From Candidatus Hydrogenedentota bacterium (GTDB lineage: Bacteria; Hydrogenedentota; Hydrogenedentia; Hydrogenedentales; JAJRTN01), in assembly GCA_024278275.1 (NCBI GenBank), contig JAJRTN010000114.1, positions 1 through 64,000 on the forward strand: a stretch of DNA of 64,000 bases, written 5' to 3'. Made by a program: the position numbers and the translations under genes. Positions 1-64,000 of this stretch are shown in pieces; position 1 is the first letter of the stretch; every line of letters starts with the position of its first letter. Below the pieces are notes generated by a model, which saw only the letters and a list, made by a program, of their open reading frames with translations, was not told where the DNA came from and ran no database searches.

Positions 1-2547
1 AACGCGTCGGATCATTTTCAGCAAGTCGGCGACCACCTCGTTAAGGTTAATATCCGACATGTCGAGTACCTGTCGGCGGCTGAAGGCCAGTAGCTGACGC
101 ACCAGGGTCTTGGCGCGGTTGCCTGCATGCAGTATTTCCATGATGGATTCACCGGCGGCACTGTTCGGCCCGGCCTCGTCCAACGCCAGATCACCATAGC
201 CCAGGATGGCCTGCAAGAGGTTGTTGAAATCATGCGCCACACCGCCGGCCAGTTGCCCCACCGCCTCCATTTTCTGCGTCTGTCGCAACTGGGCCTCCAG
301 CCTGTCCCGCTCCACTTCGGCCCGTTTGCGCTCGGTAATGTCCATGCCCACACCGACGAAGAAATCCACGCCGTCGCTCTTGTCCAAGATGGCTTTCCCA
401 TGCCACTCAACAATGCGTTCTCGGCCGTCTTTGGTCAAGACGCGGTTTTCATTGACGGTGGGTTTACCGACCCGTGAGAGTTGGTCGAAGATTGCGGCCA
501 CGACCTCCCGGTCTCCTTCGGGTATGAAGATTTGGATATAGTCCTTGCCTTGCACATCTTCCTCGGTATAGCCCAAGGCCAAGAGCATGGACTGGTTCAT
601 CATCTTTATTCTGCCCTTGGTGTCGATTGCGACAATAAAAGCCGGAGAAGTCTGCACGAGCGTATCACGGAAATCCGTTTCCTTCCGCAGACCCTCTTCG
701 GCCTGTTTACGATCACTAATGTCCGCGCTCACTTCCGCGAAGAGCCATTGGCCGTCGGGAGCTTGGAACGGTATGGTCGTGACTTGGACGGTACGGTTAT
801 TCTCTTTCGCTATCGTGTATTCACGAACCGAAGGCGCCTTGGTCTCCATTGCTTCCTCTATGCTGCATCCGGGGCAGGGGGATGAACGATCCATGAAATA
901 ATGGTGGCATTTTTTGTCGCCGATAGGTCCATACAATTTTTTTCGCTCAGGGTCGACATAACGGATATTGAACGCGCTGTCAATGATATCCAGTCCCGTT
1001 CGTGTCGCGCCGAGAACGAACTCGATCTGCTGCCGGAGTTGTTCCCGGTCCTCTTCGGCACGGAGCCGCGCGGCGAGATGCCCCAATGTCGCGGCGTAGA
1101 TCGTCAGGAGACGGCGGTCGTTCTCCGTAATTGGTTCCCGCCGAAGTTGGTTGTCTGTGGAAATGACGCCAATGGCATCCACCCCATCCCAAAGCGGTGC
1201 AACCGCGCGGGCAACGCGCCCGATGACATCTTGCATGTCGTCATCGAGCAGCAAGTCGTCTTCGGTGTAGTAGCAGTTCGTCTTCTGTCTGAGTGCGTGC
1301 GCCACCGCCGAATCGGGGTTACATGGCCTTCCCAGATGATGTTCGTCCGTCAGGCGTCCCTCCAGGTTCGTGCCGTAAGTGCCACGCAGCACGTCCGGTG
1401 TGTCGGTTTGAAGCCAGATGCCCAGACGGTCGAAGCCCAGGCGGCTTCTTCCCAGTTCGATGGCACGGCGCCACAAATCGTCCAGGGCATTTACCAGGGA
1501 CAACTCGTTGGACACTTCATGCAGGGCGGCCAATCGTTCCCCAAAGCGTCGCTCCGCCGCCTCGCTCTCACGCAACGCCTCCTCCACGCTCACTTGATCC
1601 GTCATGTCCCGAATCGCCACGACCCGTATCCGTCGCCCAAGGTAGTCCAAGTCACGGACGCGAAGTTCCATGGGAAATTCCGTGCCGTCTTTCCTTTTGC
1701 CCATGGCTTTGTAAGGCCCCCGGCCACCCGAGTTTATCTGTTGGCGAATGTACTCGTTCGATTCCGCCGTGGTGGTTCGCGAAATGCTTTCCCGCCCGAT
1801 CAGTTCTTCTGGTTCATAGCCAAACATCTGGAAAAACTGCTTGTTCGCCTCCAGGATCACCCCTTGATCATGAATGGCGATGGCCTCCCAGGTGGCGTCG
1901 GACAACTGTTGAAAGCGTTTCTCGCTTTGCGACAGAGATTGGCGGGTTTTCTCGAAATAAAGCAGCAGCATTCCCACGGCGGTGGCGAGGGCGAAGAATG
2001 AAGCCAGGAGATACCCCCAGGGGGCGAACCATTCGACGGGGCGCAGAAGAGGGTAATCAAACTTATGCACGCCCCAGAGAATGAGTGTCCAGCCGGTAAA
2101 ACCCGCGCCAATACCGGCGCCTTTTCCGCTTCGTAAAATGACAATACCAGTCCAGATGGACACGATCCCCAGAAAGATGAAGGTTGGAAGGGCGAGTGGG
2201 AGGAAAGGCAGTTCCCAGAGGGTGGCGGCCACGATCCAGATGGCGCACAGCACGAAAGGCAGAACCCAGTGCTTGACCATCGTGCGGTTGGCCCAGAGGC
2301 ACGCGCCCCACAGCAACAGCATACCGAAGAGAAGGGCGCTGCATTGATTGGCAATGAGCAGGACGGGGTGCTTGTCATACGCGGTTATGGCGAGCATGAA
2401 CACGAGACGAAATGTGTATGCCGCCCAGGCAAAGGCCCAGATCTTGAGGGCACGGTCACGTTCCTGCCGGAACAGGTAGCAGTAGATGAAGGTCAACAGG
2501 AGCGAGCTTGTCAACGAAGCGACAAGCGATGGGAAAAGCCAGTTCAT
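1..2547 (-). CDS. Multi-PAS/GAF membrane sensor histidine kinase (3' end beyond window)
   Basis: A reading frame of 849 codons starts with ATG at 2547 and stays open to the window edge, so the C-terminus is missing. The first ~200 residues are a series of hydrophobic segments, predicted membrane-embedded. They are followed by a PAS domain (about 205-320), a GAF domain (about 330-480), a PAS-like segment with Cys pairs (CPGC near 590), another PAS domain (about 620-735) and a HisKA helix. The H-box reads GGVAHDFNNLLQ, with the phospho-accepting His near residue 772; AHDFNNLL is typical of hybrid-type kinases. The ATPase domain, and any receiver domain, would lie left of base 1. Ligand and partner regulator are unknown. 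Confidence 0.9.
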   Translation of the reverse strand, partial: MNWLFPSLVASLTSSLLLTFIYCYLFRQERDRALKIWAFAWAAYTFRLVFMLAITAYDKHPVLLIANQCSALLFGMLLLWGACLWANRTMVKHWVLPFVLCAIWIVAATLWELPFLPLALPTFIFLGIVSIWTGIVILRSGKGAGIGAGFTGWTLILWGVHKFDYPLLRPVEWFAPWGYLLASFFALATAVGMLLLYFEKTRQSLSQSEKRFQQLSDATWEAIAIHDQGVILEANKQFFQMFGYEPEELIGRESISRTTTAESNEYIRQQINSGGRGPYKAMGKRKDGTEFPMELRVRDLDYLGRRIRVVAIRDMTDQVSVEEALRESEAAERRFGERLAALHEVSNELSLVNALDDLWRRAIELGRSRLGFDRLGIWLQTDTPDVLRGTYGTNLEGRLTDEHHLGRPCNPDSAVAHALRQKTNCYYTEDDLLLDDDMQDVIGRVARAVAPLWDGVDAIGVISTDNQLRREPITENDRRLLTIYAATLGHLAARLRAEEDREQLRQQIEFVLGATRTGLDIIDSAFNIRYVDPERKKLYGPIGDKKCHHYFMDRSSPCPGCSIEEAMETKAPSVREYTIAKENNRTVQVTTIPFQAPDGQWLFAEVSADISDRKQAEEGLRKETDFRDTLVQTSPAFIVAIDTKGRIKMMNQSMLLALGYTEEDVQGKDYIQIFIPEGDREVVAAIFDQLSRVGKPTVNENRVLTKDGRERIVEWHGKAILDKSDGVDFFVGVGMDITERKRAEVERDRLEAQLRQTQKMEAVGQLAGGVAHDFNNLLQAILGYGDLALDEAGPNSAAGESIMEILHAGNRAKTLVRQLLAFSRRQVLDMSDINLNEVVADLLKMIRRV

Positions 2548-2637
2548 TGTTCGACTCCCGTGGGTCCGGGGATGATGGCGACGGCACCAAGGGCCGGGCC
2601 AAGGCCGAATATGGAATGACGGCCATGTACCCTTCCC

Positions 2638-3099
2638 CTATATTCCCTCCCGGCGGGCCTCCTTGAACGCCTTCATTTTCGCGTCCATCAACTGTGGATG
2701 GTTCAGATTCAGCAACTTGCCAAGTTGGTGGGCAAGGTGGTCCTCATGGCCCGTGAGGGTGCCGTCGGAGTAGAAAATCCGCCAGACCTCCTCAATGATT
2801 GCGCGTTTTTCCGCCGGCGAAAACCCCTCGTTGATGGCCCGCGTGAAGCGGAACAGTCCCACGCTTTCCCGGCTTGCCCGGGAGGCCTCCGCCAAGAGCT
2901 CGTCGGCCTCTTCCCCGGTCAGCGCGAAGCGTTTCTGCAGGGTTTTTATGATTTGACGGCGTTCCTCCTTCGTGAAAGATTCATCTACGCGAGCCGCTTC
3001 GAGGAGCACGACACAGGTTGCCAAAGGCAGCCGGATGTCGGGGGCCGGTGAAGGATGTTCCGCGCCACCGAGAAGGTTTTCCATAAAGCGTTTCAGCAT
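2638..3099 (-). CDS. TerB-like (tellurite resistance TerB family) protein
   Basis: This 153-residue acidic, helical protein resembles TerB-family proteins. It has two similar halves, each with a run like FTKEERRQIIK or FSPAEKRAIIEE followed by a helix, the usual TerB duplication. The function of stand-alone TerB proteins is poorly defined. The start at 3099 is chosen because GAGGGA lies 6 bases upstream; the frame is open further upstream but that extension (to 3225) is compositionally unlike the rest. It lies 90 bases upstream of the sensor kinase gene on the same strand and could be cotranscribed with it. Confidence 0.7.
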   Translation of the reverse strand: MLKRFMENLLGGAEHPSPAPDIRLPLATCVVLLEAARVDESFTKEERRQIIKTLQKRFALTGEEADELLAEASRASRESVGLFRFTRAINEGFSPAEKRAIIEEVWRIFYSDGTLTGHEDHLAHQLGKLLNLNHPQLMDAKMKAFKEARREGI

Positions 3100-3429
3100 A
3101 TTGGTCCCTCGGTTTTTTTGCTCTCCATTTCGAGCCCAATATAGCATTTTCCAGCCTTTCGTGCGAGATATTCGCAAAAAGGGGGAAGGGAATGAACAGA
3201 ATAGAAAAGAATCGACGCCCACCAAGGCCTGTGTGTTTGCGGCGGTTTTTGCATGGTAGTGTCAAAACAGACACAGCTTGACGAAAGGTGTCCGGTTTAG
3301 GCGACTTCAAGGCATCGGGACAGGGAAAAGATGAATTGGGAGAGATTCATGTAACGCACGTCATTGAAAGGGTTTACAGGAGCAGCAACGAGAAAGGGTG
3401 AGCCATATCTTGCGGTGTCTATTTCTGAC

Positions 3430-3458
3430 TTGCATGGATATGGTGTCCGTGCTACTAT
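3430..3458 (+). promoter_or_regulatory. Candidate sigma-70 promoter for the 3545-12229 operon
   Basis: TTGCAT (3430-3435) and TACTAT (3453-3458) are separated by 17 bases, ahead of the operon's first start codon at 3545. The surrounding gap 3226-3544 holds no gene that I can support. It also contains an inverted repeat GTGTC-N6-GACAC near 3257-3272. The assignment rests on sequence resemblance only. Confidence 0.35.
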
Positions 3459-3544
3459 GCAGTCGATATATAGTATCCATCTTTTGTTATGGGCTATATA
3501 TTGTGGTATTCGATTACGGGCTGACCATGTGGCAAGGAGTGGTT

Positions 3545-5125
3545 ATGACCACGCGAAGCATTCTCGTGCATCTTCCGGGTTTTCCGTTGGAACCCGCCCA
3601 TCTGATGCCTCAGCGCGATTTGGCCCGCGCCGCTTCCGCTTTGCTGGCGGACGGTCACTGGACGCGGATCTTGGACTATGGCACTTTGTCCTCCATCGAA
3701 ACCTTTTCCATCCAGAACGCCCGCCGCAGTCGCAAGGAAGACCGCACGGCCCACCTTTTGGCCGCCATTGCGGCCCTGCCCCCCCTGGACTTCACTGTGT
3801 TGTACGTGCGCACCCGCTCGGATTTCGGGGAAGCCCTGCACGTGGGACGGAAGCTCCGCGCACATAAGAGGGTGTCGCGCCTGTTTCTGGCAGGTCCCTT
3901 TGTCACGGGTTTTGGCGGCTTGTCCCTTCTCGCGGCGGAAGACTTCGATGGTGTTATCAAGGGTGATCCCGCCGGGGTTTTCCCTTTCCTTGCGTCTCGA
4001 ATTACTGAGCCGGCGGAGTGGTCCGCCGTACCGTTCCTCGTCTACCGGGAAGACGGCCGCATCCGAACCACGCAGCAACGTTCCCCCTGCGATGGCTGGA
4101 TGCCCGGTCCAATCTATGACTCCGCGGTATATCCCGCGCTGTCCCGGGAGGAGAAGATACTGCTGTTTCCGGTTGGTCCTTTCCCCTATGCGTCGGGTGT
4201 TTCCGGTTTCGGAGGGTGGCACACGCGGCAACCGGGGGCCGGGGTCGCGTGTCGCGCGCGCGAGGAGATGGAGGCCGTTGCGAAGGCATGGGGCGGCGCC
4301 GCGTTTCACATTTCCGGGCTGTCCCCCGGCGTTTCGTGTCAGGAAAACATGGCGCGTGAGCTGTTGGAACATGGTTGTCATTTCCCTTTCAGTGCCAGGG
4401 CCTGTCCGGGAAGCGAGGCGCTGCATGCCTATCCGATGTTGCGCCGTGCCGGATGCGAAGCCCTGCATTTCGAGGTTTACACGGGAAGCCAGCGGCTTCA
4501 GGACGACTTTTACGGCAGCGGTCATGGCATGAGCCGTATCGAGGCGCATGTGGGTGCTTGTCGTGGCGCCGGGATACCGGCCCACGCGGGACTGACTTAT
4601 CCTTGTCCGCATGATGATTACCACACCCTCGAAGAAACGTTGCGCTTCTTGCGGCGATGCCGCCCCGAGACGGCTTCCCTGGAGTTGCCCGGGCTGAGCG
4701 AGGGTGGGAGGTGGTGGCAACATCCCGGCGCCTATGGCTTCAGGGTCAGTCAACGGTCCGTCCTTCGGTGGCTGAAAGCGGCCGCTTGCCGAAGCAGGGG
4801 CGGCACAATGACTTCGGAACTTCCCTACCGGATGCGCGGATGGACGGTGGGACGTATCATGGAGGCCCGGGAGAGGCTGGGGGAGCAGATGCAACAACTC
4901 GGCGTGGCGCGGTGTGGCACCGTATACACCGCGATGATGGCGAAGTTGTCGGGCTACGGCGGCGACGAGGGTGCGTATGATTTCATGCTGTCCAGCCTGC
5001 TGGCGCGGGGCGACGTGCGGGGTTTGCGAAGTTTGGTGGACGAGTTTAACGCGAGCGTGATGTGGCCGGTCCGGCGCTTGGGCCGTCTGGCGTACACTCC
5101 CGCGCTCGAAGCGGTGGGGAATTGA
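3545..5125 (+). CDS. Radical-SAM/B12-binding-like protein lacking the cluster cysteines
   Basis: The 526-residue protein follows the layout of B12-binding-domain radical SAM enzymes: an N-terminal Rossmann-like half (about 1-185), then a TIM-barrel-like half with segments such as AGCEALHFEVYTGSQRL and a TLEETLRFLRRC helix, typical of that fold. Where the CxxxCxxC cluster motif should be (about residue 225) the protein reads GPFPYASGVSGFGGW, with no cysteine triad, so radical SAM chemistry in the usual form is unlikely. The N-terminal part also shows no clear DxHxxG cobalamin motif. The start at 3545 has AAGGAG 6 bases upstream. The next gene, a ketosynthase, begins 7 bases after the stop, so the two probably act together. 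The reaction is unknown. Confidence 0.6.
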   Translation: MTTRSILVHLPGFPLEPAHLMPQRDLARAASALLADGHWTRILDYGTLSSIETFSIQNARRSRKEDRTAHLLAAIAALPPLDFTVLYVRTRSDFGEALHVGRKLRAHKRVSRLFLAGPFVTGFGGLSLLAAEDFDGVIKGDPAGVFPFLASRITEPAEWSAVPFLVYREDGRIRTTQQRSPCDGWMPGPIYDSAVYPALSREEKILLFPVGPFPYASGVSGFGGWHTRQPGAGVACRAREEMEAVAKAWGGAAFHISGLSPGVSCQENMARELLEHGCHFPFSARACPGSEALHAYPMLRRAGCEALHFEVYTGSQRLQDDFYGSGHGMSRIEAHVGACRGAGIPAHAGLTYPCPHDDYHTLEETLRFLRRCRPETASLELPGLSEGGRWWQHPGAYGFRVSQRSVLRWLKAAACRSRGGTMTSELPYRMRGWTVGRIMEARERLGEQMQQLGVARCGTVYTAMMAKLSGYGGDEGAYDFMLSSLLARGDVRGLRSLVDEFNASVMWPVRRLGRLAYTPALEAVGN

Positions 5126-5132
5126 TCATATC

Positions 5133-6404
5133 ATGGCGATAAATATCCACATGCACCGCCCCACCCCGCCTTCCGTGGTCATCACGGGACTGGGGATACT
5201 GGCCTGTAACGGCATCGGGCGCCGTCCCTATTGGGACGCCATCCGCGCGGGACGAAGCGGTATACGGCGGATTCAGCGTTTTGATGCGAGTGATTTGCCG
5301 AACCAGATTGCCGGTGAGTTGTGGGACTTTGATCCGGCCGACTTCATGTCAAAGAGGACATTGAAGAACTGGCACCGCCATGTGCACCAGGCCGTAGCGG
5401 CCTCGCGATTGGCGGTGGCGGACGGGGATTTGGCGAAGGCGGGGTATGACAGCGAGCGGCTGGCGGGCGCCATGGGCACGAGTGTGGGTTCGCCCAACGA
5501 GATGTACAAGACCTACATGGATGCCTACCGGTCGGGCGGTTACAAGAAGGTGAGCAAGTTTGCTTCCTCGGCCTTTTCGGGCCACTCCGCCACGGTACAC
5601 GTGACCATCGACATCGGTTTGCGCGGGCCGGCCATGACCATTTCCAGCGGCTGCGCCACGGGACTGGACGTGCTGGCCTGGGGGACCGAGCAAATACGGC
5701 ATGGCAGGGCCGATGCCGCGCTCGTGGGGGCCACGGAGTGCCCCATATTCATGGAATCCATCGTCGCGGCATGTTCCCTGGGCATTCTCTCCAAGCGGAA
5801 CGACGAGCCGGCCAAGGCCATGCGGCCTTTCGACCGCTACCGCGATGGCATCGTGCTCAGCGAGGCGGCCTGTGCGCTGGTGCTTGAGCGGGAAGACACG
5901 GCGCGCGCCCGTGGCGCCCGGATTCTCGCCGAAGTGGCAGGGAACGGTTCCACGGCGGAAGCGCGGAATCCGCTCATTCTGGATCCGGAAGGGCGGGCGC
6001 TTGCCCGGGCCTGCGAGGCCGCACTGTTGGATGGCGGTCTTTCGTCGGATGACGTGGACTACATTCAGGCCCATGGTGCCTCGCTTGATATGTATGATCG
6101 CTGCGAGACCAGCGCTTACAAGCGCGTTCTCGGTGACCGGGCGTATCGCGTTCCCGTCTCGGCGGTGAAATCCATGGTGGGGCAATCCTATGCCGCGGGT
6201 GGATTGCTGGGCGTCGGTGCGGCCCTCTGCACCTTGTCTGAAGGTGTTGTTACCCCCACGCTCAATCTTGATGAACCTGACCCGCGATGCGACCTGGACT
6301 ACGTTCCCCATCACGCGCGGTTGAATGACATTGGGACCGCGCTGGTGACGGCGATGAGTTTCGGCGGAACCCACAGCGCGACGGTGCTTAGACGAGTGGC
6401 TTGA
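5133..6404 (+). CDS. FabF-like beta-ketoacyl synthase with His-to-Gln active-site change
   Basis: This 423-residue thiolase-fold protein is close to FabF/KS length. The nucleophile is Cys174 in SSGCATGLD and the first catalytic His is His314 in QAHGAS. The second His, normally in a KSxxGHxxGA motif, is replaced: the protein reads KSMVGQSYAAGG with Gln351 (codon 6183-6185). Canonical KS enzymes need both His residues for decarboxylative condensation, so this protein may catalyse a non-decarboxylating acyl transfer or condensation. It sits between the radical-SAM-like gene (7-base gap) and the kinase gene (TGATG stop/start overlap at 6402-6406). No acyl carrier protein or other fatty-acid gene lies nearby. 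Confidence 0.85.
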   Translation: MAINIHMHRPTPPSVVITGLGILACNGIGRRPYWDAIRAGRSGIRRIQRFDASDLPNQIAGELWDFDPADFMSKRTLKNWHRHVHQAVAASRLAVADGDLAKAGYDSERLAGAMGTSVGSPNEMYKTYMDAYRSGGYKKVSKFASSAFSGHSATVHVTIDIGLRGPAMTISSGCATGLDVLAWGTEQIRHGRADAALVGATECPIFMESIVAACSLGILSKRNDEPAKAMRPFDRYRDGIVLSEAACALVLEREDTARARGARILAEVAGNGSTAEARNPLILDPEGRALARACEAALLDGGLSSDDVDYIQAHGASLDMYDRCETSAYKRVLGDRAYRVPVSAVKSMVGQSYAAGGLLGVGAALCTLSEGVVTPTLNLDEPDPRCDLDYVPHHARLNDIGTALVTAMSFGGTHSATVLRRVA

Positions 6405-8929
6405 TGCACAACCTTGGACAGACACACATCACCAGCGCATTGCTCGTGGCCTCCGCGGCGTGCAGTTGTGCCCTGGCGGCCATCGTGTTTTTTCGCAACC
6501 CCGGGAAACGCACCCACCGTGTTTTCGCGGGGCTCGGCCTGTTGCTGGCCGCTTGGTCGGTGGGGGTGCTTTTCATTGTCCACAGCCACACGGAGTCCTC
6601 GGCCCGTTTCTGGATGATTGTCACGTTCTCCGTGGCGAGTTTCATTCCCGCGGCCATTTACCATTTTCTCGCGCTGTTTCCCTTCCAGCGCCTGCAAGGC
6701 GTTCGGTCCGTGCTTTGGCTGCTTTACGGCGGTGCTGTTGCGCTCGTTTTTCTGGCCAACACGCCCTGGTATATCAAGGGAATCACGGTATTTCCCGATG
6801 GGCCGCCGGTTACGGACGATTACGGCCCGGTATTCCATTTCTACGTGGCGCTGGTGGTCATCTGTTTTTGTTTCAGTTCATGGAATCTGTTGAGCAAGCT
6901 CAAGGTGACCTCGGGCTTGCAGCGCAGACAGGTGGAGCACGTCTGTATTTCCTTTCACTTGAGTTCGGGGCTGGCCGTGGCGACCAATGTGCTCGCGCCC
7001 GTGCTTAAGATGGGTTCGCTTCAGGTCTACGGCCCTTGTTTCATGCTGATTATGGTGGCCGGCCTGGCCTATTCCATGGTGCGCTACCACCTGTTGGACG
7101 TGTGGGGACTCCTTAACAGGACAACCGCTTACGCGCTGTTGACAGGCTTTGTCATCGCCGTTTTCCTTATCATCGTGTCCCTGGTGCCCTGGTTGATGGC
7201 GGGAACGGACGGCAAGGAACTGGGATTGCTCTCAACGGCGTTGGCGGCGGCGGTGATTGCCGTGGTGCTCCAGCCGGTGCGTGAGCGGATCCAACTGATT
7301 CTCGACCGCATCGTGGCACGGCGCCGCTATGACGCCAAGGCCCTGATCGAACGTATCAGCCGCGAGGTTATCCATTTTGTTCGGCCCGACGAGTTGCTTG
7401 CCCACGTGGCAAAGGACATCCAGAACACCATCGGTGTCAGCAGGATTCATGTCTTGTTGCTGGACGCGCGTTGTGATGGGCGCCTGGAAATAGCCTACAG
7501 CACGGATCCCGTGCATGCCGCCGAAATGGACCTGGAACAACGCACGCTTGTCCGGTACCTGGAGGGGCGCCCCCGTCCGCTGGTGCTTGAGCAATTGCTC
7601 TTGGGGCGTCCCAAACCGCATCGCGTCGAGGTGGCCAAGCGGATGGCCGAGATCGACGCCTATCTGCTGGCGCCATTGCGCACCACCAAGGGGCTGATCG
7701 GCATCATGGCCTTGGGGGAGAAGCTCAACCGGGATCCCTATACCCGCGAGGACGTGCAGATGTTCGGCACGCTGGCGGTTCCCCTGGCGACCGCCATTGA
7801 AAGCGCGCGTCTCTATGAACGGATCGAAAAGCTGAACCTGCACATGGAGCGGGTGATGGCGAGCATGCGTGGCGGCGTGGTGGCGGTGGGCGCGGACGGT
7901 ATTGTCACGACGGTGAACCAGGAGGCCGAGGAACTGCTGGGCGGCATTCGGCCCGGTCAGCATATCTCCGAACTGGCCCCCCAGGTTCAGGAAGTATTGC
8001 GAAAAACCTTTCGACACGGAAGCAATGTCAGCGACCTTGAGATGAATATCACGGGGCCTTCAGGGGAAAGCATTCCCGTTGCCATTTCGTCGTCCAACCT
8101 GGAAGGCGAGAATGGGGAGCGGGTGGGTGCCATGGTGCTTGTCTACAACCTGACGCAGATCAAACGCCTGGAATCCAACGTAAGCCGCGCCGACCGGCTG
8201 ACTTCCATTGGCACCATGGCGGCGGGCATGGCCCACGAAATCAAGAATCCTTTGCAGTCGATCAAGACATTCACGCAACTTCTCCTGGATCGCTTCGCCG
8301 ACGAGGATTTTCGCAAGACTTTTGCCGAGGTGGTGCCGCCCGAGGTACAGCGCATCGACGGGATCGTGACGCGCCTGTTGAATTTTGCGCGGCCCAAGCC
8401 CGTGGTTTTAGCCGATCAGAACATCGAGTCCATCCTGTCGGATGTGTTGGCGCTCGTGGCCAACCAAACCCGCAAGGCGGGAATCGAGGTTATGGTCGAT
8501 TTTTCCGGCCAGACCGACCCGGTTCGTGCCGACGAACAGAAGATGCACCAATTGTTTCTCAATCTTATACTCAACGCGCTGGAAGCCATGGAGGAAGAGG
8601 AGGAAGGGGGAACGCTCACCGTCCGGGTACGCCCGGGCCGCGCCAATCTTCCGATGGATGGCGCCATGATGCTGGACGTGGCGTGCGTGTGGGTCTACAT
8701 TTCCGATACCGGGTGCGGTATCCCCACCGAGCACCTCGACCAGCTTTTCACACCCTTCTTCACGACCAAGGCCGACGGTAGCGGTTTGGGTCTCTCCGTG
8801 GTTCAACGCATTGTTTCCGAGCACGGAGGCGAGATAGGCATTGAGAGCAAACCCGGTGAAGGCACGACATTCAGCATCGCCCTGCCTCTCGTGCATAGTG
8901 GCGACCGTAGCGAAAGGGTGGAAGCATGA
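6404..8929 (+). CDS. Membrane sensor histidine kinase (7TM-like, GAF, PAS, HisKA, HATPase)
   Basis: The 841-residue protein has about seven to eight hydrophobic segments in residues 1-290, a GAF domain (about 315-475), a PAS domain (about 485-590), HisKA with an intact H-box AAGMAHEIKNPLQSI (His611), and a complete ATPase domain (N-box NLILNALEAME, DTGCGIP, GSGLGLS). It should autophosphorylate on His611. A likely partner is the sigma-54 response regulator two genes downstream. The ATG at 6404 overlaps the ketosynthase stop codon, and the 3' end overlaps the next gene by 4 bases, so the operon appears translationally coupled. A TTG at 6401 is an alternative start. Confidence 0.9.
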   Translation: MHNLGQTHITSALLVASAACSCALAAIVFFRNPGKRTHRVFAGLGLLLAAWSVGVLFIVHSHTESSARFWMIVTFSVASFIPAAIYHFLALFPFQRLQGVRSVLWLLYGGAVALVFLANTPWYIKGITVFPDGPPVTDDYGPVFHFYVALVVICFCFSSWNLLSKLKVTSGLQRRQVEHVCISFHLSSGLAVATNVLAPVLKMGSLQVYGPCFMLIMVAGLAYSMVRYHLLDVWGLLNRTTAYALLTGFVIAVFLIIVSLVPWLMAGTDGKELGLLSTALAAAVIAVVLQPVRERIQLILDRIVARRRYDAKALIERISREVIHFVRPDELLAHVAKDIQNTIGVSRIHVLLLDARCDGRLEIAYSTDPVHAAEMDLEQRTLVRYLEGRPRPLVLEQLLLGRPKPHRVEVAKRMAEIDAYLLAPLRTTKGLIGIMALGEKLNRDPYTREDVQMFGTLAVPLATAIESARLYERIEKLNLHMERVMASMRGGVVAVGADGIVTTVNQEAEELLGGIRPGQHISELAPQVQEVLRKTFRHGSNVSDLEMNITGPSGESIPVAISSSNLEGENGERVGAMVLVYNLTQIKRLESNVSRADRLTSIGTMAAGMAHEIKNPLQSIKTFTQLLLDRFADEDFRKTFAEVVPPEVQRIDGIVTRLLNFARPKPVVLADQNIESILSDVLALVANQTRKAGIEVMVDFSGQTDPVRADEQKMHQLFLNLILNALEAMEEEEEGGTLTVRVRPGRANLPMDGAMMLDVACVWVYISDTGCGIPTEHLDQLFTPFFTTKADGSGLGLSVVQRIVSEHGGEIGIESKPGEGTTFSIALPLVHSGDRSERVEA

Positions 8930-10866
8930 ACGTCTTCCTGGTGATAGCCCGTGACCATGCGTTAACCGCCGCCGTGCGCGCGGCCATGCCGGAGGATGGT
9001 CTGACCCTGACCGAGACCAGCGTCGAGGCGGCCGCGCGTCGGCTGGTCTCACTGCGGGCCGACGTGATTCTGCTGGATGACCGGGCGGGCGATGTGACCG
9101 CCGCGCTCGCCGCGTTGAAGGCGGCCGGGCCGGAAACGCCCGTGCTGGTCCTGTGTACGCGCAATGACATTGCCTCGCTGGCGACACTCCAGAGAGCAGG
9201 GGCCGACGCGCTGCTTCAGAAACCCTTCGCCACCGATGTCCTTCAGGAAACACTGGGAACCCTGATGACAAGCCGGCCCAGCGACACCCTTCCGGCGGAG
9301 CCTCGGACGGAATCCCGGGGGGAGATGGTGGTGTTGAATCAACACCAGATGGCCCTTCGTTGGCTCAGCCGCGCCGCGGCCTGCGGCGATGACGTGGATC
9401 GCCTGGCCCGGCGGCTGGTGGATGCGGCTGCGGATGTCTTCGACGCGGTGCGGTGCGCCGTGCTCGCGGAAGGGGAAGGCGGTGTTCGCGTGGTGGCGAG
9501 CCAGGGGGTTCCGGAAGCCATCGCCTCTTCCCTGCGGCTCCGTTTCTCGGCGGGCATCATGCGGCGTTTCGATGAAAACGCCTCCCTGATCGACCGGGAG
9601 CGGATCGCGGCGGACCCTTGGGCCAGCAAGGAACTTCGGTTGCTCAATGGCCATCTCGCCGCGCCGCTTCTTCGCGACGGACGGGTCTTCGGCGCCATCG
9701 TGCTGGGAGAAAAGGCCGATGGGACCGGCTATGCCCACGAGGAGCGTGAACTGCTCACTCTCGTCGCCCGAACGGCATCCGTTTCCATGGAACGGGCCAT
9801 CGAACACGCCATGAAAGCACGCCGCAGCGACGGTCTCGACCGCTTGGTCGAAACTGCGCCCGCGGGTTTGGTGGCCGTGGCCGGGGACTTGACCGTACGG
9901 CATATGAATCGCGCCGCGGAAGAACTGCTGGGCGCGCGCGCGTCGGAATCCGTGGGCCAGCCTGTGCAGCGTCTTGGCTCCGCTTTCGCCGACGTGGCGC
10001 TCCGCGCCATGACGCCGGAGGGGGCCGGAGCCCGTCGAATCCGTCACGCGCCCACGGGTGCCCGGCTTCATGTTCAGGCCGCCCCGGATGGTGCCGGAGG
10101 GGTGACGTTGACCTTCCAGGTTTCAGAGGAAGACCGCGTCGACACCAGCCAGGTTTCCAACAGTCCCTTCTGGGAGTACCTCTCCTCCAGGGTGGCCCAG
10201 GAAATCAAGAATCCCATGGTCGCCATCAACACCTTTGCCCAACTGCTGCCCCGCAAGTACGATTCCGAGGATTTCCGGGAGGCCTTCAGCCGCGTGGTGC
10301 AGGACGAAGTGTCTCGCATTAACGGGGTGGTCGAGACCCTGTTCGCTTTCGCGGAGGATCCGCGGCTGAGCTTGCGCCGCTGCGACGTGCATGAAACGGT
10401 GCGCGGCGTGCTCAAAGCTTTCGACCGGCAGTTGCGGGAACACGCGATCCAGCTCGAAACGGAGTGGGATCCCGATCTGCCCACGGCGGACCTGGACCCC
10501 GAACATTTCAGCAAGGCCCTGGAAAGTGTCGTGCAGAACTCCATTGACGCCATGCCCCAGGGGGGCACGCTTTCCGTGCGGACCAGTCACGACCGCGACA
10601 AGGCGGTGGTCCGCGTGGCCGACACGGGCGCCGGCCTGTCCGGCCAGGACGAGGAACGAATCTTCCTGCCTTTCTACAGCACCAAAGAGCGGGGAATGGG
10701 GCTTGGCCTTCCGCTGGCCGAACGGATCATGCGCAGTCACCGGGGATCGTTGAAAGTGGGGGCTCACGGAAGTTCGGGCAGTGAGTTTACCCTGGAATTC
10801 CCCGCACTGCCGAGCGATGAAACCGAGACGACGGAGAAGAGTCATGCAGACGATACTGGCGGTTGA
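8926..10866 (+). CDS. Receiver-GAF-PAS-kinase-like protein lacking the phospho-accepting His
   Basis: This 646-residue soluble protein has an N-terminal receiver-like domain (about 1-115; LLDD at the phospho-Asp position and LQKP at the conserved Lys, but the usual N-terminal acidic pair is missing), a GAF domain (about 145-290), a PAS-like segment (about 305-400), and dimerisation plus ATPase domains. The H-box reads RVAQEIKNPMVAI: the normal AHE is AQE, with Gln425 (codon 10198-10200) in place of His. The ATPase motifs look intact (QNSIDAMP, DTGAGLS, GMGLGLP). It is homologous to the kinase just upstream, so it probably arose by duplication and may act as an ATP-binding co-regulator or phosphatase of the pathway. 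Confidence 0.85.
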   Translation: MNVFLVIARDHALTAAVRAAMPEDGLTLTETSVEAAARRLVSLRADVILLDDRAGDVTAALAALKAAGPETPVLVLCTRNDIASLATLQRAGADALLQKPFATDVLQETLGTLMTSRPSDTLPAEPRTESRGEMVVLNQHQMALRWLSRAAACGDDVDRLARRLVDAAADVFDAVRCAVLAEGEGGVRVVASQGVPEAIASSLRLRFSAGIMRRFDENASLIDRERIAADPWASKELRLLNGHLAAPLLRDGRVFGAIVLGEKADGTGYAHEERELLTLVARTASVSMERAIEHAMKARRSDGLDRLVETAPAGLVAVAGDLTVRHMNRAAEELLGARASESVGQPVQRLGSAFADVALRAMTPEGAGARRIRHAPTGARLHVQAAPDGAGGVTLTFQVSEEDRVDTSQVSNSPFWEYLSSRVAQEIKNPMVAINTFAQLLPRKYDSEDFREAFSRVVQDEVSRINGVVETLFAFAEDPRLSLRRCDVHETVRGVLKAFDRQLREHAIQLETEWDPDLPTADLDPEHFSKALESVVQNSIDAMPQGGTLSVRTSHDRDKAVVRVADTGAGLSGQDEERIFLPFYSTKERGMGLGLPLAERIMRSHRGSLKVGAHGSSGSEFTLEFPALPSDETETTEKSHADDTGG

Positions 10867-12229
10867 TGACGAGGCCGGTATCCGGGAGTCCTACCGGATC
10901 ATCTTGAGTGACCGCTACCGTGTTTTTCTGGCGGAGAGCGTGGAAAAGGCCCGGACGTGTCTCGAAGAGCATCATGTCGATCTTATGCTCCTCGATCTGA
11001 CCATGCCCGGCACTTCCGGCATGGACTTCCTCCAACACATGGAAGAATGTGGCGAAACCGTGCCCGTCATCGTCGTAACGGGGTCGAACTCGGTGGACGC
11101 CGCCGTGCAGGCCATGAAACGGGGGGCACGCGAGTTCGTCATCAAACCCTTTGACGTGGAAGACCTGTTGGAGTATGTGCGGCGCGTCTTCGACGAAAAG
11201 CGCCGCGACCGGGAACTTTCGCTGCTGCGCCAGACGGGAACCACCGATTTCGAGAACATCATCGGAAGCTCCGATGCCCTGAACGCGGCCCTTGCCAAGG
11301 CGCGTCAGGCCATGGGCGTGGACTCCACGGTACTTATCTCCGGCGAAACCGGCACCGGCAAAGACGTGATCGCGCGCGCCATCCACCAGCACAGCCGCCG
11401 GGGAAACAAGCCCTTCGTGCCCTTATCCTGTTGCGCCATCCCGGCCAATCTCGTGGAGAGCGAGCTTTTCGGCGTGGTGAAAGGGGCTTTCACCGGCGCG
11501 ACGGAATCGCACGTGGGCAAACTGCAAGTGGCCGACGGGGGCACGCTTTTCCTGGATGAAATCGGCGAAATGCCCATCGAGGCGCAGGCCAAACTGCTGC
11601 GCGTCCTGCAGGACGGCTGCTTTTATCCCGTAGGCGGGTCGAAGCAAATCGAGGTGGACGTGCGCTTTATCTGTGCCACCAACCGTCACCTGGAGGAAGC
11701 CATCGACGAAGGACTCTTTCGCCAGGACCTTTACTACCGCATCAACGTGCTTCCCATCACCATGCCGCCCCTCTGCCGGCGCCGCGACGACATCCCCATG
11801 CTCGTGGCGCACTTTGTCGCCAAGCACGGCCCCCGGGTCAACGCCAAAGTCAACGACATCACCCCCGGCGCCATGGCCCGACTCGCGGCATGCAGTTGGC
11901 CCGGTAACGTGCGCGAACTCGAAAACACCATCGAACGCATTCTCGTCTGCCATGGACAGGAACGGGTGATTCGGCCCGAGCACCTGGACGGCATCGTGCC
12001 TCGCGGCAACCTGGAGCCGCCCAACGGCATGGCCTCTTTCGACGGACTTCCCCTGCAAGAGGCGACCCGTCGCCTTGAACGCTATCTCATCACCCGTGCG
12101 CTCGAACGCTGTAATTATGTCCAGTCCCAAGCCGCGGACGCCCTGGGCACCACCCGTCGCATCCTCAAGTATAAAATGGATCAACTCGGCATCCAGGAGC
12201 CCGGCCAATCCCGAAGCGCCGCGGGGTGA
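10844..12229 (+). CDS. NtrC-family sigma-54-dependent response regulator
   Basis: The 461-residue protein has a receiver domain (1-120; VDDE near the N-terminus, phospho-acceptor Asp51 in LLDLTMPG, conserved Lys in IKPFD), an AAA+ sigma-54 interaction domain (Walker A GETGTGKD, a GAFTGA loop, Walker B GGTLFLDEIGEMP, an arginine-finger region) and a Fis-type HTH at the C-terminus (QAADALGTTRRILKYKMDQL). It should bind upstream enhancer sites and drive sigma-54 promoters by ATP hydrolysis. The start at 10844 has GGAG 7 bases upstream and lies inside the 3' end of the preceding gene (23-base overlap). Targets are unknown; a sigma-54-type promoter lies before the Hsp20 cluster at 29.3 kb. Confidence 0.93.
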   Translation: MQTILAVDDEAGIRESYRIILSDRYRVFLAESVEKARTCLEEHHVDLMLLDLTMPGTSGMDFLQHMEECGETVPVIVVTGSNSVDAAVQAMKRGAREFVIKPFDVEDLLEYVRRVFDEKRRDRELSLLRQTGTTDFENIIGSSDALNAALAKARQAMGVDSTVLISGETGTGKDVIARAIHQHSRRGNKPFVPLSCCAIPANLVESELFGVVKGAFTGATESHVGKLQVADGGTLFLDEIGEMPIEAQAKLLRVLQDGCFYPVGGSKQIEVDVRFICATNRHLEEAIDEGLFRQDLYYRINVLPITMPPLCRRRDDIPMLVAHFVAKHGPRVNAKVNDITPGAMARLAACSWPGNVRELENTIERILVCHGQERVIRPEHLDGIVPRGNLEPPNGMASFDGLPLQEATRRLERYLITRALERCNYVQSQAADALGTTRRILKYKMDQLGIQEPGQSRSAAG

Positions 12230-12372
12230 ACATGGAGCCCGGCCGATTGTTACGGCACGTGCAGAACCATTGTCCGTGTCGTCACCTGTGCCTTCCCCCT
12301 TCCCCTCCGTGAGGCATTGGCGAAACGGAGGATTTTTCGACGTGCCATCCCGTATATTACGCTTCAGAGAAG

Positions 12373-12422
12373 CGCAACATACGGGAGCATGCAGTGGTCT
12401 TGCTGGAAATTGGTTTTTCGCA
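12373..12422 (+). repeat. 50-bp dispersed element, copy A
   Basis: This copy aligns without gaps to 16239-16288 and 54354-54403. Shared blocks are CGCAAC, TAC.GGA.CATG, GGTCT.GC and TTTTCGCA. It is preceded by a 6-bp stem with a 3-base loop (12360-12374) and TATATT (12353-12358). It lies between the response regulator and the convergent hydrolase gene, with no gene start downstream on this strand. Confidence 0.7.
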
Positions 12423-12436
12423 AATGGCCCGCCGTG

Positions 12437-15205
12437 TCAGGGTTTTTCTCTGTATATAGCGACCTCATATACCTCGACAGGACCCGCCGTTCGAAGAACA
12501 ATGCGCGCGGGATCCGCTTCCCTGGGCAGGAGCCAGTTTATCCAGCGCGCTTTGCATACGGCGTCTTCGCGGGTCGCGGGGCCGGCCGCGAAGGTGATGC
12601 CGGTGGATTCGGTGCGATTGGCGGCACGGGTGCCCATACGGATGCGCAGGAGCAGGGCCTGCTCCCCCGCCGTCATGCCGGTGTCGAGGACGGCTTCCCC
12701 GGAGACCGTTCGGTAGGAGCCGTCGTCGTTCTCCGCGACGGATCCCCATCCTTCGCAAAAAGGCGGGGCACGGTCTTCAAGCTCGCCGGGCCGCCATGAG
12801 GCGAGGCGCGTGAAGAAGTCCGTGGCCAGTCCTTCGCCCCAGATATCCACGAGGAAGGCGGCCCCGTCGGGGGTCTTGGGACCGGGCGTGAATTCACCAG
12901 CGGTGTAGAGGTATCGCAGGGAACCGGTGTAGGAATGGTGGGTCACGGCGGGCTTGCCGGGCGCTTTCTCGGGGCCGGCGAAGTAGCGTTCCTGGATGTC
13001 GTCGGCTTCGAGGAAGAGGTTGCGCAGGGCGTTGCCACGGAGTTCGTCCTTTCCGGTGGCGTCCTTCCATCCCCGGAGGTAGCCGTTGGCGAGGTAGACG
13101 GTGGAGAAGACATAGGGCTCGGCACCGTAGGCCAGGAGGGTCGCTTCCTTCTCATGGGGATTGTCCCATTGCGCTTCGAGCCGGGGGATAAGATCGGCGA
13201 GTTTGGCGCGGAGCCGCAGGCATTCCCGCCGGTAGCCGTCGGTATACTCGATGCGATAGGTCCACCCATCGCTGGGGAAAACGATACGGTCGCTGACGGC
13301 CTTCACCCGGAAGGGCGGCTGGTTGTCGGGGAGGTAGCAGGCGGGGCTGTCATACTCCTCGTAGAAAGCCTTGACGAGGGGATAGGCGGATTCCGAGGCC
13401 ACTTTGCGCGTGGCGAGGGCGTTGACCCGCTCCCGGTCGAGGGCGAGCATGTTCCACATGAACTGGGACTGACACCAGCCGAGGACGCGCAGGTCGTTCA
13501 ACCCGTTCCAGACAATCCCCCAAAGGTTCTTATAGAGCATCTTGTCGCGGTAACCGGCGGGATACTCGGAGCTGAGTTGCCGGGGTGCGCGGGGACCGTC
13601 CGGATCCGTCTCGTAGGCGCCCACGTGAAATCCCTGCGGGAAGTTGTTGTCGTGGAGCAGGACCGGGCAACCGGCGGCCCACGTTTTGAAGTCCGTAATC
13701 TTTTTCGTGGTGATGACCTCGGCCGCGGTGCCGCCCCCCGTGGTGAGGATGGGAAAGACCCGGGCGAGTCCCATGTCCGTGAGGGTGGCGCCCAGGGCCC
13801 GCAGGAAGTCCCGCGCGTGATACTCGTCCCGGTCCAGCACGTGCTGGTAGGCAAGTTCTCCGGGGGGGCACAACGGAATGACCTCGGCGCCGTCTGGATA
13901 CCATTCCTTGATGCGCCTGTACAGGGCCGCCAGGAGTTGGGCCCGGGCCCGTCCGTAGTGGATGGCGTCCATTTTTTCATCCCCAGTGGCGGTGTTGAAG
14001 CGCGCCTTATCGGCTTCATGGACCAAGCCGAATCCATCATCCTCGTTCATCATCTGGAGGATGGCGCCGGGCACGGCCTCGTGCAACTGCCCGAACTTCG
14101 CGGCGAGAATGTCGATGTCGTTCTCGACTTCGTAGCCCAACTCCCGCCACATGGCCTTGAATTCGGGTTCCACACGGTAGTCCGGGTCGTAGTGCAGGGG
14201 ATCCCGCTTCGATCCGTCAAAGGTCTTGGCCGTGGCCCAGGCCACGCCATAGTGGTCCGGGTTCATGCAGAAGACCATGGTGATGAAGCGCTCGCGGCAC
14301 CATTTACCGACCCGTTTGAAAACATCGAGTTGTTCGGGACGCCAGGGGTAACGGAACTTGGCGGCTGCCTCGGCGTTGTATCCCGCGAGGGCGTTGCCAT
14401 ACCAATAGACGTTTTGGTTTGCCTTGATTCGGGGGAGGAAGTCGATATCGCGCCATTGCTGGGCTTCCGACGGGTCAAAACCGCTCATGCATCCGCGGAC
14501 GGCCACCAAGGGCTTGTCGGCTATTTCGACCGTCTTTACTTTGAGCCCCGCGCCATCGCGCACGAGCAATTGGCGAAGGGATTGCAGCGCGTAAAAGGTA
14601 CCCGCACCATGGAAGCGATCCCTGGCGTCGTCACGGTCATAGCCCGCGAGGAGGAGGATGCCCTGTTTTCCGGCACGCCCCACCTTCAAGAGGTATCCCT
14701 CCGGACCGAAGTCCGCCCATTCGCGGAAATCGTCTTCCGGCGTGTTCGGGTCGTCCCACCGACCGAAGGAAAGGTCCCAGACCCTGAAATACCGGGCCGT
14801 CACCGCATTGTGTTGTGGCGCGCCCAGCGCGATGAGGGAGTCGTAGCCGTCGTAGTCCGGCAGATCGTCGGGCAGGCTGTCCACGGAGACGACGCCCATC
14901 TCCTTGAGAATGGCGCGCAGCTCTTCCTCGGTGATGGTGCTGTGGGCGACAAGTTCGTCGGCGCCGTCCCGGACGGTCTGGTAGGGGCTGCTTTCCCGGC
15001 GGACGATGGCCACCTTTCCCAAGGAAATGAAATCGTCAGGCGCCCCGTAGTCCACACAGCGCGGAATGGGCAGTATTTCCCACGATGGCGGCGCCACGAC
15101 CGGCGCGGCCAGGGCGTGACCGCAGAGCAGCATGAGAGAGGGGAACAGAACGGCGGCCGTGGCGGGCCACGTGGCACCGCAGGTTGGCTGGAACACATGT
15201 TTCAT
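12437..15205 (-). CDS. Secreted GH84/GH20-like beta-N-acetylglucosaminidase-type hydrolase
   Basis: The 922-residue protein begins with a signal peptide (hydrophobic core and Ala-rich end, about residues 1-33), so it is exported. The next segment, beginning WEILPIPRCVDYGAPDDFI, resembles the N-terminal alpha/beta domain that precedes GH20 and GH84 catalytic barrels. The central region (about 230-560) resembles the GH84 barrel; the acidic stretch MMNEDDGFG is the best candidate for catalytic acids. The C-terminal 250 residues look like beta-rich accessory domains. Substrate is probably an N-acetylhexosaminide, but this is inferred from weak family resemblance. It is a single gene, convergent with the regulator operon. 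Confidence 0.65.
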   Translation of the reverse strand: MKHVFQPTCGATWPATAAVLFPSLMLLCGHALAAPVVAPPSWEILPIPRCVDYGAPDDFISLGKVAIVRRESSPYQTVRDGADELVAHSTITEEELRAILKEMGVVSVDSLPDDLPDYDGYDSLIALGAPQHNAVTARYFRVWDLSFGRWDDPNTPEDDFREWADFGPEGYLLKVGRAGKQGILLLAGYDRDDARDRFHGAGTFYALQSLRQLLVRDGAGLKVKTVEIADKPLVAVRGCMSGFDPSEAQQWRDIDFLPRIKANQNVYWYGNALAGYNAEAAAKFRYPWRPEQLDVFKRVGKWCRERFITMVFCMNPDHYGVAWATAKTFDGSKRDPLHYDPDYRVEPEFKAMWRELGYEVENDIDILAAKFGQLHEAVPGAILQMMNEDDGFGLVHEADKARFNTATGDEKMDAIHYGRARAQLLAALYRRIKEWYPDGAEVIPLCPPGELAYQHVLDRDEYHARDFLRALGATLTDMGLARVFPILTTGGGTAAEVITTKKITDFKTWAAGCPVLLHDNNFPQGFHVGAYETDPDGPRAPRQLSSEYPAGYRDKMLYKNLWGIVWNGLNDLRVLGWCQSQFMWNMLALDRERVNALATRKVASESAYPLVKAFYEEYDSPACYLPDNQPPFRVKAVSDRIVFPSDGWTYRIEYTDGYRRECLRLRAKLADLIPRLEAQWDNPHEKEATLLAYGAEPYVFSTVYLANGYLRGWKDATGKDELRGNALRNLFLEADDIQERYFAGPEKAPGKPAVTHHSYTGSLRYLYTAGEFTPGPKTPDGAAFLVDIWGEGLATDFFTRLASWRPGELEDRAPPFCEGWGSVAENDDGSYRTVSGEAVLDTGMTAGEQALLLRIRMGTRAANRTESTGITFAAGPATREDAVCKARWINWLLPREADPARIVLRTAGPVEVYEVAIYREKP

Positions 15206-15442
15206 GGCGACACGTCTCCATGGGGGGCGGGACCGTTACTTCCAGGCGCTCGGTATTGATTACACGGTCATGTTGTCATTTTCCGATGTGATCATGCAAA
15301 ACAATACTATGGAAAAACGAAGATCGTTTTCATCGTTGACGAGGCAGTTGTGAAAGGGGGCTCTTTTTTTGCATGCCTGTGTTCGCCGTTGGGTCGCGGG
15401 GGCGGCCGGCTTCCACCCCAGGGGGGCCTTTTTTGTTGGCGG

Positions 15443-16129
15443 TCAGCTTTTTTTCTTCTCTTTTCGGTGGCGGTACAAGACGCCTCCCAAGGTGATGGCG
15501 ACAAGTATGGCGAGGAGGGCCAGGGCCATGACGGGGTTGACGGCGTGGAGGTAGTCGTAGGCGCTGATCCAGGCGGCGACGGCCAGGGTGTTGCCGAGGG
15601 TGACCACGAGAAAAATGCGCCAGGTGGGCATGCCGGCCAGGTAGCCCGCGAAGGCCCCGACCAGGGGCCCCGTACACCAGAAGGGGAAGATGACGAAGAC
15701 AAGCAGGCCGAGATCGCCGAAGGCGCCTATGCGGTCGGTGTGCCGTTGGGCGCCGCGGTGAATGTTTTCCAGGAAGGGGCCGATGATGGGCCAGCCGCGG
15801 AGGTGACGGTGGCCGGCAACCAGGAGGGGCCAGAGGTAACACATGATGATGAGGTCGATCATGCTGGCCTGGAAGAAGACGAACCATGGGCTGAAGCCGA
15901 ACTCTTTGCCAACGGCGGCGTTTATGGCCCGTCCCCCGGTCATATGGGCGACCGCCAGGCCCCAGAGATAGCCATAAGGGGAGTCGGGGTCGTCGCGTGT
16001 GCCCAGGCTGAGCGCGAAAAACACACCCAGGAGGAGGAGGAGGCTGTAGTGTCCCGCGCGGCGGACGTGCCGCAGGGTCCGCCGTGACGGATCGCCGTGG
16101 CGCGGTGTGTTCACGTTGGCAGCATCCAT
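15443..16129 (-). CDS. Small multi-drug export family membrane protein
   Basis: This roughly 228-residue hydrophobic protein has about five to six membrane segments and a GPLVGAFAGYLAGM-type loop, resembling the small multi-drug export family. That family's transport role is weakly established. The frame is open to 16246. ATG at 16129 is preferred because GGAG lies about 11 bases upstream; ATG at 16138 leaves only 2 bases after the same GGAG. It runs divergently from uvrC. The 238 bases downstream (15206-15442) hold no gene that I can support. Confidence 0.6.
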   Translation of the reverse strand: MDAANVNTPRHGDPSRRTLRHVRRAGHYSLLLLLGVFFALSLGTRDDPDSPYGYLWGLAVAHMTGGRAINAAVGKEFGFSPWFVFFQASMIDLIIMCYLWPLLVAGHRHLRGWPIIGPFLENIHRGAQRHTDRIGAFGDLGLLVFVIFPFWCTGPLVGAFAGYLAGMPTWRIFLVVTLGNTLAVAAWISAYDYLHAVNPVMALALLAILVAITLGGVLYRHRKEKKKS

Positions 16130-16219
16130 CGTTAACATGTCTCCCGGCCGGTTCGCTTTCCAGGGGCATTTGGAAAAATGAAAAGCGATTAACGTGTCAT
16201 CCGTGGACTCGGTATTTTG

Positions 16220-16225
16220 TATACT
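16220..16225 (+). promoter_or_regulatory. Possible -10 element upstream of uvrC
   Basis: TATACT is followed two bases later by a small GGCC-CAGA-GGCC hairpin (16228-16239) and the 50-bp dispersed element. No convincing -35 box is visible. A further palindrome, ACGGGT-TAAT-ACCCGT, lies at 16301-16316 in the same leader. Confidence 0.25.
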
Positions 16226-16238
16226 GTGGCCCAGAGGC

Positions 16239-16288
16239 CGCAACATACAGGATCATGTGGCGGTCTCGCTGAAAATCACCTTTTCGCA
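16239..16288 (+). repeat. 50-bp dispersed element, copy B (uvrC leader)
   Basis: This copy matches copies A and C without gaps. The 3' half can fold as GC-bulge-GAAAA against TTTTCGC. It lies 80 bases upstream of the uvrC start codon, in what would be the transcript leader. Confidence 0.7.
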
Positions 16289-16367
16289 CTTTATCGCTCC
16301 ACGGGTTAATACCCGTATATGGTATCCTTGGTTTCATGCAAGAGGCCGGAAAGATACCCATGCGCGC

Positions 16368-18290
16368 ATGCGGCTCCTGGGCAACCCGTCCAAGCGCACG
16401 GACGCCGCGGATTTTCTGTCCCGTTTTGACGCGGACCAGGCGCCCACGGGGCCGGGCTGTTACATCATGCTCGACGCGAAGGGGAAGCCCATCTACGTGG
16501 GCAAGGCGAAGAATCTCCGGTCACGCATCCGCACCTACCTCAACGCGGGCGACACACGCTACAGCGTGAAGTTTCTCATGCGCCGCGTGGCGCATATTGA
16601 CTTTCTGGTCACGGCGAACGAGAAGGAAGCGCTCCTCCTGGAAAACAGCCTGATCAAGCAATACCGGCCCCGCTACAACGTGCGTCTGAAGGATGACAAG
16701 ACCTATGTCTGCCTGCGGATAAACACGAAGGAGGACTTTCCGCGCATTACGGTGACGCGGAAGATCCGCCGGGACGGGGCGCGCTATTTCGGGCCTTACC
16801 ACAGCGCCATGGCCGTGCGGCAGACGGTGCGCTATCTCCAGCGCCTTTTTCCCCTGCGCACGTGTACGGACCATGTGTTGAATAATCGGAGGCGGCCTTG
16901 CATCTACCACCAGATGAAGCAGTGCGCCGCGCCGTGTGTCAAGTTGATCGACCGCGCGGGCTACCACGAGATCGTGGACGAGGTGGTGATGGTGCTGGAG
17001 GGCCGCTCGGATGAACTGGAGAAGCATATCCGCGCGAAAATAGCCCAACACGCCGACGCGCTGGCCTTCGAGCAGGCGGCGGAGTTGCGCGACCGGCTCC
17101 ACATGCTGACGGAGACCATGGAACGGCAGCGTACGGTGGACGTGGTGAAAAGGGGCGACCGGGATGTGTGGGGGCTGCACAACGATGGCGCTTTCACGGA
17201 GATCCAGGTACTTTTCTATCGGGGGGGCAAGATGCTGGGCGGCCGGGGCTTTTCTTTCGAGCACCGCGAGATGCCGGTGGACGAACTGGTGAGTTCCTTC
17301 CTGCTCCAGTACTATTCGAGCGGCGCCCTCATCCCCCCGGAGATACTCGTTCCGCTGGAACTGGAGGAGGCGGACACATTGGCGGAAGTGCTCGGCGAGG
17401 AGCGCGGGCGGAAGGTGCGGCTCCATTGGCCGCGGCGGGGCGACAAGCGCGCCCTTCTGGATCTTGCCCGGAAGAACGCGGAGCGCAGTTTCACGGAGAA
17501 ACGTCTTCAGGACAAGGCCCGGGAAGACACGCTCGATCAGCTTCGCACGGTCCTCAAGCTTCCCGGAACGCCCCGCCGTATCGAGTGTTTTGACATTTCC
17601 ACCCTTCAGGGCACCCGTTCCGTGGCCTCCATGGTGGTTTTTACCGAGGGCCGTCCGGACAAGCCTCGTTACCGCCGTTTTTCCATCAAGACCGTGGAAG
17701 GGCAAGACGATTTCGCCTGCATGCGCGAGGTGTTGATGCGGCGCTACACCCGGGCCATCCGGGAAGGTGACCTGCCGGACCTGGTACTGATTGATGGCGG
17801 CAAGGGACAGCTTAACGTGGCCGGCGCGGTGTTCAAGGATCTGGGCATCGAGGATCTTCCCCGCGCAGGCATTGCCAAGGCACGCACGGAGGGGGCGGGC
17901 CGTTCTCCGGAGCGCCTTTTCGTTCCCGGTCGCACGAATCCCATTATTCTGAACCAGTCGGGGCCGGTGGTGCGACTGCTCACGTACATTCGCGACGAGG
18001 CCCATCGTTTCGCCATTACCTACCATCGGAAAAAGCGCGATAAAGCCACGCTCGGCACGAAACTGACGGACATTCCGGGCATCGGTCCGGCCCGGGCGCG
18101 AACGCTCTTGAACAAATTGGGCTCAGTTGCCAGAATAAGGGCCGCCACCGTGGCGGAGATCGCCGCACTTCCGGGCTTCGACGAATCGATGGGCCGGCGG
18201 GTGCGCGCGTATTTGGATGCGATGTCCGGCCGTACGCCGGGTACCGCGACGCAACAGAAGGAAATGGGCCGACCGGGTTCGGCCCCATAG
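16368..18290 (+). CDS. uvrC: UvrABC system protein C (excinuclease)
   Basis: UvrC makes both incisions flanking a DNA lesion in nucleotide excision repair. The 640-residue protein has the full domain order: GIY-YIG nuclease (GCYIML, YVGKAKNLRSR, about 25-110), a Cys-containing region, a UVR motif that contacts UvrB (AFEQAAELRDRLHML, near 235), an RNase-H-like 3'-side nuclease (ECFDIS and LVLIDGGKGQLN, about 395-530) and tandem helix-hairpin-helix motifs at the end (PGIGPARARTLL, PGFDESMGRRV). ATG at 16368 gives a normal N-terminus before the GIY-YIG motif. The frame is open upstream to 16194 but that part covers the repeat element and is not protein-like. The ribosome-binding site is weak. 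Confidence 0.95.
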   Translation: MRLLGNPSKRTDAADFLSRFDADQAPTGPGCYIMLDAKGKPIYVGKAKNLRSRIRTYLNAGDTRYSVKFLMRRVAHIDFLVTANEKEALLLENSLIKQYRPRYNVRLKDDKTYVCLRINTKEDFPRITVTRKIRRDGARYFGPYHSAMAVRQTVRYLQRLFPLRTCTDHVLNNRRRPCIYHQMKQCAAPCVKLIDRAGYHEIVDEVVMVLEGRSDELEKHIRAKIAQHADALAFEQAAELRDRLHMLTETMERQRTVDVVKRGDRDVWGLHNDGAFTEIQVLFYRGGKMLGGRGFSFEHREMPVDELVSSFLLQYYSSGALIPPEILVPLELEEADTLAEVLGEERGRKVRLHWPRRGDKRALLDLARKNAERSFTEKRLQDKAREDTLDQLRTVLKLPGTPRRIECFDISTLQGTRSVASMVVFTEGRPDKPRYRRFSIKTVEGQDDFACMREVLMRRYTRAIREGDLPDLVLIDGGKGQLNVAGAVFKDLGIEDLPRAGIAKARTEGAGRSPERLFVPGRTNPIILNQSGPVVRLLTYIRDEAHRFAITYHRKKRDKATLGTKLTDIPGIGPARARTLLNKLGSVARIRAATVAEIAALPGFDESMGRRVRAYLDAMSGRTPGTATQQKEMGRPGSAP

Positions 18291-18301
18291 GGAGAAGGCA
18301 A

Positions 18302-19906
18302 ATGCTGATTGCTGGCATCGTGGCCGCGGTTATCCTGGGGATCGCCATTCTCGTCACCCTGTACTGGGGCCTGCTGGGCTCCATGTATCCCGAAGTGATC
18401 GGCACCGAAGAGATACATACGGTGACCACCGGGGACATCTGGAAGCTCCGTCTTTGCCGCTACCGCAAGGGACTGTCCGAAGGCGAGCCGGTGCTGTTGG
18501 TCCATGGCATGAACGCCAATCAACACAATTTCACCATCCCCCAGGGGGACAGCCTGGTGGACAGCCTTGTAAAACGCGGTTACGATTGCTGGGTGATCGA
18601 CCTGCGGGGAACCCGTTCGTCGGAACCGCCCTTCGAACGCAGCCGCAGCGAAGCCACGATTGATGATTTCCTGCTGCAGGATATACCCGCGGCCATTCAC
18701 TACATACGGAAAACAACAAGCTACGCCAAGGTGCATTGGGTGGGGCATTCCCTGGGCGGGATGTTGCTCTACGCCTATGTGCAGGCTTTCGGCGACGACC
18801 ACATCGCCAGCGGCACGACCCTGGGATCCCCCATCGGGTTCAAGAAAACCCGCATCTGGGCACCCAACGCGCTCCTGTTCCTGGTGCGTCTTTTCCCCCA
18901 TACCTGGGGGAATATGCTTCGGGGCGCGGTGCCCATCTGGTACGGCCTGGGCATTCCCACGCGCTTCTTCCCGGCCAACATGCGAAACTTCCACCCCGGG
19001 ATTTCCGTGGCCGAGCTGTACAACCTCATCGAGGATCCCTTGCCCGACGTGCAGGACGAATTGGTCTTTTGGGCCAAGCATCAGCTCTGGCTGATGAAGG
19101 ACGATGAACTGGACGTGGCTGCGGGCCTCAAGGACCTGCGCCTGCCCATCCTGGCGATCTATGGACCGAAGGATCCCTTCGTCGATTTGGAGAGCGCGGA
19201 AAACTTTATCAAGTCCCTTAAACACGAAGACAAGAAGATGGTTATCCTCTCGAAAGAGGAGGGATGTGAAGAGGACTACAATCACTGTGAACTGACTTTC
19301 GGCAAGAATGCCGCATCCGAGGTCTATACGCCCGTGGCAGCATGGCTCTCCGCCCATCCTTCGCGGGAACGCGTGGCCTTCTCCGAGGTGGGCGAGGAGG
19401 AACCGCCCGATTATCGCCCGCCGTTGAACGATGCGCAGCGGGCCGCTATTCTTTCCGGCGACCGCTTTGCCGCTGTGGCCGAGGCCGAGGAAAGCGCTGT
19501 AAGTGATGTTCCCGTGAAGAAATCCCCGGCGAAACGAAAGGCGGCGGCCAAGAAGGCCCCCGCAAAGAAAAAGGCCGCGGCCAAAAAGACGGCGGCCAGG
19601 AAAAAAACCGCCGCCAGGAAAACACCGGCCAGGAAACCCGCGGTGAAAAAGGCGGTGGCGAAGAAACCGGTGGCGAAGAAAAAGGCCGTGGCGAAAAAAG
19701 CCCCTGCGAAAAAGAAAGCCGCGGCCAAAAAGGCAGCGGCCAAGAAAAAAACCGCCGCCAAGAAAACACCAGCCAGGAAACCCGCGGCGAAAAAGGCGGC
19801 AGCGAAGAAAGCTCCCGCCAAGAAGAAAGCCGTGCCTTCAAAGACCCCCCGCCTGGTGCAACGGGCATTGGAAGAAGCGTCCGACATGCTGGATGACCTG
19901 GAGTGA
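18302..19906 (+). CDS. Alpha/beta hydrolase with a histone-H1-like Lys/Ala/Pro tail
   Basis: The 534-residue protein starts with a hydrophobic segment (1-25), probably a membrane anchor. An alpha/beta hydrolase domain follows (about 40-370): oxyanion loop VHGMNANQHNF, nucleophile elbow GHSLGG, an acidic candidate in YGPKDPFVD, and a His candidate in DYNHCELTFG. After a linker, residues about 405-512 are almost only Lys, Ala, Pro, Arg and Thr in AKKAPAKKKAAAKK-type repeats, as in histone H1 and the tails of PhaF or AlgP. A near-duplicate block occurs twice in the tail. The tail should bind nucleic acid or another polyanion. The ATG lies 12 bases after uvrC with GGAG 7 bases upstream. Substrate unknown. 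Confidence 0.8.
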   Translation: MLIAGIVAAVILGIAILVTLYWGLLGSMYPEVIGTEEIHTVTTGDIWKLRLCRYRKGLSEGEPVLLVHGMNANQHNFTIPQGDSLVDSLVKRGYDCWVIDLRGTRSSEPPFERSRSEATIDDFLLQDIPAAIHYIRKTTSYAKVHWVGHSLGGMLLYAYVQAFGDDHIASGTTLGSPIGFKKTRIWAPNALLFLVRLFPHTWGNMLRGAVPIWYGLGIPTRFFPANMRNFHPGISVAELYNLIEDPLPDVQDELVFWAKHQLWLMKDDELDVAAGLKDLRLPILAIYGPKDPFVDLESAENFIKSLKHEDKKMVILSKEEGCEEDYNHCELTFGKNAASEVYTPVAAWLSAHPSRERVAFSEVGEEEPPDYRPPLNDAQRAAILSGDRFAAVAEAEESAVSDVPVKKSPAKRKAAAKKAPAKKKAAAKKTAARKKTAARKTPARKPAVKKAVAKKPVAKKKAVAKKAPAKKKAAAKKAAAKKKTAAKKTPARKPAAKKAAAKKAPAKKKAVPSKTPRLVQRALEEASDMLDDLE

Positions 19907-19968
19907 TCATCTTCGGCCCGTGGCCATCGTGCCCGCCACGTCCCCGCCGGGGATACATGCGAACAAAC

Positions 19969-20001
19969 AAAGGCGGCGGCGGGGAAACGGCCGCCGCCTT
20001 T
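19969..20001. terminator. Bidirectional terminator-like hairpin
   Basis: AAAGGCGGCGGC (19969-19980) pairs perfectly with GCCGCCGCCTTT (19990-20001) around a 9-base loop. It sits between two convergent genes, and the A and T ends give a short U-tract in either direction. Confidence 0.7.
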
Positions 20002-20034
20002 CCCCTGTCGCGCGCGGGTCGGCAAGTCCCGCGG

Positions 20035-20913
20035 CTACAGCCTTCCTTTACCCGCGCGCAGCTTGGTCGATATAAGCGCCACCTGGCCTAATTCGACCCC
20101 CATGTGACGTGCCACAATGACGCACTTCGCCTTGAGGATGAGAAACACGTTCCCGGGAAAGGCGTCCACCGTTTCATAATTTCCCTGGCCCTTGCCGATG
20201 ATGACGTCCGCCGCGCGCATGCGGTTCAGAAACCTTTCCGGTACCAGGTTCAGCGGTGAGCCGACAAAGGAACCGCCGTTATCGATGACTTCGCAGACGC
20301 CGCTGAGCCCCACCTGATCCGCGTCTTCCCGCGTGACATCGTTGATGATGGGACCGGCCTTCACCACGGCGGTGACCCGCGTGTGCTTTTGCACTTCTTC
20401 GATGAGGATCTTGTCGAAGACAATTTCGCCCGCGTTGTCGAGAAGGTAGAGCAGGTCATCGCATCTCGCCAACGAGGCAAGAAAAGCCGCCGTGTGGTCT
20501 ACGGTGAAGCGCTCGTGCATGGCCCGGTCGATGGCGGCCTGCATGTCGATATCCTCGGCCGCCGTGGTTCCCAGGTCGATCACGTTTCCCGCGGCCGACA
20601 GGTGCAATGCCGCCACGAGGGGATCGTCGCTGCTTCGCACCAATGCCCGTAAATCATCCTCCATGGCCATGGCCATGGTGTTTTGCTGACGCTTCGACGC
20701 GCGGTAGGGGTCGTCGATCCCCGACAGTCGCTTCGCCTCCTCGTAGGCCACCAGCGAAATGGCCGCGGGCGCCGCGTCGAGGTCCAGTTCCGGGAGCCGT
20801 TGCGCGGTGGCTTCGACAATGGCCCGTTGGGTGGCGGGATCGTCGGTGGCCTGCCGCGCGGCACGCAGCGCTTGGCGGACGATACATTCAAGACAGTCAA
20901 TCGTGGCTTCCAT
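20035..20913 (-). CDS. DUF89/ARMT1-like family protein (probable damage-control phosphatase)
   Basis: The 292-residue protein matches the DUF89 family, metal-dependent phosphatases thought to remove damaged sugar- or cofactor-phosphates. The N-terminus has the CxxC pair [10 protein letters not shown] seen in the microbial branch. The core has the DNAGEIVFD motif that contributes metal ligands, followed by [14 protein letters not shown] and a GKGQGNYE loop. The start at 20913 has GGAG 8 bases upstream and overlaps the end of the upstream ABC ATPase gene by 17 bases, so it is the last gene of the transporter operon. A link to the transported compound is inference. Confidence 0.8.
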
Positions 20914-21928
20914 GGGATTCTCCGGGATGATGGTGGTCGGCGGCATGATGCCCGACCTTGATGGCGACGGGGCAGGCCACGCGGTGGCCGTTATGAATTT
21001 CCTGGAGTTTCGGCACGCATTCGCGGCAGGACGGTGTGGCATCGGGGCAGCGTGGATGAAAAGGACAGCCCGGAGGCGGGTTCACCGGGCTGGGCACGTC
21101 GCCGGGCAGGGCCCTCCGGGGCTTGCGCGCGCGGGGATTGGCCACGGGGGCCGCCGCCAGCAGGGCTTTCGTGTAAGGGTGTGTGGGATGGTCAAAGACC
21201 GCTTCGGCCGGGCCGATTTCAACGATGCGGCCCATGTAGATCACCGCCACTTGGTCCGAGATATGACGCACCACACTGAGATCGTGGCCGATAAACAGGT
21301 AGGTCAGCCCTAACCGCTCCTGAAGTTCAATCAAGAGATTCAGGATCTGCGCCTGGATGGAGACATCCAGGGCCGAGACCGGTTCGTCGGCAATGATGAG
21401 GTCGGGGTTTACGGCCAGGGCGCGAGCGATGCCGATGCGCTGTCGCTGCCCGCCGCTGAACTCGTGGGGATAGCGGTCGGCGGCCTCCGCAGGCAGCCCC
21501 ACCATATCCAGCAATGCCAGTACCCGCTTGCGTCGGTCCGCGCCACGCCGTCCGATGCGGTGGACGGCCATGGCCTCGGCGATGACCGAAAACACGGTCA
21601 TGCGGGGATTGAGCGATCCGTAGGGGTCCTGAAAGATTAACTGCATGCGCTTGCGCAAGCCGCGCAGCACCGCCTTGTCCGCCGTGCTCACATCGACCCC
21701 ATCGAAATAAACCGATCCGCCCGTCGGCTCAATGAGTCGCAGGATGGCGCGGCCCGTGGTTGTTTTCCCGCTTCCACTTTCGCCGACCAGGCTCAAGGTG
21801 GTGCCGGCGGGAATCCCGAAGCTGACACCGTCCACCGCGCGCACCGCGCCCACGGTTCGGGAGAACACGCCCTGGCGCACGGGGAAGTGCATCACCAGGT
21901 CCTGTACGCTCAGCAGGTCGCCGCTCAT
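20897..21928 (-). CDS. Oligopeptide/dipeptide-type ABC transporter ATP-binding protein (OppF-like)
   Basis: This 343-residue ATPase energises the importer encoded upstream. It has Walker [10 protein letters not shown], signature [15 protein letters not shown], Walker [14 protein letters not shown] and a switch His in FIGHDLSVV. The C-terminal oligopeptide-transporter extension has the usual Cys run ([15 protein letters not shown]). The last residues are His-rich ([17 protein letters not shown]), which is unusual and may bind metal. The start overlaps the preceding gene by 4 bases. Confidence 0.9.
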
Positions 21929-22920
21929 GGGGCCATCCCCCCCTCGGCGTGGAGCCAGCAGGCCGTTCCATGACGCTCTTCCAGGATTCGGAAGGGCGGC
22001 TCCTCATCCCGGCATCGGGCCATGGCCTTGGGGCAACGCGGGTGAAAGCGGCAGCCCCGGGGAAAATCCGTGGCCGCCGGCACGTTCCCGTCGATGGTAT
22101 GCAGCCGGGCGCCGGGCTGTTGCGTGGCGGGAAGGGAGGCGAAGAGTCCCTGCGTGTACGGGTGTCGGGGCGCCGCGAAAAGTCGGTTGACGGGAGCCTG
22201 CTCCACTTTCTTTCCCGCATACATGACCACCACTTCGTCGGCCACTTCGGCGACCACGCCCAGGTCGTGGGTGATGAGCATAATCGCCATGCCCGTGTCC
22301 TTCTGAAGCGTCTTCAGGAGATCCAGGATCTGGGCTTGTATGGTTACGTCGAGGGCCGTGGTCGGCTCGTCGGCGATGAGTACCTTGGGGCCGCAGGCGA
22401 GGGCCAGGGCAATCATGACGCGCTGCAACATACCGCCCGACATGTGGTGGGGGTAGTCGTTGACGCGAAGTTCGGGGGCGGGGATGCCCACGCGATCCAG
22501 CAGGGCGATGGCCTCCCGCCGGGCCTCGTCCTTCGACAAACCCCGGTGAAGCCGGATGGCGGCCATGATCTGGCCGCCCACGCGGAACACGGGATTCATG
22601 GACGTCATGGGTTCCTGGAAGATCATGGAAATGTCGTTGCCCCGGATGGCGCGCATTTCGCCGAGGGGCAGTTCCAGGAGGTCTTGGCCGCCGAAAAGAA
22701 TCTCCCCACCTTCGATGCGGCCGGGGGGCGTGGGTACCAATCGAAGGATGGACAGGGCCGTCACGCTTTTTCCGCATCCACTTTCACCCACCACGGCCAG
22801 GGTTTTTCCCGTGGGCACGTCGAAAGAGACGTCGTCCACCGCGCGCGCGATGCCCTGGTCCGTGTGAAACCAGGTGCGGAGGTTTCGGATGCTCAGGGCT
22901 ATGTGATCCTGGTTCAGCAT
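21925..22920 (-). CDS. Oligopeptide/dipeptide-type ABC transporter ATP-binding protein (OppD-like)
   Basis: The 331-residue ATPase pairs with the OppF-like subunit. Walker A is [10 protein letters not shown], the signature is [15 protein letters not shown] (Met in place of the usual Gln after SGG, common in this subfamily), Walker B is [12 protein letters not shown] and the switch His is in LITHDLGVV. The C-terminal Cys extension [15 protein letters not shown] is present. It lies 7 bases after the OppC-like gene. Confidence 0.9.
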
Positions 22921-22927
22921 GGTATTC

Positions 22928-23950
22928 CTACTGTCGCAGCCGCGGGTCCATGGCGTCCCGAAGCCCTTCGCCCACCAGGTTGAAGGCCGTCACTGTAATA
23001 AAGATCGCCAGCCCGGGAAAAACCACCAGCCACCAGGCGAAATCCACGTGGGTCTGGGCCTGTTTGAGCAACTCCCCCCAACTCGCCGTGGGGGGCTGGA
23101 TGCCGAAGCCCAGGAAACTGAGGGCCGATTCCGTCAGGATCGCTCCGGCCACGCCGAAGGAGGCGCTCACGAAGACCGGGCTGAGCGCGTTGGGCAGGAT
23201 ATGGCGGAAAATAATACGCCCGTCGCCAAGGCCCGTGGCGCGGGCGGCCGTGGCGTAGTCCTGCCGGCGCTGTTTGAGAAACTCGCCGCGCACAAGGCGG
23301 GCGATACCCGTCCAGCCGGTGAGACCGATCACCGCCATGATGTTGTAAATACTCGGCGGGAGGAAAGCCATCACCGTGATGATGAGAAAGAAGGTGGGCA
23401 GCACCAGCATGACCTCGATGAAACGCAGGATAACCGCGTCCACCCAGCCGCCGTAGTATCCTGCCAACGCGCCCAGAATGACGCCGATCACCGCGCTGAT
23501 CCCCACGGCCACGATGCCCACCAGCATGGCGATACGCGTGCCCCAGATGATCCGGCTCAACACGTCCCGGCCCCGGTCGTCCGTGCCCAGCCAGTGTTTC
23601 GCACCGGGTGCCGCCAAGGCGTTCAAAATGTCCTGCTGCAGGGGACCGTAGGCAATGGGGGGGCGTATGGCCATCTCGCCCGGTCCCGGCGACCATCGGT
23701 CGAAGTTGGCGTAGAGGTTCTCGGCCACCAGGTCCTGGTAGCCCCTGTAGAGGTTTGGGAACCAGTAGGATCGGCCATCTTTCAGCAGGTAAACAGGCAC
23801 GTCTCCCGCCAGGAAGGGCGCCAGGAGGGCCACCCCAGCCAGAAAGAGCACGATAACCAGGCCGGCCATGGCGAAGCGGTTCTTGCGAAACTGGCGCCAC
23901 ACGAGCCGCCAATAGCCTTCCCTGCTCCTATGTTGTTTCACCACGTCCAT
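22928..23950 (-). CDS. Oligopeptide-type ABC transporter permease (OppC-like)
   Basis: The 340-residue inner-membrane protein has an N-terminal cytoplasmic stretch, one membrane segment (about 30-50), a periplasmic insertion containing an [15 protein letters not shown] motif typical of OppC/DppC permeases, then five membrane segments. The coupling motif region ([18 protein letters not shown]) contacts the ATPases. It follows the OppB-like gene by 3 bases. Confidence 0.92.
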
Positions 23951-23953
23951 GCC

Positions 23954-24949
23954 CTACTCCAACTTGATCCGCGGATCGATGATTGCGTACATGACATCCG
24001 TAATGATCAATCCGATGAGCGTGAGGATGGCGGAGAAGGTGAAGGCGCCCATGATGAGCGGATAGTCCCGGTTCAACACCGCCTGAAAGGCCAAACGGCC
24101 CATGCCGGGGATGGAGAAGATGGTTTCAATGATGACACTGCCGCCAATCATGGCAGGCAGCAGCGTGCCCAACAGGGTGATGATGGGAATGAGGGAGTTG
24201 CGCATGGCGTAGCGAAATATGACCACCCGCTCGGAAAAACCGTAGGCGCGGGCGGTGCGGATGTAGTCCTGCCGGATGGTATCGAGCATGCCCGCCCGCA
24301 TGTAGCGTGACAGGATCGCCAGGCCGCCGTAGGTCAGGCAGAACAGGGGCAGCACCATGTGCCACAGGCGGTCGCCCAGCCATGCGTACCACGGCCAGTC
24401 CTGTGCGCCTTCCGAACTCAATCCGTGGATGGGAAACCAGTCGAGCCATTGCCCCCCACCAAGGAACATCATGAGCAGCATGGCCACCCAGAAACTGGGC
24501 AGGCTGTAGAGAATGAAAAGACCCAGCGTCACGAAGGTATCGGCCCACGTGTGCTGCCTGACCGCGGAAAACACCCCGAGAGGGATGGAGATAAGGTAGA
24601 TCAGCAGGAGCGAAAGGATATTGAACTGGAGGGTAACGGGGAGGGCCTCCAGGATACGCTCGGTAACGGGGCGCTTGTCCACGAAACTCTCGCCGAAATC
24701 CAACCGTGCCACCCGACCCAGCCAGCGGATATATTGTACCGGAATGGGTTTGTCCAGCCCATAAAGGGCTTTTACCCGCTCGATGACTTCGGCGCTCACC
24801 TCCTCGGACTGAAAAGCGCCCTCGGCGGAGCGGAGCTTGGCATGGATGGGGCTGCCCGGCGCCATTTGTATAATGGCGAAAGAGATGAGGCTCACCCCGA
24901 TGAAAGTGGGGATAACAAGCAACAGGCGTCGTATGATGTACGTCTTCAC
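23954..24949 (-). CDS. Oligopeptide-type ABC transporter permease (OppB-like)
   Basis: This 331-residue permease is the first gene of the operon (order: OppB-, OppC-, OppD-, OppF-like, DUF89). It starts with the usual first membrane helix (RRLLLVIPTFIGVSLISF), has a periplasmic loop with GLDKPIPVQYIRWLG, and a coupling region RTARAYGFSERVVIFRYAMRN cut here by family resemblance. No substrate-binding protein gene is found in the window, so the solute receptor must lie elsewhere and the substrate (peptide, nickel or sugar) cannot be told. Confidence 0.92.
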   Translation of the reverse strand: MKTYIIRRLLLVIPTFIGVSLISFAIIQMAPGSPIHAKLRSAEGAFQSEEVSAEVIERVKALYGLDKPIPVQYIRWLGRVARLDFGESFVDKRPVTERILEALPVTLQFNILSLLLIYLISIPLGVFSAVRQHTWADTFVTLGLFILYSLPSFWVAMLLMMFLGGGQWLDWFPIHGLSSEGAQDWPWYAWLGDRLWHMVLPLFCLTYGGLAILSRYMRAGMLDTIRQDYIRTARAYGFSERVVIFRYAMRNSLIPIITLLGTLLPAMIGGSVIIETIFSIPGMGRLAFQAVLNRDYPLIMGAFTFSAILTLIGLIITDVMYAIIDPRIKLE

Positions 24950-25288
24950 CGCGCCAGTTTACCATAATCGGACGGGCCGCCGGGACTCGATGAAACGGTG
25001 CCCCAGCCTTCATCCGGTAAACGAGCTTGTTGGTCGCTCCCCCTGAGGGCGGCACGCCCATATCCACCATCGCCTTCAAATCTTGCTGGAAAGACCGGCG
25101 GTTGACGTCAGGCACAGGGCCTCGACATCATGCCTCCCTGGCGCGAAGGACTGCGGGAATATCTCCATTATTTCCGTGTAGTGTGGCGATCACGTGGGGG
25201 AATCCGTGGGGCCGATCCATTGATTGCGGCTTTTCCGGCAGCATGACCATGGGTGGGACCTGGAAGGTAAGGGGGCACTTCCCGGAGA
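24950..25288. other. Intergenic gap, no supported gene
   Basis: This 339-base stretch lies between the OppB-like start and the sulfotransferase stop codon. It should hold the transporter operon's promoter, but no clear promoter, RNA gene or repeat is visible to me. Confidence 0.4.
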
Positions 25289-26290
25289 TTACTCCCAGCC
25301 CGCTTCCTTTTGGCCCAGTCTCCATACGAAACTGTCCCCCACGATATCCATGATGCTTGACTTCTGGTCTTCCGTCAGTTCCGTTCGCCATCGGTATGCA
25401 ACGGTTTGAGAGTTCTTGTTGACCGAGAAGTATTGTCGGGAGAAGCCCACGCGGCCACCGACGTGGGCATTGCTACTCGTGGCGGCCCCCTCGAGGAAGT
25501 GCCGAACCTTGTCATCCAAACCAAGGCCAAAGCAATCCATTACTTCCTGGGTAACGCCCACCGGATCTTTGCACAGATTTTCGTAGAAAACAAGGAGCGC
25601 ATGCTTCGACTTCATCACATTCCGGCAACAATGTTCGACGCTTGCCCTCCAAAGCAGAGTTTCCTTTTCCAGGATCGTCAGCCCGGGGAGGCGGTTCCGA
25701 AATTGCTCATGGAGGTCAGGAGTGAGTGATTTGAGTAATGGATCCAACAATTCTCTCCGCTCCGTCGGCATGAGACCGGCCTTTTGTCCCTTGGTGATTG
25801 AAAGCAGATTTCCACAGGGATGGCGCACAATATAGACCAACGGAACGTGTCCCCGATTCAGCAATTCCCGCATGACCCGTTCGCGGGAAACATCTTTGAA
25901 TACGATGATGGGAGGAGCGACGGGGGTGTAGGCCCATTTATACAGGGTTGCCAGGGGTGCGATTTTCCGCGCCGCTCCATAGAAATACTTGCGAAACCAT
26001 GGCCCCACGTCGGCGCGGTAACGGAAGTTCTTCCTGGTGAAAGGTTGCTTTTCGAACAGGGGATTGGCCGGAAGAAGAGCGTTGTAGAGTTTTTCCGGGC
26101 CGAGGAGTTCGTCGGCGTCATATGCATCAGAACCCAGTTCCGTCAGTCGCCCGGCCCTCAGGCCCCGGGACCAACGAAAAGGCTCAAAGCGATACAACAC
26201 GTCGGGATGCCTGGCGACAATCGCGCCCAGCCAAGTCGTGCCCGACCGGCCGTAGCCATAGATGGCTCCCACTCTCTTCGCACCACGCAT
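25289..26290 (-). CDS. Sulfotransferase family protein (first of two)
   Basis: The 333-residue protein fits the PAPS-dependent sulfotransferase fold. A P-loop-like phosphosulfate-binding motif lies at the N-terminus (GYGRSGTTWLGAI, about 12-24), and the 3'-phosphate-binding segment is VPLVYIVRHPCGNLLSITKGQ (about 150-170, shown in part). It would transfer sulfate from PAPS to a hydroxyl of a carbohydrate or small molecule. A second, divergent sulfotransferase lies 190 bases upstream on the same strand. No PAPS synthesis genes are in the window. Confidence 0.8.
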   Translation of the reverse strand: MRGAKRVGAIYGYGRSGTTWLGAIVARHPDVLYRFEPFRWSRGLRAGRLTELGSDAYDADELLGPEKLYNALLPANPLFEKQPFTRKNFRYRADVGPWFRKYFYGAARKIAPLATLYKWAYTPVAPPIIVFKDVSRERVMRELLNRGHVPLVYIVRHPCGNLLSITKGQKAGLMPTERRELLDPLLKSLTPDLHEQFRNRLPGLTILEKETLLWRASVEHCCRNVMKSKHALLVFYENLCKDPVGVTQEVMDCFGLGLDDKVRHFLEGAATSSNAHVGGRVGFSRQYFSVNKNSQTVAYRWRTELTEDQKSSIMDIVGDSFVWRLGQKEAGWE

Positions 26291-26479
26291 AGCGTTCCAC
26301 TCCCATCACCCCAGCATCTCCGTCGATAGCAGGCACCAATCAGAACCCGGCGAATACCCGCAATCAGTCTTGTGGACATAATAAGCTTCCCGCAAGCCAA
26401 GAGCAGTGTCCGGGATTAACAGGTAACAGGAGGTGGGCAGCCGTTCCTGCGATTCTTTTTTGCAGCGGCCCTTGCACGT

Positions 26480-27406
26480 TCACCAATCTTCATCCGTGTA
26501 GAAGTGCCGACTCAGACCCTCCACGTTTTTCCGGATATGGGAGATGTCTTCTTCGGGCAACCGATTTTTCCACTTTTTTGCGATTTTTCGGCTGTCCCGC
26601 ATGATACTCAGCGGGTTCTTGGTATCCACCGGGTTCGCGGTATTGCTGCTTGATTCCACGAGCGCCTTCACCTTTGACGTGAAGGGCAGGTTAAGTGATT
26701 TCAGCAGTGCGTCAAATCCCGTTACGGGATCCCGGGACAAGTCCTCGTGCCGCACGTAAATCCATTCCGGGTGGCGTTCCTGATACTGACGAACCGCTTC
26801 ATAGGCAAGCAGCCATTGCAATATGGCCGTGTCCAGCAGATTGGGTGGGGTTTGGGCGAAAGCTTCAACCCGGTCGCGATATGCCGGAAGCAACTCGGAC
26901 AGGAGCGCATCCTGGCAGGCAAGGTTCTGGAAATCGAAGGTCCAATTCTGCCGTATCACGCTTTCCACGAAAGCGGCGGGATGGCGTACCATGACAACCA
27001 CGCGCATATCATACACATCCGTGAGCCATTCCGCGGAGAAGAGGGCCACCGGGTCCCGCATCAGGGGCGTCAGTCGCCCCGAACCAACGCCATGCACCAA
27101 GCGCCTGCGCCACAACACACGCCCCAGGTCCTTGGGCCGCTTGATCGCACGGAGTTCTTTCGCCAACGGACACCCGTAGCCAAGGGTGGCATCCATGAAT
27201 TCCCGGTAACCCGCTTCGTTTTCTTGTGTTATGTACAGGAACCACGTCTTGAACGGTTTCTCGCGGATCGTCGTGGGAAGCCAGGTATTGTTTGGACTGA
27301 ACGGTTCCGGAAGGTAGAGCAAGGGGCCGGCCTGGGCAAGCACCTTGCCCACCCATGTGGTTGCGGAACGATGTGCCCCGGTCACCAGTATAGGGCGTTC
27401 TTTCAT
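26480..27406 (-). CDS. Sulfotransferase family protein (second of two)
   Basis: The 308-residue protein has the phosphosulfate-binding loop TGAHRSATTWVGKVL (about 9-23) and a 3'-phosphate site MRVVVMVRHPAAFVESVIRQ (about 133-152). The acceptor is unknown. It shares fold and orientation with the downstream gene at 25289 but little sequence, so the two probably act on different acceptors or positions. The sulfatase-like and glycosidase genes in the window fit a sulfated-glycan theme, but nothing here links them directly. Confidence 0.8.
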   Translation of the reverse strand: MKERPILVTGAHRSATTWVGKVLAQAGPLLYLPEPFSPNNTWLPTTIREKPFKTWFLYITQENEAGYREFMDATLGYGCPLAKELRAIKRPKDLGRVLWRRRLVHGVGSGRLTPLMRDPVALFSAEWLTDVYDMRVVVMVRHPAAFVESVIRQNWTFDFQNLACQDALLSELLPAYRDRVEAFAQTPPNLLDTAILQWLLAYEAVRQYQERHPEWIYVRHEDLSRDPVTGFDALLKSLNLPFTSKVKALVESSSNTANPVDTKNPLSIMRDSRKIAKKWKNRLPEEDISHIRKNVEGLSRHFYTDEDW

Positions 27407-27702
27407 TGAGTTACCCCGTTGTCATGATCATGTGCTTTTGGGGACATTCTGCTTAGTTCCGAGAGCACAAACCTTTCCGCCGCGGTGTTTTCCACAATCC
27501 ACCGGCAAGACAACGATCAATATAGTCTTATTGTGCTTACGTGGTCAAGGCGCTGAACAGGCGCTGAACCATGGGTGATGGGGTTGACGGGATGGAACGA
27601 TGAATAAATCGCATGTTTGACCGGGCCGGGTTTATGAGCTGTTGTCAGTTGCGATTGGGTTGAGAATCCCTTTTTTCGGTCAGCACATGAAAGACGAGGG
27701 CA
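27407..27702. other. Intergenic gap, no supported gene
   Basis: Nearly 300 bases separate the second sulfotransferase start from the Hsp20 hairpin. A GGGTTGAGAATCCC stretch near 27652 resembles a tRNA T-arm, but no acceptor or anticodon arm can be built around it. Confidence 0.3.
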
Positions 27703-27743
27703 AGGAGAATAAGCCGGCCCAAACCGTGCCGGCCTCTTCTCCT
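27703..27743 (-). terminator. Hairpin downstream of the Hsp20 cluster
   Basis: A 16-base arm (27703-27718) pairs with 27728-27743 with two mismatches around a 9-base loop. It starts 5 bases beyond the last Hsp20 stop codon. It lacks a long U-tract, so it may stabilise the 3' end rather than terminate strongly. Confidence 0.5.
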
Positions 27744-27747
27744 TTCG

Positions 27748-28224
27748 TCAGTGAACGGTGATGCGTTTGCGGCGCGACTTGGCTTCGTCGGTTTTTGGCA
27801 TGCGAACCTGCAGGACGCCGCCTTTATAACGAGCCTTGGTCTTGTCCGGCCGTACTTCGCAGGGGAGTGGTATGGCCCTGTAGAAGGCGCCATGAACGCT
27901 TTCGGCGATGTGAAAGGTCTTGTCGTTCCGCTTCCACGATGCGCTCTTTTCGCCGCGCAGGATGAGGCGCTTTCCGTCCACTTCCACCTTGAAGTCATTT
28001 CGGGACATGCCGGGGAGCTCCGCATATACCAGGATCTCGCTGTCACTTTCCGTAACGTCGATGGCGGGGCCGCCACCGGTGCGCAAGAAACTGGGCCATG
28101 GTTCGTCATGAGGTGCGGGCAACCGTTCCGATCCGCGAGGCAGCCAGCGGTCAAAGACACTCGCGACACGGTTGCGGAGGTCTTCCACCGGCGCGCGCCA
28201 TGATGCTGGTACCAAGCTGGTCAT
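27748..28224 (-). CDS. Hsp20-family small heat shock protein (third in cluster)
   Basis: The 158-residue protein has an alpha-crystallin domain (about 50-145): DVTESDSEILVYAELPGM, the RLILRGEK strand and a late GGVLQVRMPK strand (the usual GxLxIxxPK). It acts as an ATP-independent holdase that binds unfolding proteins. The C-terminal tail ends RRKRITVH, with an IxV-type anchor as RITV. GGAGG lies 9 bases before the ATG. It is the last of three Hsp20 genes on one strand, 84 bases after the previous one. Confidence 0.9.
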   Translation of the reverse strand: MTSLVPASWRAPVEDLRNRVASVFDRWLPRGSERLPAPHDEPWPSFLRTGGGPAIDVTESDSEILVYAELPGMSRNDFKVEVDGKRLILRGEKSASWKRNDKTFHIAESVHGAFYRAIPLPCEVRPDKTKARYKGGVLQVRMPKTDEAKSRRKRITVH

Positions 28225-28308
28225 ATCCTCGTTCCTCCTTTTTCTTCTGGCGGTCCGGACCGCGGGGCGTGCCCGGACCGCCGGGTTAAAGCGGGTGGTT
28301 CACCTGGA

Positions 28309-28698
28309 TCACCCGACATTTACGGTGATCTGCCTGGGTTTGGCCTGCTCCTTCTTCGGCAGGTGGAGCATGAGCACGCCATTCTTCAATTCAGCCTTGA
28401 TCCGATCCTGGTCAACCGCTTCGCTCAACTGGAACTGCCGGAAAAAATCGAGCAGCTCGAACTCCTGGTACTGGGGTTCCGTGGGACAAATGCCTTCCGC
28501 ATGGCCCTTGATGGTCAGGGTGTTGTTCTCCACGCGGACATCCACGTTCTCCTTGCTCACGCCGGGCAAGTCCGCCACGACCACGAGCCCGTCATCATTC
28601 TCGAAAATATCCACCGGCGGACTCAGGGTCCGGGCTTCTTCCCGCGTGCTGGGTACATTTTTTTCTTCCCGCTTGGCGGGTACCGTTGTCTCTGCCAT
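28309..28698 (-). CDS. Hsp20-family small heat shock protein (second in cluster)
   Basis: This short 129-residue family member consists mostly of an alpha-crystallin domain (about 28-120). VDIFENDDGLVVVADLPGV opens it and NGVLMLHLPKKEQAKPR closes it, with ITVNV as the C-terminal I-x-V anchor. AGGAGG sits 8 bases before the ATG at 28698; the GTG at 28707 overlaps that site and is rejected as the start. It differs clearly from its two neighbours, so this is not a recent tandem duplication. Confidence 0.9.
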   Translation of the reverse strand: MAETTVPAKREEKNVPSTREEARTLSPPVDIFENDDGLVVVADLPGVSKENVDVRVENNTLTIKGHAEGICPTEPQYQEFELLDFFRQFQLSEAVDQDRIKAELKNGVLMLHLPKKEQAKPRQITVNVG

Positions 28699-28752
28699 GG
28701 TATTCACCTCCTGTCCGAAAAATGGGTTAGGTCCTGTCGGCGTGGTTGCCTG

Positions 28753-29214
28753 TTACTCTACGCTGACGCTGATCTGTTTGGGCTTGGCCTCTTCGGCCTT
28801 GGGCAAGGTGATCAGCAGCAACCCGTTTTTGTACTGCGCGCTTACTTGGTCCGCGTCCACCTCCGTAGGCAGCGTCATGGTCCGTACAAAGCGGCCCGCG
28901 CCCCGTTCACTGCGGTGGAAGGCTTCGGGCTTCACGTCCTCCAGCCCCGGCTTTTCGCCGGCCATGCGCAATTGGTCGCCGTTGATGGTAACCTCCAGCG
29001 AATCCGGATTCAGCCCCGGCGCCAAGGCTTCGACATAGACCTTCTCCGAGTCTTCCGACACATTCATCATGGGGTAGGCACGGGCCGAGACCCCGGGCAG
29101 AAAGGAAACGCGGGAGAAGGGCGAATCCCAGTTGCCGAAGTCGTCGAATACACGTCCCACCTCACGGCGCAGCATGTCCAGTTCGTGGAACGGATTCCAT
29201 GTCCTGAGTGCCAT
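28753..29214 (-). CDS. Hsp20-family small heat shock protein (first in cluster)
   Basis: The 153-residue protein begins with the typical amphipathic N-terminus WNPFHELDMLRREVGRVFDD, followed by an alpha-crystallin domain (about 48-145) and the anchor QISVSV. AGGAGG lies 8 bases before the ATG at 29214. The frame is open upstream to 29319 but that part precedes the ribosome-binding site and overlaps the sigma-54 promoter. This is the promoter-proximal gene of the cluster. Confidence 0.92.
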   Translation of the reverse strand: MALRTWNPFHELDMLRREVGRVFDDFGNWDSPFSRVSFLPGVSARAYPMMNVSEDSEKVYVEALAPGLNPDSLEVTINGDQLRMAGEKPGLEDVKPEAFHRSERGAGRFVRTMTLPTEVDADQVSAQYKNGLLLITLPKAEEAKPKQISVSVE

Positions 29215-29302
29215 TTCAAATCCCTCCTTTCTTCTTGGCTTTTCCTGTTCATTGTGGTTGGCCTTTGGCGGTCTTTCGACAACGCCTTTTGGCAATGGGA
29301 AG

Positions 29303-29318
29303 AGCAACGGGCATGCCA
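29303..29318 (-). promoter_or_regulatory. Sigma-54 (-24/-12) promoter for the Hsp20 cluster
   Basis: On the minus strand the sequence is TGGCATGCCCGTTGCT, matching the TGGCACG-N4-TTGCW consensus with one change and exact GG-to-GC spacing. It is 89 bases upstream of the first Hsp20 start codon. The rest of the gap 29215-29541 holds no gene. Confidence 0.6.
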
Positions 29319-29541
29319 ACAGGGGCCGGGATCGGGCAGATGTTTTTTTGACATGCGTAAGCCATTGAGAAAGAATTACTTAGGACTTATGAACAACGGG
29401 ACTGGGTTCCTTCGTCCATTCCCGCTTCCATGGAGGGGACCAAAACGTGGTTCACTTTGAAACAGGGGGCGTGTTTCAAAAGGGAACGACCTGTACCGGA
29501 CGTTTCACCGGGACCGGGGACTTCGCCCCATCTACACATGC

Positions 29542-30081
29542 TCACGACGAAGCGGGGGAAATGTCCGGGTTAAGCACATACACGGCGGGCAGTGCGCGGT
29601 ACCGCTCGTTCCAGTCCAAGCCGTAACCGACCACGAAGCAATCGTCGATGGTGAATCCGACGAAATCGGCCTCGATGGGTTCGACGCGGCGGGAAGGTTT
29701 GTCGATGAGGGTACACAAGGCCAGGTCGGCCGGTTCTTCTTTCCGGACGCGTTCCAGGAGGACCCGGGCCGTGCGCCCCGTATCGAGGATGTCCTCGATT
29801 ACCACGACATGTTTCCCCCGCAGGGAAGTGGTGGGTTCGGTGAGGATCGTCACTTTCCCCGAGGATTCAATGCCTTCGTAACTCCTGGCGCGGATAACGT
29901 CGATGATCACCTCTCCGGACAGGGCACGTGCCAGGTCGGCGGTAAAGAACAGGCCCCCTTTGAGAACGCAAAGCAGTACGATACCACCATCGCCGTGGCG
30001 CCTCCTGATGGCCTTCCCCAATTCCATGACCCGGGCCGCGATGGCCTCCTGGGTCAACAGGGGTTCGTCGCTAATGGTCAT
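29542..30081 (-). CDS. hpt: Hypoxanthine(-guanine) phosphoribosyltransferase
   Basis: This purine salvage enzyme joins hypoxanthine or guanine to PRPP. The 179-residue length is normal. The PRPP-binding motif VVVIEDILDTGRTA is intact, as are the LKGG loop (VLKGGLFF) and the late DFVGFTIDDCFVVGYGLD segment that holds the base. ATG at 30081 overlaps the tilS stop by 11 bases; the tilS-hpt pairing is a widely conserved gene order, which supports both calls. Confidence 0.95.
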   Translation of the reverse strand: MTISDEPLLTQEAIAARVMELGKAIRRRHGDGGIVLLCVLKGGLFFTADLARALSGEVIIDVIRARSYEGIESSGKVTILTEPTTSLRGKHVVVIEDILDTGRTARVLLERVRKEEPADLALCTLIDKPSRRVEPIEADFVGFTIDDCFVVGYGLDWNERYRALPAVYVLNPDISPASS

Positions 30082-31444
30082 GATCCACTTGAACCTCCAG
30101 GAAAGACGTGGTGGACGGCGTGACGGCGGCCCCGGCACTGGGCGGGCCGCCCGGCACCCACAAGATGGTGTCGCCACGGGCCAGCAAGAGACGGGTGTCT
30201 CGCGCCGGCCGTGGCACGCCCGCATCGATAAACCATTCTTTCAGTTTCCGATGCCCCGTCATGCCGAGGGGCTGAAAGACATCCCCGGGACGGCGCGTTC
30301 GGATGACGGCCCTTCGGAGTTTCGCGGCGTCGAAGACCTGGCGTTGCGCGTTGCAGTAGGCGGCCAGGTTACCGGGCGCATCTTCCAGGAACCGAACACG
30401 AAACCGGTGGCCCGGCGCTTCTGAGACGCCCGGAATCGCAAGTGGAATCGCTGTAACGGGCGGCGCTTGTCTCGGTCCGACCGCTTCCACCCGGTTTTTT
30501 CCGAGATAAAGGCGCACTCCTCGGCCCAGGTCGCACTCCTTTCCCGTGGCAGAACCCGACACCCACGCCACGGCCTTCACCAGCACTTCGTGGGACGGCA
30601 CGGCGCCCAAGTCGAAGGCATAACGGAGCATGACGCGCCGCCGCAGTGCCTCGGGAAGTTTTCTGAAGCCTTCCCGATCCAAGCGGTCGTCGTCGCGACA
30701 CCCCCTTTCCGCATCGCGGGCCAAGGCTTCCAGGCAGGCGTTTTCGCAACGCTGCGTATCCGCGAGCCGCCTCAGGGCCTCGCGAATGGCGGGGTTGTAG
30801 TCCGTGAGCATGGGCAGCAATTCATGGCGCACGCGGTTTCGGAGAAATCGCGTATCGGTGTTGGAGAGATCTTCGCGCCAGGCGTGGCCCTGCCCCGTGA
30901 GCCATGTCACCAGGTCTTCCCGGGAACAGGCGATGAGCGGGCGGACAATCTTGAGTTCGCCCATCAACCGGACCGGTGGAATCCCGCCCAGTCCCTCGGG
31001 ACTGGTCCCGCGCAGCAGACGAAGTAAAAGGGTCTCCGCCTGGTCGTCCCCGTGATGACCCGTGGCGATCACGGGACATTTCCGCGCTTCGGCCACGCGC
31101 CGCAGAAAGGTATAGCGTACCTTTCGGGCCCGGGCCTCGAAAGATTGACCGGAGACCTTGGCCTCGTGGGCCACGTCGCGCCGCTCCACATGGCAGGTCA
31201 GCCCCAGGCGTGCCGCCGTGTCTTGGACAAAAGCGGCATCGACCGCGCTTTCGCCATTCCGCGTTCCGTGGTCCAGGTGGGCCACCTCGATTTGGTACTC
31301 CAGGGCGATGAGCAGGTGGAGAAGAGCCATGGAGTCTGCGCCGCCCGAAACCGCGGCCAACACCCGCATACCGGGCGCAATCATTCTGTGGCACGCGATG
31401 GTCTCGCGCACCCGTTCGGGAAGGTCTGGGGAAGGGCAAGGCAT
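30071..31444 (-). CDS. tilS: tRNA(Ile)-lysidine synthase
   Basis: TilS converts C34 of the CAU-anticodon tRNA(Ile) to lysidine, allowing AUA reading. The 457-residue protein has the N-type ATP-pyrophosphatase P-loop AVSGGADSMAL (about 30-40), the HLDHGTRNGES and GHHGDDQAETLLLR motifs, a middle helical domain, and a C-terminal TilS domain (RTRRPGDVFQPLGM, near 390). It is the first gene of a two-gene unit with hpt. Confidence 0.95.
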   Translation of the reverse strand: MPCPSPDLPERVRETIACHRMIAPGMRVLAAVSGGADSMALLHLLIALEYQIEVAHLDHGTRNGESAVDAAFVQDTAARLGLTCHVERRDVAHEAKVSGQSFEARARKVRYTFLRRVAEARKCPVIATGHHGDDQAETLLLRLLRGTSPEGLGGIPPVRLMGELKIVRPLIACSREDLVTWLTGQGHAWREDLSNTDTRFLRNRVRHELLPMLTDYNPAIREALRRLADTQRCENACLEALARDAERGCRDDDRLDREGFRKLPEALRRRVMLRYAFDLGAVPSHEVLVKAVAWVSGSATGKECDLGRGVRLYLGKNRVEAVGPRQAPPVTAIPLAIPGVSEAPGHRFRVRFLEDAPGNLAAYCNAQRQVFDAAKLRRAVIRTRRPGDVFQPLGMTGHRKLKEWFIDAGVPRPARDTRLLLARGDTILWVPGGPPSAGAAVTPSTTSFLEVQVDHDH

Positions 31445-31886
31445 GGACGGTACTCCGATGAAAGGGATTTTACCATTTTAAGACAGCCCGGGTGTGTGTT
31501 GTTTGTGATTCTGCAAGCGTTCAGGGAGAGCATGACCTTGCCCGGCGAGTGTGGAAAAGCACCGGTGCGGGTGTCCCGCGCCCAGGCCGTCTACATTCCC
31601 CGGCGGAGCATGGGCGTTGCAGGGTGCGTTTCAACTTTGCCGTGCCCGGAGGCGTGCCACAGCCGACACGTGGGATTCGCTTCGTCACCCACGGCTGCAT
31701 GCCGCCGTTCCAATAACACCTGATGGCAGCCATCTGTCGGGGATTCGCACACAGATCGACAGCCCGAAGACGGGAATCCACGGGAAAGGTCAGGGGCTTA
31801 CCCTTGTATGGAGCCCCGCTTTCACGGGGATGACGGTTGACCGTGGCATGGACGGTTGTAGCGATGCCTGTGCCGGGCCAGGGCAC
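31445..31886. other. Intergenic gap with repeat debris
   Basis: The gap lies between the start of tilS and the stop of the GH2 gene. It contains one copy of an inverted-repeat element (31766-31836) and GC-rich partial palindromes near 31650-31700. No gene or RNA is recognisable. Confidence 0.4.
31766..31836 (-). repeat. CATTCCCGC-type intergenic element, diverged copy
   Basis: This copy aligns in opposite orientation to 35479-35561. Shared blocks are the CGGGAATCCACGGGAA stretch, GGGCTTA, TGTATGGA and a CCCCGC-TTC-CGGGGATGACG end. One end is degraded. Confidence 0.55.
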
Positions 31887-34208
31887 TTATCGGGCGATCT
31901 CCTCCACGGCGAACGGCTCGGGCAATTGGGCAATCCGTATGAGGTAACGCCGGTATTGTGCGAAGGAGAAGGGGGGCTTGCCCAGCAGGTAATGGTTGCC
32001 GAAGGCCTTCCCGCCGGATTCCCAATGAATGAGAAAGAGGCGGTGTTCGCCATGACTCACACGAATCCTGCCGAGCTCCGCGTTGGTGTTGGCCGGCACC
32101 TCAAAGTCCCTTTCGAGTAATATGGCGCCCGTGTCTCCGTCGGTGATCCGGCAGGTTCCCTCGCGGGGCGTGTTGCCGTCGTTTCCGGCCACCACGCGGC
32201 AGTGCCACTGGTCCGGCTCGCCCACCATGATGCAGAAAGGTTGCTGCACCCGCTTAATATACCAGTAAGCGAGTTTTTTGCCGAAGTAGTAATCGACGAT
32301 GGCGTCGGAAAACTGGGGCCAGCAATCGATGAGGTTCCACCAGATGATGCCCGTCTTGCGCCATTTTGCGATGCGGAACATCTCGATGAAGAACTTCTTG
32401 GCTTCCGCCTGGCTGATCTGCGAAGCGAGGGCGAAATCCTCCAGCCTGTCGGGAATGGAACCGAATAGCTCCCCTACCTGGTCGGCCATCAGTTTGGTGC
32501 GGTATTGAAAGGGGCCGCCCTCCGGTACCGGGTCCGCGGCATGGGCCCGCCACTGATCGTTATCCTGCCACGGCCACAGGTGCTCCACGTCGATGAAACG
32601 CTTTATACTGGACACATTGGGGCAGCCATGGTAGCCCATTTCGCTGGCGAAATGGGCCGTGTTCTCCGCGTAGTAGCGGCCCTTGAAATAATCGCGGGGT
32701 CCCCACAGATGCTGTTCCGGCATCATCCCTTCCGCCGTTCCTCCCCCTTTCACCACCGCCGGGGAAGCATAGGGCGAACTCGGCAGGTAGGGACGGTAGG
32801 GGTCGCAGGCGGCGCAGACCCGGGGAAGCACCTCGCGTGAAATCCGGTTGCCGGCGGGGTCGAGACCACGCTGCAAATAGGCCATGTCGATTTCGTTGTC
32901 GCCGCTCCAGAGCGCCAGGCACGCATGGTTGCGCAGCTTTCGGACTACGAACTCCGCCTCTTCCCGGACGCGCCCCAGGAAAGCGTCGTCCTGTGGGTAG
33001 AGGGCGCAGGCAAAGGCGAAATCCTGCCACACGAGAATCCCGTGGCGGTCGCAGAAATCGAAGAAGGGCGTGTCCTCGTAGACATTGCCGCCCCAGCAAC
33101 GCAGGATGTTGCAGCCCAGGTCGTCACACAGAGCCAGCACGGGGGCGTAGCGTTCCGCGTCCCGGCCATGGAAGGCGTCGAGGGGTACCCAATTGCTGCC
33201 CTTGCACAGGATGGGAACGCCGTTGACACGGAACAGGAACTGTCCGCCATTCTCTTCCGCGTTGGTTTCCGTCCGTTCCAACGCCACAGTCCGCAGGCCA
33301 ATCCAGTCCGTCCGGGTATCCACGACCATGCCCTCGTGAATCAATTCACAGCGGACCTCGTAGAGGTGGGGATCGCCGTAGCCCTTGGGCCACCAGGGTT
33401 TCGGATTCGGCACGGCGATGAAACAGGAACCCGCGGAAAAGTGGGCCGGTTCGGTGTGCTCGAAAGCGTGATCGCCACACCGCCCGGTGAAGCGCAAGGC
33501 AAAGCCAGCCAGGTGGATTGCGTCGGTATTGAATTGCCAACTCACGGCAAGCACGGCGTGGTGACGGCCGAGGGATCGCGTGGCATAGGCCACCTCGGTA
33601 ATTTCCGTGGCTTCATGCACCTCCAGCTCCACGGATCGCCAGATACCCGCCGAAACGGCGCGGGGTGCAATGTCCCACCCGAACATATGTGGGGCTTTTC
33701 GAAGGTGAATCTGTTCGTGATTCGTGGCCAGGGCCGCCTGGGAAGGTTCGTAGCGGTATCCTCGCGCCACGTTCACGGGCGACCGCAGTTGAACCGCCAG
33801 TTCATTCCGTCCATCGGAATGCAGCCGGTCTTCCAGGGGAAAGGCATGGGCGATGAACATGTTGCCGGCTTCCCCCAGTTTGACGCCATTGAGCCAGATG
33901 GTGGCGATACAGTCCAACCCGTGAAACACGAGACGACAGTTTTTCCCGCGGGCTTCGTCCGGCGTTTCAAAAGTCGTGGTGTACCACCACTGGCAGGCTT
34001 CGAGGGGCTTCAGCTCATAAATGTTCAGCCCGTGAAAGGGGTCGGGCAATTTCCCCGCGCGGACAAGATCGAGTTCCACGTTGCCCGGCACTTCCGCGGG
34101 CACGGTAGTGATCCCTTTTTGCCCCAGTTCGTCGGGGCCATTGACTGTCACCTCGCCCTCCGTGAAATAGGACAATGCCCATTCACCGTTGAGAGGGATG
34201 CGCTCCAT
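31887..34208 (-). CDS. GH2-family beta-mannosidase-like glycoside hydrolase
   Basis: The 773-residue protein has the GH2 layout: a jelly-roll sugar-binding domain (about 1-180, with LNGVKLGEAGNMF), an immunoglobulin-like domain (about 190-300) and a TIM barrel. The acid/base Glu lies in LALWSGDNEIDM (the NE pair of GH2) and the probable nucleophile Glu in HFASEMGYHG. FRVNGVPILCKGSNWVPLDA resembles beta-mannosidases. It has no signal peptide, so it probably acts on imported oligosaccharides. GGAGG lies near its ATG. It is followed upstream by a UroD-like gene on the same strand, 25 bases away, suggesting an operon. Confidence 0.85.
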   Translation of the reverse strand: MERIPLNGEWALSYFTEGEVTVNGPDELGQKGITTVPAEVPGNVELDLVRAGKLPDPFHGLNIYELKPLEACQWWYTTTFETPDEARGKNCRLVFHGLDCIATIWLNGVKLGEAGNMFIAHAFPLEDRLHSDGRNELAVQLRSPVNVARGYRYEPSQAALATNHEQIHLRKAPHMFGWDIAPRAVSAGIWRSVELEVHEATEITEVAYATRSLGRHHAVLAVSWQFNTDAIHLAGFALRFTGRCGDHAFEHTEPAHFSAGSCFIAVPNPKPWWPKGYGDPHLYEVRCELIHEGMVVDTRTDWIGLRTVALERTETNAEENGGQFLFRVNGVPILCKGSNWVPLDAFHGRDAERYAPVLALCDDLGCNILRCWGGNVYEDTPFFDFCDRHGILVWQDFAFACALYPQDDAFLGRVREEAEFVVRKLRNHACLALWSGDNEIDMAYLQRGLDPAGNRISREVLPRVCAACDPYRPYLPSSPYASPAVVKGGGTAEGMMPEQHLWGPRDYFKGRYYAENTAHFASEMGYHGCPNVSSIKRFIDVEHLWPWQDNDQWRAHAADPVPEGGPFQYRTKLMADQVGELFGSIPDRLEDFALASQISQAEAKKFFIEMFRIAKWRKTGIIWWNLIDCWPQFSDAIVDYYFGKKLAYWYIKRVQQPFCIMVGEPDQWHCRVVAGNDGNTPREGTCRITDGDTGAILLERDFEVPANTNAELGRIRVSHGEHRLFLIHWESGGKAFGNHYLLGKPPFSFAQYRRYLIRIAQLPEPFAVEEIAR

Positions 34209-34232
34209 GTTTTTTCCCTCCGTGTTGACGGA

Positions 34233-35333
34233 TCAGTTGCGGGCTGCCTCAATCATGGCGACAATGTTTTCCGGCGGAACATCGTCCTGGATATTGTGGG
34301 CCGGGGCGACCACGTAGCCGCCGTCCCTGCCCAGCGTGGCAATGGTTTCGTGAACACAGGCGGCCACTTCCGAGGGCGTCGCGTTGCGCAGCAAATCCTG
34401 AACATCGATGGCGCCCCAGAAAGTCAGGCGGTCGCCCGCGGCCTCTTTCAGGGCCGCGGGCGCCATATCCACGGCTGAGGTCTGTATGGGGTTTAGAATA
34501 TCCACGCCGCAAGCGATGATATCTTCCAGGAGACGCGCAATGGAACCGCAGGAGTGGTGCCAGTAATAACGTGGTCCAAGGGCCTTTGTTCGTGTGATGC
34601 GCTCCGAGAAATAGGGCGCGATGAACTCGCGAAACATGGCGGGACTCATGAGCGGCCCCGACTGCGTGCCGAAATCATCGCCACTCATGGTGAGGTCGGC
34701 ATATTCCCCCACGGCCTCATAGTATTGTTCGATGACTCGCATCTGGATCGTGAAGTAGCGGCGGAAAAAGGCGTGGACAAAGTCGGGCTCCAGGGCCAGC
34801 CGGGTAAGCACCTCGTCATAACCGCACATCCAGCAGGCCAATTCGAGAATCCCGAACACGGGGTGCTCCGCGACCACCACGTAAGGCGTTTCCTCGGCGA
34901 GACGCCGCGCCTCGGCACGCAGACTGGCCAATAACCCGTCATCGAGTTCGGGGTCGGGCCAGGGGAATGCCTCCAAATCGTTAATGCTCGCTCCCTTCAA
35001 CGGCGACTCCACGATTTCCCAGTAGCCGCCGAGAAGCTTTCGACGAACGCCCCAGCAGTCAATGTTTTCCGTGGGCGACACGGTCCGCGCCAGGGTACCG
35101 CGCAGGGTCAGCACGCCGCCCACGCCCCGGAAATCGCTGCCAGACCACGCCAAGAGGCTTTCCGCCACGTGGTTATGGTCTCGCGGACCATCCTTCGCCA
35201 GTCCCAGCACCGCCATGAGGCGCCCCTGCACGCCCGGCGCGAGCCCCGTTAAGGACGTGCAACCCAGATCGAGGGGGGGGCGGTCGGGATCGTGGTGGGC
35301 CATGGTGGCTTGAAAGCGCTCGCGGAACATCAT
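34233..35333 (-). CDS. UroD-family methyltransferase-like protein (first)
   Basis: The 366-residue protein belongs to the uroporphyrinogen decarboxylase superfamily, which includes corrinoid-linked methyltransferases such as MtaA. The zinc-site motif HHSCGS is present, preceded by SGDDFGTQSGPLMSP and followed by DILNPIQTSAVDM. It lacks the substrate-binding N-terminal motif of true HemE, so tetrapyrrole synthesis is unlikely. It heads the GH2 gene's operon, divergent from the AraC regulator. The methyl donor and acceptor are unknown; demethylation of methylated sugars is one possibility. Confidence 0.75.
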   Translation of the reverse strand: MMFRERFQATMAHHDPDRPPLDLGCTSLTGLAPGVQGRLMAVLGLAKDGPRDHNHVAESLLAWSGSDFRGVGGVLTLRGTLARTVSPTENIDCWGVRRKLLGGYWEIVESPLKGASINDLEAFPWPDPELDDGLLASLRAEARRLAEETPYVVVAEHPVFGILELACWMCGYDEVLTRLALEPDFVHAFFRRYFTIQMRVIEQYYEAVGEYADLTMSGDDFGTQSGPLMSPAMFREFIAPYFSERITRTKALGPRYYWHHSCGSIARLLEDIIACGVDILNPIQTSAVDMAPAALKEAAGDRLTFWGAIDVQDLLRNATPSEVAACVHETIATLGRDGGYVVAPAHNIQDDVPPENIVAMIEAARN

Positions 35334-35385
35334 GGGGCGGCCTTTCCTGTTTTTCGCGACTGAATGCGGACCGGGCGTGAAGTAT

Positions 35386-35431
35386 GAAGCGGTTTCCAGC
35401 CACTTTGAAAGAGGCTGGAAGCCTCTTCTAC
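35386..35431. repeat. GGCTTCCAGCC hairpin element, copy 1
   Basis: This 46-base element is nearly identical to 37824-37869. The arms read GGTTTCCAGCC and GGCTGGAAGCC. It lies between the divergent UroD-like and AraC genes. Confidence 0.7.
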
Positions 35432-35478
35432 CTTATCAGGCCATGATCTTACAAGATGTCCACGATACACGCATCAAT

Positions 35479-35561
35479 CGTCATTCCCGCGAAGGCGGGG
35501 TCCATACACGAAGCGATGCCATAAGCCCTTCCCGTGGATTTCCGCCTTCGCGGGAATGACG
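35479..35561. repeat. CATTCCCGC-type element with perfect 20-bp inverted ends
   Basis: CGTCATTCCCGCGAAGGCGG (35479-35498) is repeated as its exact reverse complement at 35542-35561, with 43 bases between. A diverged copy lies at 31766-31836. The form fits a small non-autonomous element or a REP-type repeat. Confidence 0.75.
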
Positions 35562-35710
35562 GCCCGGGCGGGCGTGAACGGTTACGCTTTTTCTTCGGTG
35601 TCACATAAGAACGGTGAAAAGATGAAAGGGGGACTTGTTTTAATCAGCCATCTGTTTATCTTATGTCGGCTTTCTGCTATTGTCTTGCGTGTTTTGGGAG
35701 GGATTGTTGT

Positions 35711-36700
35711 ATGAAATCACAATACGCCTTGTCCGCTGAAGAGACAATGACGGATGATTTCGAGCGGCTCACGAACATCCGTCCCGTGCGCGTCCTCACG
35801 CATCTTTTCGATACGCTGGAGGGCACCCCGGCACCCGTCCCAGACGCTTCACCGGACATTTGCGGGCAGTACTGCCGGGTGGAAAACCGCCATGAAATCG
35901 CCCCACACGACCACCAGCACTATGAAATCGCCTTCGTTATCGGCGGCAAGGCGCAACACTGCACCCCCCGGTACGAATCGGTCATCACCCGGGGCACCGT
36001 GATGGTCATCGCCCCGGGCAAGGTGCATGGTTTCAGCCATATCGACGGTATCGGTATCGTTAATTGCCTTTGTCTGACCGAATGGCTTCTCCACGATGTC
36101 CACGAGCTGTGGGCGCTGGAGGGGCTTATCCCCCTGTTTCTGGCGGCGGGTATGTTTGCCCGACCGCAGAATGCGTGGATACCCCAATACCAACTCACGG
36201 AGGAGGAACTTCAAACCTGTCTTCGTGAAATGCGTGATATCGCCATGGAATGGGAGCGGCAAGACCCTGCATGTACCTATATGAAGTGCTCCCTGGAGAA
36301 ACTGATTATCACCCTCGGACGCGCCTTCGCGCGAACGGGACCCCATGGGATTCAGAACACGTCGCGGGAATGGATCCGAAAGGCTTTGGGCAGCATTGAA
36401 CAAAGGGTTATTGAAGGCTTATTCCCCGAGGTCAGCGAGGTGGCGAAGGAGGTTGGTATGGCCCCCCAGTACTTCAGCCGGACCTTCAAGGAACTTACCG
36501 GGCTCAGTCCCATGGCGTATTTTCAGCGCCGCAGGGTGCAACACGCTTCCTGGCTCCTGCTCAATGCCAACAGTTCGGTCACCGAGGTGGCCCACGAGCT
36601 GGGCTTCTATGACGCCGCCCATTTCTCCCGCCTCTTCAAGCGCTACCAGGGCATGGCGCCCCGGGCCTACCGAAAGCGCCACCGGTCCCCGGAGGTTTGA
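35711..36700 (+). CDS. AraC-family transcriptional regulator
   Basis: The 329-residue protein has an N-terminal cupin-like sensor domain (about 40-190; HDHQHYEIAFVIGG, APGKVHGF) and a C-terminal double-HTH AraC domain (about 225-320; EVAKEVGMAPQYFSRTFKEL then VTEVAHELGFYDAAHFSRLF). Such proteins activate sugar-utilisation genes on binding a ligand. It is divergent from the GH2/UroD-like operon and upstream of a second UroD-like gene, and probably regulates them. GGAGG lies about 9 bases before ATG 35711. Confidence 0.88.
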   Translation: MKSQYALSAEETMTDDFERLTNIRPVRVLTHLFDTLEGTPAPVPDASPDICGQYCRVENRHEIAPHDHQHYEIAFVIGGKAQHCTPRYESVITRGTVMVIAPGKVHGFSHIDGIGIVNCLCLTEWLLHDVHELWALEGLIPLFLAAGMFARPQNAWIPQYQLTEEELQTCLREMRDIAMEWERQDPACTYMKCSLEKLIITLGRAFARTGPHGIQNTSREWIRKALGSIEQRVIEGLFPEVSEVAKEVGMAPQYFSRTFKELTGLSPMAYFQRRRVQHASWLLLNANSSVTEVAHELGFYDAAHFSRLFKRYQGMAPRAYRKRHRSPEV

Positions 36701-36829
36701 GGCCGAATTGTACAACTTCTTCTTCCCTTATGACCAAGACCTGCCGAAGCCGTTGCTGTACGGTGATAACATCGGGGTTTTATTCCGCGAAAGTATCCTG
36801 AAAAACTGCACGCAAGGAGCGGGGAAAAC

Positions 36830-37780
36830 ATGGACAGCAGCGAACAGGTTGTGCGCGACGCCATAAACTTCAATCATCCCGAAAGGGTGCCCGTCGGTTT
36901 CTTCAACCGGGATCATTGGGCCGGTGACATCCTCCTGTATGGCCTGTGGTATGGCGACGGCGACCGAAACGAGTGGGGCTACCGTTTCGTGCGTCTGGAT
37001 GACGGCACCATGGGACAGGCCGGGGATCCCGTGATTGGGGACTGGAGCATGCTGCGCGACTACAACTGGCCAACCCTGCGCCGGGAAGAGCGGCTTGCGG
37101 GGGTCGACGAATTCAAGGCACGCGCCGGAGAACGCTACCTGCTTGGCGCGCTCGGATTATCCGGCTTCACCCTGTACACCTTCCTGCGCGGCTTTGAAAC
37201 CACCATGCTCGATCTCGCGCTGCGACCCCCGGAATGCAACCTGCTCCTCGACCGCATTTTCGACCACGAAACCCGGCTCATCGAGTTGGCCGCCCATGCG
37301 GGCCTCCACGGCGTCCATTTCTCCGATGACTGGGGAACCCAGGACGGTCTCATCATCAGCCCGCAGCAATGGCGCGCTGTTTTCAAAGAACGATATCGAG
37401 CCCAGTTCGCCCGGGCCCACGAACTGGGCCTGCACATCTGGTTTCATTCCTGCGGCAACATTGAAGCCATCCTGGGCGACTTTCACGAGGTCGGCGTGGA
37501 CGTGATGAACATCTCCCAGCCCAATGCCGTGGACATCGAAGGAGCGGGAGAAAAACTTCGGGGAAGACAATGTTTCCTTATTCCCATCAGTTACCAGACA
37601 GTGGGCATCAAAGGTACCCCCAAAGAGATCCACGCCGAGGCACGCCGGCTTTACCGGGCGCTCGGAACACCCGAAGGTGGTTTCGTCGGCTATGTGGAGG
37701 AATACGCCTGCATGGGCCAAAGCGAAGAAAACTACAAGGCCTGTGGCGAGGCTTTCCGGGCGCTGAGTCCGGCGGAATGA
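36830..37780 (+). CDS. UroD-family methyltransferase-like protein (second)
   Basis: The 316-residue protein is a distant relative of the UroD-like gene at 34233. It shares IWFHSCGNIE (the zinc-type HxCG motif), HFSDDWGTQDGLIISP and MNISQPNAVD. It begins DAINFNHPERVPVGFF, the usual opening of this subfamily. AAGGAG lies upstream of the ATG. It follows the AraC gene by 129 bases on the same strand, so it may be part of the regulated locus. Confidence 0.75.
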   Translation: MDSSEQVVRDAINFNHPERVPVGFFNRDHWAGDILLYGLWYGDGDRNEWGYRFVRLDDGTMGQAGDPVIGDWSMLRDYNWPTLRREERLAGVDEFKARAGERYLLGALGLSGFTLYTFLRGFETTMLDLALRPPECNLLLDRIFDHETRLIELAAHAGLHGVHFSDDWGTQDGLIISPQQWRAVFKERYRAQFARAHELGLHIWFHSCGNIEAILGDFHEVGVDVMNISQPNAVDIEGAGEKLRGRQCFLIPISYQTVGIKGTPKEIHAEARRLYRALGTPEGGFVGYVEEYACMGQSEENYKACGEAFRALSPAE

Positions 37781-37823
37781 CGTTTTGAATCCTTCTGTTC
37801 TCATCAATCCGCGGGAAAACGTA

Positions 37824-37869
37824 GAAGCGGCTTCCAGCCGCTTTTGAAGAGGCTGGAAGCCTCTTCTAC
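37824..37869 (+). repeat. GGCTTCCAGCC hairpin element, copy 2
   Basis: GGCTTCCAGCC and GGCTGGAAGCC form a perfect 11-bp stem, extended by GTAGAAG (from 37821) and CTTCTAC. Five T residues follow on the + strand, so it could serve as the terminator of the UroD-like gene ending at 37780. Confidence 0.7.
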
Positions 37870-37966
37870 TTTTTCGGAACCACGGTTTTCCGTGGAGACG
37901 ATTCCTGGTTCCGGCTACGCCGGATTAGTCGCTTAGCAATTGAGTTTGGTTTATTTTGAGCGTAAA

Positions 37967-38144
37967 TGTGGCACAGCCGCCCTCGGCTGTGGGCCGATAG
38001 ACCCCATTTCACCGGGAGTAGAATACCGTCTTGGTCTGGTGTGAAGCATTCCTGGTGAATCCCTTATTAAATGGAGCCCTTTCGGGCTCCACGGCCCCCG
38101 GTTCGGGCCGAGTACGGCCCACAGCCGGGGGCGGCTGTGCCACA
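37967..38144. repeat. 178-bp element bounded by 30-bp inverted repeats
   Basis: A 30-base arm at 37967-37996 (TGTGGCACAGCCGCCCTCGG and onward) is repeated inverted at 38115-38144 with 29 of 30 matches. The interior encodes nothing recognisable. It occupies most of the 560-base gap before the sulfatase-like gene and looks like a miniature inverted-repeat element. Confidence 0.75.
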
Positions 38145-38340
38145 TAAAAAAAGCCTGAAACCTTGACGACGAAACAACTTCCCATGGAAGGGGCCTTTTA
38201 TAACCCGTTGTGCTCGCGTCAGTCCCTTGGTGTGCCATCGCGAAGATGACCCGTGCCGCTCGCTTACGGTACCATCCTCCGTAGGCAACTACCATGACGA
38301 AAAACCGTTTACCCTATGCCCATCCCGGCGCGAGGTCAAG

Positions 38341-40851
38341 GTGAAGTCACGTTTCCTGGTTCTGGCAATACTTCTGCTGGCCGCTTTCGGCCTGCTGGCC
38401 ACTGCGTATTTTCTCTCCATCGACCGCGCGCCGAAGAAGCCGAACGTGGTTTTCCTGCTGTTGGACGCGCTGCGCTACGACCGCATCGGCGCGGAACGCA
38501 ACGGAAAGCCCGTGGCCCCCTTCTTGTCGGCCATGGCCGATGAGGGCCGCTTTTTTACGCAGGCCTATTCCCCGAGCAGTTGGACCAAGCCCACCATGGC
38601 GTCCATGTTCACCTCGCGCTACATGGATGCCCACGGCGTGTATTACAGCGCCCGCTTCGAGACGCCCGAGAAGCCCACCAGTGACGTGCTGTCGTCGTCT
38701 TTTGAAACCCTGGCCGAATACCTCGCCGCCCACGGCTATGACAACGTGGGGGTTCAAACCAATGCCAACCTGGTGCGGCCCCTGGGCTTTGCCCAGGGTT
38801 TTGATGAAGACCGCTATACCTTTCAAAACGGTTGGTCCGCCGATTGGGTGGTGGACCGGGCACTTGAGGGCGTTGCGAATACCCAAGGCCCTTTCCACCT
38901 CTACGCCCACTTCATGGAACCCCATGCCGTCTATGATCCGCCGCCCGAATACCGCGAGTTCTTCGGCCCTCTTCCCGACCTTACGGATACGGACCGGGAA
39001 CTGCTGGACCCCGAGAACTTCATGGCCTTCTTTTTCGACCAATTGGACGTCGCGTTGGGACGGAAAGAGCACCATGCGCTGCCTCAGCTTTCGGCGAACG
39101 GTGTCGAAGCCGTGAAGATGCTCTACGATGGGGAGATTCGATACCTCGATGACCAGGTTCGACGGCTCGTTACGAAGCTGCGCGAGGAGGATCCCAACAC
39201 GCTCTTCATCATTTCCGCCGATCACGGCGAAGAGTTCTGGGAACGGGGCGGTGTCGGCCACGGTACGACCATGTACCAGGAATTGGTCCATGTGCCGCTT
39301 TGGGTCTTCGGCCCCGGCATTGCGCCGGCGCGCGTGGACAAACCGGTGAATCTCGTGGGACTGTTGCCCACCATCGCCGATTACCTGGCATTGCCTCCTC
39401 GTTCGCATTGGCAGGGCACGTCGTGGCTGAGCGCGGCGGGGGGCGACATCTTTTCCGACACGCGGGGTTCGTACCCCGAGGAGGGGGTCAACGCGGAGGC
39501 CCTCATCCGGGAGGGCTACAAGCTTATCCTGGACCATGCCCGGGGGCGAACCATGCTCTTCCAACTGGCGGACGACCCCGGGGAACGGAACGACCTCGCC
39601 GGCCGGCAGCCCGGGCGGGTCCGGGAGATGTCCCGCGCCCTGGAGACACACCGCGAAGTGAATCTGAAACTGCGCGGCTCCGTTCCGCAGATGGAGGCCT
39701 CCGAACTGGACGAGGAGATGGCGGAGCGTCTGCAAGCCCTGGGCTATGGCGCCGCCCCCGTGTCCGCCGGGCCCGCCGGGGAAAGGGCGTCCCCGAATCT
39801 GCTGATGATTGTCGTGGACGGCCTCTCGGCGGACGCCCTTGCCGCGGAAGAAAACAACCAACCCGTTATGCCCCGCCTCAAGGCGTTCAGTGAGACCGCC
39901 TGGAACTGCGTCAATGCCATCACCCCGTCCACATCGGTGAGCGCGGCGGCCTTCTCCCTCATGACGGGCCTGTCGCCGGAAAGCCATGGCGTGGTGGCGG
40001 ATTCCGGGACCGGCTCTTTGCCCCCCGTGTTCCCGGGTGCCCTGGGCGATGCACTGAAAACCGGTGGCAAAGGCTACTGGCAGATGGCGGTGATTGGATC
40101 ACGCGACCTGTTCCGCCGGCAATCCTTCTACACGATTCCCGGCCCTCGGCCATTCGCATCCAAGGTTATATACGCGCCCGCACCGGAGACCGCCTTGAAT
40201 ATTCTCCGGGGCGAGGATCCTGAGCACATCCCCCAAGCACCCTTCTTCCTCTACGTTCACTGCGGCGCGATTTCTTCCCCTGGGGAGGATGGAGCGCCGG
40301 CCATCCCCGAGAGCCTGCCCCGGCTCGACGCACACCTTGGCGCATTGTTGGAGCAGGCGGACTCATTTCAGGGCGAAACGATTGTGGTCGTTACGGCGAC
40401 GGGGGGCGGGCAACCGGTTACGGACTCCCGGAGCGCCTTTGCCCGGTTGCGCCAGGGCCGTATCCGCGTTCCCCTGCTGCTTCGCATTCCCGGGGAGCCG
40501 CCCCGCACCATTACCAGTCCCGTGACACTGGAAGACGTTCTCCCCACGCTGGCCCCGCGACTGGGCCTGGAATCCAATCCACGGTGGTCTGGCAGCGACC
40601 TTGCCCGGCCCCGGCCCGATGAATCACGGGCGGTTTTCACGCAGGCGCGGTTCGGGGAAAAGGTCCACGTGGAGGCGATCCTGCTGGATGACCACAAGCT
40701 CATCGTGGACCGCACAACCGGCGAAATCACCCTCTTCAATCTGGCGGACGACCCCCACGAAATGCGTAACCTCGCCCCTGAACACGAAGATCTGGCCGCC
40801 CGTTTGAACGCGCTGCTTGAAGAGCACCACAACAAAGCCTTGGGGAAGTGA
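38341..40851 (+). CDS. Membrane-anchored sulfatase-like protein with two alkaline-phosphatase-fold domains
   Basis: The 836-residue protein starts with GTG behind GAGG and a hydrophobic anchor (about 5-22). Domain 1 (about 30-440) has NVVFLLLDALRYD and SADHGEEFWERG metal-site motifs. The nucleophile region reads SSWTKPTMASMFTSR, with Thr in place of the Cys/Ser-x-Pro-x-Arg of formylglycine sulfatases, so it is not a classical sulfatase; Thr nucleophiles occur in phosphotransferase members of the superfamily. Domain 2 (about 480-820) begins PNLLMIVVDGLSAD but lacks a DHG motif and is probably inactive. Substrate unknown. Confidence 0.8.
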   Translation: MKSRFLVLAILLLAAFGLLATAYFLSIDRAPKKPNVVFLLLDALRYDRIGAERNGKPVAPFLSAMADEGRFFTQAYSPSSWTKPTMASMFTSRYMDAHGVYYSARFETPEKPTSDVLSSSFETLAEYLAAHGYDNVGVQTNANLVRPLGFAQGFDEDRYTFQNGWSADWVVDRALEGVANTQGPFHLYAHFMEPHAVYDPPPEYREFFGPLPDLTDTDRELLDPENFMAFFFDQLDVALGRKEHHALPQLSANGVEAVKMLYDGEIRYLDDQVRRLVTKLREEDPNTLFIISADHGEEFWERGGVGHGTTMYQELVHVPLWVFGPGIAPARVDKPVNLVGLLPTIADYLALPPRSHWQGTSWLSAAGGDIFSDTRGSYPEEGVNAEALIREGYKLILDHARGRTMLFQLADDPGERNDLAGRQPGRVREMSRALETHREVNLKLRGSVPQMEASELDEEMAERLQALGYGAAPVSAGPAGERASPNLLMIVVDGLSADALAAEENNQPVMPRLKAFSETAWNCVNAITPSTSVSAAAFSLMTGLSPESHGVVADSGTGSLPPVFPGALGDALKTGGKGYWQMAVIGSRDLFRRQSFYTIPGPRPFASKVIYAPAPETALNILRGEDPEHIPQAPFFLYVHCGAISSPGEDGAPAIPESLPRLDAHLGALLEQADSFQGETIVVVTATGGGQPVTDSRSAFARLRQGRIRVPLLLRIPGEPPRTITSPVTLEDVLPTLAPRLGLESNPRWSGSDLARPRPDESRAVFTQARFGEKVHVEAILLDDHKLIVDRTTGEITLFNLADDPHEMRNLAPEHEDLAARLNALLEEHHNKALGK

Positions 40852-40934
40852 AACGTCTTTTGCGGGAATCCATGCGTTGACGGGCAGGGCTTGGCCCTTT
40901 TTCATGGGGTGCCTCCTTCGCGGGGATGGCGGAA

Positions 40935-40981
40935 GGGAGGGGTAAACACATTTTCGCGGCCCCTTGTGAGAACTTCACTGG
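40935..40981 (+). repeat. GGGAGGGG-AAACAC repeat, copy 1
   Basis: This 47-base stretch matches 49715-49762 with one indel. Shared blocks are GGGAGGGG, AAACAC, GGCC, TTGT and AGAACTTCAC. Confidence 0.6.
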
Positions 40982-41074
40982 CAGGCGGCCGGGGATGAAC
41001 ATAAGGAGAACTCGATTTCGCAGATGCCTTGCCGTCCACTTGCCGGGCCCGGGTCTTGAGGGCTTGACGCAGGC

Positions 41075-41103
41075 TTGACCGGAGCACGGGTTTGTGGTAA
41101 ACT
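41075..41103 (+). promoter_or_regulatory. Sigma-70-type promoter of the infC operon
   Basis: TTGACC (41075-41080) and TAAACT (41098-41103) are separated by exactly 17 bases, about 250 bases before the infC start codon. The long leader fits operons whose expression is controlled by transcript structure. Confidence 0.6.
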
Positions 41104-41236
41104 TCGCCGTGTTGTGACGTGCCTTCGGGTACGGCATGACCAAGTAGGAACGCCGGTTCCTCACCTTGCGGCGGCCGTGGCTTGCCAGCTTGGTTACGAC
41201 GTAGAGCATGGCCCCGCACGGGGTGCTGTGTATTCA

Positions 41237-41269
41237 CGGCGGAGGACTGGCTTCCTTTGCCGTTTTTTT
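41237..41269 (+). terminator. Attenuator-like terminator in the infC leader
   Basis: CGGCGGAGG (41237-41245) pairs with CCTTTGCCG (41254-41262) using two G-U pairs, and seven T residues follow (41263-41269). It lies between the promoter and infC, where L20- or IF3-controlled operons in other bacteria carry an attenuator. Confidence 0.5.
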
Positions 41270-41354
41270 GTTGCTGGGTCCGGTCGAGGTTGGCCGTGCC
41301 GAGCGTTGGTGTTGACATAGTGAAGGGGCGTGGGGCCCCGGGGAGGTATCTCTC

Positions 41355-41906
41355 ATCGCCAGGTCCTTCAGCAGACCGGTCCGGAAGGAAGAAGACCGGA
41401 CTCGGACGAACCACCAGATTCGCGCCCGCCAAGTGCGCGTTGTGGATGAAAACAGCAATCAGCTTGGCATCATGGATCCGCGTGAAGCGGTGAAGATTGC
41501 CGACAGCCGCGACCTTGACTTGGTCGAAGTCGCGCCGAAGGCGGATCCGCCCGTTTGCCGTATCATGGATTACGGCAAGTACAAGTATGAGCAGAAGCGC
41601 CGTCAGCGCGAGTCGAGAAAACATCAGCACACGGTCTCGGTGAAAGAGATCAAGTACCGTCCCAAGATTGACAAGCACGATTTTGATTACAAGACCAATC
41701 ACGTGCGCCAGTTTCTCGGGGAAGGGAGCAAGGTGAAGGTCACCATTATGTTCCGCGGCCGCGAGATGGCCCACCCGGAATTTGGACGAGATATCCTGCG
41801 CAAGGTGGTCGAGGAGACAGCCGACCTCTGCACGGGTGAGTATAACCCCGAAAGATCCAGGCTGGAAGGTCGTAACATGAGCCTGGTCCTGCAGCCCGCG
41901 AAATAG
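41355..41906 (+). CDS. infC: Translation initiation factor IF-3 (AUC start codon)
   Basis: IF-3 binds the 30S subunit, blocks premature 50S joining and proofreads start codons. The protein contains NHQIRARQVRVVDENSNQLG (start of the N-terminal domain), the linker KYKYEQKRRQRESRK and the C-terminal domain (KEIKYRPKIDKHD, VKVTIMFRGREM). Homology continues upstream of the first GTG (41433), so the true start must be earlier. The only well-placed codon is ATC at 41355, with GGAGG (41342-41346) 8 bases before it, giving 183 residues, close to the 180 of E. coli IF-3. Rare start codons (AUU, AUC) are characteristic of infC and allow self-regulation. Confidence 0.93.
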   Translation: MARSFSRPVRKEEDRTRTNHQIRARQVRVVDENSNQLGIMDPREAVKIADSRDLDLVEVAPKADPPVCRIMDYGKYKYEQKRRQRESRKHQHTVSVKEIKYRPKIDKHDFDYKTNHVRQFLGEGSKVKVTIMFRGREMAHPEFGRDILRKVVEETADLCTGEYNPERSRLEGRNMSLVLQPAK

Positions 41907-42038
41907 CGTCCGTCGGCCCATGCCCCGGAACAACGCGCCGCCCCCCGGGCCCTCGCCGGAATGGGGTATCGTGGGTGTTTGAACCCGGATTCGCCCCGCT
42001 CCGCGGAGGTCGTGTCCCAATCGTACGGAGGGATAACC

Positions 42039-42236
42039 ATGCCCAAATTGAAGACGAACCGTGCCGCCGCCAAGCGTTTCAAAGCAACGAAGAACGGCGG
42101 GTTCAAGCGTGGCAAGGCCTTTGGCCGCCACTTGAAGACCGTTAAATCCGCCAAGCGACGCCGGGCCATGCGCACGGCGGGCATGCTCGATTCTACCGAG
42201 ATGTCGCGGGTAAAGAAGATGTTGCCCTATTCCTGA
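42039..42236 (+). CDS. rpmI: 50S ribosomal protein L35
   Basis: The 65-residue basic protein begins MPKLKTNRAAAKRFK, diagnostic for L35, and ends near the usual length. It is part of the large ribosomal subunit. The ATG has GGAGG 8 bases upstream. It is the second gene of the conserved infC-rpmI-rplT order, 132 bases after infC. Confidence 0.97.
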   Translation: MPKLKTNRAAAKRFKATKNGGFKRGKAFGRHLKTVKSAKRRRAMRTAGMLDSTEMSRVKKMLPYS

Positions 42237-42314
42237 ACCGTCGTTCTCGACCCAAAGCCTTCGGCCAGTTGGCCTGGACCGCCCCGCCGGCGGAATGAAG
42301 AAGGAGATTGAGCC

Positions 42315-42677
42315 ATGCCAAGATCCACCGGAAGACCGGCCTCGCGTCGTCGCCGTAAGAAAATCCTCAAGCTCGCCTCGGGATACCGGGGAAGCCGCCA
42401 TCGCCTGGTGAAAACCGCCAAGCAGGCGGTCGATCACGCGGGGCAGTATGCCTATCGCGACCGCAAGGCCCGCAAGCGGGATTTCCGCAAGCTGTGGATC
42501 GCCCGCATCAACGCCGGCGCCCGGGCCAATGGCATGACCTACAGCCGTTTCATGAACGGTCTCAAGCGGGCCAGTATTGAGCTTGACCGCAAAATCCTGG
42601 CCGAACTCGCCGTGAACGACGCGGCCGCCTTCACCAAGCTCGTCGAGCAGGCACGGGCCACGCTCGAAAGCGCCTGA
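42315..42677 (+). CDS. rplT: 50S ribosomal protein L20
   Basis: The 120-residue basic protein has the long N-terminal helix ([16 protein letters not shown]) and the globular part ([16 protein letters not shown]) of L20, needed for early 50S assembly. L20 represses the infC operon in several bacteria by binding its leader or the region ahead of rpmI. AAGGAG precedes the ATG. Confidence 0.97.
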
Positions 42678-42682
42678 ACGCG

Positions 42683-43408
42683 ATGCGGATCGTCCCTGCG
42701 GTCGATATACGCGGCGGTTTGTGCGTGAATCTTGTCCAGGGCGACTATGACCGGGAAACCGTCTTTTCCGAGACGCCCGTGGCGCAGGCGCGGTTGTGGT
42801 GGGATGCCCTCGGCGAGGGCCTTATCCACATCGTTGATCTCGATGGCGCCAAGGCGGGTCGCTGTTGTATCGAAGAACACCTGCGCGCCCTGCACGAAGC
42901 CGCCATCCCCTATGAGGTGGGCGGCGGCATTCGCAACCGGGAAACCGTGGAAGCGGTCCTCGGCGCGGGTGCCGAACGGGTAATCCTGGGCACCGCGGCC
43001 CACCGTGACCCGGCGTTCCTGCGCGAGGTCTGCACGGCCCACCCGGGCAGGATCGTCGTGGGCATCGACGCACGGGACGGGAAGGTTTCCCTTGGCGGCT
43101 GGTTGGAAGACACCGAGACCAATGCCGTTGATTTCGCCCGCCAGGTGGAAGACGCGGGGGCGGCACGCATCATCTACACTGATATTCTCAGCGATGGGCT
43201 CATGAAAGGGCCCAACTACGAGGCTACCGCGTCGGTGGCGCGGGCCGTGAATATACCGGTGACCATTTCGGGCGGTATCTCCGCCCTGGACGATATCGCC
43301 CGGGCACGACCCTATGCGGCGGACGGCGTAGATGAGATTATCATTGGCCGGGCGTTATACTTGGGCCGTTTCACGGTCGCCGAGGCCAAAGCCGTCGCTC
43401 GGGGATAG
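42683..43408 (+). CDS. hisA: Phosphoribosylformimino-5-aminoimidazole carboxamide ribotide isomerase
   Basis: HisA performs the fourth histidine-pathway step, an Amadori isomerisation of ProFAR. The 241-residue TIM-barrel protein has the N-terminal catalytic Asp in PAVDIRGG, the VGGGIR phosphate-binding loop, a second catalytic Asp region YTDILSDGLMKGPN, and a second phosphate loop SGGIS. It starts 5 bases after rplT. No other histidine gene is nearby, so its placement behind ribosomal genes is unusual. Confidence 0.95.
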   Translation: MRIVPAVDIRGGLCVNLVQGDYDRETVFSETPVAQARLWWDALGEGLIHIVDLDGAKAGRCCIEEHLRALHEAAIPYEVGGGIRNRETVEAVLGAGAERVILGTAAHRDPAFLREVCTAHPGRIVVGIDARDGKVSLGGWLEDTETNAVDFARQVEDAGAARIIYTDILSDGLMKGPNYEATASVARAVNIPVTISGGISALDDIARARPYAADGVDEIIIGRALYLGRFTVAEAKAVARG

Positions 43409-43410
43409 CC

Positions 43411-44280
43411 ATGAACCCGCCGTTTGAACGTGTCTGCATCGTTGGGGTCGGCCTCTTGGGGGCTTCCCTCGGGCTGGCCCTGAAGCGGCGTCACCTGGCC
43501 GGCCACATCACGGGCGTGGGCCACCGCCAGAGTTCCCTGGACGTGGCGCTTGAACGGGACGCCATTGACACGGCCTCCCTGGACGTGGCCGAGGGTGCGC
43601 GGGACGCCTCGCTCGTGGTGATTGCCACGCCCGCCTCGCTCGTAACGTCACGGCTTGACATCCTCCTCGCCACCTGTCCTGAAGCCATGGTGACGGACGT
43701 GGCCAGCACCAAGGCGGCCATCTGCGAACATGCCGGCGCGACCTGGCCCCGGCCGCGCCGTTTCGTGGGCAGTCACCCCATGGCCGGGTCGGAAAAGTTC
43801 GGCGCGGCCCATGGCCGACCGGATCTCTACGAGGGTGCCGTCTGCCTGGTGGAACAGGGAACGGATCTCGACTCCGCGGCGCGGAAGGCCGTTGTCGCCC
43901 TTTGGACGGCCGTGGGCGCGGAAGTGGTCGATGTGGAACCCCGTGCCCACGACGCCATGCTCGCCTGCACCAGCCACATTCCCCATGTCGTGGCCTCGGC
44001 TGTCGCCACGCTGGCGGGCCGGCGGGGTGACATTCGGAAACTCGTGGGAAACGGCTTTCGGGACACGACGCGTATCGCGGGCGGACGGCCCGAGATCTGG
44101 CGCGATATCTGCCTGACCAACCGGGAGGCCATTCTCGCGGGGCTGGGCGAATTCATGGCATTGCTCAACGACGATTTCATGGCGGCCCTGCGCGACGGGG
44201 ACGGCGGAAAGCTGGAACGTTTTTTCGCCGAGGGCGGTGCCGCGCGGTGCAAAGCCCTGGCCAGGGAGGGGGATGAATGA
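43411..44280 (+). CDS. tyrA: Prephenate dehydrogenase
   Basis: The 289-residue protein oxidatively decarboxylates prephenate (or arogenate) for tyrosine synthesis. It has the NAD-binding GVGLLGASLGLALKRR motif, a TDVASTKAAI segment, the catalytic His in RFVGSHPMAGSEKFG and a helical dimerisation part with TSHIPHVVASA. No chorismate mutase or ACT domain is fused. It starts 2 bases after the hisA stop and overlaps tmk. Confidence 0.92.
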   Translation: MNPPFERVCIVGVGLLGASLGLALKRRHLAGHITGVGHRQSSLDVALERDAIDTASLDVAEGARDASLVVIATPASLVTSRLDILLATCPEAMVTDVASTKAAICEHAGATWPRPRRFVGSHPMAGSEKFGAAHGRPDLYEGAVCLVEQGTDLDSAARKAVVALWTAVGAEVVDVEPRAHDAMLACTSHIPHVVASAVATLAGRRGDIRKLVGNGFRDTTRIAGGRPEIWRDICLTNREAILAGLGEFMALLNDDFMAALRDGDGGKLERFFAEGGAARCKALAREGDE

Positions 44281-44921
44281 TGGGGTTGTTTATAACCTTT
44301 GAAGGGGTCGAGGGCAGCGGGAAAACCACGCAGATGCAGCTTCTCCGCCAACACCTGGAGGCACGGGGCTGCACCGTCGTGCTCACGCGGGAACCGGGCG
44401 GAACACCCATTGCCGAAACCATCCGCGATGTCCTGCTCGACCCCGCACACGGGGCCATGGCCCCCGCGGCGGAGTTATTGCTCTACGAGGCGGCCCGGGC
44501 GCAACATGTGGCGGAACTTATCCGCCCGGCCCTGGAACAGGGGAAGATCGTACTCTGCGACCGTTTCGCCGATTCCACCACCGCCTACCAGGGCACGGCG
44601 AGGGGCCTCGATTACGAGGCGCTGGACCGCCTGCATCGCATCGCCACCAATGGCGTCTGGCCTCACCTGACTTTCGTGCTCGACATGGCCCCCGAAGAAG
44701 GACTGGACCGGGCGCGGGAGCGGGGGCGTTTCGACCGGATGGAGCAGGAATCCCTTGAGTTCCACGAGCGTGTGCGCCAGGGTTTCCTGCGCATCGCGAA
44801 AATGGAACCGGATCGCGTCACTATTGTCAACGCGGCGCGATCCATTGAAGACGTGGCGCGCCATATTCAGCTTCGCCTGGACGAATACCTCCAGGCGCGC
44901 AGCACGGGAGCCGCCCCATGA
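44277..44921 (+). CDS. tmk: Thymidylate kinase
   Basis: Tmk phosphorylates dTMP to dTDP. The 214-residue protein has P-loop FEGVEGSGKTTQ, the DRF motif (LCDRFADSTTAYQG) and a lid region (RARERGRFDRMEQE). The start overlaps the tyrA stop (ATGA), and its 3' end overlaps holB by 4 bases, so all three should be cotranslated. Confidence 0.95.
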   Translation: MMGLFITFEGVEGSGKTTQMQLLRQHLEARGCTVVLTREPGGTPIAETIRDVLLDPAHGAMAPAAELLLYEAARAQHVAELIRPALEQGKIVLCDRFADSTTAYQGTARGLDYEALDRLHRIATNGVWPHLTFVLDMAPEEGLDRARERGRFDRMEQESLEFHERVRQGFLRIAKMEPDRVTIVNAARSIEDVARHIQLRLDEYLQARSTGAAP

Positions 44922-46000
44922 GCTTCGCGCGGGTGCGAGACCAGGAGGTGGCCCTGCGGCTGCTGCGCAACATCATCACCCGTGGCCGCGTCCCCAATGG
45001 CCTGCTTCTCCACGGTCCCGCGGGCGTGGGCAAGCGCCTGGCGGCCACCGAGATGGCCAAGGCTGTCAATTGCACCGGGGCATTGCCGGGCGATGCCTGC
45101 GACGAATGCCTCTCCTGCCGCAAGACGACCCACGGGAATCATCCCGATGTAAAGGTGATCGTGCCGAGTGGCCGGACGCGTGAAATCAAGAAGGACGACA
45201 TCGATTTCATCAACGACCTGTCCGCCTACCGGCCTTTCGAGGGTGAACGGCGCGTCTTTATCATCCAGGACGCGGAACGTATTCGCGTGGATGCGCAAAA
45301 CCATCTCCTGAAAACCCTGGAAGAACCGCCCAGCGCGACCCTCTTCATCCTGATCACCGAGCATCCCCGTGCCTTGTTACCCACGATTCGATCCCGCTGC
45401 CAACAGTTGCGCTTCGGCGCGTTGCGTCCAGAGACGGTGGTGGAGTTGCTTACACGTGAGCGGGACATGGCTCCCGCCACGGCCGAGGCCATCGCCTCGG
45501 TTTCCCAGGGCCAGATGTCCCGTGCTCTCGACCTGGTGGATTCCGAGAAGCGGGACGTGGTGATGGACATGGCCCGCCGCCTGGGCGCCGGAGAGGATCC
45601 CATGCTGCTGAGCGCAGAGTTCGCGGCGCATTTGCGGGTGCAACAGGAGGCCATCAAGGCGGCGGTGAAGGCCGATTTCAGCGGCCGAAACGTAGACGAC
45701 GGCACCCGTGAAGACCGTGAGGAACTGGAAGAGCAGCAAGAGGCACTCGTCGCAGGGCTTATACGGGGGGAGATAATGGAGTATTTGTACCTTTTTCAGA
45801 CGTGGTACCGCGACGCGGGCGTCCACGCCGCCACGGGAGACGACAGCCGTGTTCTCAACCGGGACCAACTGGAGCACTTGGGGGCTGGTGGCGACCCCTG
45901 GCCGAAACTCACGGCCATTGACAAAGCCTGGCGCTATATTGAACGCAACATCAACAGGGACCGCGTTCTTCGCGACCTTTTCTTTGCCCTTTCCACTTGA
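44918..46000 (+). CDS. holB: DNA polymerase III delta-prime subunit
   Basis: The 360-residue AAA+ clamp-loader subunit has LLHGPAGVGKRLAA (modified P-loop), four Cys of the zinc module within CDECLSCRK and the preceding NCTG, the sensor-type DAERIRVDAQNHLLKTLEEPP segment, and RSRCQQLRF (SRC motif). It functions in loading the sliding clamp. Its position after tmk and before a PSP1 gene is conserved in many bacteria. Confidence 0.93.
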   Translation: MSFARVRDQEVALRLLRNIITRGRVPNGLLLHGPAGVGKRLAATEMAKAVNCTGALPGDACDECLSCRKTTHGNHPDVKVIVPSGRTREIKKDDIDFINDLSAYRPFEGERRVFIIQDAERIRVDAQNHLLKTLEEPPSATLFILITEHPRALLPTIRSRCQQLRFGALRPETVVELLTRERDMAPATAEAIASVSQGQMSRALDLVDSEKRDVVMDMARRLGAGEDPMLLSAEFAAHLRVQQEAIKAAVKADFSGRNVDDGTREDREELEEQQEALVAGLIRGEIMEYLYLFQTWYRDAGVHAATGDDSRVLNRDQLEHLGAGGDPWPKLTAIDKAWRYIERNINRDRVLRDLFFALST

Positions 46001-46040
46001 GTACAATTGACTCCGCCCACAGGGACCCGACTGCCACGAG

Positions 46041-46133
46041 GCAGGGTGGGCCCTGGTCCACCAAGGCTGAACATTGACGCCGTGACGGACAACCCTTGGG
46101 CGGGGCTTTATGGTGGGCCAAGGCCCACCCTGC
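46041..46133. repeat. 93-bp inverted-repeat element between holB and the PSP1 gene
   Basis: A 23-base arm at 46041-46063 (GCAGGGTGGGCCCTGGTCCA and onward) is inverted at 46111-46133 with 21 of 23 matches. It lies in the 259-base gap that separates two genes usually adjacent in an operon. Confidence 0.65.
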
Positions 46134-46259
46134 AAGAGTGCGTGCGTGCCGTGGTGCCCACGGCGTTCCGTGAAGGCCTGTTGGATAAGTTGTTTGAAGC
46201 GTAACCCGCCGTGCCGGCTTTCGTATTTTCCCCATGACCCATACGGGAGTTCATATTCC

Positions 46260-47189
46260 ATGCAAGTTGTAAAGGTACGGCTGAGGAAGCCGCGCCGTGT
46301 GCTGACCATGCTGTGCAGCAATATCCATCTCGACCGTGGTGATACGTGCGTGGTGAGAAGCGACCGGGGCCTGGAATGGGGCCTGTGTATTCTGCCGCCC
46401 GAACCGTGTCCGCACGAAAGGGAACGACGTTTCACCGATACAGTGGTCCGGCTTGCCAATGAGGACGACTTCAAAACCTTTGACATGCTGGCGGAGGAGG
46501 AGCGAAAGGCCCGGAAAATCTGCCAGGAGAAGATCCGGCGGCACGCCATGGACATGAAGCTGGTGGACGTGGAGTACACCTTCGACAAGAAGAAGATCGT
46601 ATTCTATTTCACGGCCGAGGAGCGGGTGGATTTCCGTGAATTGGTGCGAGACCTGGCTCACGATTTGCGCACGCGCATCGAACTGCGCCACATCCAGGTG
46701 CGCGATGAAGCAAAGATGGTGGGCGGCATCGGAACCTGTGGGCGCGAATTATGTTGCAGCAGTTGGCTCGAAGAGTTCCGGCCCATTTCCATGCGCATGG
46801 CGAAGCGCCAGAACCTGTCCCTTAACCCCTCGAAAATCAGCGGGCAATGTGGCCGGCTGTTGTGTTGTCTCAGTTATGAGAACGACCAGTACGAGACCAT
46901 GAAACGGCGCGCGAAACAGGCCAGGGCGGAGGAGACGGGCGACGCGTCCAAATCTTCCGGCGTAACCTCCGGGATGCCCCCGGAACGACGGGAGAAGCCC
47001 AAGCCGCCGGAAGCCGTCGAAGTCAAGGCAAAGCCCGTGACGGTTGACGCGGCGGTCGAGACCGATGCCCCCCCCGAGCCTGCGCCGGGAAAGCCCAAGC
47101 CTGCCGGGGACGACGGGAAAAAGCGGACGGGGCGCCGCAGACGCCGCCGCAAAGCGCGCGGGGGCAAGGGTGGCGGGGGTCAGTCCTGA
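46260..47189 (+). CDS. PSP1-domain protein (RicT/YaaT-like)
   Basis: The 309-residue protein has the PSP1 domain (about 1-215) with conserved cysteines in GTCGRELCCSSWLEEF and GQCGRLLCCLSYE, which bind an iron-sulfur cluster in the RicT/YaaT complex of Bacillus. There it affects RNA maturation with RNase Y. The C-terminal ~90 residues are a low-complexity Lys/Pro/Arg tail ending GRRRRRRKARGGKGGG-like, probably RNA-binding. ATG 46260 is preferred; GGGAG lies 11 bases upstream. Neighbours holB and tatD support the call. Confidence 0.88.
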   Translation: MQVVKVRLRKPRRVLTMLCSNIHLDRGDTCVVRSDRGLEWGLCILPPEPCPHERERRFTDTVVRLANEDDFKTFDMLAEEERKARKICQEKIRRHAMDMKLVDVEYTFDKKKIVFYFTAEERVDFRELVRDLAHDLRTRIELRHIQVRDEAKMVGGIGTCGRELCCSSWLEEFRPISMRMAKRQNLSLNPSKISGQCGRLLCCLSYENDQYETMKRRAKQARAEETGDASKSSGVTSGMPPERREKPKPPEAVEVKAKPVTVDAAVETDAPPEPAPGKPKPAGDDGKKRTGRRRRRRKARGGKGGGGQS

Positions 47190-47947
47190 TGCGATTGGTG
47201 GATACCCACTGCCACATTCAGGATGAGAAGTTCGACACCGACCGCGAAGACGTCATTGCCCGGTCCCTGGAAACGCTCGCGTGGATCGTGGTGGTGGGTG
47301 AAGACACGCCTTTCAACGAAGCCGCCCTGGCCCTGGTGCGTCCCGGGGTCCATGCCGCGGTGGGCTACCATCCCTATCACGCCAAGGACGTTGACGGCGG
47401 AAAACTGGGTCGCCTGCGCGAGATGGCGACACGCCCCGGCGTGGTCGCCCTCGGCGAAATGGGCCTGGACTACTACCATGAGTTTTCCCCCCGTGCCGAC
47501 CAGCAACGGGCCTTCCGTCGTCAGCTTGACCTGGCTTGCGAGGTGGATCTTCCCGTCGTGATTCACAGTCGCGAGGCGGACAAAGACATGGGCGACATTC
47601 TTGAAGCCTACGCGGGCCGCGTTCCCGGTGGCGTGATGCACTGTTTCGGATCCGACGCCGCTTTTGCCGAGCGTTGCGTAAAACTCGGTTGGTATGTTTC
47701 CTTCGCGGGGAACGCCACGTTTCCCAAAGCGCAATCCCTGCGCGACGCGGCCCTGGCGGTGCCCATGGATCGTCTCTTGGTGGAAACGGACGCGCCCTAC
47801 CTGGCCCCCCAGGCGAGGCGGGGAAAACGGTGTGAACCAGCCTTTGTCGAACACACGGCCCGCGTTCTGGCGGACGTGAAGGGCGTGCCCTTCGCGGACT
47901 TCGCCGAACAAACCACGGCGAACGCGGTCCGCCTGTTTGGCGTGTGA
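47189..47947 (+). CDS. TatD-family metal-dependent deoxyribonuclease
   Basis: The 252-residue TIM-barrel hydrolase has the metal-binding N-terminal DTHCHIQ, the central GEMGLDYY Glu, PVVIHSREA and MHCFGSD His residues, and the C-terminal ETDAPYLAP Asp. TatD proteins are 3'-5' exonucleases linked to DNA repair and quality control. Its start overlaps the end of the PSP1 gene by one base. Confidence 0.93.
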   Translation: MRLVDTHCHIQDEKFDTDREDVIARSLETLAWIVVVGEDTPFNEAALALVRPGVHAAVGYHPYHAKDVDGGKLGRLREMATRPGVVALGEMGLDYYHEFSPRADQQRAFRRQLDLACEVDLPVVIHSREADKDMGDILEAYAGRVPGGVMHCFGSDAAFAERCVKLGWYVSFAGNATFPKAQSLRDAALAVPMDRLLVETDAPYLAPQARRGKRCEPAFVEHTARVLADVKGVPFADFAEQTTANAVRLFGV

Positions 47948-47976
47948 ACCACGGGGCAAGAGGAGGCAAAACGGCC

Positions 47977-49713
47977 ATGAGCGGCTCGGGCGACGCGCTT
48001 TTCCCGCGTGGCGGCACGGCCTATCATTTCTACGCGCCCCGCGAGGTGCTGCGGGCCATGTCCGTGCCCGAAGTGTTGCCGGTGCTGCGCGAAGCCGAGG
48101 CGGCCCTGGATAGCGGACGCTGGATCGCGGGTTACGTGGCCTTCGAGGCCGCGCCGGCCTTCGACCCTGCTTTCCATGCCCATCCCCCCGGCGCTCTTCC
48201 CCTGGCCTGGTTCGGTGTATACGATGGGCCGCGGGTTCATCCCATGTCCCAAACGGCCACGGGGACGATCCAAAGCGGCCCCTGGAAGCCGGGGTTGGAC
48301 GAGGCCCAGTACCACCGGGCCATTGCCCGTATCCACGAACACATCGTGGCGGGCGACACCTACCAGGTGAATTACACCTTTCCCCTGACGGGGCGCGCGC
48401 CGGATGACCTGACCGCCTGGTTCCGGCAACTCTGCGCCGCGCAGGGGACGGAACACGCCGCTTATGTGGACACGGGCCGTTTCAAGATCCTCTCCGCGTC
48501 GCCCGAGTTGTTCTTCTCCATGGACGGCGACGAACTGGTGTGCCGTCCCATGAAGGGCACGCGGCCCCGCGGCTTATGGCCTGCCCGTGACGTGGCCCAC
48601 CGCGACGCGCTGGTGGCCTCGGAGAAGGAACGGGCCGAGAACATCATGATCGTGGACATGGTGCGCAACGACCTGGGGCGCATCGCCGAAAGCGGCAGCG
48701 TGATCACGCCCGTACTCTTTGAGACCGAGCGCTACGAAACGGTGTGGCAAATGACCTCCACGGTGCGGGCCAGGACAAACGCCGGACTGGCGGAGATCTT
48801 CGGTGCTCTTTTCCCGCCGGCTTCGGTGACGGGCGCGCCCAAGGTGGAGACTATGAAGATCATTCACCGCCTGGAGCCCGATCCCCGGGGCGTGTACTGC
48901 GGTGCCGTCGGCTTCGCCGGACCGGAGCGGCGCGCCGAATTCAATATCGCCATCCGTACCGCCCTGGTGGATGGCGAAAAACACGTCGCCACCTACCACA
49001 TCGGCAGCGGCATCACCCACGGCTCCGAGGCGGGCAGTGAGTTTCGTGAGTGCCTGGACAAGGCGGCGCTGTTGTCCTTTTCCCGGCCCAAGTTTGAACT
49101 TTTGGAATCGCTGCGCTACGAAGAGGAGTATTTCCTTTTCGAGGAGCACTTGCAGCGCCTGGCCGGCAGCGCCGATTATTTCGGCATCCCGTTAAACCTC
49201 GACAAGGTGCGCGGCAGCCTGCTTGAATTCGCCGGCTCTTTGGGCCAGGGAGCACACAAAGTCCGGCTAACCCTTGACCGCGAGGGCCGGTGGCAAATCA
49301 CCGCGGCGCCCGCCGCGCCAACGGTGTCCTGGTGCGTAGGCTTTGCCCGGGACCCCGTGGACAGGCGCGACGTTTTTCTGTACCACAAGACCACGCACCG
49401 TGAAACCTATGTCCGGGCCCTGGCCTCCCGTCCAGATTGCGACGACGTCCTCCTGTGGAATGAGGAGGGGGACGTGACGGAGAGTTGCCTGGCAAACGTG
49501 GTGGCCGAAATAGGGGGAAAGCGCTACACCCCGCCCGTGGAATCGGGGCTGTTGGCGGGTACTTTCCGCCGGTATCTCCTTGAACAGGGCGAGATCGTGG
49601 AAGGCAGACTTTCGCCCGAAGACCTTTTGCGGGCCGACGCCATTTACCTGGTAAACTCGGTTCGCCGCTGGATCCCCGTTCACCTCATCGATACACCCGA
49701 AGGCGGGGAATGA
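47977..49713 (+). CDS. Fused aminodeoxychorismate synthase component I and 4-amino-4-deoxychorismate lyase
   Basis: The 578-residue protein joins two folate-pathway activities that make p-aminobenzoate from aminodeoxychorismate precursors. Residues 1-370 are a PabB/TrpE-type domain (YHRAIARIHEHIVAGDTYQVN, PMKGTRPRG, VDMVRNDLGRIA, VTGAPKVETMKIIHRLE). Residues about 380-575 are a PabC-type PLP lyase domain; the segment FLYHKTTHRETY carries the PLP-binding Lys region, and LLAGTFRRYLLEQG is typical. A glutamine amidotransferase (PabA) must come from elsewhere. GGAGG lies 10 bases before ATG 47977. Confidence 0.9.
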   Translation: MSGSGDALFPRGGTAYHFYAPREVLRAMSVPEVLPVLREAEAALDSGRWIAGYVAFEAAPAFDPAFHAHPPGALPLAWFGVYDGPRVHPMSQTATGTIQSGPWKPGLDEAQYHRAIARIHEHIVAGDTYQVNYTFPLTGRAPDDLTAWFRQLCAAQGTEHAAYVDTGRFKILSASPELFFSMDGDELVCRPMKGTRPRGLWPARDVAHRDALVASEKERAENIMIVDMVRNDLGRIAESGSVITPVLFETERYETVWQMTSTVRARTNAGLAEIFGALFPPASVTGAPKVETMKIIHRLEPDPRGVYCGAVGFAGPERRAEFNIAIRTALVDGEKHVATYHIGSGITHGSEAGSEFRECLDKAALLSFSRPKFELLESLRYEEEYFLFEEHLQRLAGSADYFGIPLNLDKVRGSLLEFAGSLGQGAHKVRLTLDREGRWQITAAPAAPTVSWCVGFARDPVDRRDVFLYHKTTHRETYVRALASRPDCDDVLLWNEEGDVTESCLANVVAEIGGKRYTPPVESGLLAGTFRRYLLEQGEIVEGRLSPEDLLRADAIYLVNSVRRWIPVHLIDTPEGGE

Positions 49714-49714
49714 C

Positions 49715-49762
49715 GGGAGGGGCAAACACCTTCTCCTGGCCATTTGTACAGAACTTCACGGG
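49715..49762 (+). repeat. GGGAGGGG-AAACAC repeat, copy 2
   Basis: This copy matches 40935-40981 and begins directly at the stop codon of the PabB-PabC gene. Confidence 0.6.
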
Positions 49763-49798
49763 TACGGAACTATTGATTAACAACCGGCCCGGAAATCC

Positions 49799-50896
49799 TC
49801 AGTCACCATTCCCCGCGCGTAGCGCCCGGCGTTGTTTTGCAATGTCCCGGCGGTACCGGGCAACGGCCCGCTCGTGTTCGGCGCTGGTACGGCTGAAGGT
49901 GTGCGTCTTGCCGTCCGCGTTCGACACGAAGTAGAGGTAGGGTGCCTTCGCGGGTTGGAGCGCGGCCCGGAGACTCGCCACCCCCGGACTCGATATGGGC
50001 CCCGGCGGCAGTCCCCCGTGTTTGTAGGTGTTGTAAGGAGAATCGACCTCCTTATCCACGGCAAGTAGTCGTTGTCCGTATTTCCCCAGGGCGTATTGCA
50101 GGGTCGAGTCCATTTGCAGCCGCATGCCCCGGTCGAGGCGGTTATAGATAACGGCGGCTACGGACGGGCGCTCCTCGTCCACCCGGGCCTCCTCTTCCAC
50201 CAGGGAAGCGACCGTGACTATTTGCATCTTGTCGAATTGATCCGCCCCGGGAATGGTTTGCAGCAGATGGGCATACGTTTTTTCAAATTGCGCCACCATG
50301 CGTTGAACCACCTCTTCCTCCGTGGGGTCATCGTCGAAGAAATAGGTGTCCGGCATCAGGAAGCCTTCCAGGCTGTCGGCCTTGATACCCAGGCTCGCGA
50401 TAAGTTTCGCGTCCGACGCCGCGGCGACGAACGCTGCGGGCCGGTCGAACAATTCGGCGGCTTGGGCGATGGAAAGCCCCTCGGGAATGGTCACGCGCAC
50501 CCGGTTGCTGTTGAGGTGGCGCGAGGGGCCTTCATGAAGAAGAGCGAGCAACTGCATGGCGGAAAGACCCCGGTTCAGCCCGTATTCACCCGCCTGGATG
50601 GGTTTGTCTGAAGGATCCAGTTTCAGGGCCAGGCGGAAGAGCCCCACATACTCCACCAGCCCGGCCTCGACGAGAATCCCACCGACATCCTGCCCCGTGG
50701 CGCCCTCGGGCACCACCACCACCACGGTCGCGCCCGGCTCGCCGGGTTGCGTCACGTGGTCATAGGCGATGAACAGCACCAGCCCCGCCGCCACCAGGGC
50801 CAGTACAATGCCGACCCAGACCATGGCGAAGAGAAAGATCATGACACGCCAGAACACGGGGCGGCCTTTTCTTGCTGACACGGCGGTTTCAGTCAT
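49799..50896 (-). CDS. mltG: Endolytic murein transglycosylase
   Basis: MltG cleaves nascent glycan strands and sets their length. The 365-residue protein has a short cytoplasmic N-terminus, one membrane helix (about 16-42), a LysM-like region (about 60-130) and the YceG-type catalytic domain. The catalytic Glu is in TVASLVEEEARVDEERP, and the signature YNTYKHGGLPPGPISSPG is intact. ATG 50896 overlaps the end of ruvX by 8 bases; these two neighbours form an operon. Confidence 0.93.
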   Translation of the reverse strand: MTETAVSARKGRPVFWRVMIFLFAMVWVGIVLALVAAGLVLFIAYDHVTQPGEPGATVVVVVPEGATGQDVGGILVEAGLVEYVGLFRLALKLDPSDKPIQAGEYGLNRGLSAMQLLALLHEGPSRHLNSNRVRVTIPEGLSIAQAAELFDRPAAFVAAASDAKLIASLGIKADSLEGFLMPDTYFFDDDPTEEEVVQRMVAQFEKTYAHLLQTIPGADQFDKMQIVTVASLVEEEARVDEERPSVAAVIYNRLDRGMRLQMDSTLQYALGKYGQRLLAVDKEVDSPYNTYKHGGLPPGPISSPGVASLRAALQPAKAPYLYFVSNADGKTHTFSRTSAEHERAVARYRRDIAKQRRALRAGNGD

Positions 50897-51329
50897 GCGT
50901 TCGCCCCGAAGCCTGCCGCTGAAGCCAGGACTCCAGAATGTGGGTCGCCGCGATCTTATCCACCACCTGTTTTCGCTTTTTTCGGCGCATCTTGGCCGCA
51001 ATCAGCGTTTTCTGCGCCGAGACCGTGGTGAATCGCTCGTCCTGGGTGACCACTTCCACATCCAGGGCCGCCCGGAGCCGCTCCACCACCATCAGGGTCT
51101 TCTCCGCCTGCGGACCGCGCCGCCCTTCCCGGTTGAGCGGGATGCCCGCCACCACCACCGCGGGCCGTAATTCAGCGGCCAGCGACCGAATCGCCTCGAT
51201 GGTGGCGTCAAGCGACCTTTCATGGATTACCGAGTGGGGCGAGGCAATGATCCGCAGGGGATCGCTCACCGCGACCCCCGTCCGCACGTCCCCGATATCC
51301 AGCGCCATAACCCGGCCTTTGCCGTCCAT
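50889..51329 (-). CDS. ruvX: RuvX/YqgF family (putative pre-16S rRNA nuclease)
   Basis: The 146-residue RNase-H-fold protein has MALDIGDVRTGVAVSD (first catalytic Asp), VVVAGIPLNREGRRGPQAE, DERFTTVSAQ (catalytic Glu) and a terminal Asp in KQVVDKIAATHILESWL. The family processes the 5' end of 16S rRNA and was earlier named a Holliday junction resolvase. It is the first gene of the pair with mltG. Confidence 0.93.
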   Translation of the reverse strand: MDGKGRVMALDIGDVRTGVAVSDPLRIIASPHSVIHERSLDATIEAIRSLAAELRPAVVVAGIPLNREGRRGPQAEKTLMVVERLRAALDVEVVTQDERFTTVSAQKTLIAAKMRRKKRKQVVDKIAATHILESWLQRQASGRTHD

Positions 51330-51352
51330 TCCTGTCCTCCTGTTTTCGGGGT

Positions 51353-51358
51353 ACTATA
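51353..51358 (-). promoter_or_regulatory. Candidate -10 element of ruvX-mltG
   Basis: TATAGT on the minus strand lies 23 bases before the ruvX start codon. The -35 region 17 bases upstream (TGCATC) is weak. Confidence 0.3.
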
Positions 51359-51482
51359 CCATCGGCGGGAAAGTGGATGCAGGGGGGGAAGGCCCGAGGC
51401 ACGAATACGGACTTACACGAACGAGTGAAGAATCGATTGTCGCCTGTCCATGTTTATCCGTGTTCGTCCTCCCCCCCTCCGC

Positions 51483-51510
51483 TTTACTTCCCGTGACAAA
51501 TCGCTATAAT
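51483..51510 (+). promoter_or_regulatory. Candidate sigma-70 promoter for the Asp-box protein gene
   Basis: TTTACT (51483-51488) and a perfect TATAAT (51505-51510) are separated by 16 bases, about 107 bases before the start codon at 51617. Confidence 0.5.
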
Positions 51511-51616
51511 GTCCGCCACCGGGTTCATCATCGCCGGAAGGGGAGCGGAGGTTCCGTGAAAATGTTCGGTACCACCGACAATGCCCCTTGAGGAATCACA
51601 CCCAAGGATTATCACC

Positions 51617-54121
51617 ATGAGTTTCAAGTGCCTTCTTCTCGTTTGCCTGGTGCTGACCTGTCTTTCCGTTCCACGCTCCGCCTCGGCCCAGCGCGACCGG
51701 GGAAGCTGGAAGAAGACGCTCCACGACAAGGCCATGCTCTTCGAGAAAACGACCGCCGAGCGCCACAATATCCTGGGTACCTACCCGTCCAGCGTTCGCC
51801 TCGTGCCGCCCGCGTACTTCACCAAGCCCGAGCCGGATGACTGGCAGGTCCTCACCGAAACCGGGACCTTGCCCGAGGGCTGGACCGTCGACCAGGGCAC
51901 GACCGGCCCCTCGAACGTGGCCCACACCAGTTCGTGGACCGGCTGCCTGCTGACCGCCGAGGCGTTCCATGTTGCTTTTTTGCGCCGGGAACGGGGCGAG
52001 GATTCCCCGGAGTACAAGGCGGCTTATGAACGGGCCAACGAGATCATCGGCGGCCTGCGCATCCTGACCCTGGTGAGCGGGCAGCCCGGCTACCTGGCGC
52101 GCGGTATCGCCCTGGGCCACGGCATTTCCTACGAGGAGCGAGCCGGCGCCGGCACCAGCGACCTCTGGAAACAGGGGGCGGGGGAATTCAAGCACCTGCG
52201 CTATCGCGGCGGACCCAGCCACCACAACTACGACCAGGTCTTTCGCGGCCTGGGCATGTACTATTTCCTCGCCGCCGACGAAGCCCAGAAAGAGGCCATC
52301 CGGGCCATCGTGGCCGACATGTCCAACTGGGCCCACCTCGAACACGGGATGCGCGTCATGCACGTCGATGGAAAGCGGGAAAGTACGGTGCTCATCGGCG
52401 GATGGCGGGCCTTAGAGGGCGTGGACCAGCCCTCCGGCGGCTCCCTCATGGCCACCACCGGCCTGAAAATAGCCGGCCTCATCACGGGCAACCCGAAGGT
52501 AAAGGCCCTCTATGAAGAATGGGTGGATCGCCTGGGCTACCGCGACCCCGAACGTACCCGGAAAAACATCATGGGCGAGCCGCGAGAGAACTACGACGAC
52601 ACGGACCACCTCCTGGGCGACCTCTACCTGCTTAACCTTATCGAGGACGATCCCGACCTGCTGCGCTTTTACCGAAAGTGCGTCAAGGATTCCTGGCAGG
52701 CCCACAAGACGGAAAAAATGTCGTGGTACAACTACATCTACGGTGCCGTGCTGGGCGAAGAATTCGCCGACAAGGAAGGCTCCCTGTGGAACCTGCAAAC
52801 CTTTCCCACTTGCCGCATCTTTCAGCCCCAACGGAACAGTATTCGCACCGATATCGAGTTCACCACGGAAAGCGGACGGCTCGAAGCGAAACGCCCCCTC
52901 CCCGTGTACGAGCGCCGCTCCGACAACGAGTACGAGTGGAAGAACAGCCCCTTCGCCCTCGACGGCTGGCTGGCGCGCATCGTCTCCGTGGTGGAGGTGT
53001 CGCCCCACGACCCCTACGTCATCTTCGCCGCCGACACCGCCGGGGTGTCCTACTACAGCCTGACCAAAGGCAAGCTCTGGTACGCCATGCCCGGCCTGCC
53101 CAGGGTAAACGACTTCCTTTTTTCGTCTCTGTCGCCCCGCTTCGCTTTCGCCGCCACTGACGGCGGCATCTACCGCACCACCGACGGCGGTAGAAGTTGG
53201 GCGCAGGTCCTTCCTGCCAAGGCCCTGCGGCTGAAGGCCCATCCCGCCGACCCCTACGTCCTCTACGCCGTCACCCCCGGCGGCGTCTGGAAAAGCCGCG
53301 ACCTGGGCGAGGCGGACCTGGGCCTCCGCTGGCGTGCCCTCGGCCGGGATGAAGGCCCCCCCGGCGCGGTCTATGCCGTGGCTCCCGGCGCCGACGGTGC
53401 GACCCTGTACATGCAGACCCGGGAAGGCCTGTCTCGGCGGAACGAAAGCGAGGACGACTGGACCATGGCCCGGCGGCCCCGACGGATGCGCGGCTTCGGC
53501 GAATACGAGCTGGTGGAAGGGCCCCCGCGCTGGCTTCGCGCCGACGCCACCACCCCGGGCCGGCTCTTCCGGGGCGTGGAGATGACGGTTCGCCATGAGA
53601 AACGCCTCCTCCTTTCCGTGAGCGACGACAACGGCGATACCTGGCAACCCGTCGTTCGGGGGCTCGACAGGCTCATCAAGTGGGACTCCGACGCCTTCGA
53701 CAGTGCCGACATGCCCCGGGAAGAAGTCGTCAAGCTCTTCGGGCTCGCGGAAAAGTTCCCCATCACCGACATTCGTGTCGACTCCCGCGACCCGAACCGC
53801 TGGTACGGACTCATGCCCGCCGCCCTGGCCATCACCGAAGACGCGGGCGCCACTTGGCGTATCAGCACCACCGGCCTCGACATCCTCCAGACCGAAGCCC
53901 TCGCCGCGCCCCGCGCATCGACCGACCTCTACCTCGGCACCCCCGCCGGCCTTTACGTCAGCCACGACGGCGGCGAGACCTTCCGGGACACCACGCTCAT
54001 CCCCCAATTCGAGGGCGCCCAACGCGAAGAGATCGGCGGCATCGGCTACCTCGAAGCCTACTGGATCGGCCGGTACCACGGTTTCATCACCGAAGACACC
54101 GCCCACGAAACCTGGTGGTAG
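51617..54121 (+). CDS. Secreted protein with helical N-terminal domain and Asp-box (BNR-like) propeller
   Basis: The 834-residue protein has a signal peptide (about 1-24, ending SASA) and an N-terminal helical half (about 30-440) that resembles alpha/alpha-toroid domains of carbohydrate-active proteins. The C-terminal half has repeated Asp-box-like turns (RTTDGGRSW, ITEDAGATW, VSHDGGETF), as in sialidase or sortilin-type propellers. I see no sialidase Arg triad. It may bind or cleave a secreted polysaccharide, but no function can be assigned. AAGGAT lies upstream of ATG 51617. The gene stands alone between ruvX and ssrA. Confidence 0.65.
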   Translation: MSFKCLLLVCLVLTCLSVPRSASAQRDRGSWKKTLHDKAMLFEKTTAERHNILGTYPSSVRLVPPAYFTKPEPDDWQVLTETGTLPEGWTVDQGTTGPSNVAHTSSWTGCLLTAEAFHVAFLRRERGEDSPEYKAAYERANEIIGGLRILTLVSGQPGYLARGIALGHGISYEERAGAGTSDLWKQGAGEFKHLRYRGGPSHHNYDQVFRGLGMYYFLAADEAQKEAIRAIVADMSNWAHLEHGMRVMHVDGKRESTVLIGGWRALEGVDQPSGGSLMATTGLKIAGLITGNPKVKALYEEWVDRLGYRDPERTRKNIMGEPRENYDDTDHLLGDLYLLNLIEDDPDLLRFYRKCVKDSWQAHKTEKMSWYNYIYGAVLGEEFADKEGSLWNLQTFPTCRIFQPQRNSIRTDIEFTTESGRLEAKRPLPVYERRSDNEYEWKNSPFALDGWLARIVSVVEVSPHDPYVIFAADTAGVSYYSLTKGKLWYAMPGLPRVNDFLFSSLSPRFAFAATDGGIYRTTDGGRSWAQVLPAKALRLKAHPADPYVLYAVTPGGVWKSRDLGEADLGLRWRALGRDEGPPGAVYAVAPGADGATLYMQTREGLSRRNESEDDWTMARRPRRMRGFGEYELVEGPPRWLRADATTPGRLFRGVEMTVRHEKRLLLSVSDDNGDTWQPVVRGLDRLIKWDSDAFDSADMPREEVVKLFGLAEKFPITDIRVDSRDPNRWYGLMPAALAITEDAGATWRISTTGLDILQTEALAAPRASTDLYLGTPAGLYVSHDGGETFRDTTLIPQFEGAQREEIGGIGYLEAYWIGRYHGFITEDTAHETWW

Positions 54122-54353
54122 CTCTTCACGGCCACGGCCACCCTATCGACGCCCGCCCCGGCTACGGACCTGCGTCCCGCCAACGTTTGACAAGACAACA
54201 CTTCCCTTCCCTCCATGTCATCCCGAACATTGGCGCGGCAGGCTTCGGCCTTCACGCGTATGCGGGGAAAGGGCACGGACCATCACGCCTCGACGAGGGT
54301 CCGTGAGGGATCTCATCGAGATTTCTCACAGCCACGTTGCCAGCCCCACGGTC

Positions 54354-54403
54354 CGCAACCTACGGGAACATGTACCGGTCTCGCCGAAAATCGACTTTTC
54401 GCA
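54354..54403 (+). repeat. 50-bp dispersed element, copy C (upstream of ssrA)
   Basis: This copy matches copies A and B without gaps. GCCGAAAA can pair with TTTTCGC around TCGAC. It ends 14 bases before the ssrA -35 box. The rest of the 372-base gap before ssrA holds no gene. Confidence 0.7.
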
Positions 54404-54416
54404 AGTCCTGGCACTT

Positions 54417-54445
54417 TTGCTTTTTCAAGTCCTCCATGCCATAAT
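54417..54445 (+). promoter_or_regulatory. Sigma-70-type promoter of ssrA
   Basis: TTGCTT (54417-54422) and CATAAT (54440-54445) are separated by 17 bases. Transcription would start about 40 bases before the mature tmRNA 5' end. Confidence 0.55.
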
Positions 54446-54493
54446 TACAACAGTAAACGAAACGAGGCAAACCGCCTCAAACCCGGCCCACGT

Positions 54494-54851
54494 GGGGGCG
54501 ACATGGTCTCGACGGGGGTGAAAGAGGCATTGGTTGCGTGCCGAGGACCCCGGTGGCCTCGTAAAAAACCGGGAACAAACACAATTGCCAACAACGAAAT
54601 GGCACTTGCCGCCTAAACTCAGGCAGCACGTTCTCACCTTGACCGCCTGCTAGGGGATGAGAGCGACGACAGCGGGCCTCGCCCAAGGTGACGGTGGAGC
54701 ACCCCGACGCGAGTACGATCTCCACCTAGCGGCCCCGGAAAGCGAGCCTGACGCGTTCCACGGGTGGCGAATCTCAAAAGACGGGCTACGCACGTAGAAG
54801 CCAGTGCCGACGCACTTCCGGACGCGGGTTCGATTCCCGCCGCCTCCACCA
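54494..54851 (+). ncRNA. ssrA: tmRNA
   Basis: The 358-base RNA rescues stalled ribosomes by trans-translation. Its 5' end GGGGGCG pairs with CGCCTCC before an encoded CCA (one G-U pair), and the T-arm GCGGGTTCGATTCCCGC is intact. The tag frame appears to read GTNTIANNEMALAA and stop (TAA), ending in the expected ALAA degron, with the resume codon probably the GGA near 54571. The 5' start GGGGGCGACATGGTCTCGAC is typical. The 3' end doubles as the integration site of the element to its right. Confidence 0.95.
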
Positions 54852-55874
54852 TTCTTGCATCTGAACTAAGTTGTTGGCGTCGCTTGATTTAGGCGGGAGC
54901 CCTTTGGGCTGCTGATGGGGGTGGGCCACAAAATGGCCACATGTTTTCTCCGGATGGATACGGTCTCCGACCGTCTCGACGACATCGGAAAGACGCGAAT
55001 CGCGGACTTGAGCGTAGATGTTCATCGTCAAGTCTGGCGTTGAGTGCCGCGCCAGCGACTGGGCTTCTTTTACCGTCGCGCCCGCCTCAATAACGAGTGT
55101 GACATAGACGGCCCTGAAGGAGTGGAAGTCTACCTTTCCTTCCGGCGTGGTTTTCGTAATGCCGGCCAACTTCAGGTCTTTGTCGAGTTCCCGGGCTGGG
55201 TGAGACGGGACATAGACGAGGGCATCATCGCGCCTCATCCTTTCAGTGTGGTGACTCAACCTCGCCACAAGCCATCTGGGCAGGGGCTGGAATCCTGGTT
55301 TCCGGTTCTTGGTCCACGCTGCCTCCAAGAGGAGCCCTCCGCGACCTTCGTCAAAATGCGACTTCCGAAGCGCAGCCAACTCTCCCGCACGCAACCCCGT
55401 ACAGATGGCAAGCTCATAGAGCAGTCGCCGGTCAGGCTCACAGTTCTCGAGAATATCCTCAAGTTCCTCAGACGTCAGCACTCGACGAGTGCTCTGAGGG
55501 GTAGTATCGAATGCTGCGAGCATCCTGAGGGGATCGGAATCGAGGTATCCCCGTTTAACACACCAATCGCAAAAGGCCGCAATGCCGTCAGCGTAATTGG
55601 TGAGTGTCTTTCCAGTCTTCCCGCTCCTGTGCAGCTTCCTCAGCACCTTCTCGACACGAGGAAGAACACCGGAGAGGTCCGCGAGCTCTTTCAAGCCAAG
55701 TTGCTCCTCCCAAAACTCCAGATACGTCTTACGCATCCGCGCGTGGCCCTTTCCCCAGGGGTGCCCGCCCCGGCCGCCCTGCGTATTACCCCAGGCAAGG
55801 TACTCCTCTACAGCCTCGCGGAATGAGAGATCTTCCCCGGAAGGAACGGGCGGAGGCGCGTAACCGAGTTTCAT
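54786..55874 (-). CDS. Tyrosine recombinase (integrase), catalytic part
   Basis: The 362-residue frame has a core-binding domain (about 15-115) and a catalytic domain with the Arg in TGLRAGELAAL, the HxxR in HSFRAVYV, a second His in LARHSTPDLT and the nucleophilic Tyr in MNIYAQV. It should catalyse insertion and excision at ssrA. It lacks the N-terminal arm-binding domain, which lies in the same frame just upstream, after a TAA codon (55887-55889). The last ~20 residues (WWRRRESNPRPEV region) are read from the antisense of the tmRNA 3' end. Confidence 0.88.
   Translation of the reverse strand: MKLGYAPPPVPSGEDLSFREAVEEYLAWGNTQGGRGGHPWGKGHARMRKTYLEFWEEQLGLKELADLSGVLPRVEKVLRKLHRSGKTGKTLTNYADGIAAFCDWCVKRGYLDSDPLRMLAAFDTTPQSTRRVLTSEELEDILENCEPDRRLLYELAICTGLRAGELAALRKSHFDEGRGGLLLEAAWTKNRKPGFQPLPRWLVARLSHHTERMRRDDALVYVPSHPARELDKDLKLAGITKTTPEGKVDFHSFRAVYVTLVIEAGATVKEAQSLARHSTPDLTMNIYAQVRDSRLSDVVETVGDRIHPEKTCGHFVAHPHQQPKGLPPKSSDANNLVQMQEWWRRRESNPRPEVRRHWLLRA
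54824..54851. other. Attachment site (left junction) of the ssrA-integrated element
   Basis: The tmRNA T-arm and acceptor end lie directly beside an integrase gene pointing at them, the usual arrangement for elements inserted in ssrA. The integrase frame ends inside the tmRNA gene. The matching right junction was not found and should lie beyond 64000. Confidence 0.7.
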
Positions 55875-55886
55875 CCTTCGATGCTC

Positions 55887-56036
55887 TTACTCAAGCTTAT
55901 TGGCCATGGCCAGGGTTTCCTTCTTGCTCGGCGTGCCGGTGAAGAACTTCCGGTCACCTCGCCAATCCCTGTACCACCCCTCAAAGTGCCGCCGTGGTTT
56001 CCCGTTGCGGCTCTTTCGCTTCCTTACGCCAGCCAT
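55887..56036 (-). pseudogene. Arm-binding domain of the integrase, cut off by an in-frame stop
   Basis: A 49-codon frame with AAGGAG 8 bases upstream encodes a small basic domain (RRHFEGWYRDWRGDRKFFTG then SKKETLAMANKLE), matching the N-terminal arm-type DNA-binding domain of tyrosine integrases. It ends at TAA. The next codons (EHRR, then the ATG at 55874) continue in the same frame into the integrase, so the two were one gene. It could be a real nonsense mutation, a recoded stop or a sequence error. Confidence 0.8.
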
Positions 56037-56038
56037 GC

Positions 56039-56227
56039 CTACGGCTCCTTTCGCCAAGGTTTCATCAGGAGCTGCGGAACAGTGAGCCCCTCAGATTCTG
56101 CCTTTCTCTGAAGGGCATCGAGTTCCGCCTTCGTCATGCGAACACGGACGATTTCCGTCTTCTTCGCCGCACCTAGCGGCGGTCGTCCTATGCGCTTCGA
56201 AGGTCTAGCTTTCCTTGTTCTTGCCAT
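56039..56227 (-). CDS. Small basic protein, probable ribbon-helix-helix/CopG-like
   Basis: The 62-residue protein is rich in Lys and Arg at its N-terminus, followed by EIVRVRMTKAELDALQRKAE, which resembles an RHH DNA-binding strand-helix unit. It ends 2 bases before the integrase arm-domain ATG, so it is probably translated with it. It may control integrase expression or excision. Confidence 0.6.
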   Translation of the reverse strand: MARTRKARPSKRIGRPPLGAAKKTEIVRVRMTKAELDALQRKAESEGLTVPQLLMKPWRKEP

Positions 56228-56258
56228 GAGGGCAGTATGCTTTATGTGGCCTCATAAG

Positions 56259-56579
56259 TCAACCCTTCGCCCGAGCGAACTTGCGGGCCTCAGCCGCCAA
56301 TTGGTCTTCGATGTGGCTGATGATGACGTCCACGGTCCAAGTGTTCTTTCCCAAGAACCGAACAGGCCGGGGCAACTCGCCGCGCTCAACCGCGCGTTTG
56401 ATTGTCTCCCGGCAGCCCTTGCCCAACAGACGAGCCAAACCCACCTCTGTTATCAAAGTTCTTGGTGGGAGCAAAGCCAAGTCTTCATAGATCCCTTCTG
56501 CCTCTGCCTTGGGCTTGTTCCCATCCAGATTCGAATCCGGAGTCTCTAAGCATCGAAGTGTTTGAGTTTCCACTGCCAT
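56259..56579 (-). CDS. Probable AlpA/excisionase-like HTH protein
   Basis: About 106 residues. The central part LITEVGLARLLGKGCRETIKRAVERGELPRPVRF is a MerR/AlpA-type winged helix: a HTH followed by a GxLPxP-like wing (cut here to key residues VGLARLLGK and GELPRPVRF). Small proteins of this type serve as excisionases or regulators in integrative elements. ATG 56579 is assumed; an upstream TTG at 56627 is possible. No strong ribosome-binding site is visible. Confidence 0.6.
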   Translation of the reverse strand: MAVETQTLRCLETPDSNLDGNKPKAEAEGIYEDLALLPPRTLITEVGLARLLGKGCRETIKRAVERGELPRPVRFLGKNTWTVDVIISHIEDQLAAEARKFARAKG

Positions 56580-56672
56580 AGCGACGGTCCCAGTCCTGGT
56601 CCCACACCACTGTTCCTCATGGCTCAAGTCATGCAGCTATTCTGTGCGTTAATTCGCCCGGTGGTCGTGCGA

Positions 56673-57047
56673 TTACAAATCTTCCTCAACAGGCAGCACC
56701 TGAACCACATTGGCAAAGACCATGTCGTTAGAGTTCTTCTTGTGCTTGATGACTACCCGACAGTCTTCGTGAAGCAGGTCATCTGTGGTGATTTCTTCGC
56801 CTACCTCAGGTATACGGCCCAATATGGCAGCCGCCCAACGACCCAGCTTCGTGTTTTCGGTGAGCTTTTTGCTCGCTATCCCTGACACCACGCAGCCATC
56901 GTAGTCGTCTTCTGGGAGCAACCTGAAATCGATGTGGATCATCGCCCCATGCGGCCCCATCTTCTCGTACATGTTAATAGGCCTCGCCAGGTACTCACCC
57001 TCGGATACGAGTTCAGTGGCTTCCTCAACAACCAGCTTGCATGTCAT
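56673..57047 (-). CDS. Hypothetical protein of the integrative element
   Basis: The 124-residue acidic protein (MTCKLVVEEATELVSEGEYL at the start) has no motif that I recognise. A GGA-containing site lies 9 bases before ATG 57047; ATG 57068 is an alternative. Its place among small accessory genes of the element suggests a phage- or plasmid-like role. An 11-base direct repeat (TTTGTGGCTAA twice) lies just upstream at 57068-57089. Confidence 0.5.
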   Translation of the reverse strand: MTCKLVVEEATELVSEGEYLARPINMYEKMGPHGAMIHIDFRLLPEDDYDGCVVSGIASKKLTENTKLGRWAAAILGRIPEVGEEITTDDLLHEDCRVVIKHKKNSNDMVFANVVQVLPVEEDL

Positions 57048-57359
57048 GACACTGTTTCCTTTCTTCATTTGTGGCTAATTTGTGGCTAATGCCGTTCCTC
57101 ATCTATCCTTATTGCGGTAGAGACAGCCCTTTTCTTTCAGTTCTGTCCGGAGAAGCAGGCCAAAATCCGCGAGCGCCACAGCGCTGAACGACGTCTTTCA
57201 GTTCTCGTAGAACTCCGCGCAACCAGGTCTGGGAATGCGGGCCTTCCTGCAGTCTCGGGTCACAAGACTGCACGCCTGACGCCGGCCGGCGGTATTGCTG
57301 CAATACGTACAGACGGGCCCCACTGATCCGTCGCCCGATAGCGAGGATGTCGGCCTCGG

Positions 57360-58744
57360 CCTGTCAAGCCATTTGCTAATCTTACCGTAGGGGGTATCGT
57401 CACGCCATTTACTTTCTTACCACGAGGATGAGGCTTGGGCTTTGGTTTGGTTGTATCGCCCTCCCCGCGGGGAGGGCGATTGCTTCTCTAGTACAGGGGT
57501 TTTCGGTTTCTCTTTTTGGGTGTCGATTCGGAGCAATGCGCCGAGTGTTTTATCCACGTCTTTGGAAAGCAGGAAGGGGTCTGTGTCGGCGCGTTGGCGG
57601 CGTAGCGCCTGGACGGCCTTGGGGAGCGGTTTGCCGGCATGAAAGGCGATGAGGCGGTCCAGGGGTGTTTGGGCTTGGTCGTAGCGCCGGGTAATGCGTG
57701 CGCCGATGCGCAGCTTTTCTTTGAGCTTCACGCAGGGTTGGTAGAGGTTCATCATGGCGCCCCACGGCCCGGTGTAGAGGGCTTGTATGGCCTCGAGTTG
57801 GGCGGGGGTATCGTAGCGGTCCCATCCCACGAGTTTGCGCACATGGGTCCAGTTTTTTTGCTCGATGTGGGCGTTGTCGTCTTTCTTGTAGGGGCGGCTC
57901 CGGGTGAACTGGATGCGGTGCTTTTTGCAGTACCGAAGCAGGTGATGGTTGATGAATTCCGAGCCGTTGTCCGAGTCGATGCCCTTGAGCGCAAAGGGCA
58001 GCGCTTGGCGGATATCCTCGAGCGCACGGACGACGCCCGTCTCGCCTTTGCCCATGATGGCACGGGTTTCGCACCATCCGGTATGGATGTCGGTCACATT
58101 GAGTGAATAGACGAATTCGCCCGAGGCGTGGGGGCCTGAGTGCGAAACCAAGTCGATCTCGCAATAGCCAGGGTCCTCGACATCCCAGTGGTCCGTCTTG
58201 ATGGGGATGTGCTGCTTCAAGAGCGAACCCGGTTTCGTACGGCCATAGATGCGTCCTTTGAGTTGTCGCTTCTTATCCTGCAAGCGCCGGTCCATTTGGC
58301 GCGGACTCATCTGAAGCAACGCGCGCTCCACCTCGGGCGTTAGCCCCCGGATGTGGCCGCGCGCCCACGGCAGCCAGTGGGGCAGCAGGGCTTTGAGCCG
58401 TGTCGACCAGGGATAGCCCGCCGCTTTCCAGATCGTAGCCAAGACGCGTACGCTGGCGGCCGAATAGGTCGGCCCACGCCGACGCCGTGCGGCCCCAGGC
58501 ACCGGCGTATCCGCCGGTTGCCCAAGCAGCCTAATCGCGTACTTACGGTGATACCCCGTTTGCCTGCAAAATTCATCCAGCAAACGCGACCGCTTGGCCC
58601 TATCTGCCTTCCGATACCGCTTTTGATACATCTTCAACCCATTCAAAACGCGTTCTCCTGCCACCAGCCACCCTCCCCACTACGGTAAGATCGCAAATGG
58701 CAAGACGATACTACGCTCGGTAAGATCTTAGATGGCTTGATTCG
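57360..58744 (-). mobile_element. Insertion sequence in nrdG (1385 bp, DDE transposase)
   Basis: The ends are long imperfect inverted repeats (about 62 bases), each holding two copies of a GCCAT-TCTTACC type motif (left 57364-57421, right 58680-58740). A 5-bp target duplication, CTCGG, flanks it (57355-57359 and 58745-58749). A single transposase gene fills it, with its stop codon inside the left repeat. Confidence 0.85.
57417..58664 (-). CDS. DDE-type transposase (integrase-core family)
   Basis: The 415-residue transposase has an N-terminal helical HTH region (RRKYAIRLLG-type, about 25-60) and an rve-like catalytic core. The candidate triad is Asp in CEIDLVSHSG, Asp in GIDSDNGSEF and Glu in DDNAHIEQKNW. 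It is of the kind found in IS481-like or ISNCY groups; I cannot assign the family surely. Length and frame look intact, so it may be active. Confidence 0.85.
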   Translation of the reverse strand: MAGERVLNGLKMYQKRYRKADRAKRSRLLDEFCRQTGYHRKYAIRLLGQPADTPVPGAARRRRGPTYSAASVRVLATIWKAAGYPWSTRLKALLPHWLPWARGHIRGLTPEVERALLQMSPRQMDRRLQDKKRQLKGRIYGRTKPGSLLKQHIPIKTDHWDVEDPGYCEIDLVSHSGPHASGEFVYSLNVTDIHTGWCETRAIMGKGETGVVRALEDIRQALPFALKGIDSDNGSEFINHHLLRYCKKHRIQFTRSRPYKKDDNAHIEQKNWTHVRKLVGWDRYDTPAQLEAIQALYTGPWGAMMNLYQPCVKLKEKLRIGARITRRYDQAQTPLDRLIAFHAGKPLPKAVQALRRQRADTDPFLLSKDVDKTLGALLRIDTQKEKPKTPVLEKQSPSPRGGRYNQTKAQASSSW

Positions 58745-59250
58745 CTCGGTGAGTTGTGGGACAACAGTTGTGCGAAACTCGTAGGTGACCGGGCCAGAAA
58801 GTACGAGACCTATGCTCTTGTCAATCGAATCGTGGTCCACGGAGACGCCGCAAATCGAGTCGTACTTCTCGGGTGGGGCCTTAACGTCCATAGCCACATA
58901 GTCCACGAGGCCCGCGTCAAGCAACAGGGCCAGGACCGTGGGATGTGTGCCGTTGGTGTCAAGTTTGACACGGTAGCCCAGTTCCCGTATTTCGTGGATG
59001 AAATCGGCCAGTCCCGGCTGGAGCGTAGGTTCCCCTCCGCTCAAGACCACCGCGTCAAGGAGGCCTTGGCGTTCGCGGAGATACTCAAGCACCTGAGAGA
59101 CCGGTGTTGTCCCAGCGTAATTTCCGTCGTTGCCCAGGAGCATGCGGTTGTGGCAATAGAAGCAGTCGAGATTGCAGCCCGGCGTGAAAACGACTGCTGC
59201 GATCTTGCCGGGGTAGTCAACGAAGGACGTTCTCTGGATTGCTGCTATCT

Positions 59251-61359
59251 TCATAACGCAATCCCGCCCGTCTGAGGTTTTTCAGGATCGCGAAACGCAA
59301 CCCGGTCCGCGTACTCTTGTTTCTTCCCCTCGTTGTAGTCCGCCACCGGCCTGAGATATCCCGTTACGCGCGACCAGACCTCGGTTTCGGCCCCGCAGCG
59401 AGGGCAGGAAAAGTGCTCGCCCTTGAGGTAGCCGTGACGCGCGCAAATGCTGAAGGTGGGCGTAATGGACAGATACGGCAGCTTGTACTTGGTGAAGATT
59501 CTCTGGATGAGCCGTTTGGCGACAGCTGTGTCCTCGATGCTTTCGCCGAGGTAGAGATGAAGCACGGTGCCACCCGTGTACAGAGACTGCAGTTCGTCCT
59601 GTAACTCGAGTACCTCAAACACGTCATCAGAATACCCCACTGGCAGCTGGCTTGAGTTGGTGTAGTACGGCGTGCCGTTGCCGGTAGTCTTGATGTCGGG
59701 GTACCTGGCCTTATCCAGCCGCGCGAGACGATAGGCCGTGCTTTCCGCCGGCGTTGCTTCAAGGTTGTAGAGGTGACCCGTCTCGCCCTGGACATCGCCC
59801 AGGATACCGCGCAGATAACGCAGGATTCGCAGGGCGAAACCCTGGCCTTCCGGCGTGCCGAGATCCTTCTCGAGGAGGTTCAGCACGGCTTCGTTCATAC
59901 CAACGATGCCGATGGTACTGAAATGATTAGACCAGTAGTGGCCAGCCTTCTGCTTTATGCCGCGCAGGTAGTTCCTCGAATAAGGATAGAGCCCTTCCTC
60001 GGTCTGAACCTCGATGACCTTGCGCTTGATCTCCAGAGCGGCCACACCGATCCGGACCAGCCGGCACAGACGCTCCTTGAACTCGTGCTCTGTCTTGGAG
60101 AGATATCCAATGCGGGGGAGGTTGATCGTGAACACCCCGATGGAGCCGGTGAGGGGGTTGCTGCCGAAAAGGCCCCCACCTCGACGCCGCAACTCAGTCG
60201 TGTCCAGGCGCAGGCGGCAGCACATGGACACGGCTTCTTCCGGGGAAAGGTCCGAATTGACATAATTCGCGAAGTAGGGGATCCCGTACTTGCACGTGAT
60301 CCCCATGAACGCCTCGACGGCCGGCAACTCCCAGTCAAAGTCCTTGGTGATGTTGATCGTGGGGATCGGGAACGTGAATACACGTCCTTTCGCATCCCCC
60401 TCCATCATCACGTCACAGAACGCGCGGCTAAACATGTCCATCTCCGCCTGGAATTCGCCGTAGGTGGCGCTGATTAGCTCGCCCCCGATAATCGCGGGCG
60501 TGTTCTTCAACGTCGCCGGTACCGTGATGTCAAACGTCAGATTGGAGAATGGACACTGAAACCCCACGCGCGTCGGGATGTTCAGGTTGAAGACGAATTC
60601 CTGGAGCGCCTGTTTGACCTGGTCATGGGTCATTCCGTCGTAGCGGATAAACGGTGCACAGTACGTGTCGAAACTGCCCCAAGCCTGGGCCCCGGCGGTC
60701 TCCCCCTGCGTCGTGAAGGTTGAGTTGATGACTTGGCCCAAGAACGACCGCAAATGCTTGGCCGGCCGACTTTCCACTTTTCCGGGGGCGCCACCGAACC
60801 CTTCCAGCAGTAATTGGCAAAGGTCCCACCCCGTACAGTACGGTCCGAAGAAGCCGAGATCATGGATGTGGGCGGAGCCGTTCTCATGGGCCTCGCGGAC
60901 TTCGACAGGGTATATTTCGTGAAGGCAGTAGTTCTTTGTGAAGAACTCGCGTACGTAGTTGTTGAGCCCGTTTATGCTCTTCTGAGCATTGGCGTTTTCT
61001 TTGACGCGCCAGTCCCGGTCCCCGAGGTAATCCGAGAACATATCGATCGTGGCTCCGATAAGGGCGTTGAGGTTCCTGGCGCTCGCACGTTTTTCCCGAT
61101 ACAGAATATAGGCCTTGGACGTGCGGGCGTGGCCGTTCTCGATAAGCACTTTCTCCACAAGGTCCTGAATCTGTTCAACTTCGGGGATGCGATTCGCGAA
61201 CTGCTCCTCAGCGAGGCGAATGACCTCCTTACAAAGGTTTTCCGCTCTGGCGAAGTCGTTGCCGCCGCAAGCCGAGGCAGCTTTGAAGATAGCGCACGTG
61301 ACCTTGTCGGGCTGGAACGCTTCAATGCTGCCATCCCGCTTCCTGATTCGCTTAATCAC
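59251..61359 (-). CDS. nrdD: Anaerobic (class III) ribonucleoside-triphosphate reductase
   Basis: NrdD reduces ribonucleotides without oxygen using a glycyl radical. The 702-residue protein has an ATP-cone (IKRIRKRDGSIEAFQPDKV, about 1-95), catalytic barrel segments (HIHDLGFFGPYCTGWDL, NIPTRVGFQCPFSN), a zinc site in the C-terminus (FSCPRCGAETE) and the glycyl-radical loop RVTGYLRP near the end. GTG 61359 is chosen; GGAG lies 7 bases before it. The frame is open to 61701 but that part is not NrdD-like. It overlaps nrdG by 4 bases. With nrdG split, activation depends on another NrdG. Confidence 0.93.
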   Translation of the reverse strand: MIKRIRKRDGSIEAFQPDKVTCAIFKAASACGGNDFARAENLCKEVIRLAEEQFANRIPEVEQIQDLVEKVLIENGHARTSKAYILYREKRASARNLNALIGATIDMFSDYLGDRDWRVKENANAQKSINGLNNYVREFFTKNYCLHEIYPVEVREAHENGSAHIHDLGFFGPYCTGWDLCQLLLEGFGGAPGKVESRPAKHLRSFLGQVINSTFTTQGETAGAQAWGSFDTYCAPFIRYDGMTHDQVKQALQEFVFNLNIPTRVGFQCPFSNLTFDITVPATLKNTPAIIGGELISATYGEFQAEMDMFSRAFCDVMMEGDAKGRVFTFPIPTINITKDFDWELPAVEAFMGITCKYGIPYFANYVNSDLSPEEAVSMCCRLRLDTTELRRRGGGLFGSNPLTGSIGVFTINLPRIGYLSKTEHEFKERLCRLVRIGVAALEIKRKVIEVQTEEGLYPYSRNYLRGIKQKAGHYWSNHFSTIGIVGMNEAVLNLLEKDLGTPEGQGFALRILRYLRGILGDVQGETGHLYNLEATPAESTAYRLARLDKARYPDIKTTGNGTPYYTNSSQLPVGYSDDVFEVLELQDELQSLYTGGTVLHLYLGESIEDTAVAKRLIQRIFTKYKLPYLSITPTFSICARHGYLKGEHFSCPRCGAETEVWSRVTGYLRPVADYNEGKKQEYADRVAFRDPEKPQTGGIAL

Positions 61360-61504
61360 CACAGATCTCCTTTCTGCTTTCCGCCTTGGCGCAATGTGCA
61401 ATGGCTCTGGCTGGCCTCGCGATGTACTTGTGGCTGCCCGATCTGTGTTCGTGTGTAGCATGAAGCTGATACCGGCTACATCGGGGCACCTTCCTTGCCT
61501 GTTG

Positions 61505-63032
61505 TTATTGCGGCAGGATCTGTGGCGTCGTTTCAGGTCTGTTGTGAACATCGGGAGGAGGGGGTGCCGTGAACCGGCGCTGGGGAACTGGCGTCGGGAT
61601 CCAGCCCCCGTAAACTGAGCCAGTGGCAATAACGTCGCTGAGAACCTCATGTTGTTGACAGAGGACGTGGAGGTCCGATGTCTTGACGGATTCGCCCCCA
61701 AATTCCTCCCACCACAATTGGGTCAGGGCGCGCCTGTCGGGAGTTTCGACATCGGCCTCAACGTACATCGCCTCGATATTGCCCAGGAAACCGGGGATTC
61801 CCGACACCTCGAGTATGCCACCCAAGACGGTCGACCAATCCTCGAACGAGCCAAGCGGATCCCCGCGCCAACGAGGGAATCCTTCCTCACACCACGCCAG
61901 GACAAGGGTCAAACATGCCCGCACAAGTTCCGACCTGTGATGCCGCGCCCACGAGAGGAGGTCTTCGTGCCGAAAGTTCTGGCGTAACCACGGCCTGTCC
62001 GTTCGAGGGTCGATTCTGATGCGAACACTCCGCCGCGCAATTTCTAATTTCTAATTTCTAATGTGAAGCGGGGGTTGTTGGCCGTCGCAATCCATACTGC
62101 CTGGTTGTTGAGGGCAAGCATCCGTTTGCTGCCGAGGAGACGATCCGTCGGCTGCGTGGTCGTCAGGACGCTGGCCAAAGCGGGATCATCAAGAGTGCGG
62201 TTCTGGGGAATGTTGTCCAGGAGGATGATAGGGGCACCGGCCACCATAAGGGACGTGAGTTTCTTCCTATTATCCGCCGAACTCGCGCTCAGTGTCGTGG
62301 GTTTGCACGGCTCGCCGATGGTGATGACGGCGACAAGGTCTGCCAACCGCCCCTTCCCGGTGTGGGCGATTCCACTATGTGGAGTGGCGTTGGCGCATCT
62401 TTGATGGCCCGCCGGATAAACGGCAGCACCATCAGGGCCACGGCATGCGCCCGGCTGGCCTCATCCGTGAAAGGGAAATCGCATATAGCCTCCAAAAGCA
62501 ACCTGCGTGCGCCGGCTACGTCGAGTTGCACCGGAATGGAGGTCCTGAGACCGTACGCATCGTGGAAGTACAACTGTTCGTCTTCGTGGTACCCGGGACA
62601 GTCGATCAGGTCAAAGTTCCTGCCGAACACGGGCACAGTGGCTACAGTATTCAGTTCAGGTAAACCCTCGTCCGGATCATCGATGATGGCGTCCAGAATC
62701 CTGCTCGGCGGCGACGAAGGCGTCTCGCCGTTGGTAGTCCTCTTCTTCCAGTCGGCTACCTCAGCGAGGTACTTGAACATACTCCGTTTGGTACAAGGGA
62801 CGATGTGCGGAGCATCACCTTTTCGTACGTCAACAAGGCGAACAAGACGCCCGGCGCTACGAAAGATGACCGGGGGGGCGTTGGCCACTTTCATGACTCT
62901 CAATGCGTGGCGGAGCACGATACGCGGCTGCTCGTCCGTGTAGACCACGGGAAACGCGTCCTCGGCAGGGGATTCCGTCACACCCGGATCTTCTTGGCGT
63001 CCAAAAAGCTGCATGATTCTGTCCTCGCTCAT
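61505..63032 (-). pseudogene. Primase-associated helicase-type ATPase gene broken by two frameshifts
   Basis: Three frames together encode one protein. Part 1 (63032 to about 62350) ends with LHIVESPTPG. Part 2 (about 62350 to 62044) resumes with KGRLADLVAVITIGEP and holds LTSLMVAGAPIILLDNI (Walker B-like) and VWIATANNP, as in phage and plasmid primase-helicase ATPases. Part 3 (about 62046 to 61505) continues ARRSVRIRIDPRTDRPW and GSFEDWSTVLGGILEVSGIP. The first break falls in the P-loop (expected PGTGKG), the second at a TTTCTAA triple repeat. The start is uncertain, as no strong ribosome-binding site is seen. Confidence 0.75.
62041..62061. repeat. Heptanucleotide tandem repeat (TTTCTAA) x 3
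   Basis: Three perfect 7-base units lie inside the ATPase pseudogene. Minus-strand translation through them stops at once. With one unit (or four) the frame would connect FTLE to IARRSVRIRI, the expected continuation. Confidence 0.85.
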
Positions 63033-63081
63033 GTGCAGAAGCCACCGGTTGGCCGCAGCTGTGTGGGTTTCGGGTGGAGCG

Positions 63082-64000
63082 TCACGCGCTCTTCTCCTTG
63101 GTGGCCAGTTTCCTGCCGGAGATCGGGCAAGAAGGCTCGCAGAACTGTTGCACGACGGGTTCTTCACAGCCGCATCCGCGATACTCCTTCAGGTAGGCTC
63201 CCGCAGTCTGCGACCGAACCTCGGTGGGCGTGATTATTCCCTTGCCGTCCGTGGGACGGTTCTTCCGGGACCACTCCAATAGGGTTGCTTCAGCGAGATC
63301 ATAAGGAAGTCCCACCTTCCGCAAATGAACAGCCAGGCGAAAACACGCGACCCGCTGATTCTCTGTAACGCCTTCCTCAAGCATCCGCCTGGCGCATGGC
63401 GGGAGCATCACGGGTGACTGGAAGACGCCCAGAGATACCTGCACCTTGGAAGTGGGGTGTATTCCGACGGCAATGTCATTGATTTCGATAATCTCGTCGA
63501 AAAGCGTTTCAGGAACCAACTCGACACTATCCAGGAAATCCCATTGATTAGGGTAGGGGCGCAACGAAGCTTCAACGTCCACGAAGACCGTTCGGCCCTG
63601 AGGAACAAGACCCCCGAACAACGGCGCATATATGAAATTGCCCCAGGAGCCCGATCCGGGGTCTATCGCGTCCTGTTTGGGGAATATCTCCGTTTCGGGA
63701 TGGTCGATTTCCTCGGTGATGTGGAGGAAGACGGCGCGAGCCTTGGCAGCGTCAACGCCGTCTTCGTCCGCAAAGCCCCATACATGGAACCCTTTGCTCT
63801 TGCTGATCTCGATGTATGCCGAAAGACCATAATGTTTTGCGGCAGACACAAACTCAAGAGGCGCCGTAGGGTCGGCATGGTCAAAATCGGCCACCACGGA
63901 ACGAGTGCGATCCCCAGTCAACAGGTACACGCCATAGGGCTGTCTCCCGGTAAGATGTTTCAGCAGCACCTCGTCGGTGACAGGCTTCTTGACCTGCCAT
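63082..64000 (-). CDS. Archaeo-eukaryotic-type primase (TOTE/PrimPol-like), 5' end beyond window
   Basis: The frame is open to the right edge, so the N-terminus is missing. It reads PVTDEVLLKHLTGRQPYGVY, then the metal site VVADFDH (DxD), a KSKGFHVWGF strand with the catalytic-type His, and GNFIYAPLFGG and PYPNQWDFL, which match AEP primases of the TOTE/PrimPol type. The C-terminus has a Cys-rich part (CGCEEPVVQQFCEPSC) that may bind zinc. It probably synthesises primers for replication of the element. The broken ATPase gene follows 50 bases downstream. Confidence 0.75.
   Translation of the reverse strand, partial: WQVKKPVTDEVLLKHLTGRQPYGVYLLTGDRTRSVVADFDHADPTAPLEFVSAAKHYGLSAYIEISKSKGFHVWGFADEDGVDAAKARAVFLHITEEIDHPETEIFPKQDAIDPGSGSWGNFIYAPLFGGLVPQGRTVFVDVEASLRPYPNQWDFLDSVELVPETLFDEIIEINDIAVGIHPTSKVQVSLGVFQSPVMLPPCARRMLEEGVTENQRVACFRLAVHLRKVGLPYDLAEATLLEWSRKNRPTDGKGIITPTEVRSQTAGAYLKEYRGCGCEEPVVQQFCEPSCPISGRKLATKEKSA

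Follow-up and report, generated by a model that had tools for sequence, protein, structure and literature searches.

The 64,000-nt stretch of DNA analysed here (the window) carries nrdD, which encodes an oxygen-sensitive class III ribonucleotide reductase, and next to it on the same strand nrdG, the gene for its radical-SAM activase. nrdG is interrupted by an insertion sequence (IS). The features of this region, with coordinates in the window, are as follows.

57109..57354, minus strand: 3' part of nrdG (residues 171-251 and stop), separated from its start
57355..57359, no strand: target-site duplication copy 1, CTCGG
57360..58744, minus strand: IS, 1385 bp, with termini that agree with those of its relatives
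57360..57421, no strand: IS end distal to the transposase start, an imperfect inverted repeat that contains a pair of repeated site-like units
57417..58664, minus strand: transposase, 415 aa, with an rve domain (PF00665) and D171-D232-(35)-E268
58643..59254, minus strand: open frame as it stands, 170 native and 33 IS-encoded residues (203 aa)
58683..58744, no strand: IS end adjoining the transposase start, the matching inverted repeat
58745..58749, no strand: target-site duplication copy 2, CTCGG
58745..59254, minus strand: 5' part of nrdG (residues 1-170 of 251), retaining CX3CX2C, GGE, KLDTNG and FRTT
59251..61401, minus strand: nrdD, class III reductase with an ATP cone and an intact RVTGYL glycyl motif (putative start; the longest frame extends to 61701)

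nrdG starts at 59254 and overlaps nrdD by 4 bases (59251-59254). Foreign DNA entered after codon 170 and split the gene into 170 codons (58745-59254) and 81 codons plus the stop (57109-57354), with exactly 1385 bp of IS between the two copies of CTCGG. When the flanks are joined with a single CTCGG, one 251-aa NrdG2 frame runs through PQLTEADILAIG and ends at 57109. The initial annotation had described both the CTCGG copies around a 1385-bp IS and the frame restored by removing the IS with one copy, and our analysis agrees with it to the base (57355-57359 and 58745-58749). With the local base composition, two fixed ends would match over 5 bp by chance with a probability of about 0.0011. We also considered a longer or shifted target duplication and found nothing better that was flush with the IS ends. 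Taking TCAAGCC..GGCTTGA alone as the IS ends leaves unequal flanks.

The joined NrdG aligns without a gap at the junction with 11 relatives, all from one family of the order and 10 of them with a complete 3' end (PQLTEADILAIGRRISGARLYVLQQYRRP vs. e.g. PQLSYDDVLAIARRIRGARRYVLQQYRRP). In two related elements (L189 and L190, described below), nrdG is uninterrupted and encodes 241 and 243 aa, respectively. Their products are 57 and 62% identical to the joined NrdG over residues 1-234, again with no gap at the junction. The interpretation of the initial annotation depended on flanks that rebuild NrdG when compared to homologues, and these flanks do. Even on its own, the 5' part reaches 204 bits against the NrdG2 model TIGR02495 (cut-off 131) and covers model positions 2-178 of 193. 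Together with the CX3CX2C motif (C27, C31 and C34) and the neighboring nrdD, this score identifies the gene as nrdG of the NrdG2 type. We fetched 30 canonical nrdD loci from other genomes of the order, and nrdG is adjacent to nrdD in every one. As in other NrdG2 systems, a radical-SAM activase gene lies beside nrdD, and both its 5' part and its homologues match the family. In contrast to those systems, an IS here breaks the gene at residue 170 of the 251.

The insertion sequence

The transposase has the catalytic triad D171, D232 and E268, with 35 residues separating the last two, and the triad is invariant in the four transposases aligned. The ends of the IS are imperfect inverted repeats of approximately 60 bp, each with two repeated site-like units. 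A transposase gene, inverted-repeat ends and a target duplication are all present, as in insertion sequences generally. Relatives of the IS are encoded across many phyla. We fetched 80 of these loci, and both ends could be read by motif in 23. The relatives share the termini CG(A/T)AT.. and ..TTGACAGG (..GACAGG or similar), and 11 of the 23 have identical 5-bp flanks flush with these ends. The shared termini and flush duplications support both the boundaries that we assign to the IS and its 5-bp duplication.

Judging by its sequence, the IS is IS481/IS3-like, and we leave it unassigned to a family. It resembles IS481/IS3-type elements in its integrase core, DD(35)E spacing, single transposase gene, inverted repeats and short target duplication. 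We did not file it as IS481 because it scores 45.1 bits against the NCBIfam IS481 model (NF033577), well below the cut-off of 224; its score against the NCBIfam IS3 model is 36 bits (cut-off 160). The DD(35)E triad is that of IS481. Target duplications of IS481 members are mostly 6 bp, with a range of 2-15 (PMC10045372). The 5-bp duplication of the IS group described here is within that range and differs from the common length. The related IS481EU elements have TGT..ACA-type ends (PMC10045372), in contrast to the CGAAT../..GACAGG ends of this group.

Two other properties of this group of elements may be of interest. In many of the relatives (loci L096-L138), TCAA immediately precedes the 5-bp duplication on the transposase-start side, likely a target preference; the corresponding bases in nrdG are CTCA. 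In addition, a perfect 13-bp inverted repeat without a spacer is present at 57455-57480, near the 3' end of the transposase gene, and some relatives have G+C-rich hairpins in a similar position. The repeat may be a terminator or a shield from outside transcription.

The genome assembly is a draft of 200 contigs, and in such an assembly the IS could have been placed within nrdG by a chimeric join. A chimera is not expected to produce a 5-bp duplication flush with the ends that the relatives use, nor to leave the IS flanked by both parts of a single gene, and we regard this explanation as extremely improbable. On sequence grounds, we conclude that transposition placed the IS between codons 170 and 171 of nrdG and duplicated 5 bp of the target. 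Insertion of an IS into a gene is an ordinary, everyday type of event.

Age of the insertion and fate of the activase

Both parts of nrdG are free of stops and frameshifts and have no sign of decay. Dividing identity after the break by identity before it gives 0.735 for this gene, a value within the range of ten intact homologues (0.645-0.855). Compared with the two nearest elements, the part beyond the break has identities of 0.41 and 0.49; the value for the intact pair is 0.51. Because both parts are undegraded and their similarity to relatives is like that of intact genes, we infer that the insertion is recent relative to the scale of gene decay. This supports, as far as it can be tested, the earlier view that the halves are well preserved and the insertion therefore recent. 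The identical 5-base copies themselves provide little information about age.

Undegraded halves are also what would be found if only some cells of the population had the insertion, with the assembler retaining the IS version and the other cells keeping an intact nrdG. A draft assembly of this kind may be a population consensus. Against this, the IS is a single copy that was assembled through within one contig, there is no contig with an empty site, and the only match above the NrdG2 cut-off is the interrupted locus itself. We therefore consider a mixed population unlikely. No second full copy of the IS was found in the genome, only remnants that are 56-60% identical in protein.

NrdG forms the glycyl radical of NrdD using S-adenosylmethionine (PMC4493059). 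The 203-aa frame left by the insertion keeps C27, C31, C34, GGE, KLDTNG and FRTT, and 55 of the 57 strongly conserved NrdG positions are before the break. What the break removes, judging from an AlphaFold model of an intact homologue, is a helix (169-178) and a strand (185-189), and with them Gln189, which is conserved in 30 of 30 homologues. The complete homologues, even the shortest (193 aa), all extend beyond residue 189. Thus, the gene in its current form lacks the end of the NrdG2 core. In an AlphaFold model of the truncated protein, most of residues 1-160 are confidently predicted, and the confidence (pLDDT) of the IS-encoded tail drops from about 68 to 32, with a weak strand at 185-189. 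For the truncated model and the intact one alike, the best Foldseek match is pyruvate formate-lyase activase.

We suspect that NrdD is most likely left without its glycyl radical, since the last helix, the last core strand and the invariant Gln189 are lost. Based on sequence comparisons and structure predictions, the truncated NrdG has likely lost its activity or had it strongly reduced. Some activity is conceivable because 55 of the 57 positions are kept and the Foldseek match persists. If the 203-aa protein were still a working activase, then the insertion would be nearly neutral and NrdD active. All the catalytic motifs and most of the core strands are present, the TIGR02495 match extends nearly to the end of the model, and the tail is modelled with a strand, albeit a weak one. 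Also, NrdG of T. maritima is only 183 aa (PMC4493059), and there is no decay in NrdD or in the cut-off part of nrdG. The missing strand and glutamine are nevertheless kept by every complete natural homologue, and the tail that would have to replace them is of foreign origin and predicted with low confidence. We find a working truncated activase quite unlikely.

Could another protein activate NrdD? A search for a second nrdG, as suggested in the initial annotation, found the interrupted locus to be the only place above the curated NrdG2 cut-off in this draft genome, which is 96.2% complete. The next-best match (61 bits) is a 240-aa protein that resembles glycyl-radical activases, in particular those of pyruvate formate-lyase. 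The earlier statement that NrdD is left without its own activase thus holds in that no other NrdG2 scores above the cut-off. It was too strong in that a 203-aa FeS/SAM product might be made and an activase-like protein exists.

NrdD, the host reductases and the integrated element

NrdD has the NRDD domain, the ATP cone and the RVxGYL glycyl motif. It shares 72-76% identity with the NrdD proteins from one family in the order, keeps the glycyl motif and has no signs of decay. The host also has an intact monomeric class II, adenosylcobalamin (B12)-dependent reductase that scores above the curated cut-off (G000:C198:52168-54066), as do most genomes of the order. A search with PF02867 alone had indicated that the host has neither a class I nor a class II reductase. 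That result was wrong because the host enzyme is monomeric, a type that this model misses. Loss of nrdG is probably tolerable given the class II reductase of the host, assuming that this enzyme is sufficient.

A second NrdD-derived protein, of 765 aa, is encoded elsewhere in the genome (G000:C197:35650-37128; L024:8853-11150), beside nrdR (L024:8199-8747). It has an ATP cone, a serine in place of an invariant cysteine of canonical NrdD, and neither the zinc cysteines nor the glycyl loop. Similar divergent NRDD matches occur in most of 60 genomes of the same order, whether or not a canonical NrdD is present. Possibly, this protein is a nucleotide sensor that acts with NrdR.

nrdD and nrdG are part of an integrative element that also includes the following features.

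54494..54851, plus strand: tmRNA gene, the presumed attachment site
54786..55874, minus strand: left-end tyrosine integrase of the element
61505..63167, minus strand: element helicase gene in three frames (62292-63167, 62047-62346 and 61508-61924)
63082..63969, minus strand: archaeo-eukaryotic-type primase (AEP-TOTE)

The integrase adjoins the tmRNA gene, an arrangement that marks an integrative element, and the genes rightward of it include those for the primase, a TrwB-like coupling protein, a kinase and a ThiF protein. We searched the 86.5-kb contig and the rest of the assembly and found neither a second copy of the attachment site nor a far-end direct repeat; the element probably runs past the end of the contig. 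In two other genomes, related elements contain genes for the coupling protein, primase, helicase and nrdD, and nrdG where the contig extends far enough. One of these (L189) is beside tRNA-Met and has its own integrase. L189, L190, L191 and the element described here (54786-64000 onward) form a family with a coupling protein, primase, helicase, nrdD and nrdG, in which the attachment genes vary. Like other integrative elements at tRNA and tmRNA genes, they have a tyrosine integrase that abuts tmRNA here and tRNA-Met in L189. They differ in that a class III reductase pair is conserved within the replication module. Neither nrdD nor the coupling protein of the element had a relative among the viral contigs, in a search with exact peptides of one protein that detects close relatives only. 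A ThiF-like protein (L023:16179-19281) has small neighbors, potentially E2-like and JAB-like, in an arrangement reminiscent of bacterial ubiquitin-like operons; family matching in this region confirmed ThiF only.

The helicase gene is also broken. Its three open reading frames match phrog_10537 in order, and the gene is a single frame in three related elements. One of the breaks is at a 7-bp tandem repeat, ATTTCTA, present in three copies at approximately 62040-62060, and the frameshifts could be assembly errors in the draft. Since both nrdG and the helicase gene are broken, the whole replication and nucleotide module of this element may be in decay and no longer under selection.

Our preferred explanation is as follows. 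An IS of the DD(35)E (retroviral-integrase) type entered nrdG, the downstream gene of an nrdD-nrdG pair on an element integrated beside tmRNA, at codon 170/171 with duplication of 5 bp. The insertion removes the last helix, the last core strand and Gln189 of the activase, and NrdD would then most likely lack its glycyl radical. The class II adenosylcobalamin-dependent reductase, whose gene the host has, would cover for the loss, and with the helicase broken the replication and nucleotide module would be free of selection. We estimate a probability of about 0.85 that insertion, loss of NrdD activation, tolerance through the class II enzyme and release from selection hold together.

The insertion in nrdG can be checked against related uninterrupted genes. 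It suggests that, in a host with its own B12-dependent reductase, the anaerobic reductase pair of a mobile element can be lost. More tentatively, and with the odds against it, the family might carry a class III reductase and its activase as a fixed part of the replication module, and this copy would be a natural knock-out that has lost activase and helicase. If so, DNA synthesis of the element would be freed from the B12-dependent reductase of the host. If it holds up, the broader implication is that nrdD-nrdG accompanies the primase and helicase in a family of integrative elements.
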